Below the pieces are notes generated by a model. That model worked only from the letters and a program-made list of their open reading frames with translations. It was not told the DNA's origin and ran no database searches. From the NCBI GenBank assembly GCA_040757335.1, contig JBFLXB010000003.1, forward strand, positions 117,899 to 171,946: DNA of 54,048 nucleotides. The letters run 5' to 3'. Positions 1 through 54,048 of the stretch are shown one piece after another. Source of the DNA: Nitrospirota bacterium. Lineage in GTDB: Bacteria > Nitrospirota > Nitrospiria > 2-01-FULL-66-17. A program made the translations under genes and the position numbers. Positions within the stretch are counted from its first letter, which is position 1, and every line of letters begins with the position of its first letter.

Positions 1-972
1 GGCGACGTGGTCTCCGGCCAAGTCCGCCCTCCGAAGGAAGGTGAGCGGTACTTTGCGATGCTCAAGGTTGAGACCATCAACTTTGAAGACCCAGAGGTCG
101 CCCGCGACAAGATCCTCTTCGACAACCTTACGCCACTCTATCCCATGGAGAAGATCCGGCTCGAAGTGCCGGGAATGGATGACATCTCCACGCGCGTGAT
201 GGAGCTGATCGCGCCCATCGGCAAAGGGCAGCGTGGGCTGATCGTCGCGTCGCCGAGGACCGGGAAGACGGTATTGCTGCAGAATATCGCCAAGGCGATC
301 ATGAAGAATCACTCCGAGATCGTATTGATCGTCCTGCTGATCGACGAACGTCCGGAAGAAGTCACCGATTGGCAACGACAGGTCAAGGCCGAGGTCGTCA
401 GTTCGACCTTCGACGAACCGCCGCAGCGACACGCTCAAGTTGCGGAGATGGTGCTCGAAAAAGCCAAGCGCCTGGTCGAGCACCGTCGTGACGTCGTGAT
501 CTTGCTCGACAGCATCACCCGCTTGGCGCGCGCGTACAACACGATCGCGCCTCCGAGCGGAAAGGTCCTGTCGGGTGGACTGGACGCCAACGCGCTCCAG
601 CGGCCCAAGCGGTTCTTTGGCGCGGCGCGCAATATCGAGAACGGCGGGAGTCTGACCATTATGGCCACGGCCCTCATCGATACCGGGAGCCGGATGGACG
701 ACGTGATTTTCGAAGAGTTCAAGGGAACGGGCAACATGGAACTCCACCTTGACCGGAAACTCGCGGACAAGCGAATTTTCCCGGCAATCGACATCAACCT
801 GTCGGGCACGCGGAAAGAAGAGCTCTTGGTCGAGCGGGACGATCTCAACAAGATGTGGATTCTTCGGAAAGTCCTGAGCCCCTTGAGCACGGTGGAGAGT
901 ATGGAATTCCTGCTCGACAAGATGCGAGCGACCAAAACCAACCGGGAGTTTCTGGAGTCCATGAACAAATAG
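1..972 (+). CDS. rho: Transcription termination factor Rho (5' end outside window)
   Basis: Hexameric RNA-dependent ATPase that releases RNA polymerase at Rho-dependent terminators in the cytoplasm. The reading frame is open from base 1 and begins with [18 protein letters not shown], an internal Rho motif, so the N-terminal domain and the start of the RNA-binding domain lie upstream; 323 residues are visible. The P-loop reads [12 protein letters not shown], Walker B is [16 protein letters not shown] and the R-loop [13 protein letters not shown] is intact. The GTG at base 7 is internal and not the start. A hemG-type gene follows on the same strand after 165 bp. Family identity is certain. Confidence 0.97.
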
Positions 973-1137
973 GCGGGGTCCGGTCCCGACGCGACCACGC
1001 CTTGACTTTCTTGCTCGCTTCCTTTCTAATCGTCCCGCATATCGTTCAGTCAGGCAGTTGGGAGTAGGACCGCACGGTATTCCTTTCTCGATTCGAACGC
1101 CGAAGGCTCCTGCGTCTCGGCTCGTACAGCGTCCCGG

Positions 1138-2622
1138 ATGGCGGCTCCATCGAATGGGCTCACAATGGTGAGACCGCAGAACCAATCACAGGTAGTGGTC
1201 ATCGGCGCCGGGGTATCGGGTCTCGCCGCGGCATACGGTTTGGCCCGCGCGGGATGCGACGTCACCGTCCTCGAAGGAGCGGACCGCGTGGGCGGCTGCG
1301 TGTGGAGCGAGCGCACGCCCGAAGGGTATCTCCTCGAACACGGGCCCAACAGCCTTCTCAATCTCAACCCAGAAGTCGACCAGTTATGTCGTGAGCTTGG
1401 TCTCGACGGCGTCCGGGTGTTTCAACACCAGGAGTCCCGTCGGCGGTTCCTGGTCAAACAGCGGTCGCTGGTTCCGGTTCCGTCCCGATTGGCCGACCTT
1501 CCCGGCTCGCCCTTGTGGGGCGCGTGGGCCAAGGTTCGGGCGCTGGCCGAACCCTTGATTCGCGTTCGCGAAACGACGGCCGCCGACGAGAGCGTCGCCG
1601 CGTTCGTCCGCCGGCGTTTTGGGGCCGACATGGTCGACTACGGCGTCGAGCCGTTTGTCGCGGGGATCTTCGCCGGTAACCCGGAAGAACTCTCCATGAC
1701 CAGCAGCTTCCCCCGGGTCGTCGCGCTGGAGCGAACCTACGGCAGCGTGGTGTGGGGCGTGCTCCGGACCCGGGTGAAACACGGGAGGCGGCGTGGTCCT
1801 CTGCGGGTCTTCTCGTTCCGTGAGGGCGTCGGTCAGCTTCCCCGTGCGTTGGCCGACGCGCTTGGTGGGCGGGTCGTGACCCGCGCACGAGTGATGAGCC
1901 TGCATCGTGAAGTCCGAGACGGGATCCCTCGGTTTTCGGTGGAGTCCGTCGTTGAGGGTCACGCGCGTCGCATCTATGCCGACCAATTGGTGCTAGCCAC
2001 TCCGGCTGACGCGGCGGCGAAACTGGTGGCCGATCTTTCTCCGCTGTTGGCGGATCAATTGGAACAGATCCCTTACGCGCCGGTGGGGCTCGTTCATCTT
2101 GGGTTGCCCCGGGACGCGTGCCCGCGGCTCCCTCAGGGGGCGGGATGCCTGGTGCCGAAGCGGGAAGGACTGCCGATCCTCGGGTCGCTGTGGAGTTCGA
2201 ACGTCTATCCGGACCGTGCGCCCACGGGCCGCGTGTTGCTGACCAACTACGTGGGCGGCATGAGAGATCCCGACATCCTCAAGTGGAGCGATGACGAGTT
2301 GACGCGTCTGGTCGTCACAACGCTGCGCGACCTCGTGGGGCTCACGCAGGAGCCGGAGTTGGTCCGAGTCGTCCGTCATCCCAGGGCGATTCCGCAATAT
2401 TTGATCGGTCATCCCTCGCGCATCGTCGCCATCGAGCGGCTGTTGGCTCCCCTCGATGGCGTCTATTTGACGGGCAACTACCTCCGGGGTGTGTCGGTTC
2501 GAGACTGCCTGACCCACGGTCTTCAACTGGCCCAGACCATCGTCGACCGTGTCGGACGGACGGGATCAACCCGTGGGGTCGAAGCACTGGGTCGCGACTC
2601 GGTGGTCAACGTGGCGCGCTAA
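1138..2622 (+). CDS. hemG: Protoporphyrinogen oxidase, HemG/HemY type
   Basis: FAD enzyme oxidising protoporphyrinogen IX (or coproporphyrinogen III in the coproporphyrin branch) late in heme synthesis, probably at the membrane face. The N-terminal dinucleotide-binding motif VVIGAGVSGLAAAYGLARAG lies at about residues 20-39, followed by EGADRVGG. The C-terminus has the FAD-closing YLTGNYLRGVSVRDCL motif. At 494 residues it is slightly longer than the usual 450-470. The extra N-terminal residues could be removed by starting at ATG 1165; neither start has a strong ribosome site. A heme gene beside a cytochrome-rich region makes functional sense. The distinction between the protoporphyrin and coproporphyrin substrate cannot be made by eye. 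Confidence 0.88.
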   Translation: MAAPSNGLTMVRPQNQSQVVVIGAGVSGLAAAYGLARAGCDVTVLEGADRVGGCVWSERTPEGYLLEHGPNSLLNLNPEVDQLCRELGLDGVRVFQHQESRRRFLVKQRSLVPVPSRLADLPGSPLWGAWAKVRALAEPLIRVRETTAADESVAAFVRRRFGADMVDYGVEPFVAGIFAGNPEELSMTSSFPRVVALERTYGSVVWGVLRTRVKHGRRRGPLRVFSFREGVGQLPRALADALGGRVVTRARVMSLHREVRDGIPRFSVESVVEGHARRIYADQLVLATPADAAAKLVADLSPLLADQLEQIPYAPVGLVHLGLPRDACPRLPQGAGCLVPKREGLPILGSLWSSNVYPDRAPTGRVLLTNYVGGMRDPDILKWSDDELTRLVVTTLRDLVGLTQEPELVRVVRHPRAIPQYLIGHPSRIVAIERLLAPLDGVYLTGNYLRGVSVRDCLTHGLQLAQTIVDRVGRTGSTRGVEALGRDSVVNVAR

Positions 2623-2644
2623 ACCCGCGACCTGTGATCTTCCC

Positions 2645-2674
2645 TTGACAGACCGTTTGAGTTGGGCGTATAGT
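2645..2674 (+). promoter_or_regulatory. Sigma-70-type promoter for the exported protein gene at 2921
   Basis: TTGACA at 2645-2650 and TATAGT at 2669-2674 are separated by 18 bases. The expected start site near 2681 leaves an untranslated leader of roughly 240 bases before ATG 2921. No riboswitch class is recognised in that leader; it contains a small hairpin around AGGGAGTTGGTAGTTCCC. Confidence 0.7.
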
Positions 2675-2920
2675 ACGCGGCGTTTTTTAGGACCGGGTGG
2701 GTACCGTTAAAAGGGAGTTGGTAGTTCCCGCCGTGTTGTGGCGTGTCCGTTCGGACGATCTCGCGTCGGTCGGATTCCCTGCGAAGCCGTTGAATAGCGC
2801 GAACGCGCAATCGTCTAAAGAGTGAGTGCGGACCATAAGAGATCCACGGCAAGCGGGGGGTTGCGTGGGATGGAAGCGGGTTGCGAACGGATGGTCGTGT
2901 TCTATAACGGGAGGAGTGCG

Positions 2921-3739
2921 ATGAAACTCAGCAGTGCGTTGGTGGGTGCGGTGGTTGGGGTGGGGTTGGCGTTCGGGTCGGTCGCGAAGGCCGAGTATGC
3001 GGAAGCGCCGGTGGCCGACGGCGGAACGTTGACCGGTAAGGTCGTGTTCAAGGGTGCGGTGCCTGCGCCCAAGACCTTTGCGTTCGCAAAGTTTCCAAAC
3101 CCTGGTTTTTGCGACAAGTTCGACTCGGACGGCAAGGGCAATCGCGTAGTCCAGCAGGTCAATGTCGGTAAGGACAACGCGCTCAAAGATGTCGTGGTCT
3201 ACTTCGAGAAGATCGAGAAAGGCAAGCCGTTCAAGTTCGATGGAACCGACGTGAAGGCGGAGGGATGTAGATTTTTGGTCCAGGGCGGGCCCTCGACGCT
3301 GACCGGTGTGGTGATGAAGAAGAAAGAGATCCGCGTGTTGAACATGGACGCCGACCCCACCGACCCCAAGGCCGCGACTGGGGTGCTCCACAATCCCCAC
3401 AGCTATGAGGTGGCTGGTGCGAGCCGCACAACGATCTTCAACCTGCCTTTGCCCGAGAAGGGGCAAACCGTCAAGAAGCCGGTGATCCTCCGTAAGAAAG
3501 AAAGCACCTTTTTCGTGGAGTGCGACCAGCACAACTACATGCAGGTGCACTTCCAACCGATCGAGAATCCGTACTACGCGATTGTCGGCGAGGACGGAAC
3601 CTACAGCATCGGCGATATTCCGCCGGGCACCTATGAAGTCTATGCGTGGCATCCGGTGCTTGGGAAGCAGGAGGCTAACGTCACGATTCCGGCGAAAGGT
3701 CAAGCCAAGGCGGACTTCGCCTTCGCCGCCGCGAACTAA
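2921..3739 (+). CDS. Exported carboxypeptidase-regulatory-like protein with a Cys-His-Met motif
   Basis: Predicted periplasmic protein of 272 residues. I chose ATG 2921 because GGGAGGAG precedes it by six bases and the product then starts with a clean signal peptide (MKLSSALVGAVVGVGLAFG, cleavage near AKA-EYA). Longer frames from 2822 bury that signal. The N-terminal part has the GTLTGKVVFKG strand typical of carboxypeptidase-regulatory-like folds. The C-terminal third has VECDQHNYMQVH followed by GTYSIGDIPPGTYEVYAWHP. The C-x2-H-x2-M arrangement resembles, but does not match exactly, a type I copper site. Related proteins are annotated as methylamine-utilisation or plastocyanin-like. It opens the respiratory region, so a copper or electron-transfer role is plausible but unproven. 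Confidence 0.75.
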   Translation: MKLSSALVGAVVGVGLAFGSVAKAEYAEAPVADGGTLTGKVVFKGAVPAPKTFAFAKFPNPGFCDKFDSDGKGNRVVQQVNVGKDNALKDVVVYFEKIEKGKPFKFDGTDVKAEGCRFLVQGGPSTLTGVVMKKKEIRVLNMDADPTDPKAATGVLHNPHSYEVAGASRTTIFNLPLPEKGQTVKKPVILRKKESTFFVECDQHNYMQVHFQPIENPYYAIVGEDGTYSIGDIPPGTYEVYAWHPVLGKQEANVTIPAKGQAKADFAFAAAN

Positions 3740-3797
3740 CGCGTCGCTCCGCGAGCGATTGGACTCGTGGAGCACCACGAACCACTTGGTGTTTGTC

Positions 3798-3830
3798 GAC
3801 ATGGCGGGGATTTTCCCCGCCATGTCCGTT
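3798..3830 (+). terminator. Stem-loop terminator after the exported protein gene
   Basis: A perfect 13-bp stem, GACATGGCGGGGA paired with TCCCCGCCATGTC, encloses a TTT loop (3798-3826). Only a short CGTTTAAG follows, so the U-tract is weak. It separates the exported protein gene from the first SUMF1-type gene. Confidence 0.7.
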
Positions 3831-3911
3831 TAAGGGGTTGGAGAGGCGCAGTCGCAAGCCGGGGCTATCGTTGTCTCGCGACGCGGACCCGCGCGGTTGG
3901 AGGGAAGTTGG

Positions 3912-4844
3912 ATGGACGAAAGCCCGCAGTCGCCTGAACGGGAGCCGATCAAGAAGGACGCCCTGTTTTACGGAATGGTCGCCGCGTTCATCGCGTTTGT
4001 GCTCATGGTGGTGTTTATGCTGTACGCGATGGTCCAGTCGCGGGCGGTCGGTCGCCTGGCTGCGCAGACGGCCTCGGCACCCCCGGAGGCTGTTCAAACC
4101 GAGCAGTGGGATTTCAGCCGTCTCCGGATCGCCACGCAAGAAGATGGATCCGCGATGGTGCTGGTGCCGGCCGGGCCGTTCCTGATGGGCAGCCCCCCGG
4201 TTGAGGGAGACCAGGACGAAATGCCGCAACGGGGCGTCTTCCTCAAGGCGTTTTGGATCGACCTGTACGAGGTCACCTTCAAGGACTACGCCAGGTTCGT
4301 TTCCGCCACCAGAGCGCCCCAACCCGTGATCCCGGTGCTGCAAGACGACCCCGCGAAGTTGATGGCGCCGGAGCAACCCGTGGTCGCGGTTTCGTGGCCC
4401 CAGGCCAACAGCTACTGTACGTGGCTAGGGAAGCGGCTACCGACCGAAGCCGAGTGGGAAAAAGCCGCGCGCGGCGAGCGGGGAGTCCAGTGGCCGTGGG
4501 GCCACCGGTTCGGCCCAGGCCTGGCGAACCATCAGGGCGAGGAGGACGGGTTTCGTTACACCGCTCCGCCCGGATCGTTTCCCAAGGGCCGGAGTCCCTA
4601 TGGTCTGTATGACGCAGCGGGTAACGCGGCGGAGTGGGTCGCGGACTGGTACGGCGACAAGTATTACTTGGGCGCGCCCTTCGAATCGCCCGCCGGACCT
4701 GAAACCGGCAAGCACCGCGTCTATCGAGGGGGATCGTGGAACGATACGCCGTCCGATCTCCGAACCGCGAAACGGTTCACGGCAGCCCCCCATCAAACCA
4801 GCGCGGTGATCGGATTCCGGTGTGCGAAGGACGTCGAGGAGTGA
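3912..4844 (+). CDS. Membrane-anchored SUMF1/FGE-fold protein lacking catalytic cysteines (copy 1)
   Basis: 310 residues. One N-terminal membrane helix (about residues 18-42) is followed by a formylglycine-generating-enzyme-like domain: MVLVPAGPFLMGS, then AFWIDLYEVTFKDYARFV, GKRLPTEAEWEKAARG, AGNAAEWVADW, YRGGSWND and GFRCAK. True sulfatase-activating enzymes carry a cysteine pair shortly after the RGGS element that binds copper. Here that stretch reads SWNDTPSDLRTAKR with no cysteine, so oxidase chemistry is unlikely and a structural or binding role is inferred. ATG 3912 is preferred over TTG 3897 because GGAGGGA is spaced six bases from it. A paralogue lies at 5778. Confidence 0.85.
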   Translation: MDESPQSPEREPIKKDALFYGMVAAFIAFVLMVVFMLYAMVQSRAVGRLAAQTASAPPEAVQTEQWDFSRLRIATQEDGSAMVLVPAGPFLMGSPPVEGDQDEMPQRGVFLKAFWIDLYEVTFKDYARFVSATRAPQPVIPVLQDDPAKLMAPEQPVVAVSWPQANSYCTWLGKRLPTEAEWEKAARGERGVQWPWGHRFGPGLANHQGEEDGFRYTAPPGSFPKGRSPYGLYDAAGNAAEWVADWYGDKYYLGAPFESPAGPETGKHRVYRGGSWNDTPSDLRTAKRFTAAPHQTSAVIGFRCAKDVEE

Positions 4845-4850
4845 GAACGG

Positions 4851-5000
4851 TCAGAGCAGGTCGAAGTAGTAGAGGATCATGAAGACGGCGATGACGAGGT
4901 TGATGACCATCCCCAGCAACACGATCCAATCGAAAATCGACCGCTTGCGCGCGGCGCGTTCGTCCTGGGCCTCGACCTCGCCTTGCATTTGACCGTCCAT
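4851..5000 (-). CDS. Small single-helix membrane protein, antisense to its neighbours
   Basis: Forty-nine residues: an acidic/basic N-terminal segment rich in Glu, Gln and Arg, then one hydrophobic helix (IFDWIVLLGMVINLVIAVFM) ending YYFDLL. ATG 5000 on the minus strand is preceded by GGGGAG at good spacing, which favours it over the upstream in-frame start at 5075. It converges on the preceding gene (six bases between stops) and lies back to back with the promoter at 5064. I do not recognise the family. Helix composition and ribosome site make it more likely real than a shadow. Confidence 0.6.
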   Translation of the reverse strand: MDGQMQGEVEAQDERAARKRSIFDWIVLLGMVINLVIAVFMILYYFDLL

Positions 5001-5063
5001 GCAGTCTCCCCTGGGCCGGGGTAGCATGCCAAAACAGGGGAGGCGAGTCAAGCGCGATGTTGC

Positions 5064-5092
5064 TTGACTTCGCACCGGCCTCTTTCTATAAT
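5064..5092 (+). promoter_or_regulatory. Near-consensus sigma-70 promoter
   Basis: TTGACT (5064-5069), 17 bases, TATAAT (5087-5092). The expected start site is close to 5099. The downstream sequence TATAATGCCGCC is shared with the promoter at 6738-6766. An ATG at 5057 lies upstream of the -35 box and cannot be used from this promoter. Confidence 0.85.
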
Positions 5093-5110
5093 GCCGCCGG
5101 GATTTCCCCC

Positions 5111-5263
5111 ATGTACGAGTTCGGCATCGGTCATTACCTCTTCTATCCCCTCGGCATCTTTCTCTTCAGCGCGCTGTTTTTCGTGTGGGGGTATCGAGTC
5201 GGTCGCCGCAGGGAACGGGCGCGCGCAGCCGTCGTGACAACGGTGGGGCTCCGATGCGGTTGA
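5111..5263 (+). CDS. Small membrane protein, first of three
   Basis: Fifty residues: MYEFGIGHYLFYPLGIFLFSALF is one membrane helix, followed by VWGYRVGRRRERAR, a basic cytoplasmic-type tail. ATG 5111 lies only about 12 bases after the predicted transcription start and has no Shine-Dalgarno sequence, so translation would be nearly leaderless. The stop overlaps the next gene by ten bases. Family unknown. The coupling of three tiny membrane genes ahead of a SUMF1-type gene suggests they are accessory to one membrane assembly. Confidence 0.6.
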   Translation: MYEFGIGHYLFYPLGIFLFSALFFVWGYRVGRRRERARAAVVTTVGLRCG

Positions 5264-5496
5264 GGTTCTATGTCGCCGCCATCGTGGTCATGGTCGTGGC
5301 CGCGTTTGCCGTGGATCAGCTCCTGGGTAAGCTCTACGTACGGTACATGATCTTGTTTTCGGGGGCAATCTTTTTATGGGGCATGCTGGTGGGCCAGCGC
5401 TCCGAGCAAGCGTGGCTGCGACGTCGAGCCGGGCGCGCGCCAAGGGCTCCCGCAGGGCTGCGACCGGTGTCGTCGAATCAGGAGGTCGGACGGTGA
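5254..5496 (+). CDS. Small membrane protein, second of three
   Basis: Eighty residues from ATG 5254, which overlaps the preceding gene by ten bases. Two hydrophobic segments are visible: FYVAAIVVMVVAAFAVDQLL and YMILFSGAIFLWGMLVGQ. An Arg/Ala-rich tail follows. GGTGGGG lies upstream at acceptable spacing. Its stop overlaps the next start as GTGA. No family recognised; position argues for co-translation with the genes on either side. Confidence 0.6.
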   Translation: MRLRFYVAAIVVMVVAAFAVDQLLGKLYVRYMILFSGAIFLWGMLVGQRSEQAWLRRRAGRAPRAPAGLRPVSSNQEVGR

Positions 5497-5705
5497 AACA
5501 CCTGTTCTACGCGTTTTACGTCTCATTCTACGCGGGGGCGATGTTCGTCGCAGGTTTGTTTTTCGGACAGTTCATGGAGCGGCGCTGGGCGCTAAAGGAG
5601 CGCGAAGAAGCCGCCAAAGCGGAGCGCCAGGATGTCGACGAGGTGCTCGTCCTTGATCGCAAAGCTCCGGTCGCCTTGTCAAACCACTCCACTGTTTCGC
5701 ACTAA
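5493..5705 (+). CDS. Small membrane protein, third of three
   Basis: Seventy residues from GTG 5493, with AGGAGG seven bases upstream and a four-base GTGA overlap with the preceding stop. One hydrophobic stretch (HLFYAFYVSFYAGAMFVAGL) is followed by a charged, probably helical tail rich in Glu, Lys and Arg. No family recognised. Strong ribosome site and overlap support it as a real gene; 72 bases separate it from the second SUMF1-type gene. Confidence 0.62.
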   Translation: MKHLFYAFYVSFYAGAMFVAGLFFGQFMERRWALKEREEAAKAERQDVDEVLVLDRKAPVALSNHSTVSH

Positions 5706-5777
5706 GGGTTTGCTCCTTCCTTCGCGGCCGCGGCATCTCTGCGTCCGGCAGTCAGTCGTTCCCTCGGTTTCACTGCG

Positions 5778-6716
5778 ATGAGTCGACTGTTCAAATGGCT
5801 GTACCTCGGATTGGTGTTGGTCATCGTCGCGATTCTACAAATCGGGATCTCACGGACCGGGCAGGTGCCGGGTTCTGACGACGGCGAAGCAGGCTACACC
5901 CCCTTGGCCGCCAAGATCAAAGCCGCCGAAGAAGGGATGAAAAACGCCGAAGCGCAGTTGGCGGCGGTGAAGATCGATCCGGAGTTCGATCGGATGGTCC
6001 TGATCCCGGGCGGGTCGTTCACGCTCGGTGATCGACGCGGCGGGGCGATCGAACAACCCGAACGCACCATCACTCTGCCCCCGTTTTTCATCGATGTCTA
6101 CGAAACCACGTTTGCGCATTATCACGCGTTCGTCTCCGCCACCGGCCATCGTAAACCCCGATTAGCGGGGTATCTTGCGGTCGACAGCAGCGGGCTGCCG
6201 CTTCTCATGAATCCCTTCAATCCCGTGGTGGGCGTGTCGTGGGACGATGCGAGCGCGTATTGCCTGTGGAAGGGGAAACGCCTCCCCACCGAGGTCGAAT
6301 GGGAGCGAGCGGCCAAAGGGCGAACGCAGCGAGAATGGCCGTGGGGCAACGAGGCCGTGCCGCGGAAGGCGAATCTGGTCGGTGAGGACGATGGGTTCAA
6401 ATATACCTCGCCGGTAGGCACGTTTCGCAGCGATCAGAGCCCGGAGGGCGTGTTCGATCTGGCTGGAAACGCTATGGAATGGACAGCTGATTGGTTTGAC
6501 GAGCGATACTACGCCATGATGTCGGGCACGAATCCGCTGGGCCCTCCAACGGGCACAGAACGGGTCATCCGCGGCGCGTCGTGGAACGACTCGCTGACCC
6601 GTGCCAAGACCCCCACTCGGTTTAAAATGCGTCCTGATTATCGCGATGTAACCATTGGATTTCGCTGTGCAAAGTCAGCGCCGCAGACCATGGTTCCAGA
6701 GGGGCTGGATCTCTGA
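5778..6716 (+). CDS. Membrane-anchored SUMF1/FGE-fold protein lacking catalytic cysteines (copy 2)
   Basis: 312 residues, paralogous to the gene at 3912. An N-terminal membrane helix (WLYLGLVLVIVAILQIGI) leads to a short linker and the SUMF1-type domain: MVLIPGGSFTLGD, FFIDVYETTFAHYHAFV, GKRLPTEVEWERAAKG, AGNAMEWTADWF, IRGASWND, GFRCAK. The expected copper-binding cysteine pair after the RGAS element is absent (WNDSLTRAKTPTRFK). Presence of two such proteins around a block of small membrane proteins and just before the oxidase operon suggests a scaffold or assembly function. That role is inference; family membership is clear. Confidence 0.85.
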   Translation: MSRLFKWLYLGLVLVIVAILQIGISRTGQVPGSDDGEAGYTPLAAKIKAAEEGMKNAEAQLAAVKIDPEFDRMVLIPGGSFTLGDRRGGAIEQPERTITLPPFFIDVYETTFAHYHAFVSATGHRKPRLAGYLAVDSSGLPLLMNPFNPVVGVSWDDASAYCLWKGKRLPTEVEWERAAKGRTQREWPWGNEAVPRKANLVGEDDGFKYTSPVGTFRSDQSPEGVFDLAGNAMEWTADWFDERYYAMMSGTNPLGPPTGTERVIRGASWNDSLTRAKTPTRFKMRPDYRDVTIGFRCAKSAPQTMVPEGLDL

Positions 6717-6737
6717 CTGAGGGGCAGCTTTTTTCGC

Positions 6738-6766
6738 TTGACACGGTATATCGCCTTCCCTATAAT
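6738..6766 (+). promoter_or_regulatory. Consensus sigma-70 promoter for the oxidase operon
   Basis: A perfect TTGACA (6738-6743), 17 bases and a perfect TATAAT (6761-6766). The start site should be near 6773, about 48 bases before the first tiny gene at 6821. This is the strongest promoter in the window, implying high constitutive expression of the operon running to the terminator at 13229. Confidence 0.9.
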
Positions 6767-6820
6767 GCCGCTGTCCTTTTACGGACAGAGCCTGAGCCGA
6801 CTCGCCCACGAGGAGTTCTG

Positions 6821-6964
6821 ATGGAAAAAAAACAACAAACCCAGCAGGGTAGTGGCAGCCGTGCAGGTGCCATTATCTACATCGTCGTCTCCGTTATTTC
6901 GATCTGGTTTTTCTACTGGTTCGGCAACATCGCGGCAAGCAGTCACAGTTACGGTGGGCACTAG
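6821..6964 (+). CDS. Tiny membrane protein leading the bd-like oxidase operon
   Basis: Forty-seven residues: a Lys/Gln/Ser-rich N-terminus (MEKKQQTQQGSGSR), one helix (AGAIIYIVVSVISIWFFYWF) and a short tail GNIAASSHSYGGH with two histidines. GAGGAG precedes ATG 6821 by six bases. It is the first gene after the consensus promoter. Small single-helix subunits such as CydX or CcoQ are known in other terminal oxidases; this one has no sequence match I can name, so the analogy rests on size and position. Confidence 0.7.
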   Translation: MEKKQQTQQGSGSRAGAIIYIVVSVISIWFFYWFGNIAASSHSYGGH

Positions 6965-7000
6965 TCCAATCCCGTTTGGCGTGGAAAGGGTGCAAGAACG

Positions 7001-7120
7001 ATGAAGATGGTGATCATGCTGGCAGTGGCAATCGTCGCATGGTTTTTTTACTTCCAGACCATCGACTGGTTGTTCATGAAGATTCAGGGGCTGGATTACT
7101 TTACCTTTCTGAAGATTTAG
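7001..7120 (+). CDS. Tiny hydrophobic protein, second gene of the oxidase operon
   Basis: Thirty-nine residues, almost wholly hydrophobic: MKMVIMLAVAIVAWFFYFQ, then TIDWLFMKIQGLDYFTFLKI. It lies 36 bases after the preceding tiny gene and 66 bases before the CydA-like gene. The ribosome site is only moderate (GGAAAGGG about eleven bases upstream). No family recognised. Placement between a consensus promoter and the oxidase subunit makes a CydX-like accessory subunit the likeliest explanation. Confidence 0.6.
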   Translation: MKMVIMLAVAIVAWFFYFQTIDWLFMKIQGLDYFTFLKI

Positions 7121-7186
7121 TCTGACGCCAAGAACCTCCGGAGTCGACTCACCATCCGAGCGGTCGGCAAAACGAAGGAGAATCCT

Positions 7187-9136
7187 ATGAAGCTGATGAG
7201 AGCGATGGGGAATGGAAAGAGGGTATGGTCCCTCTTGATGCTGGGGGCAATGGCGTTCACGCTGCTCCTTCCTCTGGCGCTCGTTGTTGTCCCGACCACC
7301 GCGCTGGCCGACGAGGCTGCTACGACGGCCGCGGCGACCGAGGGGTGTGAAAAGAAAGGCAAAGACGTCTATTTCAAGATTGAGGGCTGTGTTTCCGGTC
7401 CTCCGGCGCCGCAGACGACCGCGACCGACTACCCATCGTATAACCTGCCGTACCCCTTGAGTGAAAACCGAGTGATCGTCTGGACCGTCGCGCAGCAGCA
7501 CCTCTATTTCGGGAGCTTCGTGTTGGCGGTGCCGATCTTCTGCATGATCATCGAGCTGGTCGGGATCATGTCCAAAGACCGGGCGATCGGCAAGCGATAC
7601 GACGACCTGGCTCATGACTTCGTCCGCATCAGCTTGACTGCCTACTCGGTGACCGCCATCCTCGGCGGTCTGTTGCTCTTCACGTTCATCTCGCTGTACC
7701 CGGTATTCTTCAGTTACCTGACGTCGCTCTTCAAGCCGTTCATGCACATCTACGCGCTCCTCTTCCTGGCGGAGAGCGGGACACTCTACATCTACTACTA
7801 CGGTTGGGACCGGATGAACGACGGCGGGTTTCTCAAGTGGATCCACGCCACGCTGGGCGTCCTTCTCAACGTCTTTGGCAGCGTCTTGATGATGTTGGCC
7901 AACTCCTGGGCCAGTTTCATGATGTCCCCGGCCGGCGTCGATGAGAAGGGCCAGTTCCTGGGGAATCTGACGCACGTGCTCCACAACGCGCTGTGGAATC
8001 CGTTGAACGTGCACCGCATCATCGGCAACATGGTGTTCGGGGGCGGGATCGTGGCGGCGTACGCGGCCTACAAATTCCTCTCGTCCAAAACCGACAACGA
8101 GAAGGCATATTATGACTGGATGGGATACGTGGCGATGTTCCTGGCCATCGCGTCCCTGATCCCGCTTCCGTTCGCGGGCTACTGGCTGATGCGCGAGGTC
8201 TACGCCTACCGCCAGCAGATGGGCATCACGCTGATGGGCGGGTTGCTCGCCTGGTTGTTCATCATTCAGGCCGTGCTCATCGGCGCCCTGTTCTTCACCA
8301 CCAACTACTACCTGTTCAACGGCATGGGGCGGATGCGGGGTTCCGAACCCTACCGGAAATACATCAAATACATCCTGTTCCTCACCACCGCGGCGTTCCT
8401 CGTGTGGCTGACGCCCCACACGCTGGTGATGCGCGCCGCCGAGCTCAAAGCCATCGGCGGCCAGCAGCATCCCGTGATCGGGAACTTCGGGGTGATGTCG
8501 GCGAAGAACGGTGCCGTGAACACGATGTTGATGACCACGATCATTTCGTTCATCTTGTACCAGCGGTGCAACAAGATCATCACGGTCTCGTGGGCCGCCT
8601 GGGGCAACGCCGTGATGATCGGGATGTTCGCGGTGGCGATGGTGAACAACTGGTGGCTGGCGATCATCGGCTACTACATCCCGGCGAACGTTCGCGTCGG
8701 CCTCTCCGTACCCCAGGTGATGGGGACCCTGACGTGTCTCTTCGTCGGTCTCGCCCTCAACAGCGCCATGATGAGGGGCGCCAAGCTCACCGGTCCGGTC
8801 GAGTGGGGCAAGATCTCCGTGCGCTCCCAGTACGGGCTCTTTGCGCTGGCGGTGTCCTTTACGTGGTTGATGGCGCTGATGGGGTATATCCGATCTTCGG
8901 TGCGATTGTTCTGGCACGCGATGGAGGTGTTCAGGGACAACTCCCCCTGGGCCTTCACCCACACGATCGGATTTGCGGCGAACGTCATGTCTTTCAACGT
9001 GTTGATCTTTTGGGTCTTCACATTGTTCGTGTTCTGGCTTGGGGAATTCTCTACGCACAAACAACTGCCTTCGATGGTCGACGAGCGCAAACCCGTTGGC
9101 CTCGGGCAGCCGGTGATCGCCGGAGGGTCGAAGTAA
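7187..9136 (+). CDS. Cytochrome bd-like terminal oxidase large subunit (CydA-related)
   Basis: 649-residue polytopic membrane protein, inferred to reduce oxygen. AAGGAG precedes ATG 7187. The N-terminus looks like a signal sequence or first helix ending TTALADE, then a periplasmic segment with Cys54 and Cys68. CydA-like landmarks follow: WTVAQQHLYFGSFV (His105, likely the counterpart of the heme-binding histidine in helix 1), LAESGTLYIYYYGWD (Glu196), LANSWASFMMSPAG and NVHRIIGNMVFGGG (His276). The long quinol-binding loop and GRQPW motif of classical CydA are not seen, and the chain carries several extra C-terminal helices. No CydB gene follows; three cytochromes c do. This resembles the bd-like oxidases of Nitrospira. 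Heme content and donor are inferred. Confidence 0.85.
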   Translation: MKLMRAMGNGKRVWSLLMLGAMAFTLLLPLALVVVPTTALADEAATTAAATEGCEKKGKDVYFKIEGCVSGPPAPQTTATDYPSYNLPYPLSENRVIVWTVAQQHLYFGSFVLAVPIFCMIIELVGIMSKDRAIGKRYDDLAHDFVRISLTAYSVTAILGGLLLFTFISLYPVFFSYLTSLFKPFMHIYALLFLAESGTLYIYYYGWDRMNDGGFLKWIHATLGVLLNVFGSVLMMLANSWASFMMSPAGVDEKGQFLGNLTHVLHNALWNPLNVHRIIGNMVFGGGIVAAYAAYKFLSSKTDNEKAYYDWMGYVAMFLAIASLIPLPFAGYWLMREVYAYRQQMGITLMGGLLAWLFIIQAVLIGALFFTTNYYLFNGMGRMRGSEPYRKYIKYILFLTTAAFLVWLTPHTLVMRAAELKAIGGQQHPVIGNFGVMSAKNGAVNTMLMTTIISFILYQRCNKIITVSWAAWGNAVMIGMFAVAMVNNWWLAIIGYYIPANVRVGLSVPQVMGTLTCLFVGLALNSAMMRGAKLTGPVEWGKISVRSQYGLFALAVSFTWLMALMGYIRSSVRLFWHAMEVFRDNSPWAFTHTIGFAANVMSFNVLIFWVFTLFVFWLGEFSTHKQLPSMVDERKPVGLGQPVIAGGSK

Positions 9137-9210
9137 CGTCGATTAAGTAATTCGCGGAGCGGCCCCTCCGTCCTGGAGGGGCCGCCAATCCCAGACTAGG
9201 AGAGGATGCG

Positions 9211-10467
9211 GTGATTCCAGGAAAGCTCGGCCTCATTGTGGGTATTGTCGCAGGCGTCTGGTTTATCAAGTGGGCATCGAGTGGACTGGGTCCGCTCGGC
9301 CTGGCGTTCGGCCTGTTGCTCAGCGCGGTCTTTCTGATGTGGCTGGGCTACATGCTCCCCAAGGCTCGGATGCTGCTGGTCTCAATCGGGTTCTTCACGT
9401 TGATGAGCGGATCCTTTGCCAGCTATTCGAACTGGCTACCACAGAGCCGCGGTGAGGTGCCGCCGGTGGAGCCAGCCGGCGCCGCCAAGAAAGCCGAGGA
9501 CATGACGACCCAGGAACTCGCGGACAAAGGCGAGATGATCATCTTCGGCGAGATGGGCACGCTCCACGGCCAGGGGAAAGGGCAGTGTCCGCTGTGTCAC
9601 GGGTTCAAGAAGGGTGACGTGAGCGAGCGCGCGCCGAACCTGGCCGGCATCCCGTCACGTGCCGCGGAGCGGATCAAAGATCCCCGGTATCTCAAACCCG
9701 ATTCCGTGCAGACCGAAGCGTTTTCAGGGAGCGGGCGGGCGACGTCGGCCATTGAGTACATCGCCGAGTCCCATTCCTGCCCGAACTGCTTCATCGTGGC
9801 TGGGTTCGGAGTAAAGGGCAGCAACGACCGCGAAAGCCCGATGCCCCAGGTCCACAAGCCGCCGATCCAGCTCTCCATCGATGAACTGATCGCGGTCGAT
9901 ACCTGGTTGTTCACTCGCGAGGGCGAAGAGGCCCCGGCGGTTGCGGATCTCCGTGCGGCCTACGAAAAGTTTATCCCGGCCGCTGACCGGCCCGAACCGG
10001 CTCAAGAAGCCGCGGCGCCTGCGGGTGGCGCTCCCGCCATCGCGATCGCGATGGGAACCGATAAGCCGGAAGATATGCTGACTAAGATGGGGTGCGGAGC
10101 CTGTCACACGATTCCCACCACCCCCAACAAGTTTGGCGCCATCGGCCCTGTCCTGGTCGAAAAGACCAATGCGAGTAAGCGCATCGCATCTCCGGAGTAT
10201 CAGGCTCGCGTGAAGGCCGGCAAGGCTCACGCGAAGACTCCAAAAGAGTATGTTATCGAGTCGATCATGAATCCGAGCGCCTTCGTGATTCCAGCATTCA
10301 AGAACCCGGGCGCTCCGGATGTGTCGATGATGCCTGCTGATTTCTCCAAGAAGTTTACTTACGAAGCGGTCGAAAAGCTGGCGGATTTTCTGTTGTCGAT
10401 CGACGAGTCGGCCGCGGCAAAGGACGGGATCAAAGTCGACAAGGATGGGAAGAAACTGCCTGGGTAG
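9211..10467 (+). CDS. Membrane-anchored diheme c-type cytochrome
   Basis: 418 residues from GTG 9211, with AGGAGAGG five bases upstream. Three hydrophobic helices occupy about residues 5-72; the rest is predicted periplasmic. Two CXXCH heme c sites are present: CPLCH (126-130) and CGACH (295-299). A further CPNC at about 190-193 lacks the histidine. The two heme domains are joined by an Ala/Pro-rich linker. Lying 74 bases after the oxidase subunit and on the same strand, it is the obvious candidate for electron delivery to it. Confidence 0.9.
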   Translation: MIPGKLGLIVGIVAGVWFIKWASSGLGPLGLAFGLLLSAVFLMWLGYMLPKARMLLVSIGFFTLMSGSFASYSNWLPQSRGEVPPVEPAGAAKKAEDMTTQELADKGEMIIFGEMGTLHGQGKGQCPLCHGFKKGDVSERAPNLAGIPSRAAERIKDPRYLKPDSVQTEAFSGSGRATSAIEYIAESHSCPNCFIVAGFGVKGSNDRESPMPQVHKPPIQLSIDELIAVDTWLFTREGEEAPAVADLRAAYEKFIPAADRPEPAQEAAAPAGGAPAIAIAMGTDKPEDMLTKMGCGACHTIPTTPNKFGAIGPVLVEKTNASKRIASPEYQARVKAGKAHAKTPKEYVIESIMNPSAFVIPAFKNPGAPDVSMMPADFSKKFTYEAVEKLADFLLSIDESAAAKDGIKVDKDGKKLPG

Positions 10468-10551
10468 TTGTCGACTTGCGCGGTTGGCTGAGTGTCACAC
10501 GAACGGGTGCAGTGGCTAGTGTCACTTCCGTACTAGGGGAGGAGGGGTCCG

Positions 10552-11469
10552 GTGGGTAAGATTTGGATTCCAGGAGCCATGCCGGTTGAGCTCTTGCTGA
10601 TTCTGGCGGCAGTGTTCTTCGCCTTCGTGGCCGGTGGGTGGGTGCTGAAGAAGCAAGGTCGGCCGATTCCGAAGTTCTGGCAAGCGATTCTAATCTGGAT
10701 CGCCGCCTACGTCGTTCTCCGCTACGTCTTGTATCCACCGATTCCTTCGGCCCTCCTCAAGACCTACATGGGGCTGATCACCCTGGTGCTCTTCCTGTTG
10801 GTGTCGTCCGACGAGGAGTCTTGGACCGAATTCAAGGATCCCATCCTCAAGGTGCTGAGGGGAGCGACGCCAGGATTTCGGAGCATTCGTACCATCACGT
10901 TCGTGGCGCTTCCCGCGCTCATCGCGTTTGGAACCTACGACACGATCGTGCCGAAATTCGAGGAGCCGATCGAGCTGCGAACCGTGCACCCTGCGCCTCC
11001 GGCTTCGGTCAAGGTTGCCGGAAAGACCTTCACGCTGCAGACCGCTGAGAATCCGTTCCGCGTGGATGAAGAGGGTAAGTACTCGCGCGATATTCAGCAG
11101 CAGCACGTCAATGACAATCCCTGGGATCCCAACGCCGTCAAGTACATGAAATACGTTCGGGAAGGCGGCGCGATCTTTTTCCAGAATTGCCACTTCTGCC
11201 ACGGAGATAACCTCGACGGACGCGGTATGTTCGCGTTCGCGTTCAACCCGATTCCGGCCAACTTCACGGACGCTGGCACGATTGCTCAGTTGCAGGAAAC
11301 CTTCGTGTTCTGGCGCGTGGCCAAGGGCGGGATGGGGCTTCCACGCGAAGGCTTCCCGTGGGCGTCCGTGATGCCGCCGTGGGAGCAGCACCTGACCACC
11401 GACGAGATGTGGAAGGTGATCATGTTCGAGTACTGGCACACGGGCTTCTATCCAAGAACGTGGGATTGA
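10552..11469 (+). CDS. Membrane-anchored monoheme c-type cytochrome
   Basis: 305 residues from GTG 10552 with GGGGAGGAGGGG just upstream. Four hydrophobic segments lie in the first 130 residues. A periplasmic domain follows with one heme c site, CHFCH (213-217), and a probable axial methionine in WASVMPPWE. The domain architecture (multi-helix anchor then cytochrome c) parallels the previous gene. It belongs to the same operon, 84 bases downstream of it. Predicted role: heme relay or anchoring subunit of the bd-like oxidase complex. Confidence 0.88.
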   Translation: MGKIWIPGAMPVELLLILAAVFFAFVAGGWVLKKQGRPIPKFWQAILIWIAAYVVLRYVLYPPIPSALLKTYMGLITLVLFLLVSSDEESWTEFKDPILKVLRGATPGFRSIRTITFVALPALIAFGTYDTIVPKFEEPIELRTVHPAPPASVKVAGKTFTLQTAENPFRVDEEGKYSRDIQQQHVNDNPWDPNAVKYMKYVREGGAIFFQNCHFCHGDNLDGRGMFAFAFNPIPANFTDAGTIAQLQETFVFWRVAKGGMGLPREGFPWASVMPPWEQHLTTDEMWKVIMFEYWHTGFYPRTWD

Positions 11470-11518
11470 TCGAGCGTAAGTCGCGCCAACTCATCCAGGA
11501 AAAATCGGGAGTCTGACG

Positions 11519-13201
11519 ATGAAGGGGATACTGAAGGGTTCGAGCAAGCGGGGACTGGTGATCGGGCTCACTCTGTTTGCTCTAATCGGGGCGGTGCTTG
11601 TGTCCACAGTCGTGATCACGACCGCGCAAGAAGAGAAAGCCGCGGCTCCAGCGACAGCGGCCATTCCTCCAAAGGCGACGCCTGAAGATTTGGAAGCCGG
11701 GAAAGCAGTCTATTTCAGAAAATGTGTCTGGTGCCACGGCCCTGAAGGTGCGGGAGATGGTCCCGGCGCGGACCGCTTGTGGCCACGACCCCGGAACTTC
11801 AATCAGGGGACCTTCAAGATCCGCCATACGGCGAGCGGAGAACTTCCCTTGCTCGACGATCTGTTCCAGACCGTGACCCATGGCCTTCCGGGTTCGGCCA
11901 TGCCCGCGTGGGACGGCATCTTGAGCGAAAAGCAGCGGCGGCAGGTCGTGGAGTTCGTCCGCACCGAGTTGGTGAAGGATCGCGACTTTACCGACGCTGA
12001 GACCGAGACCTATACACCGATCAATTTCGGGAAACAAGTCCCCAGCTCGGAAGAAAGCATCGCGCGCGGCAAAGAAGTGTTCATGAACAAGGGGAAGTGT
12101 GTGGAGTGCCACGGCCCCGAAGCCCGAGGCGACGGGAATGCGACTCAGAAGGACGAGTGGGACTTCCCGATCCGGCCCGCGGATCTCCACAAGTGCTGGA
12201 ACTTCAGAGGCAATCGTGGCGATCCGTATAATCCGGCGAATATCTTCCGGGAGGTTTCGACCGGACTCAACGGCACGCCCATGCCGTCGTTCGCAGATGT
12301 GCTCAGTGAGGAACAGCGGTGGGACGTCGCGAACTTTGTGATTTCGCTGTGCCCCAAGAAGCAGATCGACCCGCTGACCATGAAGCCGAATAACGATTTC
12401 GTGGTGCGATCCAAGTTCGCGGAGGGTGACCTTCCGACGGATCCGGACGATCCCAAGTGGCAGGAAATGGCACCGAACTACGTGGGACTGGGCGGACAGA
12501 TCACCCACAAGCCGAGAAATTTCGTTCGCCTGGTCGACGATGCCTGGGTTCGTTCGTTGTACAACGACAAGGAAATCGCGTACCTGATCGAGTGGGATGA
12601 TCGAAACAAGAGCGTCGCCACGCCCGAAGCACTGGCCATGGCCGCGACGTTTGAAGAAACCCCGCCGGAGGGCAAGCCCATTGCCGAGCGCGAGTACCCC
12701 GTGTTCAATGACGCCGCTGCGATTCAGTTTCCGACCAAGTGGGAAACGCTCAACGCGCCGGAGAAACCGCGCTTCATGTTCGGCGACGCAAAGAACGGCG
12801 TGGATATCTGGAAGTGGTCGGCCGATGGGTCGGTGAAAATGCTCAACGGCAGTGGGTGGGATCAGGAACTCGTTCCGCACGGGAGCGGTGAGGTCACGAC
12901 GCCGTACGTCCAGCACAAGGACGGACAATGGAGAGTCATTTTCAAGCGGCCGCTGGTGACCGATGACAAGGAGAAAGCCGTCCAGTTCACCACCGGCCAG
13001 TACATTCCAACGCTCTTCTTCGTCTGGGACGGGCACAACGGTGATACCGGCCGGAAAACTTCGCTCTCGAGCTGGTATTACACGATCTTGATGCCGCCGA
13101 TCCCGACCAAGGCGTACGTCTATCCGTTGTTCGCCGCGGCGTTCGTGATCGGGCTGCAATTCTGGGTCACGTCCAAGGTCAAGAACGGCAAGAAGAAGTA
13201 A
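11519..13201 (+). CDS. Diheme cytochrome c fused to an ethylbenzene-dehydrogenase-type heme b domain
   Basis: 560 residues. N-terminal signal/anchor helix (GLVIGLTLFALIGAVLVSTV), two cytochrome c domains with CVWCH (69-73) and CVECH (194-198), then a C-terminal domain resembling the heme-b-binding gamma subunit of ethylbenzene dehydrogenase and related molybdoenzymes (about residues 290-520, including DIWKWSADGSVKMLNG). A final membrane helix (YPLFAAAFVIGLQFW) is followed by a basic tail. The fusion could carry three hemes and bridge a periplasmic donor to the membrane. It is the last gene before a strong terminator, so it closes the oxidase operon. Domain assignment by eye is good for the c domains and fair for the b domain. 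Confidence 0.85.
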   Translation: MKGILKGSSKRGLVIGLTLFALIGAVLVSTVVITTAQEEKAAAPATAAIPPKATPEDLEAGKAVYFRKCVWCHGPEGAGDGPGADRLWPRPRNFNQGTFKIRHTASGELPLLDDLFQTVTHGLPGSAMPAWDGILSEKQRRQVVEFVRTELVKDRDFTDAETETYTPINFGKQVPSSEESIARGKEVFMNKGKCVECHGPEARGDGNATQKDEWDFPIRPADLHKCWNFRGNRGDPYNPANIFREVSTGLNGTPMPSFADVLSEEQRWDVANFVISLCPKKQIDPLTMKPNNDFVVRSKFAEGDLPTDPDDPKWQEMAPNYVGLGGQITHKPRNFVRLVDDAWVRSLYNDKEIAYLIEWDDRNKSVATPEALAMAATFEETPPEGKPIAEREYPVFNDAAAIQFPTKWETLNAPEKPRFMFGDAKNGVDIWKWSADGSVKMLNGSGWDQELVPHGSGEVTTPYVQHKDGQWRVIFKRPLVTDDKEKAVQFTTGQYIPTLFFVWDGHNGDTGRKTSLSSWYYTILMPPIPTKAYVYPLFAAAFVIGLQFWVTSKVKNGKKK

Positions 13202-13228
13202 CGAACTGGGTGTGCAGTCGGAGCATTG

Positions 13229-13261
13229 GAGGCCCTGCGCGACGCGCAGGGCCTCTTTTTG
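13229..13261 (+). terminator. Strong intrinsic terminator of the oxidase operon
   Basis: A perfect 12-bp GC-rich stem (GAGGCCCTGCGC paired with GCGCAGGGCCTC) with a GAC loop spans 13229-13255 and is followed by TTTTTG. It lies 28 bases after the last cytochrome gene. Confidence 0.93.
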
Positions 13262-13277
13262 TCTGGGCCGCGTTAAA

Positions 13278-13309
13278 ATCCCCCTTGGCAAACGGGGGGC
13301 AGGGGGGAT
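13278..13309. repeat. Short C/G-tract inverted repeat
   Basis: ATCCCCC at 13278-13284 is mirrored by GGGGGAT at 13303-13309, with a G-rich middle (ACGGGGGGCAG). The arrangement resembles the short C-run/G-run palindromes found dispersed in many bacterial genomes. It lies between the operon terminator and the next gene; no function can be assigned. Confidence 0.55.
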
Positions 13310-13319
13310 GTAGTTCCAC

Positions 13320-14123
13320 ATGGGCGAAAAATCCGAAATTCTGTTTCTGCTGTTCAGCCAACTTTCAGTCGGAGGGATCGTGCTGCTGGCGGCGATCGCC
13401 AAGCGGCAGCTCGGCCTCAGTTTCTTTCGCCTGAATGGGATGATCTTCTTCCTGCTGTTCGGCGTGGCTGTTCCGGGCATTCCCACGAGCGAGACCACGA
13501 GCCTCTGGTCGCAGGCGGTGATCATCCTGACGCTTGCCTATTCGGTCGCGCTGTTCGTGTATGTGGTGACGTTCTGGATCAAGAAGGAGACCCATCCCGT
13601 GTTCTGGCTCTATGCCGCCGCCGGGCTCGGCATTGCCCTGGTGGCCGCAAGCGGCTGGTTCTATGCCGCGCGCTCTGGTGGCGGGCTGGCGGCCGAGTTG
13701 ATCCCGGTGAGTTTTCTCTTCTCCGCGCTGATTTTAGGATCGTCGCTGCTGGGGATGTTGTTGGGACACCGCTATCTGACCAATCCCCATTTGCCGATGA
13801 GCCATCTCAACTTCGTGGCCTGGGTGTTTCTGATCGCGGTGTTGCTGCAGGGTGGGTTGACGGTCGCGGCGTTTTGGTTTGGCCTGAGTCCGGACGCGGC
13901 GTTCGCCGCCCTGCGCCTGGAGAGCGTGCTCGGTCTCTTCCTCTGGATCCGCCTGGCCATCGGCATTGCCGGGCCGCTGGTGCTGGCCGTGATGATTCTC
14001 AACACCATCCGGTATCAAGCCAACATGTCCGCCACGGGTCTCATGTATATCGCGGTGATTATGGTGATGGCGGGCGAGGCGTTTTCGCGGTATCTGCTGG
14101 TCGCCGAATCCATCCTGTTATAA
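13320..14123 (+). CDS. Polytopic membrane protein, possibly DmsC-like
   Basis: 267 residues with about eight predicted membrane helices and few charged residues. The last helices contain LNTIRYQANMSATGLMYIAVI and MAGEAFSRYLLVAES, which recall the C-terminal pattern of DmsC-type quinol-interacting anchors (a glutamate near an arginine on the last helix). RYLTNPHLPMSHLN is a conserved-looking loop. No ribosome site better than weak is seen before ATG 13320. It sits outside the oxidase terminator but directly after it. Membrane location is clear; the DmsC relation and any quinone role are tentative. Confidence 0.65.
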   Translation: MGEKSEILFLLFSQLSVGGIVLLAAIAKRQLGLSFFRLNGMIFFLLFGVAVPGIPTSETTSLWSQAVIILTLAYSVALFVYVVTFWIKKETHPVFWLYAAAGLGIALVAASGWFYAARSGGGLAAELIPVSFLFSALILGSSLLGMLLGHRYLTNPHLPMSHLNFVAWVFLIAVLLQGGLTVAAFWFGLSPDAAFAALRLESVLGLFLWIRLAIGIAGPLVLAVMILNTIRYQANMSATGLMYIAVIMVMAGEAFSRYLLVAESILL

Positions 14124-14127
14124 TTCA

Positions 14128-14253
14128 GCGCCCGTCCATGAAGGGTCATCTGCGGCGTTGCCGCTGCGCATCCGCTCCTCGCGTACGCACTTAGTACGCT
14201 CCGGTGCGGTGCTCGCGGCGCCTTGCATCTGACGCCTTCCTGAACAGGCGCGC
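14128..14253. repeat. Dispersed palindromic element, copy 1
   Basis: About 126 bp of imperfect inverted repeat. The left end (GCGCCCGTCCATGAAGGGTC) is mirrored by GCCTTCCTGAACAGGCGCGC on the right. Inside, CATCTGCGGCGTTGCCGCTG on the left faces GGCGCCTTGCATCTG on the right. It starts five bases after the preceding stop and ends about eleven bases before the start codon of the next gene, replacing any ribosome site there. Related copies are at 40933, 42069 and 48034. Confidence 0.8.
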
Positions 14254-14264
14254 GCCCTGCGCAA

Positions 14265-14969
14265 ATGCCAAAACAATCATACCAAGGGACTGTCACCGAC
14301 ATCGAGACCCTGACACCGACCGTCAAGGTCTTCCGCTTGGCGTTCGAGCCGGCGACGAATTTTTCGTTCATCGCTGGGCAATACGTGATGGTGGACGTCT
14401 TGAAGGACGGGGCGGTTATTCACAAGCCGTACTCGATTGCCTCCCCTCCGCATCAGAAAGACATCGATCTGTGCATTAAGTACGTGGAGGGGGGGTACGT
14501 CTCGACGTATTTCCATACCAAGGTTCGGGTGGGCGATGTGCTCACCGTGCACGAGGCGCTCGGGTTTTTTGTGGACCGTGGCGGGCCGCACGAGCGCGTG
14601 TACGTGGGAACCGGTACCGGGATCGCGCCGATCCGCAGCATGATCCTCGATCTATACCATGCTGGATTCGAGGGGCCGATGTCCGTGTATTTCGGGGTCC
14701 GGTACGAGGACGAACTTCTCTACGAGCCGGATTGGCGGAGGCTGGAAGCTGAACACCCCGCGTTTCGGTTCATTCCGGTGGTCAGTCGTCCCAAAACCTG
14801 GACCGGCCGCACTGGGTGGGTGCAGGACGCTTTGCGGGACACGTTGCGCGATCCTGCGTCCAAAGAGGTCTATGTCTGTGGGCTGGTGCCGATGGTCAAG
14901 GCCGTCAAGCCGTTGCTCATGGAATTGGGCGTGCCGCGGCAGCAAATTCACACCGAAAAATACATCTAA
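14265..14969 (+). CDS. Ferredoxin/flavodoxin-NADP reductase-type FAD oxidoreductase
   Basis: 234 residues with the FNR fold only: an FAD domain with HKPYSIAS (the RxYS-type FAD motif) at about residues 50-57, and an NAD(P) domain with GTGTGIAPIRSM near 118-129 and EVYVCGLVPMV near 203-213. There is no attached iron-sulfur domain, so it must pass electrons to a separate partner. The C-terminus ends HTEKYI. ATG 14265 has no Shine-Dalgarno sequence because a palindromic element runs almost up to it. It could serve the neighbouring respiratory region, but that link is only positional. Confidence 0.85.
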   Translation: MPKQSYQGTVTDIETLTPTVKVFRLAFEPATNFSFIAGQYVMVDVLKDGAVIHKPYSIASPPHQKDIDLCIKYVEGGYVSTYFHTKVRVGDVLTVHEALGFFVDRGGPHERVYVGTGTGIAPIRSMILDLYHAGFEGPMSVYFGVRYEDELLYEPDWRRLEAEHPAFRFIPVVSRPKTWTGRTGWVQDALRDTLRDPASKEVYVCGLVPMVKAVKPLLMELGVPRQQIHTEKYI

Positions 14970-14988
14970 ACCGTACGTCCATGGGATG

Positions 14989-15009
14989 GCGCACCACGGT
15001 GTGGTGCGC
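14989..15009. terminator. Hairpin after the FNR-type gene
   Basis: GCGCACCAC and GTGGTGCGC form a perfect 9-bp stem around GGT. No U-tract follows. It stands between the FNR-type stop and the yebC promoter and may end transcription or be a simple structural repeat. Confidence 0.45.
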
Positions 15010-15015
15010 TGCGCG

Positions 15016-15044
15016 TTGACTCGTTCGTCGCAGTTGTGTTACAA
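15016..15044 (+). promoter_or_regulatory. Probable promoter of yebC-ruvCAB
   Basis: TTGACT (15016-15021), 17 bases, TTACAA (15039-15044). The -35 box is good, the -10 box moderate. It sits 50 bases upstream of yebC. Confidence 0.5.
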
Positions 15045-15094
15045 CCAGCCTGTTTTTACGCGCTGATTTTCCGCCGTTCGACCGGGGTTTCGTC

Positions 15095-15847
15095 ATGTCA
15101 GGCCACTCAAAGTGGGCCACCACCAAGCATAAAAAAGCCGCGGCCGACGCCAAACGCGGGAAGATCTTCACCAAGCTCATCAAGGAATTGACGGTGGCCG
15201 CCCGCATCGGCGGCGGCGATCCGGACGGCAATCCACGCCTCCGCATGGCGATCCTGAAGTCCAAAGAAAACAACATGCCGGCGGACAACATCAAGCGCGC
15301 CATCATGAAGGGCACCGGTGAGCTCCCGGGCGTGACCTACGAAGAGTTCGTGTACGAAGGCTACGGTCCCGGGGGCACCGCTCTGTTGGTCGACATCATG
15401 ACCGACAACAAGAACCGCACCGTGTCCGAGATCCGCCACGTCTTCTCCAAACACGGCGGCAACATGGGGGAGGCGGGGTCCGTGGGGTGGATGTTCCAGA
15501 AGCGCGGCTATATCGTGGTTGAGAAGGCCAAGGCGGACGAGGACACCCTGATGACCCTGGCCTTGGACGCGGGCGCCGAAGACATGAAAACGGACGACCC
15601 CGAGCAGTACGAGGTCCTCACCGCGCCCTCCGAGTTCGAGCGCGTCAAGAAGGCGATCGAAGCCAAAGGGATCCCGATCGCGCTGGCCGAGATCAGCCAG
15701 ATCCCGCAGACCTACGTGAAGCTGGAGGGCAGGGACGCGGAGCAGATGCTCAAGTTGATGGAAGCCCTCGAGGATCACGACGACGTGCAGAAAGTGCACG
15801 CGAATTTCGACATTGATCAGGCCGTGATGGAGAAGGTGCTGGGGTAA
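15095..15847 (+). CDS. yebC: YebC/PmpR/TACO1-family protein
   Basis: 250 residues, the normal family length, with the diagnostic start [20 protein letters not shown] and the motifs [14 protein letters not shown] and [12 protein letters not shown]. Family members are cytoplasmic and have been reported both as DNA-binding regulators and as factors that relieve ribosome stalling at proline runs. It precedes ruvCAB, a common arrangement in bacteria. ATG 15095 has no strong ribosome site (GGGGTTTCGTC). Family certain; exact role not determinable from sequence. Confidence 0.95.
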
Positions 15848-15943
15848 AGGGCCGATCCCAAAAAAGGCCAAGCATCTCGCAGCCTCGGGTCTGAAGTCGA
15901 CCCTGCGTTGCGTCAAGCAAGCTCGGAGGGGAGGGAGCCACCC

Positions 15944-16465
15944 ATGCGGATTCTTGGAATCGACCCCGGCCTGAACGCCACCGGGTACGGCGTGGTGGAG
16001 CTGGACGGCTCCGAGGTGCGTCACGTCGCGTCCGGCACCATCAATATCCCCTCGGCGCGCCCGTTGCCCACCCGTCTGAACCTGCTGTTCGAATCCCTGC
16101 GAGAAGTGTTCGACCAATACCGCCCCGACGAGGTCGCGGTGGAGAACACGTTTCTCGCCAAAAACGTGGCCGTGGCGCTCAAACTGGGACAAGCCAAGGG
16201 GATCGCCCTGTTGGTGGCTGAGCAGGCCAAGCTCCCGGTGCTGGAATACACGCCCACGGAGATCAAGACCGCGGTCACCGGATACGGCGCGGCCGCAAAG
16301 GAGCAGGTGCAATATATGGTCGGCCGGCTGCTCCGGCTGGACGTGGAGGCCACCACGCACCACGCCACCGACGCGTTGGCCACGGCCATTTGCCACCTCC
16401 ACACCGCCTTGCCCCGGCACGCCACGATGTCGGTCGCGTCGTCGCGGCGTATCGCCCACGCATGA
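15944..16465 (+). CDS. ruvC: Crossover junction endodeoxyribonuclease RuvC
   Basis: 173-residue Holliday-junction resolvase. GIDPGLNATGYG contains the first catalytic aspartate; the acidic VENTF and the C-terminal HHATDALA complete the metal-binding set. ATG 15944 follows GGAGGGGAGGGAG and is preferred over the longer frame beginning at 15908. The stop overlaps the ruvA start (ATGA). With RuvA and RuvB it processes recombination intermediates in the cytoplasm. Confidence 0.96.
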   Translation: MRILGIDPGLNATGYGVVELDGSEVRHVASGTINIPSARPLPTRLNLLFESLREVFDQYRPDEVAVENTFLAKNVAVALKLGQAKGIALLVAEQAKLPVLEYTPTEIKTAVTGYGAAAKEQVQYMVGRLLRLDVEATTHHATDALATAICHLHTALPRHATMSVASSRRIAHA

Positions 16466-17064
16466 TCGCCGCGCTCGCGGGGACGTTGGTCGCCAAGTCT
16501 CCGCAGTCCGTGATTCTCGATGTTCAGGGCGTGGGCTACGAAGTCTTCACTTCGCTGCAAACCTACTATCGACTGCCTGAGCTGAAACAGGCCGTGCGCT
16601 TGCACACATACACGCACGTGCGCGAAGACGCCCTGTCCCTGTACGGTTTTCTCTCCTCTGAGGAAAAGTCGGCGTTCCTGCTGTTGATCTCGGTGTCGGG
16701 CGTGGGGCCTCGATTAGGGCTTGCGGTGCTCTCGGGACTGACGGTCGCAGAACTGGCGTCCGCGATCCGAACCGGCGACGCCAAACGCCTCTCCTCCGTG
16801 CCTGGTATCGGCCAAAAAACCGCGGCGCGTCTGATCCTGGAACTCCAGTCCAAAATCACCGCGATCGCGCCCGAGACCACGGACAACGGGGCGAGCCCGG
16901 CCGCGTCATCGACCATGGACGACGCGCTCTCAGCGTTGGTGAACCTGGGGTATCAGGGCGCAGCGGCCAAGGAAACCCTCAAACTCATCGAGCGCAGCCG
17001 GCCCGGTGAAGAACTCACCGTCGAGGATCTTCTGCGCGAGGCGCTGCGCCGCCTGTCCAAGTGA
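16462..17064 (+). CDS. ruvA: Holliday junction branch migration protein RuvA
   Basis: 200 residues starting [20 protein letters not shown]. Domain I is the OB fold, domain II holds the paired helix-hairpin-helix motifs ([14 protein letters not shown] and [14 protein letters not shown]), and domain III is the C-terminal RuvB-binding helical bundle ([19 protein letters not shown]). It starts inside the ruvC stop (ATGA) and its stop overlaps the ruvB GTG, so the three are translationally coupled. Confidence 0.96.
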
Positions 17065-18107
17065 CGATCGATCGCGACAACAGCCGCACCAACTCGCCGC
17101 TCGCCGCCGGCATGGTGGATGACGAGCGAGGCTACGAGAACAGTCTGCGGCCGCTGGCCTTGGACGAATACGTGGGCCAGGAGAAGATCAAAGCCAACCT
17201 GCGCGTGTACATCGAAGCCGCGCGCCAGCGCGGCGACGTGCTGGATCACTCGATCTTCTACGGCCCGCCGGGCTTGGGCAAAACCACGCTCGCGCACATC
17301 ATCGCCAAGGAACTGGGCGTGCAGATCAAAGCCACGTCCGGTCCCGCGCTCGAACACGCGGGCGACCTGGCCGCGATCTTGACCAACCTAGGCCCGCGCG
17401 ACGTGTTTTTCATCGATGAAATCCATCGCCTGCATCCCGCAGTGGAAGAAGTCCTCTACCCCGCGATGGAGGACTTTCAACTCGACATCGTCATCGGTCA
17501 AGGCCCGGCCGCGCGTAGCATCAAACTCGATCTGCCGCCGTTCACCCTGGTGGGCGCCACCACGCGCGCGGGTCTGTTGACGTCGCCGCTGCGTGATCGC
17601 TTCGGCGTGATCTGCCGTCTGGAGTACTACTCTCCCGGCGAGTTGGAGCAGATCATCATGCGCTCCTCGCGCCTGCTCAAGGTCCCCATCGTGCCGGAAG
17701 GCGCCTCTGAAATCGCGCGCCGCGCGCGCGGCACTCCGCGTATCGCCAACCGTCTGCTGCGTCGCGTGCGCGACTTCGCCCAGGTCAAGGGCGACGGCGT
17801 GATCACCGCGGAGGCCGCGCACGGCGCACTGTCCATGATGGAGATCGACGAACACGGCTTCGACGTCATGGACCGCCGCCTGCTCGCCGCCATCATCGAC
17901 AAATTCGGGGGCGGCCCGGTCGGCGTGGACACCCTGGCTTCCGCCATCGGCGAAGAACGAGAAACCATCGAAGACGTCTACGAACCCTTCCTCTTGCAAG
18001 GCGGCTTCCTCGACCGCACCCCCCGCGGCCGCCTCGCCACCCCCCTCGCGTACCAGCATTTAAACAGACAACAGCCGAGCAATACTGAGCAGAAACCGTT
18101 GTGGTAG
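17061..18107 (+). CDS. ruvB: Holliday junction branch migration ATPase RuvB
   Basis: 348 residues, hexameric AAA+ motor driving branch migration with RuvA. Walker A is [13 protein letters not shown], Walker [10 protein letters not shown], sensor 1 VGATTRAG and the arginine finger lies in SPLRDRFGV. The C-terminal winged-helix domain ends [13 protein letters not shown]. The start is GTG 17061, overlapping the ruvA stop as GTGA. The N-terminal dozen residues ([14 protein letters not shown]) are poorly conserved in the family, so a slightly later start cannot be excluded. Confidence 0.96.
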
Positions 18108-18424
18108 TGGGAAGGCAAGGTCGCCAAACCTTGCACTCGAACGAACCGCCGCGTTCTGGCCCGTGTGGGAAATGTTGGGGTCGGGGTACTAAAACCCGAC
18201 AGTTGAGCCGCGGCTGCGTGGAGTGCCCTAAGCGGTTACTCGGCTGAATAGGACTCAGGTATGTCGGATAGTTAGGGGGACGTTCTTTACTAATTAAGTA
18301 ATGTGGTAGTGACTCATTTCGAATCGCTACAGTGACGTCGTTGCACAGAGATGACCTTCCGAGGTTTCCACCTGTTCTGGGTTGCTTCACTCTTGACCCC
18401 GATTCTCACAAGGAGGCCCAGCAC
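18108..18424. other. Intergenic region of 317 bp without a recognised gene
   Basis: A six-base stem, GCAAGG paired with CCTTGC (18115-18134), lies just after ruvB. An AT-rich island at 18280-18310 contains the imperfect palindrome TTACTAATTAAGTAA (18287-18301), which stands out from the GC-rich surroundings and could be a regulator site. AAGGAGG at 18410-18416 is the ribosome site of the next gene. I see no tRNA, riboswitch or convincing sigma-70 promoter here. Confidence 0.5.
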
Positions 18425-18598
18425 ATGGATCCATTGAGCGGAGAAGTCGTCGTGGTCGATATCAAGATGCGCTTCGGGTCGATGGTAGTGTTCATGGTGA
18501 AATGGGCCATCGCGTCCATCCCGGCGCTGCTGATCCTGGCGGTCATTGGTGTGATGGCGGTGGCGTTCTTGGCGGCGATGGTCGGACCGTTGAGGTAA
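18425..18598 (+). CDS. Small single-helix membrane protein
   Basis: Fifty-seven residues: MDPLSGEVVVVDIKMRFGSM, then a long hydrophobic stretch (MVKWAIASIPALLILAVIGV) extending to the C-terminus GPLR. ATG 18425 has an excellent AAGGAGG eight bases upstream, which decides it over the frame from 18332. Family unknown. Both ends are isolated by intergenic DNA, so it is probably monocistronic. Confidence 0.7.
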   Translation: MDPLSGEVVVVDIKMRFGSMVVFMVKWAIASIPALLILAVIGVMAVAFLAAMVGPLR

Positions 18599-18674
18599 TA
18601 CGCCCCACGTATTGACTCGTGCCCGCCAACTCCGTTATACCCGACACCGTTCACCCTCGTAGAGGTGCCGGGTC

Positions 18675-19271
18675 GTGCCTTCGTCGCCTCCGTCAATAGC
18701 GCCCATCAGCATCATGGACGCCATCAATCAGCGGCGATCCGTGCGCGCCTTCTTACCACAGAAACTCGACCGATCAACTATTCGCGCGTTGCTCGCGGCC
18801 GCGGTGCGAGCTCCCACGGCGATGCACGGGGAGCCGTGGGCGTTTGCAATCGTGCAGGACGCGAACGTGCTGAAGCGGCTTTCGGATCAGTCCAAAGTGC
18901 TGTTTGCCGAGGAAGCACACCGCCTGCACCTCGACCATGGAGGCCATGCGCTCGACATCTTCAGCCGCCCGGATTTCAATATTTTCTATGACGCGAGCAC
19001 GCTCATCGTGATCTGCGGTCTCCCCATCGGCCCCTTCGTGGCCGCGGACTGCTGGCTGGCCGCGCAGAACCTAATGCTCGCTGCCTCTGCCATGGGGCTC
19101 GGCACCTGTGTGATCGGTTCCGCGCTGCTCGCGCTGAACACCTCGGGCGGAAAAGCCGATGCCGGGATCCCGAGCGAGTTTTCCGCGTTTGCCTCGATCA
19201 TCGTCGGTGTGCCGAGCGGTGAGACGCCCCTCACGACCCGCAAGGAGCCGCAGATTCTCGCCCGGAAGTGA
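18675..19271 (+). CDS. Nitroreductase-family flavoprotein
   Basis: 198 residues. The family start INQRRSVRAFLPQKLDRSTI, the FMN-contact RAPTAMHGEPWAFAIV, and the C-terminal MGLGTCVIGSALL and IIVGVPSGETP blocks are all present. FMN-dependent NAD(P)H oxidoreductase of undetermined substrate. GTG 18675 has GAGGTG upstream; ATG 18714 (MDAINQRRS) fits family alignments better but lacks a ribosome site, so the first 13 residues are uncertain. Confidence 0.88.
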   Translation: MPSSPPSIAPISIMDAINQRRSVRAFLPQKLDRSTIRALLAAAVRAPTAMHGEPWAFAIVQDANVLKRLSDQSKVLFAEEAHRLHLDHGGHALDIFSRPDFNIFYDASTLIVICGLPIGPFVAADCWLAAQNLMLAASAMGLGTCVIGSALLALNTSGGKADAGIPSEFSAFASIIVGVPSGETPLTTRKEPQILARK

Positions 19272-19412
19272 CGATGAACATTCACGGGGCCCTCTCCATG
19301 CCGGAGCGGTTCATTGTGTAGTATGAAAAGGTTCGGAGTATGTTGTTGCGACGTCGGAAATGGCGGTCGTGGTCGTCTTCACGAAAACGGGATCTAAACC
19401 GGAGGTACCTCC

Positions 19413-19769
19413 ATGAACACGCGTAATGTTCGAGCAGGGATGATCGTCGGGTTGGTCGTGGGATTTCTGGGGGTATTGGTCTGCGCGTCGACCGCGTTGG
19501 CCGATGCCGCGGAGCACGTGGGCGAGGCGATAGAACACGCCAATGAGGCGGTCAAACACGGCAAACAAGGCCATACGGATCTATTGGTTGACCATGCCGA
19601 CGGTGCGCTGCGGTACGCCAAAGAAGCGCAAAAGCTCAAGCAAGACGAGCACCTCGACGAGGCAATCGACGAGCTGGAAGCCGCGGTTTTCCAGGGCAAA
19701 GACGGGCGCACAGATATGGGTGTGCAACACGCGGAAAAAGCGTTGGAGCATCTGTCCGCGGTGAAGTAG
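19413..19769 (+). CDS. SmbP-like small histidine-rich metal-binding protein
   Basis: 118 residues. Signal peptide (MIVGLVVGFLGVLVCASTALA-DA), then a helical region with repeated seven-residue-type units carrying His: AAEHVGEAIEHANEAVKHGK, GHTDLLVDHADGALRYAKEA and VQHAEKALEHL. This pattern matches SmbP, the periplasmic copper-binding four-helix protein described from Nitrosomonas. The visible histidines number about nine. GGAGG precedes ATG 19413. A role in copper buffering in the periplasm, useful for a copper-rich respiratory chain, is inferred. Confidence 0.82.
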   Translation: MNTRNVRAGMIVGLVVGFLGVLVCASTALADAAEHVGEAIEHANEAVKHGKQGHTDLLVDHADGALRYAKEAQKLKQDEHLDEAIDELEAAVFQGKDGRTDMGVQHAEKALEHLSAVK

Positions 19770-19806
19770 GCTAAGGGGTGACGGACGTCGCGTTGAATCC
19801 GTCGGG

Positions 19807-20361
19807 TCAGTCGGTGGCCTCAGAGGGGAAAAAGTCGTGCAGGACAGCGGGTCGCCACGTGGATTTGGTGACCCGCCAAGTGCCGCGTTTATCAACGAGC
19901 GTCAGGTCGAACCGATAAAGGTCGGCGCGCAGCGCGGGCAAGTCGGAGACCGTGGGAATCGGCCGAGCCGCCATGGCGGTAAAGACCGTGGCTGTGGCTT
20001 GAGCCCGCGGGTCGATGTCGATGCGGTCGATCCGGGTCAACAGGTGGATCGACTCGTGTCGCCGAAACTGAACGAACAGGAGGGCCAGGATCGCGCGTTT
20101 GTCCTGGCCCGCGTCGTCGCGATACGCGTCGGACAGCAACGCTTTCAGCCCACCCAAGTCTTTGCCTTCCGCCAGAGCCTCCGCGCGCCCGATGGTTGCG
20201 CGGACCTGTGCCTCCGGCGAATCCCCTTCGGATCGGCAAGCCGAGGCACTCAGGCCCACGGCCCCCAGCCACGCCATCGCGAGCACACAACGCGCCAATT
20301 TCTTCCCTGCGCCGCGAAATTCAACCCTGGTTACTGACAACCAGTGTAGCTCACCCGGCAC
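19807..20361 (-). CDS. Predicted lipoprotein of unknown function
   Basis: About 184 residues. A basic N-terminus and hydrophobic stretch lead to a lipobox, LSASAC, at about residues 37-42, so the mature protein should be lipid-anchored. The remainder (EAQVRATIGRAEALAEGKDL, then FDLTLVDKRGTWRVTKSTWR) resembles small nuclear-transport-factor-2-like lipoproteins that assess secondary structure rather than sequence identity; this is tentative. The start codon is uncertain: GTG 20361, or a TTG seven codons in. It converges on the SmbP-like gene. Confidence 0.65.
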   Translation of the reverse strand: MPGELHWLSVTRVEFRGAGKKLARCVLAMAWLGAVGLSASACRSEGDSPEAQVRATIGRAEALAEGKDLGGLKALLSDAYRDDAGQDKRAILALLFVQFRRHESIHLLTRIDRIDIDPRAQATATVFTAMAARPIPTVSDLPALRADLYRFDLTLVDKRGTWRVTKSTWRPAVLHDFFPSEATD

Positions 20362-20416
20362 AATATGGCCGCTTTCTTTCCGCCCTGCGGTGCCGTATCA
20401 TGTGGCGAGCGTGGAC

Positions 20417-20746
20417 ATGACGTTCGCTACGGCAGCCAAGATATCCGGCGTGTGCCTTCTCGCCCTGGCGGCCGAGGTGTTGGCCGCCTACTTCCTCTTT
20501 TCCAACTTTGCGTATGACTTGGCCCGAACCGGGGAGTACACCCTTGAGGAGGCCTACACCCAGGGGCCCGTGGGGCCGGTGGCGAAGGTATTTTACGTCC
20601 TGTTCGCTGCCACGGCCGCCGGAGCGCTCCTCGCCCCGGTGATCGCGGCGGTGACGTTCCCGTTCACCCGCCGCCGGCCGCGCGGCCCACGTGGGAGCGA
20701 GTCATCGAGCGTGATGCCGCCGGCTCGCCCGCATAATCCATACTGA
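20417..20746 (+). CDS. Small integral membrane protein
   Basis: 109 residues with two hydrophobic segments (ISGVCLLALAAEVLAAYFLF and FYVLFAATAAGALLAPVIAA) separated by an acidic loop (YDLARTGEYTLEEAYTQGP), then an Arg/Pro-rich tail. No family recognised. ATG 20417 has only a weak GGCGAGCG upstream. It lies in the 56-base gap after the divergent lipoprotein gene and before the sensor gene promoter. Confidence 0.55.
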   Translation: MTFATAAKISGVCLLALAAEVLAAYFLFSNFAYDLARTGEYTLEEAYTQGPVGPVAKVFYVLFAATAAGALLAPVIAAVTFPFTRRRPRGPRGSESSSVMPPARPHNPY

Positions 20747-20765
20747 CCCAAGGCGGCTCCGACTC

Positions 20766-20795
20766 TTGATTCCGCGGTCCCTTCACCCTTATAGT
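20766..20795 (+). promoter_or_regulatory. Promoter of the HAMP sensor operon
   Basis: TTGATT (20766-20771), 18 bases, TATAGT (20790-20795). The expected start is near 20802, leaving about eight bases before ATG 20810, so the sensor message may be almost leaderless. Confidence 0.6.
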
Positions 20796-20809
20796 GGGGC
20801 GCTTCAGTA

Positions 20810-22249
20810 ATGGCGACCAGCGTCATGCGCCGTTTCGGTCTGCGATACCAGCTCACCGGGTGGTTCCTGCTCATCGGCGTGCTGCCGGCCGCAGCCGTGA
20901 GCGCCTACGCGTATTCGGTCACGCGCACCGGACTGTTCCGCGAGGCGGCGGTACTGATGCGGGCGGATGCGGATGCGGCGATCGACCACCTGGATGAGGC
21001 GTTTGGCGTGGCTCGTGATCAACTCGTGCTGGCGGCGCGTCAGGTTGCTCAGCGGGTGCTCGAAGCCAGGGCGAGGCAGCCGCCGAGACCACGATCCAAA
21101 ACCCCGCCTCGCGTGAATTTCGACCCGGCGGTGAGCGTACTGACGTCGTGGGGCCAGCGGGCTCCGGTCCAGTTTGAAACGTGGACCGTGGTCGACGCGC
21201 TGGCGGAGCCTCGGTTAGCGTTCGTCGACGGCCAACCAGGAGCTTTTGGCGCCTTCTCCGACAACGACCGCCAGCTGGCCGCCGCGGCTCAAGCCACGCC
21301 GGAGGGCGAGGTCGTATTCGGTGGGGTGGTGACCTCGGCCCAAACCGCTCGGCGCGTCTTGCCGTTCGCTGCGCCGATTATGGGCTCCGACGGCGCCCTG
21401 CTCGGGTCGCTGCACGGTGAGATTCCCGCGGACTGGTTCCAGCGCGCTCTGGAAGTTCGGGCGACGCGAGGCGGATCGCTGTGGGTGTTCGATCACGCGG
21501 GCCAACTGGTGCTCACCACGGACAGCGGACCGGACGCGGATGCCACGGCGCCGACCCTGTTCGCGGCTGGACGCGGCGACGGCGACAGGCCCGTGCAGGT
21601 CAAGATCGGTTCTGATGCGGTCGCGGTGGTCTTGTCGCCGCTGGCCGTGACCGGGTCGCGAGAGCCATGGACCGTGGCGGTGTCGGTGCCCGAACGCACG
21701 ATCGCGGGCCAGGCGCACCCGTGGCGGTATGCGGCGGTGGTCGCGGTGCTGACGGGGGCGGTCGGCCTCGTTGCCTTGCTGGTCAGCGCCGGCATCACGC
21801 GTCCCATCAAGTCCTTGGAGGAGGGGACCCGCCGGATCGCGCAGGGGGATCTCGATTTCGACCTGCAGGTTCGCGGGCGCAACGAGCTGGAACGGCTCGC
21901 CGGGTCGTTTCTCGAAATGGCTTACGCGCTCAAGCGCGCGCAAGAGCGGCTGACCAAAGCCGAGCGGATGGCCGCGATCGGGGAGGTGAGCCTGGCGATC
22001 GAGCGCGAGGTGCACCAGGCGCTGACAACGGTCATAGGGGCCGCTGAGCGGCTTCTGGCGCAGCCGGACTTGCCGGAGTCGGTTCGAGAGCAGGCGACGC
22101 CGATCTATGAAGCAGCGGTCCGGATGCGCGACGTGCTGCAAAAGCCGGAACACGTACACGATCAGGCCCAGGAAACGGCTCGAGGTCCACGGATGAGCGA
22201 TGTGCTGGGCTCGCGAGGGTCGGGGCTTGGGGCGGGGGGGGCGGCGTGA
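20810..22249 (+). CDS. HAMP-domain membrane sensor with a degenerate kinase dimerisation domain
   Basis: 479 residues. Helix 1 (about 17-37), a periplasmic sensor region of about 265 residues, helix 2 (about 306-328), then a HAMP domain beginning GITRPIKSLEEGTRRIAQGD. A HisKA-like helical hairpin follows near residue 388: MAAIGEVSLAIEREVHQALT. In active kinases this box reads close to GxIAHEINNPLT; here arginine occupies the phospho-acceptor position, and no ATPase domain follows, the chain ending in a Gly-rich tail. It is probably a non-catalytic receptor or a partner of another kinase. It is coupled by GTGA overlap to the next gene. Confidence 0.78.
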   Translation: MATSVMRRFGLRYQLTGWFLLIGVLPAAAVSAYAYSVTRTGLFREAAVLMRADADAAIDHLDEAFGVARDQLVLAARQVAQRVLEARARQPPRPRSKTPPRVNFDPAVSVLTSWGQRAPVQFETWTVVDALAEPRLAFVDGQPGAFGAFSDNDRQLAAAAQATPEGEVVFGGVVTSAQTARRVLPFAAPIMGSDGALLGSLHGEIPADWFQRALEVRATRGGSLWVFDHAGQLVLTTDSGPDADATAPTLFAAGRGDGDRPVQVKIGSDAVAVVLSPLAVTGSREPWTVAVSVPERTIAGQAHPWRYAAVVAVLTGAVGLVALLVSAGITRPIKSLEEGTRRIAQGDLDFDLQVRGRNELERLAGSFLEMAYALKRAQERLTKAERMAAIGEVSLAIEREVHQALTTVIGAAERLLAQPDLPESVREQATPIYEAAVRMRDVLQKPEHVHDQAQETARGPRMSDVLGSRGSGLGAGGAA

Positions 22250-22674
22250 GCCAGGTGGCCGACGTGGTGCGCGATGATTTGGCCGCCACGTTTGCGGACA
22301 GCCTCGAACGCGAGCGACAGCTGGGACGAACGTACCGGCAGGAGATGCAGGCCGCGTGGAGCGCGCGTGTGCGGCGGTTATGGGAAGAGGGGTGGGCGGC
22401 CAAACGCAGGCACGAGGACGCGCTGCTCCGGTTGCTTGGAGCGAGCGGGAACGCGTCGACCGAGGACGCCAACGCGCCGCGGTCCGCTCCGTCGGCGCGA
22501 GAAGTCTTGTCATGGCTGTACGAGCAGGAACGATTCCTCGCCCTCCGTTATCGCGAGGGCGCCCGTCTTGCCCCTGATTCCGAGACGCGGCGCGTCCTCG
22601 ACCAGCTGGCTGACCAGCAGCAGCGCTTGGTCGAGCGCATACGGGAAACGTATCGCGACTACTCCGCCTCGTAA
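22246..22674 (+). CDS. Helical coiled-coil/ferritin-like protein
   Basis: 142 residues from GTG 22246, overlapping the sensor stop. Two helical halves are visible: residues 1-60 (rich in Arg, Glu, Trp) and 85-140 (EQERFLALRYREGARL, then VLDQLADQQQRLVERI). The second half has the spacing of a rubrerythrin-type helical pair but lacks clear ExxH metal ligands. Probable soluble partner of the HAMP protein. Family assignment is weak. Confidence 0.55.
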   Translation: MSQVADVVRDDLAATFADSLERERQLGRTYRQEMQAAWSARVRRLWEEGWAAKRRHEDALLRLLGASGNASTEDANAPRSAPSAREVLSWLYEQERFLALRYREGARLAPDSETRRVLDQLADQQQRLVERIRETYRDYSAS

Positions 22675-22694
22675 GTGCGGTGTCCGAACGCGTC

Positions 22695-22724
22695 TTGACA
22701 AAATTGTTCCCTTTTCAGTAGATA
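22695..22724 (+). promoter_or_regulatory. Possible promoter of the ABC/Gld-type operon
   Basis: TTGACA (22695-22700), 18 bases, TAGATA (22719-22724). The -35 box is perfect; the -10 box is weak. It lies within a locally AT-rich stretch 18 bases before ATG 22742. Confidence 0.45.
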
Positions 22725-22741
22725 CATCGGCCGATGACGGT

Positions 22742-23683
22742 ATGATCCAAGTCCGCGATCTGACCAAGCGTTACGGCCCGATTACGGCAATCGATCGGGT
22801 CGGTTTCGAGGTGGCCTCCGGCGAAATCCTCGGGTTCCTCGGGCCCAACGGCGCGGGAAAGACCACCACCATGCGGATCGTGACCGGGTTTGTGCCGGCC
22901 ACGAGCGGCTCCGCGGTGGTGGCGGGATTCGACGTCGCCGAGCACCCGCTCGAAGCGAAGTGCCGGATCGGGTACCTGCCGGAACATCCCCCGGTCTACG
23001 CCGAGTTGACCGTGTCCGAGTACCTCCGGTTTACCGGCCGCATCAAGGGGGTGCCGCGTCGCGCGTTGTCGGCCGCGCTGGACCGGGTGATTGGGCAGTG
23101 CGGACTGGGTGAGGTTCGACGGCGCCTGATCGGCAATCTCTCCAAAGGGTTTCGCCAACGGGTCGGCCTTGCCCAGGCTCTGATTCACGACCCGCCGGTG
23201 CTGATTCTCGACGAGCCGACCGTGGGGCTCGATCCGAAGCAGATCATCGAAGTTCGCGAACTGATCCGGAGCCTGGGCGGCGCGCACACCATCGTCCTTT
23301 CCACGCACATCCTGCCGGAGGTCACCGCCACCTGCCAGCGGGTCGTCATCATTCACGAGGGCCGCGTGGTGGCTGTTGATACCCATGCGGGGTTGGCCGC
23401 ACGGCTGCGCAAGTCCGAGAAGATCCGGCTCACGCTGGTGCGCCCGGGGCCCGATACCGAGGAGACGATCAGACGTCTCCCCCACGTGGTGGGCGTGGCG
23501 GCGGAGTCGTCTGACGGGTCCGGCGGCCGGAGTTGGCTGGTCGAGGCCGATCTGGGGTACGACGTTCGCGAGGACCTGTCGCGCTGTGCCGTGACGCGGG
23601 ATTGGGGACTGGTGGAACTTCGCCCGATGGTGATGAGTTTGGAAGACGTGTTCTTGAAGCTGACGGCCGAGGAGGCGACGTGA
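22742..23683 (+). CDS. ABC transporter ATPase, GldA type
   Basis: 313 residues. Walker A GPNGAGKTTTMRI, signature LSKGFRQRVGLAQAL, Walker B LILDEPTVGLDP and the switch histidine in LSTHIL are complete. The roughly 90-residue C-terminal extension after the ATPase core resembles the ABC-2 / gliding (GldA) group. ATG 22742 begins the canonical MIQVRDLTKRYG. The stop overlaps the permease GTG. It powers the permease encoded next; the substrate is unknown. Confidence 0.9.
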   Translation: MIQVRDLTKRYGPITAIDRVGFEVASGEILGFLGPNGAGKTTTMRIVTGFVPATSGSAVVAGFDVAEHPLEAKCRIGYLPEHPPVYAELTVSEYLRFTGRIKGVPRRALSAALDRVIGQCGLGEVRRRLIGNLSKGFRQRVGLAQALIHDPPVLILDEPTVGLDPKQIIEVRELIRSLGGAHTIVLSTHILPEVTATCQRVVIIHEGRVVAVDTHAGLAARLRKSEKIRLTLVRPGPDTEETIRRLPHVVGVAAESSDGSGGRSWLVEADLGYDVREDLSRCAVTRDWGLVELRPMVMSLEDVFLKLTAEEAT

Positions 23684-24459
23684 ACGCCCTCCGTCCGATC
23701 CTGGCCCTCGCTGGAAAAGAGATCCGTGTCGCTACGGTCTCCCCGGTGTTGTACGTGGTGGGTGGGGTGTTCCTGGCGATTATTGGATTGTTCTTTGAGC
23801 GGATCGTGGCCTTCGCGAGCCTGCAGAGCATGCAGATGCTGCGGCTTCAAGGCGCGCTGCCCCAACTCGACCTGACGACGCTCGTCTTTCAGCCCATGTT
23901 TCGCAACATCCACGTGATCCTCCTGCTAGTGATTCCCTTGTTGACCATGCGCCTGCTTAGCGAGGAACGCAAGTACAAGACCGCGGAACTGCTGATGACC
24001 TCGCCGGTCACCGTGACCCAACTCATCGCCGGCAAGTTCGCGGCGGTCTTCGCGCTATACGCCGGGTTACTGGTGTTGACCCTTTACATGCCCGTGCTGC
24101 TCGATGTCTGGGGTGCGGTGGACTGGCCCACGGTGCTGGCCGGTTATCTGGGCTTGTTACTGGTCGGCGCGGTCTACCTCGCGTTGGGCCTGTTGGCCTC
24201 GTCGCTGACAGAAAATCAGATCAGCGCCGGCGTCGTCGCTCTGGGGATGATTCTCGGACTGTGGGTCATCGGCTGGGCCGCGTTGACGGCGGACAGCGAG
24301 GAACTACGATCCTTGCTCGAATATCTTTCAGTCACCCACCACTTTGAGAACTTCCTCAAGGGCCTTCTCAGCGTCACGGGCGCGGCGTACGCGCTGAGTC
24401 TGGCGTCATTCAGCCTCTTTCTGACCCACCGCGTGTTGGATTCTAGTCGGTGGCGCTGA
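23680..24459 (+). CDS. ABC-2 type permease, GldF-like
   Basis: 259 residues with six predicted helices, starting at GTG 23680 within the ATPase stop (GTGA). MRLLSEERKYKTAELLMTSP is the hallmark cytoplasmic loop of the ABC-2 permease group that includes GldF. Together with the previous and next products it forms a GldA-F-G-type system. In Bacteroidota such proteins are tied to gliding; in other phyla their cargo is undefined, so no transport substrate is claimed. Confidence 0.88.
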   Translation: MNALRPILALAGKEIRVATVSPVLYVVGGVFLAIIGLFFERIVAFASLQSMQMLRLQGALPQLDLTTLVFQPMFRNIHVILLLVIPLLTMRLLSEERKYKTAELLMTSPVTVTQLIAGKFAAVFALYAGLLVLTLYMPVLLDVWGAVDWPTVLAGYLGLLLVGAVYLALGLLASSLTENQISAGVVALGMILGLWVIGWAALTADSEELRSLLEYLSVTHHFENFLKGLLSVTGAAYALSLASFSLFLTHRVLDSSRWR

Positions 24460-24490
24460 CACAACCAGTGGTTCGGTCGATCTGACGACG

Positions 24491-26044
24491 ATGGGCTCGA
24501 AACTCGGACCGATGATTGGTGTCGCAACGCTCGGCGTGGCGGGAGTCGGCGTGGCGGTGGATTTCACCTTTCCCGGAAGGTGGTACGCCCTGGCGCTCTA
24601 CGGCGCGGCGGCGGTCCTTGCCGCGCTCTGGGCGGGGATCTCCCGCCGCGCGCTCATCGCGTGGTCGCGACAACGCTCGACCAGGATGGGCGCGCACAGC
24701 GCGTTGCTGATAACGGTGGTTGCGGTCGTCTTGGTGCTGCTCAATATCCTGGCGTTCCGCCACGACGCGCGCCTCGATCTCTCCCAGACCGGAGCCTTCA
24801 CGTTGGCGCCTCAGAGCGTGAAGATACTCGAAAGCCTGGAGGACGAAGTGAAAGTCACCGCCTTCGTGCAGAAGGGCGGCGAAAGCGAAATCAAGTTCAG
24901 AGATCTGCTCGGAACGTATCGACACTACAGCAGCAAGATTTCCGGCGAGCCCATTGATCCCGACGCCCGTCCGGCTGCGGCCAAGCAGTACGGCATCACG
25001 CAATACGACACGATCGTCGTGGAGAGCGGCGGGCAAGAAGCGCGTATCCGTTCCGTGAGCGAGCAGGAGCTGACGAACGCCCTGATCCGCGTTCGCAAAA
25101 AGGACAAGAAGCGAATCGCGGTGCTCGATGGACACGGTGAGCCGAGTCTGACCGACACCGATGCCAACGGCTTCTCTCAGGCGAAGGACGCGTTGGAGCG
25201 ACAAGGCTACGAGGTGACGTCGCTTCTCCTTGCCCAAACCGGAACAGTCGATCCCGGAACCACGGCGGTCATTGTCGCGGATCCGCAAAGGCCCCTATTG
25301 TCCCAAGAAACCAGTGCGCTGAAGACCTATCTTTCCGGCGGCGGGCGTCTGCTGCTCTTGCTGGGACCTGGGCAGCACACGGGAATGGAGGAACTGGCCG
25401 TGCAGCAACTCGGCGTGACGTTTCGCGGCGACACGGTCATCGACGCCGATCCGTTCTCCAGACTGGCTGGCGGGGACTATACCAGACCGATTGTCCGGAC
25501 GTACGGCGATCACGAGATTGTGCGGGATCTACGATTGGCGACGGCGTTTCCATTGGCCCAATCTCTGGCGTTCCAGACGTCCAAAGCTGCGGACATTGAA
25601 TACCGGGCCCTGGCGCTGACCACTCAGGACAGTTGGGGTGAAACGCAGATCGTCGGCGGAAAGGCACGGTTCGACGCGGGCCAGGACACGCAGGGCCCCT
25701 TGGACCTGGCCGCGGTGCTGACTCCCAAAGCTCCCCCGACGGAACGCGGCGACGACGCCGGGACGAAGCCGGCTGCTTGGCGTGCGGTGGTGGTCGGCAA
25801 CGCCCGGTTTGCCACGAACGGGTTCTTCAACATGTTGGGTAACGGCGATCTGTTGACCGCATCCATCAACTGGTTGGCGGAAGACGAAGATCTCATCGCG
25901 ATTCGCCCGAAGGAGGCGTCGTCCAGCCCGTTGATTTTGACCGCAGGGCAACAGCGGATCGTGTTTTGGATGCCGGTCGTGCTGGTGCCGGGTGTGATTG
26001 CGGCCTACGGTCTCGGGATGTGGCGCCGGCGGCGACGATTGTAG
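24491..26044 (+). CDS. GldG-type ABC auxiliary protein
   Basis: 517 residues: three N-terminal hydrophobic segments (up to about residue 92), then a large extracytoplasmic domain beginning RHDARLDLSQTGAFTLAPQS, the recognised start of the GldG/ABC-auxiliary domain, and a C-terminal helix (FWMPVVLVPGVIAAYGLGMW) followed by RRRRR-type basic residues. Works with the ABC pair upstream. It has no apparent Shine-Dalgarno sequence before ATG 24491. The next gene starts four bases after its stop. Confidence 0.88.
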   Translation: MGSKLGPMIGVATLGVAGVGVAVDFTFPGRWYALALYGAAAVLAALWAGISRRALIAWSRQRSTRMGAHSALLITVVAVVLVLLNILAFRHDARLDLSQTGAFTLAPQSVKILESLEDEVKVTAFVQKGGESEIKFRDLLGTYRHYSSKISGEPIDPDARPAAAKQYGITQYDTIVVESGGQEARIRSVSEQELTNALIRVRKKDKKRIAVLDGHGEPSLTDTDANGFSQAKDALERQGYEVTSLLLAQTGTVDPGTTAVIVADPQRPLLSQETSALKTYLSGGGRLLLLLGPGQHTGMEELAVQQLGVTFRGDTVIDADPFSRLAGGDYTRPIVRTYGDHEIVRDLRLATAFPLAQSLAFQTSKAADIEYRALALTTQDSWGETQIVGGKARFDAGQDTQGPLDLAAVLTPKAPPTERGDDAGTKPAAWRAVVVGNARFATNGFFNMLGNGDLLTASINWLAEDEDLIAIRPKEASSSPLILTAGQQRIVFWMPVVLVPGVIAAYGLGMWRRRRRL

Positions 26045-26047
26045 GAG

Positions 26048-27382
26048 ATGCGGCGTTACTGGGGGACGGTTGCCCTGCTGGCCTTCGCGGCCCTGCTGGG
26101 CCTCTACTTCGTATTCATCGAGACGCCTCGTGAGCGCGCTCGGTCGGACCAGCAACAGCGGGAGGGCCGCGTGCTCTCCCTCACCGAGGACGAAGTGACC
26201 AAGATCGAGATCGAGACGCCCACCGACCGCCTGGTACTCGAGCGGGGCGACGGCGGCGCGTGGCGCGTGTCGGCCCCGGTATCGGCCGAGGCCGACGAGG
26301 GCACGGTTCGCCGGCTGCTCTCCCAGCTGACGTCCCTGTCGGTTGTTCGTCCCATCGAGGATGTCGACGACCCGGCGGCGCTGGGGCTCGATCAGCCCGC
26401 GGTGCGGGTGATCGCGCATCGTTTCGAGGGCCGCGCCGAAGTGGCGTTTGGAGACGAGAACCCCGCGGGATCGGGCGTGTACGTTCAACGCGACGATCGC
26501 AAGGTGTTTTTGACCGCGACGACGGCCAAGTCCACGTTCGAGGTGTCGCGGGACGATGTCCGGCGCAAGGAGTTCATCGACTTCAAGCCGGAGGCGGTCA
26601 CCGAAATCGCCATTACCCACCGTGGGCGATCGGTGCGCCTGCACCGCGAGGGCGCCGAGTGGCGAATGGCTCAACCCTCGCGTACGGCGGACCCCGACAC
26701 GGTGTCGTCGCTGCTCAGTCGTCTCCGCGCGCTACGCGCCACGGGATTTGCGGACACAGTCGAGCAGCGGGACGCGCTGCGGGTGAGCGGGAAGCCGCGC
26801 ACGGACATCGAGATTATCGCGGGGGACGACCTCATGCGCGTGGCGTTCGTTGCAGCGGCGGACGGCTCGCTCTACGCTCGCGCGTCGGGCGACACATTGT
26901 ACCGACTGAACGAGAGCGTGGTGAACGCGCTCCCGCTCGATGCCTCGGCCCTTCGCGACCTGAGGGTGGTGCGAGCCGCCTTCGACGACGTGCGGGCAGT
27001 GGACGTCGAACGGGGCCAGGAACGGTATCGCGTGACGCGAGGTGAGGGCGGATGGGAGCTCGACGGTCGCCTGCTGGCGGACGAGGGGACGAGGGAAGTC
27101 GAAGCCATGATCCGGTCGCTCACCGCGTTGCGTGGTGAGTCCGTGGCGGCCGAGACGCCCGCCGCGTTGCCGGCGAACACGTTCGCGTCACCCGCTGTGC
27201 GCGTCGTCCTCCTGGGGACCGCCGATCGCCAGCTCGCCGCGGTGACCATCAGTGCAGCATCGGGCGAACGACGATATGCCGTATCGGAATCATCGGGTCC
27301 CGTCTTTTCGGTCCCGCCCGCGACGGTGGAGCGGATTCCATCGAAATCAGCGCTGGAGTCCCACCTCGCACCGGCGTCGTGA
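26048..27382 (+). CDS. DUF4340-type membrane-anchored protein
   Basis: 444 residues with one N-terminal helix (VALLAFAALLGLYFVFIETP) and repeated extracytoplasmic beta-rich units of the DUF4340 type: KIEIETPTDRLVLERGDGGA, then EIAITHRGRSVRLHREGAEW, and AVDVERGQERYRVTRGEGGW. TAGGAG lies at the junction with the previous stop. DUF4340 genes are habitual neighbours of GldG-type genes, so this completes a four-gene module. Molecular function is unknown. Confidence 0.85.
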   Translation: MRRYWGTVALLAFAALLGLYFVFIETPRERARSDQQQREGRVLSLTEDEVTKIEIETPTDRLVLERGDGGAWRVSAPVSAEADEGTVRRLLSQLTSLSVVRPIEDVDDPAALGLDQPAVRVIAHRFEGRAEVAFGDENPAGSGVYVQRDDRKVFLTATTAKSTFEVSRDDVRRKEFIDFKPEAVTEIAITHRGRSVRLHREGAEWRMAQPSRTADPDTVSSLLSRLRALRATGFADTVEQRDALRVSGKPRTDIEIIAGDDLMRVAFVAAADGSLYARASGDTLYRLNESVVNALPLDASALRDLRVVRAAFDDVRAVDVERGQERYRVTRGEGGWELDGRLLADEGTREVEAMIRSLTALRGESVAAETPAALPANTFASPAVRVVLLGTADRQLAAVTISAASGERRYAVSESSGPVFSVPPATVERIPSKSALESHLAPAS

Positions 27383-27517
27383 CCCCGTTTCCAAGTGGAC
27401 TCCGGGCGGTCTGAAGTGGTAGTTTTTTACCTAGTTTCGGGGCCTCGGCCGTCGCTTTTTCCTGCGCCACGGTCTGTCCAAATCCGGACAAGGTCGGTTC
27501 TTAGTTAGGAGTTACGT

Positions 27518-28369
27518 GTGGTTGGACGCGAACACCGGGTGATGGTCTCCCCCTTGCACCCCTCTCCGTGGCGTATGGACCTCCACGCGACCGGTCCGAG
27601 TGCGTTTCCCCATTCCTATCGCGTATTTTTGCGCCGCAGCGATCGGTGGGATCCCCACCGTCTGGCGGTGATGGCGCTTCCGATGGTGTTGGCGGTGCTC
27701 TTTGCCGGGCTCGGCTCGGTGCTGGAGCACGAAGCACCGGGGGCGCGGGAGTCGATCCCTCACCAGTCGTATTGCTGCGTATCGCGGGCGCCGGAGACCG
27801 CTTCTGCGGATGACGACGCGCTTCCGCCGCGCGTCGAGGCGTCCACGGCGTTCAGAGTGGTGTATTCCAAACAGGAGTCACGGGCTTTGGAGGTCGCGCG
27901 GGTTCTGGAAGCGCTCAGTCCCGAACTCGACGGTTCAAAACGGCGGCGATTGGGAATGTTATTGACCGACCTGAGCAGCCATTACGGGTACGACCCGGCG
28001 CTGATCGTGGCGGTCATCATGACCGAAAGTTCGTTCGACCCGACTTCCCGTTCGCACCGGGGAGCCGTGGGCCTGATGCAACTCTTGCCCAACACCGCGG
28101 AATCTCTGGCCGAAGAAACACACCGGCCATGGTTCGGTGAACACGCTCTGCTGGATCCTACGTTCAACATCAGCCTGGGCGTGCGTTACCTGGCGAAACT
28201 CCACAAGCGGTTCGGTTCCTTGGAGATCGCGCTTGCCGCGTACAACTACGGTCCGTCGCGCGTCGACGAGATGCTTCGACGCGGGTCGCCCGTGCCCATG
28301 GACTACACCCAGCGCGTGCTCGCTCATTATGAGCAGGTCCGAAGGGTCGAAGACTCCGTCCGCCTCTAG
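27518..28369 (+). CDS. Lytic murein transglycosylase (SLT family)
   Basis: 283 residues. An N-terminal hydrophobic stretch (LAVMALPMVLAVLFAGLG) anchors or exports the protein. The Slt70-type domain occupies the C-terminal 140 residues: IVAVIMTESSFDPTSRSHRG contains the catalytic glutamate, then GAVGLMQLLPNTAESLA, FNISLGVRYLAKL and EIALAAYNYGPSRV. It cleaves peptidoglycan strands in the periplasm. GTG 27518 has TAGGAG six bases upstream, but ATG 27542 or 27575 would also give a workable anchor. Confidence 0.88.
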   Translation: MVGREHRVMVSPLHPSPWRMDLHATGPSAFPHSYRVFLRRSDRWDPHRLAVMALPMVLAVLFAGLGSVLEHEAPGARESIPHQSYCCVSRAPETASADDDALPPRVEASTAFRVVYSKQESRALEVARVLEALSPELDGSKRRRLGMLLTDLSSHYGYDPALIVAVIMTESSFDPTSRSHRGAVGLMQLLPNTAESLAEETHRPWFGEHALLDPTFNISLGVRYLAKLHKRFGSLEIALAAYNYGPSRVDEMLRRGSPVPMDYTQRVLAHYEQVRRVEDSVRL

Positions 28370-28496
28370 AACGTCTTCCTCCGCACTAAGAGTTTGACGG
28401 CCACTCGTTTGACACCCCACGGGTGGTCCACTACACTTTCCCCCGTGATTTGGACGGTCGGCGGTACTATCCTCTTATAAGATATCGACTCTACCG

Positions 28497-29909
28497 ATGT
28501 CGGTGACGAAGAGCCGATCCGCGCACCCACTCGGGCGTTTGAAGCTGCCTCAGAAGGGTGTGGTGTTCTCTGAGAAGCGGTACACGGACTCATCCGTCAA
28601 CCTCTTGTTCAGCAAGATGCGAACGAGGACCCCTCCGTTTCACGGCGTGCTCGCGGCCGAGGCGGAGTCCAAGCGCTTCTATCTCGTGATCGTCGACAAC
28701 GAGCCCTACGCGGCGGGCGAGGAGCAACAGGGCATCTTTGTCCCGGTGACGCTTCACGGGCTTTTCAGCGGTTTGCGCAAGCTGCCGGCGAGCGGGGCCG
28801 GGCTCACGTTGGTGGGGACTGATCCGTTGTTCCTCAAAGCGGTGCTGACCATGATCCAATGCGCCCCCACCACCGAAGGAACCACCGAGATCATGGAGAT
28901 CGGCAGCGTCGTCGAACACATCAAGAAGAGCACGCAGGATCAGCTGCTCGTCGTGGGACATCGCGGTGAGCTCAGCGTGTTCTATTTCCACGACCGCCAG
29001 CCGATCGCGGGATATTTTGCGGATCCGGCGTTCGAGACCGGGGAGGATTCGCTGGAAGAACGGTTGCTGGCGTACGTGTACAAGTACGCGGGCCAGACCT
29101 CGCTGTCCATCCACGTGTTTGCGACGATGTCCGCGTTGCCGGCCGACGACGGCGTGTTCGAGCGGGGCGCGTGGCCTGAAAGCCTGGTCGAACACTTCAC
29201 CCGGCCGATCCCGTCGCTGCTGGTGATGGGGGCCGACGGCGGGGCGCGTCGCTTTGAATTGACGGCCGGGACGGTCAGCCTGGGGCGCGGAGAAGACAAC
29301 GATATCGTCATTGAAGACCCGGCGATCTCCCGTCGGCACCTGGTGTTTCGCCAGGAGCCCGACGGGGTGACGGTCGAGGATTGTGGGAGCCGGAACGGAA
29401 CGGTGTTCAACGGAGCTCCGTTGAAGAAGGCGACGCTGACGCACGGTGCGGAACTCCATATCGGCGAGTGTCTGATCCGCTTCTTGGGCAGCGCCGCGCC
29501 GGCCGAGCCGAGCCGGGAGGTCGAGAGCGGAGAGGAGACCATCTGCCGCCCGACCGTGGATGTTTCCGCACCGGTCCCCGAGGCCGCTCCGGAGCCCCCG
29601 CCCGCACGTCGCCAATCGGCCTGGGTGTTGGAGGTGGTTCGGCCCGACGGCTCGCACAACCGCGTTCCGTTGACGACCCCCCTCACGACGATCGGGCGGG
29701 CCAAAGCCGACCTCGTGATCGTTGATACCAAGGTGTCGCGCCGCCACGGCGAGCTTGAAGTCAGTCCCGAGGGGGTCATTTATCGGGATACCGGCAGCAC
29801 GAACGGCAGTTTGCTCAACGGACGCGCGGTCACCAGCGCGCTGCTGAAAGCGGGCGACGTGCTGAAACTCGGCGAGACGTCGCTGACGATATTCCGAGAC
29901 GCGGCGTGA
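28497..29909 (+). CDS. Tandem FHA-domain protein
   Basis: 470 residues. The first 235 residues form an unrecognised alpha/beta region. Two forkhead-associated phosphothreonine-binding domains follow: FHA1 about 255-325 (VSLGRGEDNDIVIEDPAISR, then SRNGTVFNG) and FHA2 about 385-465 (TIGRAKADLVIVDTKVSRRH, then STNGSLLNG). Key residues (GR, SRRH, NG) are intact in both. A Pro/Ala-rich linker joins them. Its stop overlaps the start of a Ser/Thr kinase gene, so it is probably a reader or substrate of that kinase. Confidence 0.88.
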   Translation: MSVTKSRSAHPLGRLKLPQKGVVFSEKRYTDSSVNLLFSKMRTRTPPFHGVLAAEAESKRFYLVIVDNEPYAAGEEQQGIFVPVTLHGLFSGLRKLPASGAGLTLVGTDPLFLKAVLTMIQCAPTTEGTTEIMEIGSVVEHIKKSTQDQLLVVGHRGELSVFYFHDRQPIAGYFADPAFETGEDSLEERLLAYVYKYAGQTSLSIHVFATMSALPADDGVFERGAWPESLVEHFTRPIPSLLVMGADGGARRFELTAGTVSLGRGEDNDIVIEDPAISRRHLVFRQEPDGVTVEDCGSRNGTVFNGAPLKKATLTHGAELHIGECLIRFLGSAAPAEPSREVESGEETICRPTVDVSAPVPEAAPEPPPARRQSAWVLEVVRPDGSHNRVPLTTPLTTIGRAKADLVIVDTKVSRRHGELEVSPEGVIYRDTGSTNGSLLNGRAVTSALLKAGDVLKLGETSLTIFRDAA

Positions 29910-32278
29910 TCGCAGACCTGCTGAATGCGTTCGTGTTGTTTGTGCAGGCCGTGCGGGCGGGATCGCCTCTTGCCGCGATCAGCGCGGTGTTGGCGCTCGC
30001 GGTGATGGTCGTCCTCGTCCGGGCCGTCAGTCTCAACCGGTCTTCGGTCCGCCGCAGCCGTCGCAGCCTGCATCGCGAGGCCAAGGCCCTCCGGGCGCGG
30101 GGTGCATATCTGGAAGCAGGGCGAGGGTTTCAAGCCCTGGGTGATTACGATCAGGCGATCACCCTGTACACGCGCGCCGGCGCCCACCGCGAGCTCGGCC
30201 AACTGTTCGAGTACCTCAAGCATTGGGACGCGGCCGCGCAGGCGTACGAGGCCGCTCAGGAATCCGAACGGGCCGCGACGATGCTGTTGCGGGTGGGAGA
30301 GGAGCAACGGGCGGCCGAGCTCCTCCGGAGAGCCGGCAAAACGGTCGCGGCGGCGGAGCTCTTTGAAAAGATCGGGCAGTTCGTGGTCGCGGCGTCGCTG
30401 TTCGAAGCCGCCGGACACGTCAAGCGGGCCGCCGCATTGTTCGAACAGGGTGATCAGTGGTCGCACGCCGCCGAGTTGTTCGAGCAGGAATATCGCCAAG
30501 AGCATCGCAAGTGGCAGGAACGCGGCGCCCCGCCCCATGGTCAGGAATCGTTGGCCGCGGCGGCGCAGGAAGCGGGACGGTGTTGGTTGAAGGCCGGAGA
30601 ACCGGAGCGCGCGGCGGCCGTGTTCAGTCAACAAGGCCTGGTGGCCGACGCCGCGGATGCGTACGCCCAGGCCGGGGCGGAGCACAAGGCGGCCGAGATG
30701 TACTTGTCGCAGCGCTTGTACGAAAAAGCCTCGGTCCTGTTCGACCGTCTGGGAGACCACGCTCGCCGCGATACCGCCTTGGCCGAAGCCAAGATCCAGG
30801 CCGGCGCGCTGGACGAGGCGGCCGATCTGCTCGCTGCCGCCAACCAGAACCTGCGCGCGGCGGAGCTCTACGAGCAGTCCGGATCCCACAAACGCGCCGC
30901 GGAGATGTACGCCGCCGCCGGGGAACAGAAGCACGCCGCGGAGTTGTATCTGGTCGCGGGATGCGGCGACGATGCCGCGGCGGCGCTGGAGCGCGGCGGG
31001 CGTCTCCAAGAGGCGGCTAAGCTCTACTTGGAGTTGGGAAAGCTCGATCGCGCGGCGGCGCTCTTCCGGCAAGCCGGGACGCTCTTCGAGGCGGGAAAGA
31101 TCTTCCACAAGATGGGGCGGTTGGATGACGCGATCGAGGTCCTCCAACGGCTCGAGGTGCAATCGGACGAGTACTACCAGGGATCGCTGATTCTGGGCAG
31201 CATCTTTCTGGAACGCGGGATGTTGAGCGCGGCCAAGGAACGCTACCAGAAACTGCTCGCGCTCCGGAAGGACTCGTCGGAGGGCGAACTGGAGCCGATG
31301 TACCAGCTTGCCCGCGTCTACGAGGAAGAGCGTGACCACGACAGCGCGCTCCGGCTCTATGAAAAGGTGTTGGCGCAGGATTTCAACTTTCGGGACGCCC
31401 GCGAGCGGGCGACTCGCGTCAAAACCGCCAAAGACGCGCCCGCTTCGACGAAAAGTTCGTCCGGTCCCTCCGCGCCCACCACCGTCCCTCGGTACAAGAT
31501 CCTCAAACAGATCGGTCAGGGCGGAATGGGGGTCGTGTATCGGGCCGAAGACACGGTGCTGAATCGCGTCGTGGCCTACAAGGTGTTGCCGGCCAGCGTG
31601 AGGGAACAGCCCGCGTTGCTGAAGAACTTTCTTCAAGAAGCCCGGATCGCGGCGTCGATCAACCACCCCAACATCGTCACCATCTACGACACCGGCCACG
31701 ACCCTGCGGGGGAGGTGTTCATCTCCATGGAATTCGTCGACGGTCTCAGCCTCAAGGATCTGTTGGACAAGGTGGGGGCGCTGCCGCTCCCGCAGTTTCT
31801 GTCGATCGCCAGACAGATCTGTGCGGGGTTGGCCTATGCCCACGGCCGCCGAATCATCCACCGAGACATCAAGCCGTCGAACATCATGTTGAGCCGGGAC
31901 CGGATGGTGAAGATCATGGACTTCGGGCTCGCCAAGATCGTCAACGACGCCATCGCGGACCGGACGTCGGTCAAGGGCACGCCGTTGTACATGGCCCCCG
32001 AACAAATCCTGGGGAAGGAAGTGGACCACCAGTCAGACTTGTATTCCCTGGGGTGCACCCTGTATCGGATGGCCACGGGCCGACTGCCGTTCACCAAAGG
32101 CGACCTGTATTATCAACACCTGCACGCGATGCCCACGCCTCCCAAGGACCTCAACCCCAAACTGCCCGCCGCGATCAACTCCATCATCATGCGATGCCTC
32201 GAGAAGGAGAAAGCCAAGCGCTACCAACAGGTGGGAGACGTTCTGGCCGACCTGGACCACACGAAACTCGCCGCCTGA
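29906..32278 (+). CDS. TPR-repeat Ser/Thr protein kinase with N-terminal anchor
   Basis: 790 residues from GTG 29906 (GTGA overlap with the FHA gene). One N-terminal helix (LAAISAVLALAVMVVLV), then about fifteen TPR-like helical pairs (residues 50-510, repeating patterns such as AAELYEQSGSHKRAAEMYAA), then a Hanks-type kinase from about residue 530. Kinase motifs: GQGGMGVVY, the lysine in AYKVL, HRDIKPSNIM, DFG in MDFGLAK, APEQIL and the C-terminal arginine region. All catalytic residues are present. TPR before kinase is the reverse of the usual kinase-first order. Confidence 0.9.
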   Translation: MIADLLNAFVLFVQAVRAGSPLAAISAVLALAVMVVLVRAVSLNRSSVRRSRRSLHREAKALRARGAYLEAGRGFQALGDYDQAITLYTRAGAHRELGQLFEYLKHWDAAAQAYEAAQESERAATMLLRVGEEQRAAELLRRAGKTVAAAELFEKIGQFVVAASLFEAAGHVKRAAALFEQGDQWSHAAELFEQEYRQEHRKWQERGAPPHGQESLAAAAQEAGRCWLKAGEPERAAAVFSQQGLVADAADAYAQAGAEHKAAEMYLSQRLYEKASVLFDRLGDHARRDTALAEAKIQAGALDEAADLLAAANQNLRAAELYEQSGSHKRAAEMYAAAGEQKHAAELYLVAGCGDDAAAALERGGRLQEAAKLYLELGKLDRAAALFRQAGTLFEAGKIFHKMGRLDDAIEVLQRLEVQSDEYYQGSLILGSIFLERGMLSAAKERYQKLLALRKDSSEGELEPMYQLARVYEEERDHDSALRLYEKVLAQDFNFRDARERATRVKTAKDAPASTKSSSGPSAPTTVPRYKILKQIGQGGMGVVYRAEDTVLNRVVAYKVLPASVREQPALLKNFLQEARIAASINHPNIVTIYDTGHDPAGEVFISMEFVDGLSLKDLLDKVGALPLPQFLSIARQICAGLAYAHGRRIIHRDIKPSNIMLSRDRMVKIMDFGLAKIVNDAIADRTSVKGTPLYMAPEQILGKEVDHQSDLYSLGCTLYRMATGRLPFTKGDLYYQHLHAMPTPPKDLNPKLPAAINSIIMRCLEKEKAKRYQQVGDVLADLDHTKLAA

Positions 32279-32282
32279 TCCC

Positions 32283-32301
32283 TGACGGCGCGCCGCCGTC
32301 A
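32283..32301 (+). terminator. Hairpin directly after the kinase gene
   Basis: TGACGGC and GCCGTCA pair around GCGCC, starting four bases after the kinase stop. No U-tract follows, so it may be a weak or Rho-assisted terminator. Confidence 0.45.
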
Positions 32302-32316
32302 CCCCGGGGTCATCGG

Positions 32317-32345
32317 TTGCAAAAGCCATTGAAATACTTTATGAT
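32317..32345 (+). promoter_or_regulatory. Promoter of the pheA-led aromatic operon
   Basis: TTGCAA (32317-32322), 17 bases, TATGAT (32340-32345). The predicted start near 32352 lies downstream of the first in-frame ATG (32346), which supports initiation of pheA at ATG 32406 and leaves a leader of about 54 bases containing the small hairpin GGGCG/CGCCC. Confidence 0.65.
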
Positions 32346-32405
32346 ATGACACTTTTGTGGGCGGTAGCTCGCCCGGTACTTATCACATCCTCGGGATATC
32401 CGGTG

Positions 32406-33476
32406 ATGGACCGCACGCTCCAGGGGCTTCGCCAGCGCATCGATGAGATCGACGACACGATCCTCGGTCTGCTCAACCGTCGGGCCGAGATCGTGACCGA
32501 AGTCGGTCGGGTCAAACGCCAGGAACAGGCGCACGCCCACGCCCCCACCCGCGAGCGAGAAATCCTCGAGCGGCTGGAGCGAGAGAACCCCGGTCCTTTT
32601 CCCAACGACGGCGTGCGCGCCGTGTTTCGAGAGATCATGTCGGCGTCGTTGGCGCTGGAGCAGCCGCTCAAGGTCGCCTATCTGGGCCCGGAGGGCACCT
32701 TCACGCACATGGCGTGCCTGAAACAATTCGGCGCGTCGGCGGGCGCGGTGCCGGTCAACAGCATCAAAGACGTGTTCAGCGAAGTGGAACGCGGTCGCGC
32801 GGATTACGGGGTGGTGCCGATCGAAAACTCCACCGAAGGGGTCGTGACCCACACGCTCGATCTGCTGGCCGACTCGCAACTGAAGATCGCGGGTGAAGTC
32901 GTGCAGGAGATCTCGCACTACCTGTTGTCGCGCTCCGGCGTTCTGGCCGACGTCAAACGGATCTACTCGCACCCGCAGCCCGTGGCGCAGTGCCGCGGTT
33001 GGTTGTCCCAACACGTGCCCAACATTCCGATCGTGGAGGTGTACAGCACGGCGCGCGCGGCGGAGATGTGCCGCGACGATCCCGACGCCGCGGCGATCGC
33101 GTCGGATCTGGCGGCGCGCTTGTACGGGCTCACGGTCATTCAGAAACGCATCGAAGACAATCCGACCAATACCACGCGATTTCTGGTCATCGCGCCGCGT
33201 GCTCCGGAACGGACGGGGAGGGACAAGACCTCGGTGATGGTGTCGGTCAAAGACCGGGTGGGCGCGCTCTACGACATGTTGAAACCGTTCTCGGAGTACG
33301 GGCTCAACCTCACGAAGATCGAGTCGCGGCCGTCCCGCCGGAAGGCGTGGGAGTATTTTTTTTATATTGACGTTGAAGGGCATATCGAGGACGAGCCCGT
33401 CAAACAGGCCTTGGAGGCTCTCCGTTCACAGTGCCAGGTGCTGAAGGTCCTCGGTTCTTATCCCCGAACAGCGTGA
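32406..33476 (+). CDS. pheA: Bifunctional chorismate mutase / prephenate dehydratase (P-protein)
   Basis: 356 residues in the cytoplasm. Chorismate mutase domain (1-80; LRQRIDEIDDTILGLLNRRA), prephenate dehydratase (88-265; VAYLGPEGTFTHMA, VPIENSTEGVV, the catalytic TRF in NTTRFLVIAP) and a C-terminal ACT domain (280-355; GLNLTKIESRPSR) for phenylalanine feedback. I use ATG 32406 because the promoter places the longer start at 32346 inside its -10/start region. First gene of the operon leading to phenylalanine and tyrosine. Confidence 0.95.
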   Translation: MDRTLQGLRQRIDEIDDTILGLLNRRAEIVTEVGRVKRQEQAHAHAPTREREILERLERENPGPFPNDGVRAVFREIMSASLALEQPLKVAYLGPEGTFTHMACLKQFGASAGAVPVNSIKDVFSEVERGRADYGVVPIENSTEGVVTHTLDLLADSQLKIAGEVVQEISHYLLSRSGVLADVKRIYSHPQPVAQCRGWLSQHVPNIPIVEVYSTARAAEMCRDDPDAAAIASDLAARLYGLTVIQKRIEDNPTNTTRFLVIAPRAPERTGRDKTSVMVSVKDRVGALYDMLKPFSEYGLNLTKIESRPSRRKAWEYFFYIDVEGHIEDEPVKQALEALRSQCQVLKVLGSYPRTA

Positions 33477-33487
33477 CCCGATCGGCC

Positions 33488-34582
33488 ATGGATTTCCAGG
33501 TTCGTCCCGAGCTGTCCCGCATCGCGCCGTACGTGCCCGGCAAACCCGTCGCGGAGGTCGAGCGCGAGTACGGCGTGACACACGCCGTCAAGCTTGCCTC
33601 CAACGAAAATCCTCTAGGCCCGTCGCCGGCGGCGCTCAAGGCCGCGCAAGAGGTCCTTTCCGGGCTGCACCGGTATCCCGACGGCGCGGGCACCGCGCTG
33701 CGCGAAGCGATCGGGGCGAAGCTGAAGGTCGATCCGGACCAGGTCGTCCTGGGCAACGGCTCGGACGAGGTCGTCGACTTGGTGTGTAAGGTCTTGTTGA
33801 CGCCCGGCGACGAAGCCGTGATGGCCGCGCCGACGTTCGGGATCTACCGGATCGCGGTGCTGGCGCACCAAGGGACTCCGGTCGAGGTGCCGCTGGCCGA
33901 TGGCCGCCATGATCTCGACGCCATGTTGGCGGCCGTGAGCGAGCGCACCAAGCTGTTTTTTGTCTGTAACCCGAACAGCCCGACCGGCAGCGCGCTGTCG
34001 GGCCGGGACGTCACCCGCGCGATCGAACGCTTGCCCGATCACGTGGTGGCGGTGTGCGATCACGCGTATGAAGATTACGCGACGGCTGCAGATTTCCCCT
34101 ACGGCGCGGCCCTCCTGCAACACGGTCGTCCGGTGGTCATCCTGCGCACGTTTTCCAAAATCTACGGTCTTGCGGGGCTGCGGATCGGGTACGGGGTCGG
34201 GCCCGCCGGACTCGTCGCGTGGATGAACCGCGTGCGACTCCCGTTCAACGCGAGCACGGTGGCTCAGGCCGCCGCGATCGCGGCATTGGGCGACGACGCC
34301 CACGTCCGCGCGAGCCGCATGGTCAATGCGGCGGGGAAAACGTATTTGACCCGGGAATGCGGGCGGCTGGGGCTGACGTGGTATCCGAGCGAGTCGAATT
34401 TCCTGTACGTCAACGTGGGCCGCGACGGCCGGCCCGTGTTCGAGCGGCTCTTGCGGGAGGGCGTGATCGTTCGCCATTTCGAGGGGCCGTGGTTACGGAT
34501 CACCATCGGGATGCCGGAGGAGAACACGCGCTGCGTTGCGGCGCTGGAGCGCGTGTTAACTGACGAAGGGGGGAAGGGGTGA
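33488..34582 (+). CDS. hisC: Histidinol-phosphate/aromatic aminotransferase
   Basis: 364 residues, class I/II fold, PLP lysine in RTFSKIYGLAGLRIG. Substrate-side motifs: KLASNENPLGPSP, VCNPNSPTG, CDHAYEDY, and SNFLYVNVG. HisC-type enzymes commonly double as phenylpyruvate or hydroxyphenylpyruvate aminotransferases when placed in aromatic operons, as here between pheA and aroF; a role in the last step of Phe/Tyr synthesis is inferred. ATG 33488 lies eleven bases after the pheA stop; the longer frame overlaps pheA. Confidence 0.9.
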   Translation: MDFQVRPELSRIAPYVPGKPVAEVEREYGVTHAVKLASNENPLGPSPAALKAAQEVLSGLHRYPDGAGTALREAIGAKLKVDPDQVVLGNGSDEVVDLVCKVLLTPGDEAVMAAPTFGIYRIAVLAHQGTPVEVPLADGRHDLDAMLAAVSERTKLFFVCNPNSPTGSALSGRDVTRAIERLPDHVVAVCDHAYEDYATAADFPYGAALLQHGRPVVILRTFSKIYGLAGLRIGYGVGPAGLVAWMNRVRLPFNASTVAQAAAIAALGDDAHVRASRMVNAAGKTYLTRECGRLGLTWYPSESNFLYVNVGRDGRPVFERLLREGVIVRHFEGPWLRITIGMPEENTRCVAALERVLTDEGGKG

Positions 34583-34673
34583 GGGGGAGAGTGGAGAGGA
34601 CAGCCTACGGGCCGAGACTAGTTCGCCGATTCCCCGGTTCTCCGGTTCGTGCATTAAAACGGGAGTCTGAACG

Positions 34674-35690
34674 ATGATCATCGTGCTGAAACCGGAAGCC
34701 ACCCAGGCTGAGATCGATCACATCATGGAGAAGATCCGCGAGCGCGGATTGTCTCCGCACCTCTCGACGGGCCAGGAGCGTCGGGTGATCGGCGTGATCG
34801 GGGACGAGCGCACGATCCAAAACGTGCCGCTTGCGATCTTCCCCGGGGTGGAGAGCGTCACGCCGATCTTGGCGCCGTACAAGCTCGTCAGCCGCGAATT
34901 TCGCAAAGACAACACCGTCGTCACGGTCGGCGACGGGGTGGCGATCGGCGGGCGCTTGGTCCCGGTGATGGCCGGGCCGTGCGCGGTGGAGACCAAGGCG
35001 CAGGTGACGGGCGTGGCCAAGGCCGTCAAAAATTCCGGAGCGCGCGTGTTGCGCGGCGGGGCCTTCAAGCCGCGCACGTCGCCGTACGCGTTTCAGGGGT
35101 TGGCGGAAGAGGGGCTGCAGTATCTCGCTGAAGCGAAAAAAGCCACGGGGTTGCCGATCATCACCGAGGTGGTGGACTCCCGCGACATCGACCTGGTCGC
35201 CCAGTACGCGGACGTTTTGCAGATCGGCGCTCGCAATATGCAAAATTTTCGATTGTTGACCGATATCGGCAAGCAGCGCAAGCCGGTGCTGCTCAAGCGC
35301 GGGATGTCCGCCACCATCAAGGAGTTTCTCTTGTCGGCGGAGTACATCATGGCCGGCGGCAATCACAAGGTGATCCTCTGCGAGCGCGGCATCCGGACGT
35401 TCGAACCGCTGGCCCGCAATACGCTCGACCTGTCGGCCGTGCCCTTGATTCAAAAGCTGTCGCATCTGCCGGTCGTCGTGGACCCGAGCCATGCCACCGG
35501 GCGGTGGGACTTGGTCGCCCCCATGGCCCGGGCCGCGATTGCGGCCGGCGCGGACGGGTTGTTGATCGAAGTCCACGGGAACCCCGAAGAGGCGCTGTGC
35601 GACGGCGAAGAGTCGCTCACTCCACCGAAATTCGCGGCCATGATGGACGAGTTGCGCAAGGTCGCGCAGGCCGTGGGGCGGGAGATCTGA
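34674..35690 (+). CDS. aroF: 3-deoxy-7-phosphoheptulonate (DAHP) synthase, type I-beta with regulatory domain
   Basis: 338 residues catalysing the first committed step of the shikimate pathway. An N-terminal ACT-like ferredoxin-fold domain (residues 1-70, MIIVLKPEATQAEIDHIMEK) precedes the TIM barrel: MAGPCAVET, GGAFKPRTSPYAFQG, LQIGARNMQNF, LLKRGMSATIKEF, and DPSHATG. This two-domain layout is typical of feedback-regulated Thermotoga/Bacillus-type enzymes. ATG 34674 follows GGGAGTC. The preceding 91 bases carry a purine-rich tract. Confidence 0.95.
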   Translation: MIIVLKPEATQAEIDHIMEKIRERGLSPHLSTGQERRVIGVIGDERTIQNVPLAIFPGVESVTPILAPYKLVSREFRKDNTVVTVGDGVAIGGRLVPVMAGPCAVETKAQVTGVAKAVKNSGARVLRGGAFKPRTSPYAFQGLAEEGLQYLAEAKKATGLPIITEVVDSRDIDLVAQYADVLQIGARNMQNFRLLTDIGKQRKPVLLKRGMSATIKEFLLSAEYIMAGGNHKVILCERGIRTFEPLARNTLDLSAVPLIQKLSHLPVVVDPSHATGRWDLVAPMARAAIAAGADGLLIEVHGNPEEALCDGEESLTPPKFAAMMDELRKVAQAVGREI

Positions 35691-35691
35691 C

Positions 35692-36558
35692 ATTCCGCCC
35701 GGCACACCGCTTCGGCGCCTCACGGTCATCGGGATCGGCCTGGTCGGTGGGTCCGTCGCGTGGGGCGCCAAACAGCGGCGTCTGGCCGAAGAAGTGGTCG
35801 GCGTTGACCCGGATCGCCCCGCGGCGCTCCAAGCCGTGGCGCGAGGAATCGTCGATCGCACGGCGGCGTTGGCCGACGGCGTCGCTCGCGCGGACGTGGT
35901 CGTGTTGGCGGTGCCGATCGCGCAGATCGAGGCGGTCGCGCGCGAGGCGGCCCCGCTGATCAAGGGCACGGCCGCCGTGGTCACCGACGTGGGCAGTGTG
36001 AAGGCGCCGGTGGTGGCGCGCGTGGAACCGTTGTTCGAGCGGTTCGTGGGCGGCCATCCCATGGCGGGGAGCGAACGGTCGGGGGTGGCTGCCGCGTCCG
36101 CGACGTTGTTCGAGGGCGCGCCCTGCGTGCTCACGCCGACCTCGCGCACCGATCCCGGAGCGCTCGATGTGGTCGAGCGGTTGTGGCAGGGACTGGGGGC
36201 CGCGGTGGTGAGGGTGGATCCCGGAGTTCACGACGAACTGGTTGCCGCCGTGAGCCACCTGCCGCACCTGGTGGCGGCATCACTGGTCAACACCGCGGCA
36301 GGCGCGGGAGGCGGACGCGCGCTGAGCGTCGCCGCGGCCGGGTTTCGCGATACGACCAGGGTTGCGGGCGGCTCGCCCGCGCTCTGGCGGGACATCTGTT
36401 TGATGAATCAGGGACCGGTGCTCAAGATGTTGGCAGACTACAGCGACGAGCTCAACCGCCTGCGGGCCTTGATTGCCGGCGGAGACGGACAGGGCTTGTT
36501 CGAAGCTTTGAAAAAGGCCCAGCGGACCCGCGAGCGGATGACCGAGGGCGAGCCGTGA
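35692..36558 (+). CDS. tyrA: Prephenate dehydrogenase, apparent ATT start
   Basis: Oxidative decarboxylation of prephenate for tyrosine synthesis. The frame is open from 35644 but has no ATG, GTG or TTG before GTG 35794, and that start would delete the NAD-binding motif TVIGIGLVGGS. I therefore place the start at ATT 35692: it follows GGGAG by seven bases, lies one base after the aroF stop and gives 288 residues with the Rossmann motif at 14-21, normal for the family. Other motifs: VTDVGSVKAPV, GGHPMAGSERSG, and the C-terminal SHLPHLVAA and FRDTTRVAGGS. Stop overlaps the aroA GTG. Family certain, start codon inferred. Confidence 0.88.
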   Translation: MPPGTPLRRLTVIGIGLVGGSVAWGAKQRRLAEEVVGVDPDRPAALQAVARGIVDRTAALADGVARADVVVLAVPIAQIEAVAREAAPLIKGTAAVVTDVGSVKAPVVARVEPLFERFVGGHPMAGSERSGVAAASATLFEGAPCVLTPTSRTDPGALDVVERLWQGLGAAVVRVDPGVHDELVAAVSHLPHLVAASLVNTAAGAGGGRALSVAAAGFRDTTRVAGGSPALWRDICLMNQGPVLKMLADYSDELNRLRALIAGGDGQGLFEALKKAQRTRERMTEGEP

Positions 36559-37859
36559 AGGCGGTGGTGATCGAACCCGGCCGGCCGCTGCAAGGGCGGG
36601 TGGAGGTACCGGGCGACAAGTCGATCACGCATCGGGCGATCATGTTGGGAGGCCTGGCCCGCGGGGAGACCCTGGTCCGCGGCTACCTACCGGCGGACGA
36701 TTGCCTCCGTACCGTGGCGGCGATACGCGCCCTGGGCCGAACGATCGAGGACCTGGAATCCAGCAATCGCCCCACCCTTCGCATAGCCGGGTGCGCTTCG
36801 GGATCATCAATACTCCGGGAGCCCGCGGACGTGATCGATTGCGGGAACTCCGGCACGAGCCTGCGGTTGCTCACCGGCTTGGTCGCGGGGTTTCCGATGT
36901 GTACGGTGTTGACGGGCGACGCCTCGCTTCGTCGGCGGCCGATGGGGCGCGTGGTGGAACCGCTTCGCGCCATGGGCGCACACATCGTGGGGCGCGACGA
37001 GGGCCGGCTGGCGCCGCTGACTGTGGTGGGCCAACGGCTCAAAGGCCTCGACGTTCGTCTGCCGGTGGCAAGCGCGCAGGTCAAGTCCGCGGTGTTGCTG
37101 GCGGGCCTGGCGGCCGAAGGACGGACCGCCGTGACGGAGCCCGCGCCCTCGCGCGATCACACCGAACGGATGCTGCGCACGTTCGGCGTCCCGCTGCGAG
37201 TGGAAGGCGCAACCGTGTCCCTCGACGGACCCGCGGGCTTGTCGGCCGCGGAGATCGAGGTGCCGGGGGACATATCGTCCGCGGCGTTTCTGATCGCGGG
37301 CGCCTTGCTCCAACCCAAGTCGGACCTCATGATCGAGCGCGTGGGGGTCAATCCCACCCGCACCGGATTTCTGGATGTCCTGAAGCGCATGGGGGCGTCG
37401 GTGGCGATCGAAGGGGTTCGCGAGGTATCCGGCGAGCCGATCGGCACGCTGACCGTCCGCGCATCCGCACTACGGGGGACGACCGTTCGAGGCGATCTCG
37501 TCCCGCGGACGATCGATGAGTTCCCGGTTCTGTGCGTGTTGGCGGCTTTCGCGCGGGGCGAGACCATCATCGAGGACGCGGGCGAGCTGCGTGTCAAAGA
37601 GAGCGACCGGATTCACGTGATGGCGGAAGAACTCGGCAAACTCGGGATCAAGGTGGAGGAGCGACCGGCCGGCATGCGGATCGAGGGGCCGCAGCGCGCG
37701 ACCGGGGCGCGATGCTCCAGCCACGGGGACCACCGGGTGGCGATGGCGCTGGCCGTGGCGGCGCTGCGCGCCTCGGGGCCGACCACGATCGACGATGTCG
37801 AGTGCGTGGGCACCTCGTTTCCGGGATTCTTCGAGCTGCTCGATCGGGTTCGCCGATGA
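36555..37859 (+). CDS. aroA: 3-phosphoshikimate 1-carboxyvinyltransferase (EPSP synthase)
   Basis: 434 residues. VPGDKSITHRAIM and DCGNSGTSLRLL are the shikimate-3-phosphate contact loops; PMGRVVEPLRAMGA, DEFPVLCVLAAFARG and RVKESDRI complete the signature set. Start GTG 36555 overlaps the tyrA stop (GTGA), and the aroA stop overlaps cmk (ATGA). The residue pattern GNSGTSLR with Gly after the first Asn fits class II-like EPSP synthases. Confidence 0.95.
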   Translation: MKAVVIEPGRPLQGRVEVPGDKSITHRAIMLGGLARGETLVRGYLPADDCLRTVAAIRALGRTIEDLESSNRPTLRIAGCASGSSILREPADVIDCGNSGTSLRLLTGLVAGFPMCTVLTGDASLRRRPMGRVVEPLRAMGAHIVGRDEGRLAPLTVVGQRLKGLDVRLPVASAQVKSAVLLAGLAAEGRTAVTEPAPSRDHTERMLRTFGVPLRVEGATVSLDGPAGLSAAEIEVPGDISSAAFLIAGALLQPKSDLMIERVGVNPTRTGFLDVLKRMGASVAIEGVREVSGEPIGTLTVRASALRGTTVRGDLVPRTIDEFPVLCVLAAFARGETIIEDAGELRVKESDRIHVMAEELGKLGIKVEERPAGMRIEGPQRATGARCSSHGDHRVAMALAVAALRASGPTTIDDVECVGTSFPGFFELLDRVRR

Positions 37860-38545
37860 CGTCCCGGGAGCTCATTGTGGCCATTGACGGTCCCTCGGCC
37901 GCGGGCAAAAGCACGGCCGGCACGCGCGTGGCCAAACGTCTGGGCTACTTGTACGTCGAGAGCGGCGCGTTTTACCGCGCGCTCGCGTGGAAGGTCCGCG
38001 AGTGCCGGGTCGACCCCGCGGACAACGAGGCGCTGAGACTGTTGGGAGAAACCACGGCGATCGAGGTGGTGCGGCGTCCGGAAGGCGTGCGGATCCTGGT
38101 GGATCAGAACGACGTGACCGATCAACTCCGGACGCCGGAGATGAGCCGAATCGCGGCCCAGATCGCGTCCAATCCCATCGTACGCGACCCCATGCTGAAG
38201 GTGCAGCGCGCAATGGCCAAAGACGGGGGCGTGGTCATGGAGGGGCGGGACATCGGCACCGTCGTGTTCCCGGAGGCCGACGTCAAATTTTACCTCGATG
38301 CGGACACCGCGGTGCGGGGAGAGCGGCGATACAAAGAGCTTCGCGTGAAGGGCTTGGACGTGGATTTGAAGACCACGATCGACGAAATCGTGGCTCGGGA
38401 CCGCAAGGACATGACCCGCGCAGTGGCCCCGTTGCGCAAAGCCCACGACGCGATTGCCATCGATTCCACAGGCTTGACCTTGGATGAGGTGGTGGATACA
38501 ATGGTGGCGGCCGTCGAACGCCGACGAACCGCGATCTCGCGGTAG
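37856..38545 (+). CDS. cmk: Cytidylate kinase
   Basis: 229 residues, phosphorylates CMP/dCMP. P-loop DGPSAAGKSTAGTRVA; the CMP-binding DIGTVVFP and MEGRDIG; lid region VRGERRYKELR. It begins in the aroA stop (ATGA). cmk upstream of rpsA is a broadly conserved bacterial order. Confidence 0.95.
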   Translation: MTSRELIVAIDGPSAAGKSTAGTRVAKRLGYLYVESGAFYRALAWKVRECRVDPADNEALRLLGETTAIEVVRRPEGVRILVDQNDVTDQLRTPEMSRIAAQIASNPIVRDPMLKVQRAMAKDGGVVMEGRDIGTVVFPEADVKFYLDADTAVRGERRYKELRVKGLDVDLKTTIDEIVARDRKDMTRAVAPLRKAHDAIAIDSTGLTLDEVVDTMVAAVERRRTAISR

Positions 38546-38547
38546 TC

Positions 38548-39216
38548 GTGCTGTACGAGGTCGCGCACCCGTTGGTGTGGTGGGTCGCGCGGTGGTGCTG
38601 TTCGCTGGAGGTCGTGGGCCGCGATCGGGTGCCGGCCGACGGCGGGGTCATCGTCGCCGCCAATCACGTCAGCTACCTCGACATTCCTATTGTGGGATGT
38701 TCGCTCGCCAGACGGGCGGATTTTCTGGCGAAGGCCGAGCTGTTCACACACCCCGTGGTGGGATGGTTCTTCAAACGTCTCGGCGGGGTCCCGATACGAC
38801 GCGAGGGGGTCGACCGCAACGCGTTGGCCGAGGTCGAGCGCCGTTTGGCGGCCGGGCACCTGGTGGTCATGTACCCGGAAGGCACCCGCAGTCCGGACGA
38901 GCGGCTGCGCGAGCCCAAACCCGGCGTTGGAATGTTGGCGGTCCGTACCGGGGTCCCGGTGGTCCCGGCCTACGTCGCGGGGACGGGCGAGGCCTGGCCG
39001 GCCGGCGCGCGATGGTTGCGGTCGCGGCCGATCACCGTGGTGTTCGGTGAGCCGATGCAATGGCGGCGCACCGAGTCGACGAGCAGTGATGAGACGAAGG
39101 CCACACAGCGGTATCAACAGGTCAGTCAGGAGATCATGGACCGGATTGCGGAGCTTCAACGCGAGGCGCACGCACGGCGCCTACGGCTGCTGAACGCGTC
39201 AACGGTCGCGCGTTGA
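38548..39216 (+). CDS. plsC: 1-acyl-sn-glycerol-3-phosphate acyltransferase
   Basis: 222 residues of the PlsC/LPLAT family, transferring an acyl chain to lysophosphatidate at the inner membrane. HX4D motif NHVSYLD, motif II GGVPIRRE, motif III YPEGTRS, motif IV VVPAYVAG. A hydrophobic N-terminus (HPLVWWVARWCCSLEVV) fits membrane attachment. GTG 38548 is two bases after the cmk stop. Intercalation of plsC between cmk and rpsA is seen in several phyla. Confidence 0.93.
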   Translation: MLYEVAHPLVWWVARWCCSLEVVGRDRVPADGGVIVAANHVSYLDIPIVGCSLARRADFLAKAELFTHPVVGWFFKRLGGVPIRREGVDRNALAEVERRLAAGHLVVMYPEGTRSPDERLREPKPGVGMLAVRTGVPVVPAYVAGTGEAWPAGARWLRSRPITVVFGEPMQWRRTESTSSDETKATQRYQQVSQEIMDRIAELQREAHARRLRLLNASTVAR

Positions 39217-39262
39217 TTCACATTCACCCTTCACCTGGTAGTTGATGAGAGGACGTACGAGT

Positions 39263-40930
39263 ATGGCGAGCACGCAGTCGGAAGCCGGGGTGGCCGCCCG
39301 GAAGCCCTTCCAAAAAGGCACCGAGATGACCGAAATCGAACTGATGTATGCCGAGACCTTCAAGCAACTGGAGGAAGGCAGCATCGTGGAAGGCAGCGTC
39401 GTGGCCGTCCAGCCCGAGGGCGTGGTCGTCGATGTGGGCTACAAGTCCGAGGGCATCGTGCCTCGTGAGGAGTTCATTCCGGAGGAACTCAGCGCACTCA
39501 AAGTCGGCGATCGCTTCCTCGTGTATCTCGAAGAGCGGGAGGACGCCGACGGGAACATGATCCTCTCCAAGGAAAAAGCCGACCGCATGAAGATCTGGGG
39601 CGACCTCGAACGGATCTTCGAGAAGGGGGAGGTCATCGAGGGCAAGGTCCTCAACAAGATCAAGGGCGGCATGATGGTCGACATTGGGATCAAGGCGTTC
39701 CTGCCCGGTTCGCAGATCGACCTGCGCCCGGTGCGTGACCTCGACAGCCTGGTCGGCAAGACCTTCCAGATGAAGATCATCAAGATGAATCACCGGCGCA
39801 GCAACGTGGTGGTGTCGCGCCGCGTGGTGTTGGAGGAGACTCGCGATCGGCGCAAGCAGCAGGCCATGGCGACCCTGCAGGAGGGGCAGGTCATCGACGG
39901 GCAGGTCAAGAATATCACGGACTACGGCGCGTTCATCGATCTCGGCGGGATCGACGGCCTGCTGCACATTACCGACATGTCCTGGGGCCGCGTGGCGCAC
40001 CCCTCCGAGATGTTCATGGTGGGCGACCGCGTGAAGGTCATGATTCTCAAATACGATCGTGAGACCGGGCGCATCTCGCTGGGCGTCAAGCAGCTCAAAC
40101 CGGATCCCTGGATTCAGGTGGAGGACAAGTTCCCGGTCGGTTCACGCGTGCGGGGCAAGGTGGTGAGCCTCGTGGATTACGGCGCGTTCGTGGAGCTGGA
40201 GCCGGGCGTGGAAGGGTTGGTGCACATCTCGGAGATGACGTGGTCGCACGAGATCAAGCACCCCTCGAAGATCGTCTCAGTGGGCGATCAGGTCGAGGCG
40301 CAGGTGCTGAACGTCGATCGCAAGAGCCGGAAGATCTCGCTGGGCATGAAGCAGGTGGTCGCCAATCCATGGATCATCGTCGAAACCAAGTACCCGGTGG
40401 GGTCCGTCATCGAAGGCAAGGTCAAGAGCCTGACCGAGTTCGGCGTCTTCGTGGGGTTGGATGAAGGCATCGACGGATTGATCCACGTTTCGGACTTGTC
40501 ATGGACCAAACGCGTGGTGCACCCCTCGGATCTCTTCAAAAAGGGCCAGATGGTGAAGGCGGTGGTGCTCCGGGTGGACAAAGACAAGGAGCGCCTGTCC
40601 CTCGGCTACAAACAGCTCACGCCGGACCCTTGGGAGAAGGAGATCCCCCAACGTTATCAGGTGGGCCAGGACGTCACCGGCAAGGTCGTCAAGATCGCCG
40701 ACTTCGGCGTGTTCCTGGAGTTTGAAGACGGGGTGGAGGGGCTCATCCACGTGAGTGAAATGAACCTCGAAGGCCAGCGGATCGAAGAACGCTACAAGGT
40801 CGGCGATGAGGTCACCGCCCGCGTGATCAGGATCGACCCCACCGAGCGGAAGATCGCCCTCAGTATCCGCGAACACGTGGGCGATTGGGGGCTCTCCGAG
40901 GGCGAGGGGCGCGCGCCCAAGCGCCGGTAG
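39263..40930 (+). CDS. rpsA: 30S ribosomal protein S1
   Basis: 555 residues with six S1/OB-fold repeats, each carrying a GxVxxxxxxGxFV-type core: VEGSVVAVQPEGVVVDVGYK, IEGKVLNKIKGGMMVDIGIK, IDGQVKNITDYGAFIDLGGI, VRGKVVSLVDYGAFVELEPG, IEGKVKSLTEFGVFVGLDEG, and VTGKVVKIADFGVFLEFEDG. It binds mRNA on the small subunit. ATG 39263 has GAGAGGA eight bases upstream; two in-frame starts a few codons earlier (39242, 39245) cannot be ruled out. Directly followed by a palindromic element. Confidence 0.95.
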   Translation: MASTQSEAGVAARKPFQKGTEMTEIELMYAETFKQLEEGSIVEGSVVAVQPEGVVVDVGYKSEGIVPREEFIPEELSALKVGDRFLVYLEEREDADGNMILSKEKADRMKIWGDLERIFEKGEVIEGKVLNKIKGGMMVDIGIKAFLPGSQIDLRPVRDLDSLVGKTFQMKIIKMNHRRSNVVVSRRVVLEETRDRRKQQAMATLQEGQVIDGQVKNITDYGAFIDLGGIDGLLHITDMSWGRVAHPSEMFMVGDRVKVMILKYDRETGRISLGVKQLKPDPWIQVEDKFPVGSRVRGKVVSLVDYGAFVELEPGVEGLVHISEMTWSHEIKHPSKIVSVGDQVEAQVLNVDRKSRKISLGMKQVVANPWIIVETKYPVGSVIEGKVKSLTEFGVFVGLDEGIDGLIHVSDLSWTKRVVHPSDLFKKGQMVKAVVLRVDKDKERLSLGYKQLTPDPWEKEIPQRYQVGQDVTGKVVKIADFGVFLEFEDGVEGLIHVSEMNLEGQRIEERYKVGDEVTARVIRIDPTERKIALSIREHVGDWGLSEGEGRAPKRR

Positions 40931-40932
40931 GG

Positions 40933-41114
40933 AGGCTGTTCATGAAGGACCATCTGCGGCGTTGCCGCTGCGCATCCGGTGCTCACGTCGCGGTAGGGGC
41001 GTATTGCAATACGCCCCTACCGGTGCGGTTCTCGCTCCGCCTTGCGACCCACCTTCAAGAAATGAAATGTCGGAAGTCCCCGAAGGGGGCATCTGGCCCG
41101 TTCCTGAACAGCCT
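40933..41114. repeat. Dispersed palindromic element, copy 2 (nested palindrome inside)
   Basis: 182 bp with perfect 10-bp inverted ends (AGGCTGTTCA at 40933-40942, TGAACAGCCT at 41105-41114). The left arm has CATCTGCGGCGTTGCCGCTG, identical to copy 1; the right arm ends GGGGGCATCTGGCCCGTTCC. A 28-bp perfect palindrome is embedded at 40993-41020. It occupies most of the gap between rpsA and sppA, starting three bases after the rpsA stop. Confidence 0.82.
40993..41020. repeat. 28-bp perfect palindrome, copy A
   Basis: GTAGGGGCGTATTG followed at once by its exact reverse complement. The same 28 bases occur at 42116-42143. Located inside palindromic element 2. Confidence 0.95.
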
Positions 41115-41158
41115 GACACGATTCACTCATCGGGCAGGGTTGTAGCGCAAACCTTTTC

Positions 41159-42043
41159 ATGGCGCGACGTCCACTCCTTACCGGAGTTCTCGTTTTCCTG
41201 GTCCTGGCGGTCGCGTTTTTTCTCGGGACCTATCTCACCGCGCTGTTGATCGAAGGGCCGCCGTCGGACTCCAACCAGATCGCGCTCGTTCGGATCGAGG
41301 GCGTCATCTTAGACGCCGACGAACCGGTTGAGCAGCTCCGGACCTTTGCGGAGAACGAGGCGATTCGAGCGATCCTGATTCGCATCGACAGCCCGGGCGG
41401 AGCCGTGGTCCCCTCGCAGGAAATCTACGACGAAGTGCGAAAGATCCGCGCCGAGGGCCGGCAGAAGATCGTCGTGTCGATGGGGGCGGTTGCCGCGTCC
41501 GGAGGGTACTACATCGCGAGCGCTTCGGACCGCATCATCGCCAATCCCGGCACGTTGACCGGGAGCATCGGCGTAATTCTGGAGATGCCGAACTTCGAAG
41601 GGCTCATGAAGAAAATCGGGGTGGAGAGCACCGTCATCAAGAGCGGCGCGCACAAGGACTTGATCTCCCCGTTCCGCAAGCTGGGCGAGGCGGAGCGCGA
41701 GATCCTGCAGCGCGTGATGGACGACGTTCATGATCAGTTCATTCAGGCCGTGGCCGACGGTCGTGGGCTGGAGAAAAACACGGTGGCGGCCATCGCGGAC
41801 GGGCAGGTGTTTACGGGACGGCAGGCCAAGGAGAAGGGGCTGATCGATGAGATCGGCAGCTTCGAAGACGCGATCCAACTGACCGGACACTTGGCCGGCA
41901 TCATCGGACGGCCGGTGGTGGTGGAGCCCAAGCGTCGGTTCTCACTGACCGATTTGATCAGCACGATCTTTCGCGGCCGGATCGGGGCCCTCGTGGATCC
42001 CGTCCCTGCCATCCGCCTCAATTATTTGTGGACGTGGGGATAG
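41159..42043 (+). CDS. sppA: Signal peptide peptidase SppA, 36-kDa type
   Basis: 294 residues: one N-terminal helix (LLTGVLVFLVLAVAFFLGTY), then the S49 serine peptidase domain. The catalytic serine lies in AVAASGGYYIASASD and the catalytic lysine in IKSGAHKDLISPFR. It degrades cleaved signal peptides in the membrane. No ribosome site precedes ATG 41159, the gap being filled by a palindromic element; transcription from rpsA would have to pass that element. A second, oppositely oriented element follows the gene. Confidence 0.93.
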   Translation: MARRPLLTGVLVFLVLAVAFFLGTYLTALLIEGPPSDSNQIALVRIEGVILDADEPVEQLRTFAENEAIRAILIRIDSPGGAVVPSQEIYDEVRKIRAEGRQKIVVSMGAVAASGGYYIASASDRIIANPGTLTGSIGVILEMPNFEGLMKKIGVESTVIKSGAHKDLISPFRKLGEAEREILQRVMDDVHDQFIQAVADGRGLEKNTVAAIADGQVFTGRQAKEKGLIDEIGSFEDAIQLTGHLAGIIGRPVVVEPKRRFSLTDLISTIFRGRIGALVDPVPAIRLNYLWTWG

Positions 42044-42068
42044 AAAACCCCTTTGAGCAATGAGTTGA

Positions 42069-42202
42069 GCCCGTTCAGGAGGGGCCAGATGCAAGGCGTC
42101 GTGAGCACCGGAGCCGTAGGGGCGTATTGCAATACGCCCCTACCAAGACGTGAGCACCGGAAGCGCAGCGGCAACGCCGCAGATGGCCCCTCCTGGACGG
42201 GC
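42069..42202. repeat. Dispersed palindromic element, copy 3 (inverted relative to copy 2)
   Basis: 134 bp. Left end GCCCGTTCAGGAGGGGCCA matches the reverse complement of the right end (GCCCGTCCAGGAGGGGCCA) at 18 of 19 bases. The box GCAGCGGCAACGCCGCAGATG-like sequence near 42165-42185 is the reverse complement of the shared arm of copies 1 and 2, so this copy lies in the opposite direction. It carries a second 28-bp palindrome. Copies 2 and 3 thus bracket sppA. Confidence 0.82.
42116..42143. repeat. 28-bp perfect palindrome, copy B
   Basis: Identical to the palindrome at 40993-41020 and located inside palindromic element 3. Confidence 0.95.
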
Positions 42203-42222
42203 GCCTAGCCGGGAGCGCGATG

Positions 42223-42501
42223 ATGACCAAAGCCGAGCTAATCGAAGACGTGTCGCACAAAGTCAAAGGGCTGACCAAGCGCCAGACCGAAATCATCATC
42301 AACGCCATTCTCGACGGCATCAAAGACACCCTGGCCCGGGGCGACAAGATCGAGATCCGCGGTTTCGGCAGCTTTCGGCTGCGCAGCCGCCGCATGCGCG
42401 AAGGCCGCAATCCCAAGACCGGCAGTTCAGTGCACGTACCCGCCAAACGCGTGCCGTTCTTCAAGGCCGGCAAAGAGCTCAAAGAACTCGTCGACCGCTG
42501 A
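42223..42501 (+). CDS. Integration host factor / HU-family DNA-binding protein
   Basis: 92 residues (93 from ATG 42220). MTKAELIEDVSHKVKGLTKR opens the helical body; EIRGFGSFRLRSRRMREGRN and PKTGSSVHVPAKRVPFFKAG are the beta-arm and DNA-intercalating region with the conserved proline. The GRNPKTG arm fits the IHF beta (ihfB/himD) subgroup, which follows rpsA in many bacteria. GGGAG lies seven bases before ATG 42223. Confidence 0.9.
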   Translation: MTKAELIEDVSHKVKGLTKRQTEIIINAILDGIKDTLARGDKIEIRGFGSFRLRSRRMREGRNPKTGSSVHVPAKRVPFFKAGKELKELVDR

Positions 42502-42527
42502 CGCGCCTATTGGCCCGGCCGAGTCGG

Positions 42528-43319
42528 TTACTCGCCGACCTGCAAGAGCAGCCCCCTGCGCCGCGCAACGCGAAACATGCCCAAAAAGCCCGCGCACCCG
42601 ACGATCAGGTACACGACGTTGAGAACCAGAGCCCCGATGATGTGGCCCGCGTCGAACCTTCCGTCCAGCAACAGCGCGCGCATGCCTTCGAACACGTGCG
42701 CGGCCGGGGTGGCGAGCGCCACGGACCGGAGCCATTCCGGCAGCACCGAGACCGGGTAGAACACCGCGGCCACGGGTTGGAACAGGAAGATCACGGCCCA
42801 GGCCAGGCTTTCTGCGCCTTGACCGAAGCGCAGGATCATCGCCGACACGAGCAGGCCGATCGACCATCCCATCACCATCAAGTTGACGAAGAACGCGACC
42901 AGCGGGAGCCCCATGCTGAACAGGTTGTAGTGGTACAGCAGGGCGGCCAGGAGCGCCATGAACAAGCCGGCGATCAGGGTGCGCGCGAGCGCCACGATCA
43001 CCTGGCTCGCCACGAACTCGGTCGGCGTCAAGGGGCTCGCGAACAGGTTGGACAGGTTGCGCGACCAGATCTCTTCCAAGAACGCGAGCGACACGCCGAT
43101 CTGCGAGCGAAACAGCACGTCCCACAGAATCAACCCGCCCAGGAACAACACGACGAAATCCGGTAATCCGGGGCCCAGTCCCCGCAGGTAGATCGTCAGG
43201 AACCCCCAGACGAACAGCTCCATCGCGGGCCAGTAGATCAACTCGACGAGACGTGTCCACGAACTGCGATAGAGGTACACGTGACGCCAGACCATCGCCA
43301 GCACCCGGTGGGCGTTCAA
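42528..43319 (-). CDS. ABC-2 type export permease
   Basis: 263 residues with six helices; the loop GGLILWDVLFRSQIGVSLAF and the helices YPVSVLPEWLRSVALATPAA fit ABC-2 permeases of the NodJ/polysaccharide or drug-export type. The likely start is TTG 43319, overlapping the ATPase stop as TTGA with AGGAAGGA eight bases upstream; the much longer frame to 43529 is ATPase antiphase sequence. It ends 26 bases from the converging IHF-type gene. Substrate unknown. Confidence 0.85.
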   Translation of the reverse strand: MNAHRVLAMVWRHVYLYRSSWTRLVELIYWPAMELFVWGFLTIYLRGLGPGLPDFVVLFLGGLILWDVLFRSQIGVSLAFLEEIWSRNLSNLFASPLTPTEFVASQVIVALARTLIAGLFMALLAALLYHYNLFSMGLPLVAFFVNLMVMGWSIGLLVSAMILRFGQGAESLAWAVIFLFQPVAAVFYPVSVLPEWLRSVALATPAAHVFEGMRALLLDGRFDAGHIIGALVLNVVYLIVGCAGFLGMFRVARRRGLLLQVGE

Positions 43320-44053
43320 GGGGTCCGATCCTTCCTGGCGATAGCGAGGAAGACGTCTTCGAGGGATCGGCGGCCGTAGCGCTCGACAAGGCGGGCCGGC
43401 GTGTCCTGGTCCACGCACCGTCCCTGGTGCAGGACGATCACCCGGTCGCAGAGCCGCTCGACCTCCGCCATGTTGTGGGAGGAGAGCAGAATCGCGGCGC
43501 CGGTGCGGGTGCGGTACTCTTCCAGCCACGCGCGGACACGGTCTGCGATGTCCGGGTCCAAGCTCGCGGTGGGTTCGTCCAGCAGCAACAACTCGGGGGC
43601 GTTGATCAAAGCCTTGGCGAGCGCCACGCGGGTGCGTTGGCCGGACGAGAGTTCACCGAGCGGGCGATCAAGCAACACGGCGATGTCCAGCCGCTGGGCC
43701 AAGTCCGCGATGGTTCCCTTCAAATGTTTGACGCCGTAGAGGCGGCCGTACACCGAGAGATTCTGTCGTACCGTGAGGCGGTGGGGCAGGTCGGCGTAGG
43801 GCGACGAAAAGTTCATGCGGCCGAGCACCGCCTGCCGATGCAGGGCAACGTCCAACCCGAACAACCGGATGTGCCCCGTGGTGGGGACGAGAAGCGCGAG
43901 CAGCATCGACAGCGTGGTGGTCTTGCCCGCTCCATTGGGACCCAACAACCCGACGATCTCGCCTCGCTGCACGGAGAACGACAGGTCGGACACCGCCCAG
44001 ACGTTCTTGAAACGTTTTCCGACGCGATCCACCTCGACGACCAGTTCAGCCAT
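43316..44053 (-). CDS. ABC transporter ATPase
   Basis: 245 residues, cytoplasmic partner of the permease encoded next. Walker A GPNGAGKTTTLSM, Q-loop MNFSSPYADLP, signature LSSGQRTRVALAKAL, Walker B LLLLDEPTASLDP, switch His in LSSHNM. The FSSPY after the Q-loop and YGVKHLKG resemble export ATPases of the CcmA/NatA group. Two-gene operon transcribed away from htrA. Confidence 0.9.
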   Translation of the reverse strand: MAELVVEVDRVGKRFKNVWAVSDLSFSVQRGEIVGLLGPNGAGKTTTLSMLLALLVPTTGHIRLFGLDVALHRQAVLGRMNFSSPYADLPHRLTVRQNLSVYGRLYGVKHLKGTIADLAQRLDIAVLLDRPLGELSSGQRTRVALAKALINAPELLLLDEPTASLDPDIADRVRAWLEEYRTRTGAAILLSSHNMAEVERLCDRVIVLHQGRCVDQDTPARLVERYGRRSLEDVFLAIARKDRTP

Positions 44054-44152
44054 GATGAGGCCAGTGTGTGGCTATTGTCCGATCTCTGATAGCGGGGATT
44101 CTGTGATATCAGACGGTTCGACCAATGGTCAAGCCGTGGATTGCGCCGTGGA

Positions 44153-44181
44153 TTGCGCAAGGACTGCGGCTTCGGTAGAGT
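44153..44181 (+). promoter_or_regulatory. Possible htrA promoter beside a short tandem duplication
   Basis: TTGCGC (44153-44158), 17 bases, TAGAGT (44176-44181). The sequence CCGTGGATTGCG is tandemly repeated just upstream (about 44133-44157), so the -35 element exists twice. An inverted CTGATA/TATCAG pair lies at about 44086-44113 between the divergent genes. Confidence 0.4.
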
Positions 44182-44206
44182 ACGCCGAATATCGGGAGGC
44201 GGAATG

Positions 44207-45268
44207 ATGAACGGAAAGACGTGGATGCTGATCGTCGCACTTCTGGGTTTGACCTGGTCGTGGGCGAACGCGGCGACGGACCCAGACGAGGCGATTAACA
44301 TTTCTGTGTACGAGCAGGCCCGGGACAGCGTGGTCAACATCACGAACGTGGCCGTTGATTACGACATATTCTTCACGCCCTACGCGAGCGCTTCCACCGG
44401 CTCCGGCGTGGTGCTCGACACCGATGGGCACATCGCCACCAACCACCACGTGGTGAACAATGCCGCGCGGCTGGAGGTGACGTTGTCCGACCAGAGCAAA
44501 TGGCCCGCCGAGGTGGTGGGGAAGGATGCGGCCACGGATCTGGCCGTGATCAAGATCAAGGCGCCGGCCGCGAAGCTGCGACCGGTTCGCTTCGGAGAGT
44601 CCTCGGGGCTCAAAGTCGGCCAGAAGGTGCTGGCCATCGGCAATCCCTTCGGCCTCGAACAGAGCATGACAACCGGCATCATCAGCTCGATTCGGCGGTA
44701 CTTGAAGCTCTCGCAAGTCGAGATGGAGAACGTCATTCAAACCGACGCGGCCATCAACCCCGGAAACTCCGGGGGACCGCTGTTGGACAGCGACGGGCGC
44801 ATGATCGGGATCAACACCGCGATTTTTTCCCCTTCCGGGGGCAACGTGGGCATCGGCTTCGCCGTGCCCGTGGACACGGTCAAGCGCGTGGTCAGTGAGC
44901 TGCGGGACAAGGGATACGTGGCCTACGCGTGGTTGGGCGTCGAGATGCAGACGTTGATCCCCCGCTACGCCGAGGCCTTGGATCTGCCCGTGGACCGCGG
45001 CGTGCTGGTGGGGCGTCTCGTCCGCAACGGACCCGCGCACCGCGCAGGCATCCGAGGGGGCGCGGACCGGGTGATCGTCGGCAACACGCGCCTGGTGGTG
45101 GGCGGCGACATTATTGTCGAGTCCGACGGACAAGTAATTGGTTCGGCTGAAGAGCTGCAACGCTTGCTGCGGAACAAGAAGCCGGGCGACAAGATGCGAT
45201 TGACAGTCGTACGCGACAGCCGGCACGTGGCAGTGTCGATCACGCTCGGCGAACGACCACGGGAGTGA
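44207..45268 (+). CDS. Periplasmic HtrA/DegP-type serine protease
   Basis: 353 residues. Signal peptide MNGKTWMLIVALLGLTWSWA-NAA. Trypsin-like catalytic triad: His in TNHHVV, Asp in ATDLAVIKI, Ser in NPGNSGGPLL. One C-terminal PDZ domain (about residues 255-345; YAWLGVEMQTL, RNKKPGDKMRLTV). A single PDZ domain makes it DegS-like in layout, but the cleavable signal suggests a soluble periplasmic enzyme for protein quality control. GGGAGG lies seven bases before ATG 44207. Confidence 0.93.
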   Translation: MNGKTWMLIVALLGLTWSWANAATDPDEAINISVYEQARDSVVNITNVAVDYDIFFTPYASASTGSGVVLDTDGHIATNHHVVNNAARLEVTLSDQSKWPAEVVGKDAATDLAVIKIKAPAAKLRPVRFGESSGLKVGQKVLAIGNPFGLEQSMTTGIISSIRRYLKLSQVEMENVIQTDAAINPGNSGGPLLDSDGRMIGINTAIFSPSGGNVGIGFAVPVDTVKRVVSELRDKGYVAYAWLGVEMQTLIPRYAEALDLPVDRGVLVGRLVRNGPAHRAGIRGGADRVIVGNTRLVVGGDIIVESDGQVIGSAEELQRLLRNKKPGDKMRLTVVRDSRHVAVSITLGERPRE

Positions 45269-45285
45269 TAGAGGCTAAGAGCTAA

Positions 45286-45353
45286 GACGAGGGGGAGAAG
45301 GGAACGGGGACGAGTGGGCGACGGGGAGAGGGGGAGAGGGAGAGAAAGGTCAA
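45286..45353. other. Polypurine G/A tract
   Basis: A 68-base stretch between htrA and the converging aminotransferase in which the upper strand is almost only G and A (for example GGGGAGAGGGGGAGAGGGAG). A shorter similar tract lies at about 34569-34601 after hisC. Function unknown; such tracts can form triplex DNA or be remnants of slippage. Confidence 0.6.
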
Positions 45354-46534
45354 GGAGCCGCGTCGATGGCGGCCATCACGCGGAGCAGCGCCTCGCGTCC
45401 CGCGTCCGGTGCGGACACGACGCTCAGCACGAGGTGTGTTGGGTCCAGGTCGTAAAAGAACCCGGGATGCACGAGGCAGCCGGTGGTGCGCAGAATGTGT
45501 AGGGCCAGCGTCTCGTCGTCCCAGGCGGTGTTGACGCGCAGCGCCGCGTAAAATCCCCCGGCCGGCGGGATCACTGACGCCCGGGCCGACCGGGTGATGA
45601 TGCCCAGGTACTCATCCCGCCGCGCAGCGATTTCCTTCCGATATTGATCCGTAAAGGTCCGGCTGTCCGAGAGTATCCGTGGCACCGCGGCCTGGACGAT
45701 TTCGTTGACGGGAAGAAACGCGTCGGAGATTCGCTCAAACGCCGCCAGGACCCGTGTGACCGCCGGGGCTTCTCCGCTAAGGGCCATCCATCCGAGCTTC
45801 ATCCCCGGTAAGGCCATCGCCTTCGAAAATCCGTTGAGGGTGACGACCAGCGGTGCCCGCGTGACCGCGGGTCTGGGCAGTCGATCAAGCCCGAACAGGA
45901 ATTCTCCGAACACCTCGTCCGCGATGATCGGCAGCTCGCGATCCGCGGCAACCGCGGCAATGGCTTCGATCTCCTCGGCCGAGGCCACGGCGCCGGTGGG
46001 GTTGTGCGGCGAGATGAGGATGATCGCGCGCGTGCGGTCGGTCATCGCCGCGATGAGGCTGTCCACGTCGACGGCCCAGCCGCGCGCTTCGTCGAGCCGG
46101 TACGAGGTCATCCGTACGCGGGCCAGGTTCGCCAGCTCGTCGAAGAGGGGGTACGATGGCCGCGGCGCGAGCACCTCGTTGCTCGGATCGCAGAACACCG
46201 AGAAGGCGTACCAGTACGCCAGGCTGGTACCGGGCGTGAGCACGATCTGCGCGGCCGGCACGTCGACTCCGTGGCCGCGGTAGTAGCCGCTGATCGCCTC
46301 TCGGGCCGGGAGTTGGCCGAGGGGATTCGGCTGGTAACGCTGCGCGCGTCGTACCGCATCCGAGAGGATGTCGTGCAGCAGGTCCGGCGGAAAAACGATC
46401 CCCTGCTCCGTGACGTTGCCCGACACGAGGTCAATGACAGGCAGGCCCTGGCTGAGACGCTGATCCCTCTCGCGGTAGAGGGTGTTGGTCTGGGCGGGAA
46501 AGGTCGAGGCGAGGTGAGAGAACCGAACCACCAC
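45350..46534 (-). CDS. Pyridoxal-phosphate aminotransferase, class I/II
   Basis: 394 residues. Fold-type I motifs: TPGTSLAYWYAFSVF, PHNPTGAVA, ADEVFGEFLFG, and the PLP lysine in TLNGFSKAMALPGMKLGW. N-terminal part includes IDLVSGNVTEQGIVFPP. Subgroup is not identifiable; it could act on aspartate, alanine or aromatic amino acids. The start is taken as GTG 46534, just after the aldo/keto reductase stop; GTG 46531 is equally possible. It is probably co-transcribed with that gene. Confidence 0.88.
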   Translation of the reverse strand: MVVRFSHLASTFPAQTNTLYRERDQRLSQGLPVIDLVSGNVTEQGIVFPPDLLHDILSDAVRRAQRYQPNPLGQLPAREAISGYYRGHGVDVPAAQIVLTPGTSLAYWYAFSVFCDPSNEVLAPRPSYPLFDELANLARVRMTSYRLDEARGWAVDVDSLIAAMTDRTRAIILISPHNPTGAVASAEEIEAIAAVAADRELPIIADEVFGEFLFGLDRLPRPAVTRAPLVVTLNGFSKAMALPGMKLGWMALSGEAPAVTRVLAAFERISDAFLPVNEIVQAAVPRILSDSRTFTDQYRKEIAARRDEYLGIITRSARASVIPPAGGFYAALRVNTAWDDETLALHILRTTGCLVHPGFFYDLDPTHLVLSVVSAPDAGREALLRVMAAIDAAP

Positions 46535-46536
46535 GC

Positions 46537-47535
46537 TCAGTCGTAGAAGTTGCGGGCCCACGCGTGGGGCTTCACGCGTTCGAACAACTCGGGGGGGAAC
46601 GCCGGACCCGCCGCGTAGCGGGCGTTGTCCGCCACGTGTTCGGTGCGCCGCATCCCGGGGATGACCGTGGCGACCGACGGCTCGCTCAGAATTCGGTGGC
46701 TCAAGACGTACTGCAACGCGGCGTGGGCCAGGATTTCGTACCCGTCGCCGACCACGGCTTTGAGCGCCTCGGCGCGTCGTACGGTTTCAGCGAGCCGCTC
46801 GCCTTTGAAGTACTCGCGGCGCCAGTCGTTGCGGCCAAACGTGGTGTCGGACCGCAGCGTCCCGGTCAGCCCCCCTTCGTCGAACGGGCACCGGGCGATG
46901 ATGCCGATGTGGTGTTCCTGGGCCAGGGGCAGGAGGCGCACCGCGGGGCTCTGATCGAACAGGTTGAAGATCACCTGGATCGTGTCCACCCAACCCGAGC
47001 GGACCAATTCCAAGGCCGCGTCCGGCTCGTGGTCGTTGATGGACACGCCGAGGTAGCGGATCTTGCCCGCGAGTTGAAGGTCGCGCAGGGTCTCGATCCA
47101 CTCGGTCTCTTTCAGCCAGCGCGGGGACCACACGTGCAGTTGCTGCAAGTCGATGAAATCGCTGTCCAGGTGACGCAGGCTCTGCTCGGTGCACTTGATG
47201 ATCCAATCTTTCGGAAAGGCCTCCCGGATCGGCGTTTCGTGTTTGGCGGGCCACTCCAGATTTTTCGGGGGGATTTTGGTGGCGATGGTCACTTTGCGGC
47301 GCACGCCGTGTGCCTTTACGGCCTGAGCCACCAGGCGTTCGCTTCGCCCATCTCCGTACGCCAACGCGGTGTCGAAGAACGTGACGCCCAGTTGCAGGGC
47401 TTTCTTGAGGGCGGCCGTCGAGGTCTTGTCGTCGGCCCGCCCCCACGCTCCGCCGCCGATGCCCCATGCCCCGAACCCCAGCTCGGACACGGTGAGCTCG
47501 GTACGGCCCAGCGTTCGCGTCTTGACCGGCTTCAT
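46537..47535 (-). CDS. Aldo/keto reductase
   Basis: 332 residues with the NADPH-dependent (beta/alpha)8 fold. Catalytic tetrad: Asp and Tyr in FFDTALAYGDGRSE, Lys in IATKIPP, His in LQQLHVWSP. Cofactor region near the C-terminus: VIPGMRRTEHV. ATG 47535 has GGAGGCGAGG upstream, so the longer frame to 47667 is rejected. Substrate unknown; oxidoreductases of this group often handle carbonyl metabolites. Confidence 0.9.
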   Translation of the reverse strand: MKPVKTRTLGRTELTVSELGFGAWGIGGGAWGRADDKTSTAALKKALQLGVTFFDTALAYGDGRSERLVAQAVKAHGVRRKVTIATKIPPKNLEWPAKHETPIREAFPKDWIIKCTEQSLRHLDSDFIDLQQLHVWSPRWLKETEWIETLRDLQLAGKIRYLGVSINDHEPDAALELVRSGWVDTIQVIFNLFDQSPAVRLLPLAQEHHIGIIARCPFDEGGLTGTLRSDTTFGRNDWRREYFKGERLAETVRRAEALKAVVGDGYEILAHAALQYVLSHRILSEPSVATVIPGMRRTEHVADNARYAAGPAFPPELFERVKPHAWARNFYD

Positions 47536-47797
47536 GCCTCGCCTCCGCCACGCGCGGCGGGAGCATAACAAGGCCGCGAGGCGCCGGTCAACGGCTGCAA
47601 TTTTCTGCAATTTTCTGTGCAGCAATTTTCTTGCCAGGGCTCGAGCGGACGGTATCAGCACCTTCACTTGCGACTACACCGGGGGACGTGATCCAAGGAC
47701 CTTCTCGTGCAGCGATTCGACCGACACCGGAACCTGGCGCATATTCCGGCTGTGAGTCGGCTGGTAGAGCGCGACGCGCTATGGTAGCATGCGGTCC

Positions 47798-48046
47798 ATG
47801 GCGAAGGTTCAGGTCTATACCAGCGATTACTGTTACTACTGCCGCGTCGCCAAATCCCTGCTCGACGACGCGAAGATCCCGTACGAGGAGATCAACATTT
47901 CGCGGACTCCGGAGATGCGCGACGTGCTGGTCCAGAAGACCGGCGAGTGGACTGTGCCGCAAGTCTTCGTGGACGGGGAATACATCGGGCAGGACGACGA
48001 GTTGCGCGAGTGGATCAAATCCGGCCGCCTGAGAGCCTGTCCATGA
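47798..48046 (+). CDS. Glutaredoxin, C-terminus formed by a palindromic element
   Basis: 82 residues with active site CYYC, TVPQVFVDGEYIGQDDEL (the cis-Pro/GSH-binding loop) typical of GrxC. Cytoplasmic thiol-disulfide exchange. ATG 47798 gives MAKVQVYTSDY; ATG 47789 is three codons upstream. The last four codons (RACP then TGA) come from the left end of palindromic element 4 at 48034, whose TGTCCATGA supplies the stop. The natural tail may have been replaced by its insertion. Confidence 0.9.
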   Translation: MAKVQVYTSDYCYYCRVAKSLLDDAKIPYEEINISRTPEMRDVLVQKTGEWTVPQVFVDGEYIGQDDELREWIKSGRLRACP

Positions 48047-48301
48047 ACCTGCATGCCCGGGTGCCAATGAGCCGAAGGCATCCTTGCAGGTGGCGAAGCA
48101 AAGGCCATCTGCTGCGTTGTCGGTCTTTAGGTTCCACGGCCGCCTCACCGTCTCGGCGGCGCTCGTGGCTTGGCGCCACTTCTTCGTGGCGCCACTCGCC
48201 TCACGTACGACCCAGTACGCTGCGCTCCTGGTCTCGCTCCGCCTTGCATCTGGCGCTTTCCTGGACAGGCTCCGCTTTCGCGGTTAGTCGGACAGGCTCC
48301 T
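48034..48301. repeat. Dispersed palindromic element, copy 4, with an extra end
   Basis: Inverted ends AGCCTGTCCATGAA (from 48034) and TTTCCTGGACAGGCT (to 48271), 238 bp between outer limits, followed by a second partial right end GGACAGGCTCC at 48290-48300. The interior includes GGCCATCTGCTGCGTTG and CGCCTTGCATCTGGCG, versions of the arm boxes of copies 1-3, plus a GTGGCGCCAC-type inner inverted repeat. It runs from inside the glutaredoxin gene to four bases before the esterase start codon. Confidence 0.75.
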
Positions 48302-48304
48302 GAC

Positions 48305-48997
48305 GTGACGCTCGAGCGAACCAGTCTATTCCACACGCCGCCCATCGAGGTCGAGACCGGTCGCGAGCCTTCAGCAGCCGTGATCTGGCTGCACGGCCTC
48401 GGCGCGGACGGACACGACTTCGAGCCCATCGTGCCCGAGCTGCGTCTGCCCGGCGCGCTAGCCGTGCGGTTCATCTTCCCGCACGCCCCGCACCGGCCCG
48501 TGAGCATCAACAACGGCTACGTGATGCGCGCGTGGTACGACATCCGCACCGCGGAGTTCGTGCAGCGGGAAGACGAGGCCGGCATCCGCGACTCGGAGAA
48601 AACCGTCCGGGACCTGATCGCGCGCGAACACGCCCGCGGGATTCCGTCGCCGCGGATCGTGCTCGCGGGGTTCTCGCAGGGCGGGGCCATTGCGCTGCAC
48701 ACCGGGGTGCGGTATCCCGAACGCCTCGCCGGGATCATGGCGCTTTCCACCTATTTGCCGTTGGTCGAGTCGTTCGCGACCGAGGCGCACCCCGCCGGTC
48801 ACGCCGTTCCCATCTTCATGGCCCACGGCACCGAGGACCCCATCATCCCCCTTGAACGCGGCCGGCAGTCCGCCGAGTTGCTCAAACGCGGCGGGGCCGA
48901 CGTCCAGTGGCGGACCTACGAGATGGGACACTCGGTCTGCATCGAAGAAATCGGCGACATCGCGACCTGGCTGGTCGGCACGCTCACCGGACGTTAG
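48305..48997 (+). CDS. Carboxylesterase/phospholipase, alpha/beta hydrolase
   Basis: 230 residues. Oxyanion WLHGLGADGHDF, nucleophile elbow GFSQGGAI, catalytic Asp region HGTEDPIIP and His in YEMGHSVC. This is the YpfH/carboxylesterase 1-2 group of soluble esterases and acyl-protein thioesterases. GTG 48305 is the only start that avoids translating the repeat upstream; no ribosome site is visible because palindromic element 4 ends four bases before it. Confidence 0.88.
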   Translation: MTLERTSLFHTPPIEVETGREPSAAVIWLHGLGADGHDFEPIVPELRLPGALAVRFIFPHAPHRPVSINNGYVMRAWYDIRTAEFVQREDEAGIRDSEKTVRDLIAREHARGIPSPRIVLAGFSQGGAIALHTGVRYPERLAGIMALSTYLPLVESFATEAHPAGHAVPIFMAHGTEDPIIPLERGRQSAELLKRGGADVQWRTYEMGHSVCIEEIGDIATWLVGTLTGR

Positions 48998-49564
48998 CTA
49001 CATCCACGCGTCGCCGGGTTTGAGCCCCCGACGGGCGGCCATTTCCCGACCGACCACGGCAATCGTGCCCTGGTCCAAGGTTCCGCCCGCAAGGGGAAAC
49101 ACGTCGTGGTCTTCGATCGCGATGTGGCGCTCATAGATCGCCCGGAGTTCCTGCAGCACGGCCACGAGACGCCGGACCTCGTTCGAAGGCAGCGACCCGT
49201 CGTCCATCCAGCGGTCGATGAGCGTATCGACCTCGACGTGCCCCCGATCAAGTACCACGTGATCCTCCACCAGCTCTTCGAGGGTCGCCAGCGCGGCGCG
49301 CACCCGCCTATCACGCGACGCGCGCATCCGGGGAAAGAGCGAGCGCTCTTCGTCCTCCTTGTGCAGCGGTGCTGCTTCGCGGAAATACCGCCCCGCGGCG
49401 ACCAACGCGTCGCGCTGTTCGCCGGTCAACGCCCCACCCCGCGCCTGGGCCGTGACCGTGATCAACAGGCCGAGAAAGTGCTCGATCCGGCGGTGGCAAT
49501 CGCTGAGCAGCCCCAACGGGTCCGCGAACGAGCTTCCCGGTTTTTTGCCGATGGTGATGGGCAC
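48998..49564 (-). CDS. Hemerythrin HHE-domain protein
   Basis: 188 residues. Diiron ligand pattern: His24 (CHRRIEH), His68 and Glu72 (LHKEDEERSLFPRM), EDHVVLDRGHVE, RHIAIEDHDVFPLA. Four-helix bundle binding oxygen, iron or NO. GTG 49564 has TGGAGG seven bases upstream, so the long frame to 50107 is set aside. It is divergent from the CBS-domain gene and converges on the esterase. Confidence 0.9.
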   Translation of the reverse strand: MPITIGKKPGSSFADPLGLLSDCHRRIEHFLGLLITVTAQARGGALTGEQRDALVAAGRYFREAAPLHKEDEERSLFPRMRASRDRRVRAALATLEELVEDHVVLDRGHVEVDTLIDRWMDDGSLPSNEVRRLVAVLQELRAIYERHIAIEDHDVFPLAGGTLDQGTIAVVGREMAARRGLKPGDAWM

Positions 49565-49637
49565 GGTCGACCTCCAGGACGAGCGGACTCCCTGCGATTC
49601 GCATTGTAACAGGGAGCGGGAAGGGGTGGAAGCGGAC

Positions 49638-49667
49638 TTGACACGGCATCGCCGGAATCCGCACAAT
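49638..49667 (+). promoter_or_regulatory. Possible promoter of the CBS-domain gene
   Basis: TTGACA (49638-49643), 18 bases, CACAAT (49662-49667). Perfect -35, moderate -10, 72 bases before ATG 49739. Confidence 0.5.
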
Positions 49668-49738
49668 TCGGACGGGACGAGCGCGGACGTCCCGCCCTTC
49701 CCTCTCCGCGATTCGAGACCCTCATCCTGCGAGGGGTT

Positions 49739-50503
49739 ATGACCACACGAACGGATCCTGAAGCGGGCCGCCGGGCATCGCTTGACGAGCAGATCGACCG
49801 GTTCCGCGCTCAGCTCGAACGCCTGGAACCGTTGCTGAGCGCTCCGACCTCCTCGTCGGTGCTGGTGGAGTTCGATGCCGCCACGGAACGGGTGATCGCC
49901 GAAGCCTTCGGCAGCACGTCGGACAAGCTGGACACGTACTACTACGCGCAGCTCGGGGAAGCCGCGAGCATGCTCAATCTCCAGGAGGAAGCCCCGGAGG
50001 GGAGTCGTGACGATCTCGGCCGCGAAAGCCTGCGGCAACGCCGTCGGGTGCTCGAAAGCTGCGTCTGGGAGCTCGAAGCCAAACGGGCGGCCAGCGCCAA
50101 GAAACAACGCCCGTTCCCGGAGGTTGCCGCGCGGGTCTCCGAGTACATGACCCGGCAGGTTCGAGATATCCGCGCAGACGCGACGTTAAGAGACGCGGGA
50201 GTCCGCATGGAGGAATACCAGGTCGCGTGCCTGCTCGTGGAGGACCATCAGCGCTACGTGGGGACGATCACCGATGCGATGCTCAGCCAGGGCGTTGTGG
50301 TTCGGGGACTGGACCCTGCGACCACGCCGGTGAGGCGTTGTATGGACGAGACGATCATTTCGATCGACGCCCGCGAGCCCATTGTCGAGGCGGTCAAACT
50401 CATGAAGGACCGCGGCGTTCGGCATCTGGCGGTGACCGAGGACGACACGATCGTGGGCGTGCTCTCGGTGTCTGATCTACTCCGATACTATTCAGGCGTG
50501 TAA
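49739..50503 (+). CDS. CBS-domain-pair protein with an unrecognised N-terminal helical domain
   Basis: 254 residues. Residues 1-125 are mostly helical and charged (LDEQIDRFRAQLERLEPLLS, then a Tyr-rich LDTYYYAQLGEAASML) and match no family I recognise. The last 120 residues hold two CBS motifs: VSEYMTRQVRDIRADATLRD to YVGTITDAML, and CMDETIISIDAREPIVEAVK to IVGVLSVSDLLRYY. CBS pairs bind adenosine nucleotides and sense energy status. Placed beside the divergent hemerythrin gene. Confidence 0.85.
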   Translation: MTTRTDPEAGRRASLDEQIDRFRAQLERLEPLLSAPTSSSVLVEFDAATERVIAEAFGSTSDKLDTYYYAQLGEAASMLNLQEEAPEGSRDDLGRESLRQRRRVLESCVWELEAKRAASAKKQRPFPEVAARVSEYMTRQVRDIRADATLRDAGVRMEEYQVACLLVEDHQRYVGTITDAMLSQGVVVRGLDPATTPVRRCMDETIISIDAREPIVEAVKLMKDRGVRHLAVTEDDTIVGVLSVSDLLRYYSGV

Positions 50504-50593
50504 CCGCCTTCGCGCCCGTACACGAGCCAGACGTAGTACTCAGCTCCTAGTAGCTCCAGACCCCAATGGTTCATGGTATCCCTCCATTTCCAG

Positions 50594-50627
50594 CCGGGGC
50601 CGCCCGATTGACACCGAGCGGCCCCGG
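50594..50627. terminator. Stem-loop between katG and the CBS-domain gene
   Basis: CCGGGGCCGC and GCGGCCCCGG form a 10-bp GC stem around a 14-base loop, eleven bases beyond the katG stop. No U-tract on either strand; it can serve as a bidirectional 3' structure for the converging genes. Confidence 0.5.
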
Positions 50628-50638
50628 TCGGGCTCCGA

Positions 50639-52831
<2,193 letters not shown>

Positions 52832-52881
52832 TTACGCTACGTTGGGTTTGTACGGCTGACGACCACGCTCATCGTGTGCCT

Positions 52882-52911
52882 ACTATGGCGGAATCCTCAT
52901 GAAAGGTCCAA
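52882..52911 (-). promoter_or_regulatory. katG promoter
   Basis: Reading on the minus strand: TTGGAC (52911-52906), 18 bases, CATAGT (52887-52882). The predicted start is about 55 bases before the katG ATG. The OxyR-type half-site at 52933-52947 lies upstream of the -35 box, the usual position for OxyR activation. Confidence 0.6.
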
Positions 52912-52932
52912 GACATCGTTTCAATAAATGTG

Positions 52933-52947
52933 ATAGTCTATGGCTAT
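52933..52947. promoter_or_regulatory. Candidate OxyR half-site
   Basis: ATAG, seven bases, CTAT (52933-52947), the form of one OxyR dimer site. It covers the oxyR start codon, which would allow OxyR to repress its own gene while activating katG. A second, matching half-site is not clear. Based on motif form only. Confidence 0.45.
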
Positions 52948-53920
52948 GAACTTGGAGTCCCATCCCTATACCTTGCGGCAACTCCAATACGCGGTGGCCG
53001 TGGCGGATACGCTGAGTTTCCGCAAAGCCGCGGAGCTCTGTCATGTTTCTCAGCCGTCGCTGAGCGCGCAACTCGCTCAACTCGAATCCGCCCTGGGCGT
53101 TCGCCTGTTCGAGCGCAATCGCAAACGCGTGTTGCCAACTGAAGCGGGGAGAGAACTGGTCAGGCGCGCCCGGCAGATCCTGATTGAATCGGACGACCTC
53201 GTCGTGGCGGCCAAGCAACTGGGCGATCCCCTGACCGGCACCCTGCGCATGGGCGTGATCCCGACCATCTCGCCGTACCTGCTGCCGCGCATCACACCCG
53301 TGCTGCGGGAGCGTTATCCGAAGCTGACGATCAACTGGGTGGAAGACAAGACCGATGTGCTGTTACGCAGTCTGGATTCGGGGAAACTGGATGCGGTGCT
53401 CCTCGCGCTGGAAGCCGACATTGGCGATGTGGAGCGGGAAATCGTGGCCCGCGATCCCTTTGTGCTGGCCACGCCTCCCGGTCACCCACTCGGCGCCACG
53501 GCTTCACCGGCCGAACCAGGAGACCTGCAAGGGACGAGTGTCCTGCTTCTGGACGATGGGCATTGCTTTCGCGATCAGGCGCTTGCGGTCTGTTCGAGCG
53601 CCAAAGCCCGCGAACTCGAATTCCGCGCAACCAGCCTGTCCACGCTGGCCCAAATGGTGGCGGGTGGTGGGGGCGTGACGCTCTTGCCCGCTCTCGCGGT
53701 GCCGACGGAGGCCGGACGAGCCGGGCTGACCGTGCGCCCGTTCGCCGAGCCCGCGCCGAGTCGAACCATTGCGCTGGCGTGGAGACGGACTTCTCCCCTC
53801 GGGGAGGCGCTCAAACGGCTTGCCGCAACGATTCGGGAGGCGTACCCGACCATTGAGAAACACGCGGCGAGGCAGCCGGCTCATCGTAAGCCGGCAGGGG
53901 GCCGCTGGAAACGTAGCTGA
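52940..53920 (+). CDS. oxyR: Hydrogen peroxide-inducible regulator OxyR
   Basis: 326 residues, LysR family. N-terminal winged helix: TLRQLQYAVAVADTLSFRKA with AELCHVSQPSLSAQLAQLES. The C-terminal domain has the redox cysteine pair Cys209 and Cys218 in DDGHCFRDQALAVCSS, spaced nine apart as in E. coli (Cys199/208), so peroxide sensing by disulfide formation is very likely. RATSLSTLAQMVAGGGGVTL is the family signature. ATG 52940 or 52946 are both possible. Divergent katG is the expected target. Confidence 0.95.
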   Translation: MAMNLESHPYTLRQLQYAVAVADTLSFRKAAELCHVSQPSLSAQLAQLESALGVRLFERNRKRVLPTEAGRELVRRARQILIESDDLVVAAKQLGDPLTGTLRMGVIPTISPYLLPRITPVLRERYPKLTINWVEDKTDVLLRSLDSGKLDAVLLALEADIGDVEREIVARDPFVLATPPGHPLGATASPAEPGDLQGTSVLLLDDGHCFRDQALAVCSSAKARELEFRATSLSTLAQMVAGGGGVTLLPALAVPTEAGRAGLTVRPFAEPAPSRTIALAWRRTSPLGEALKRLAATIREAYPTIEKHAARQPAHRKPAGGRWKRS

Positions 53921-53927
53921 ACTAGCA

Positions 53928-54048
53928 GGGTGCTGAAAAAGTCCTATGATTGAGAGTCCCACCCTGGTATACTGGCGCCGTCCCTTCGGAGGAGCGCCCA
54001 TGCGTGGCAGCCAGGAGCCCCAGAGCGGGTTGTTCAGTTACGTGGCCC
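53928..54048 (+). mobile_element. Left end of an insertion sequence (IS1182/IS5-like), truncated by window end
   Basis: Starts with GGGTGCTGAAAAAGTC at about 53928, a common terminal motif of IS elements of this group, eight bases after oxyR. The 72-base leader has GGAGGAG just before an ATG at 54000. Only 121 bases are visible, so the right end, target duplication and family cannot be confirmed. Confidence 0.7.
54000..54048 (+). CDS. Transposase, N-terminal fragment (continues beyond window)
   Basis: Sixteen residues, MRGSQEPQSGLFSYVA, closely resembling the start of IS1182/IS5-type DDE transposases (family starts of the form MRG-x-x-x-x-Q-x-x-LFSY). GGAGGAG lies six bases upstream. The remainder is outside the window, so activity cannot be judged. 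Confidence 0.7.
   Translation, partial: MRGSQEPQSGLFSYVA

Follow-up and report, generated by a model that had tools for sequence, protein, structure and literature searches.

A bd-like operon with an NxrC-like cytochrome in Nitrospiria: a candidate cytochrome c-linked O2 reductase in lineages with no other detected terminal oxidase

Introduction

The route by which electrons travel from high-potential donors to O2 in Nitrospira and its relatives is, biochemically, still an unsettled question. N. moscoviensis carries four bd-like genes, one of which, bd-like_3, is clustered with alt_NxrC_2 and two membrane cytochromes c; alt_NxrC_2 has one transmembrane helix and two heme motifs, and bd-like_4 lies a few genes from the cluster (PMC6606698). 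Enzymes of the OR-N bd-like type have been proposed to oxidize cytochrome c (PMC10839748), and TO_1 is a proposed terminal oxidase of the Manganitrophaceae, organisms without nitrification genes (PMC9040806). Relatives of the cluster have also been reported from strictly anaerobic anammox bacteria (PMC3578206). The conserved cluster type has Gln for one proposed copper His and Phe for one proposed high-spin heme His (PMC8026999).

Here, we analyzed an operon of this kind in a 54,048-nucleotide stretch of a Nitrospirota genome (the window). The operon is not a new system; the cluster is already known from Nitrospira and from manganese-oxidizing relatives. What we newly report is its presence in 15 near-complete genomes without a detectable heme-copper oxidase, CydB, or NXR, together with the conservation of its promoter and of both micro-proteins that it encodes.

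Results and Discussion

The operon and its published counterparts

All features described here lie on the + strand. From the promoter onward, the gene order is s47 and s39 (micro-proteins), the CydA-like subunit, cytochromes of 418, 305, and 560 residues (c418, c305, and altC), and a terminator. The operon therefore contains the full published set, in which a bd-like gene is joined by a pair of membrane cytochromes c and by an alt_NxrC with a membrane helix and two hemes. How closely does it correspond to the cluster of N. moscoviensis? In the NSP M-1 genome, we found four bd-like genes whose products were 67%, 52%, 43%, and 38% identical to that of the window over the matched parts. One of these genes stands in a cluster with the same gene order, both micro-proteins, two upstream FGE genes, and the same promoter, and its CydA-like protein is ∼66 to 67% identical to ours. 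Because the same operon and the four bd-like genes agree with the published account, the window operon would be the orthologue of bd-like_3/alt_NxrC_2, a match made by described features rather than by locus tags. The two hosts differ, however, in that N. moscoviensis has NXR and two canonical CydAB (PMC6606698), whereas the window genome has no strong NXR match and no CydB, so that the co-occurrence of the cluster with nitrite oxidoreductase does not extend to it. N. moscoviensis also has a second CydA-like gene near its cluster, whereas none adjoins the window operon.

TO_1 of "Ca. Manganitrophaceae" likewise pairs a bd-like protein with a cytochrome b of the periplasm, and its hosts lack nitrification genes. 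By this description, and not by direct alignment of the Manganitrophus proteins, TO_1 is probably the counterpart of the window operon. The NIDE0901-type bd-like_2, the OR-N2 putative terminal oxidase, belongs to the same superfamily and has the same invariant His set, but it is only 41 to 45% identical to the window protein and differs at two further residues. The window protein has Gln427 and Phe575, whereas bd-like_2 has His at 427 in 3/3 sequences and at 575 in 2/3. These columns appear from the alignment to be the residues meant in PMC8026999. Families at 57 to 61% CydA-like identity carry His at position 575 in place of the window's Phe, and several of their loci gave no match to s47.

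Across a sample of the phylum, a close homologue (E ≤ 1e-100) was present in all 40 genomes of the same class and in 14 of the 108 genomes outside it. The order c418-c305-altC was preserved at 76 of the 79 loci with enough sequence to judge it.

The CydA-like subunit

The CydA-like (bd-like) subunit of 649 amino acids is encoded at 7187..9136 and matches Pfam Cyt_bd_oxida_I over residues 100 to 348 (E = 1.5e-11). The initial annotation had described it as a CydA relative with extra C-terminal helices and no quinol loop or GRQPW motif, and this description held. The GRQPW motif is absent from the 649 residues, and the alignment to canonical CydA, which covers approximately the first 250 to 275 residues of the mature protein, ends at about residue 347 to 364. 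Roughly residues 365 to 649 have no sequence alignable to canonical CydA; neither local nor global profile alignment detected significant similarity between the C-terminal halves, and pairing of GRQPW with VRLFW received a probability of only 0.65%. The added helices are visible in an AF2 model of the chain (pLDDT 85.5, pTM 0.85), which contains 13 long helices and one N-terminal helix.

Six histidines (H105, H220, H276, H411, H428, and H577) were kept in 26/26 aligned orthologues and in nearly all paralogues, and H105, H276, H411, and H577 were retained in nearly all paralogue groups. An alignment of heme ligands, which the initial annotation had named as a check of its oxidase reading, gave a divided answer. 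The canonical ligands H19 and H186 correspond to H105 and H276, which are kept in nearly all homologues. On the other hand, M393 and E445 have no alignable equivalent in the sequence, and the position of E99 is occupied by an invariant Tyr189. If the N terminus lies outside, the model would place H411, H428, and H577 in or beside periplasmic loops.

The protein thus shares with canonical cytochrome bd (CydAB, qOR) its N-terminal helices, the H19 and H186 equivalents, and a detectable overall fold, and differs from it in the lack of CydB, of a quinol motif, and of GRQPW and in its C-terminal half. All 10 PDB fold matches at E ≤ 0.001 were cytochrome bd subunit I. Superposition on them was loose, with TM-scores by target of 0.46 to 0.61 and rmsd of 13 to 22 Å; therefore, the modeled C-terminal bundle is probably unlike that of canonical bd. 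Identity as a heme-copper oxidase was rejected, since none of the fold matches listed is a COX1 chain and the genome has no PF00115 match. In a maximum-likelihood tree, the protein fell into a fully supported clade of 8 sequences from non-Nitrospiraceae families. Neither the duplicated nor the NIDE0901-type nor the canonical sequences belong to this clade, and the protein groups with the Nitrospira bd-like proteins, away from canonical CydA.

The cytochromes

Three membrane-bound c-type cytochromes with five CXXCH sites had been noted in the initial annotation, and we found the sites distributed as 2 + 1 + 2, with predicted membrane segments in all three proteins. The first (9211..10467) is a membrane-anchored diheme cytochrome c of 418 amino acids with CXXCH at 126 and 295. 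It has an additional conserved CPNCF at 190 (CXXC[F/Y]), previously overlooked. Because this site shortly precedes a Met-Pro motif, a disulfide seems, from the sequence, as likely as a sixth heme site. The second (10552..11469) is a monoheme cytochrome c of 305 amino acids with an N-terminal multi-helix membrane domain and CXXCH at 213.

The third, an alt_NxrC-type protein of 560 amino acids and 62.5 kDa (11519..13201), has CXXCH at 69 and 194 and a C-terminal helix. It is a fusion of a diheme cytochrome c (residues 56 to 279, related to PDB 6h5l_B) and a domain at approximately 391 to 521 of the NxrC/EbdC heme-b type, which the initial annotation had overlooked; the protein matches PDB 7b04_C (NXR-C) and 2ivf_C (EbdC). 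The domain scored above the cutoff of Pfam EB_dh (E = 5e-15) and, with E = 2.5e-24 and 85.8 bits, below the stricter cutoff of 169.85 of TIGR03477 (DMSO_red_II_gam), and for this reason "gamma-like" (NxrC/EbdC-like) appears to be the safe wording. Its presence suggests that the NxrC-like heme-b domain is a point of electron intake.

An NxrC-like subunit could also serve electron flow in the reverse direction. A periplasmic enzyme would then donate high-potential electrons to the NxrC-like subunit, and the proton motive force would drive them on to the quinone pool to support CO2 fixation; the CydA-like protein would be quinone reductase-like and no oxidase. This role, which the initial annotation had not considered, has been proposed for bd-like_3/alt_NxrC_2 of N. 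moscoviensis (PMC6606698) and for Nitrospina (PMC3578206). It gains from the reported occurrence of the cluster in anaerobic anammox bacteria and from extra helices reported to replace the canonical Q-loop (PMC3578206), such as the added helices of our model. However, the canonical quinol-site motif is absent, the window genome has no strong NXR match, and the operon is retained in genomes without another detected terminal oxidase. We regard reverse electron transfer as a serious rival, although a somewhat improbable one.

Oxidase content of the genomes

The genome that contains the window is 99% complete, and our statements on its content rest on family searches. The claim that no cydB is present proved correct beyond the operon: CydB (PF02322) was not found anywhere in this genome, although the same search was positive in 10 control genomes. 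No heme-copper oxidase (PF00115) was detected. The best match to TIGR03479 (NxrA) scored 62 bits, compared to ∼190 to 215 bits for NXR-like proteins of relatives (1,150 to 1,170 amino acids), and dsrA gave no match above the cutoff.

The same combination was found in 15 of 40 relatives, this genome included. Each of the 15 is at least 90% complete and has an orthologue at ≥58% identity and no COX1, CydB, or strong NxrA-like match (G000, G004, G006, G009, G013, G016, G017, G019, G023, G025, G026, G029, G031, G033, and G035); the absences are those called by profile searches of draft genomes for COX1, CydB, and NxrA-like proteins only. Retention of the orthologue without NXR or another detected oxidase argues against a role tied to nitrite oxidation alone, and the genome content favors an O2-reducing role independent of nitrite oxidation. 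In lineages that have the operon but neither NXR nor heme-copper oxidase nor CydB, the question of how electrons reach O2 can be asked in isolation; these lineages point to a nitrite-independent function and provide named genomes in which no oxidase candidate other than the operon complex is visible.

On this basis, we propose a working model in which the operon encodes one membrane complex. High-potential electrons would enter at the periplasmic face through the 560-residue NxrC-like b/c fusion and through c418 and c305, both membrane-anchored, and would move on to the b-type hemes of the CydA-like subunit, which would reduce O2 without using quinol and without needing CydB; the two single-helix micro-proteins would be accessory subunits. 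We give this model about an even chance. Assembly as one complex, the direction of electron flow, O2 as the acceptor, and the periplasmic sidedness of the cofactors are all parts that we infer. The more specific proposal is that of a single-CydA-type cytochrome c-linked O2 reductase, neither CydAB nor CydAA', with an NxrC-like b/c intake arm and two micro-subunits, serving several lineages of non-nitrifying Nitrospiria as their sole terminal oxidase. We offer it tentatively, as a possibility short of probable.

The initial annotation had also read the operon as a cytochrome c-linked bd-like O2 reductase without CydB. This reading agrees with the published proposals and with the genome survey, in which no other terminal oxidase was detected in the organism's own genome, and it is partly supported. 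That the complex would be self-contained, as the initial annotation further held, is plausible. We counted in favor of an oxidase the 15 genomes without another detected oxidase, one of which (G006) has a single CydA-like gene, the close homologues in all 40 genomes of the class, the window's genes that indicate contact with O2 (below), the retained H19/H186 equivalents, the bd subunit I fold, the conserved gene order, and the published proposals. We counted against it the change of E99 to Tyr189, the missing equivalents of M393, E445, and GRQPW, and the unalignable residues ∼365 to 649. Also counted against it were Gln427 and Phe575 at the proposed HCO-like ligand positions of NIDE0901-type proteins (PMC8026999), the anammox relatives (PMC3578206), and the proposal of reverse electron flow (PMC6606698).

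Most relatives carry several CydA-like paralogues per genome, and the window genome itself has paralogues elsewhere, in a cluster on contig C5, that the initial annotation did not mention. Accordingly, an OR-N CydAA' oxidase might have its catalytic CydA encoded by such a paralogue, with the operon contributing no more than the CydA' half or the components for electron entry; a pairing of this kind has been proposed for OR-N1/OR-N2 (PMC12342949, PMC10839748). Two genomes speak against this arrangement. G006 (96% complete) has a single detectable CydA-like gene, the orthologue of the window's, and the same is true of G011 (95% complete), in which COX1 had a short match below the threshold. The contig C5 cluster of the window genome is decayed, with an in-frame stop in one paralogue copy and loss of CXXCH from the adjoining cytochrome. 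The single-copy genomes and this decay weaken the CydAA' model for the operon, and we consider it unlikely.

Also encoded in the window are HemY (TIGR00562, 290 bits), an OxyR-like regulator, and a KatG-like peroxidase, and from these three we conclude that the organism is exposed to O2. Canonical bd oxidases also scavenge, and with the peroxidase and the OxyR-like gene in the window, the operon could be thought to encode a detoxification enzyme (for O2, NO, or peroxide) instead of an energy-conserving oxidase. The peroxidase, however, lies ∼40 kb from the operon, the promoter is a perfect one of the constitutive type, and the matching cluster of N. moscoviensis ranks within that organism's top 40 genes by transcript level during nitrite oxidation (PMC6606698). 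We find a detoxification role very improbable.

Promoter, micro-proteins, and conserved neighbors

The operon begins with a perfect consensus sigma-70 promoter, as the initial annotation had it (TTGACA-17 bp-TATAAT; 6738..6766), with 12/12 consensus positions matched. The chance expectation for a promoter with ≤1 mismatch is 0.01 matches in the whole window. A 12/12 promoter also precedes the orthologues of the nearest relatives and of several Nitrospira, including N. moscoviensis (locus L071), and promoters scoring 10 to 11/12 were found in several other families. This recurrence upstream of orthologues rules out a chance promoter. Loci of families f8 to f11 without a tblastn match to s47, and a few other loci, gave background scores only (7 to 8.5). 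The strong terminator seen earlier is likewise real; it is an intrinsic one at 13228..13262, with a 13-bp stem (hairpin at 13228-13256), a T-run, and a folding z of −3.6.

The two small open reading frames proved to be real genes. s47 (6821..6964) encodes a single-helix membrane protein of 47 amino acids with a hydrophobic segment at 16 to 34 and a conserved WFFYWF.G motif, and profile searches gave no Pfam or NCBIfam match for it. s39 (7001..7120) encodes a single-helix membrane protein of 39 amino acids with a segment at 3 to 21 and a conserved QGLDY motif; its dN/dS was 0.11 and 0.10 in comparisons with two relatives. The CydA-like gene was preceded by a homologue of s47 at 83/93 loci and by one of s39 at 89/93, and this conservation rules out chance ORFs. 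A role of both as accessory or structural subunits of the complex is plausible.

Upstream of the operon promoter lie two genes that the initial annotation had passed over. They encode FGE-sulfatase-domain proteins, one at 5778..6716 and the second at 3897..4844, both assigned by domain match, and the pair is a conserved neighbor of the operon, present upstream at 78 of 83 loci.

In the alignment of the bd-like, CydA-like subunit, the column of residue 575 is occupied by Phe in most orthologues, including the window protein, and by His in families f8 to f11 of related genomes and at locus L077. On the basis of this split, the proposed cofactor-ligand residue is variable inside one orthologous group.

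The 418-aa cytochrome c of the operon (9211-10467) carries, at residue 190 and between both of its CXXCH sites, a CXXC[F/Y] motif without His. This motif was kept in all orthologues checked and, as CTNCY, in the paralogue on contig C5 of the same genome. This contig holds a second cluster with CydA-like paralogues (L006:9495-15765), consisting of a 418-like cytochrome, two CydA-like genes in tandem, and a protein resembling the operon's 305-aa cytochrome. One of the tandem genes contains an in-frame TAA, the CXXCH of the 305-like protein reads CXXCR, and no gene like alt_NxrC (the 560-aa b/c fusion) was found in the cluster. The cluster appears to be either decayed or misassembled.

Two FGE-sulfatase-domain genes lie upstream of the operon (3897-4844 and 5778-6716); the pair is conserved class-wide, and its products are possible maturation factors. 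A second sigma-70-type promoter, near-perfect with one mismatch (5064-5092), precedes short ORFs.

Downstream of the terminator are a 267-aa protein with eight helices (13320-14123), for which a family match was not found, and a ferredoxin/flavin reductase-like gene (14265-14969). The 267-aa protein has a 40% homologue at loci L052 and L053, located ∼6 kb from another CydA-like gene. Elsewhere in the window, a KatG-sized peroxidase-family gene (726 aa; 50639-52819) and an OxyR-like regulator gene (52940-53920) are divergently arranged.
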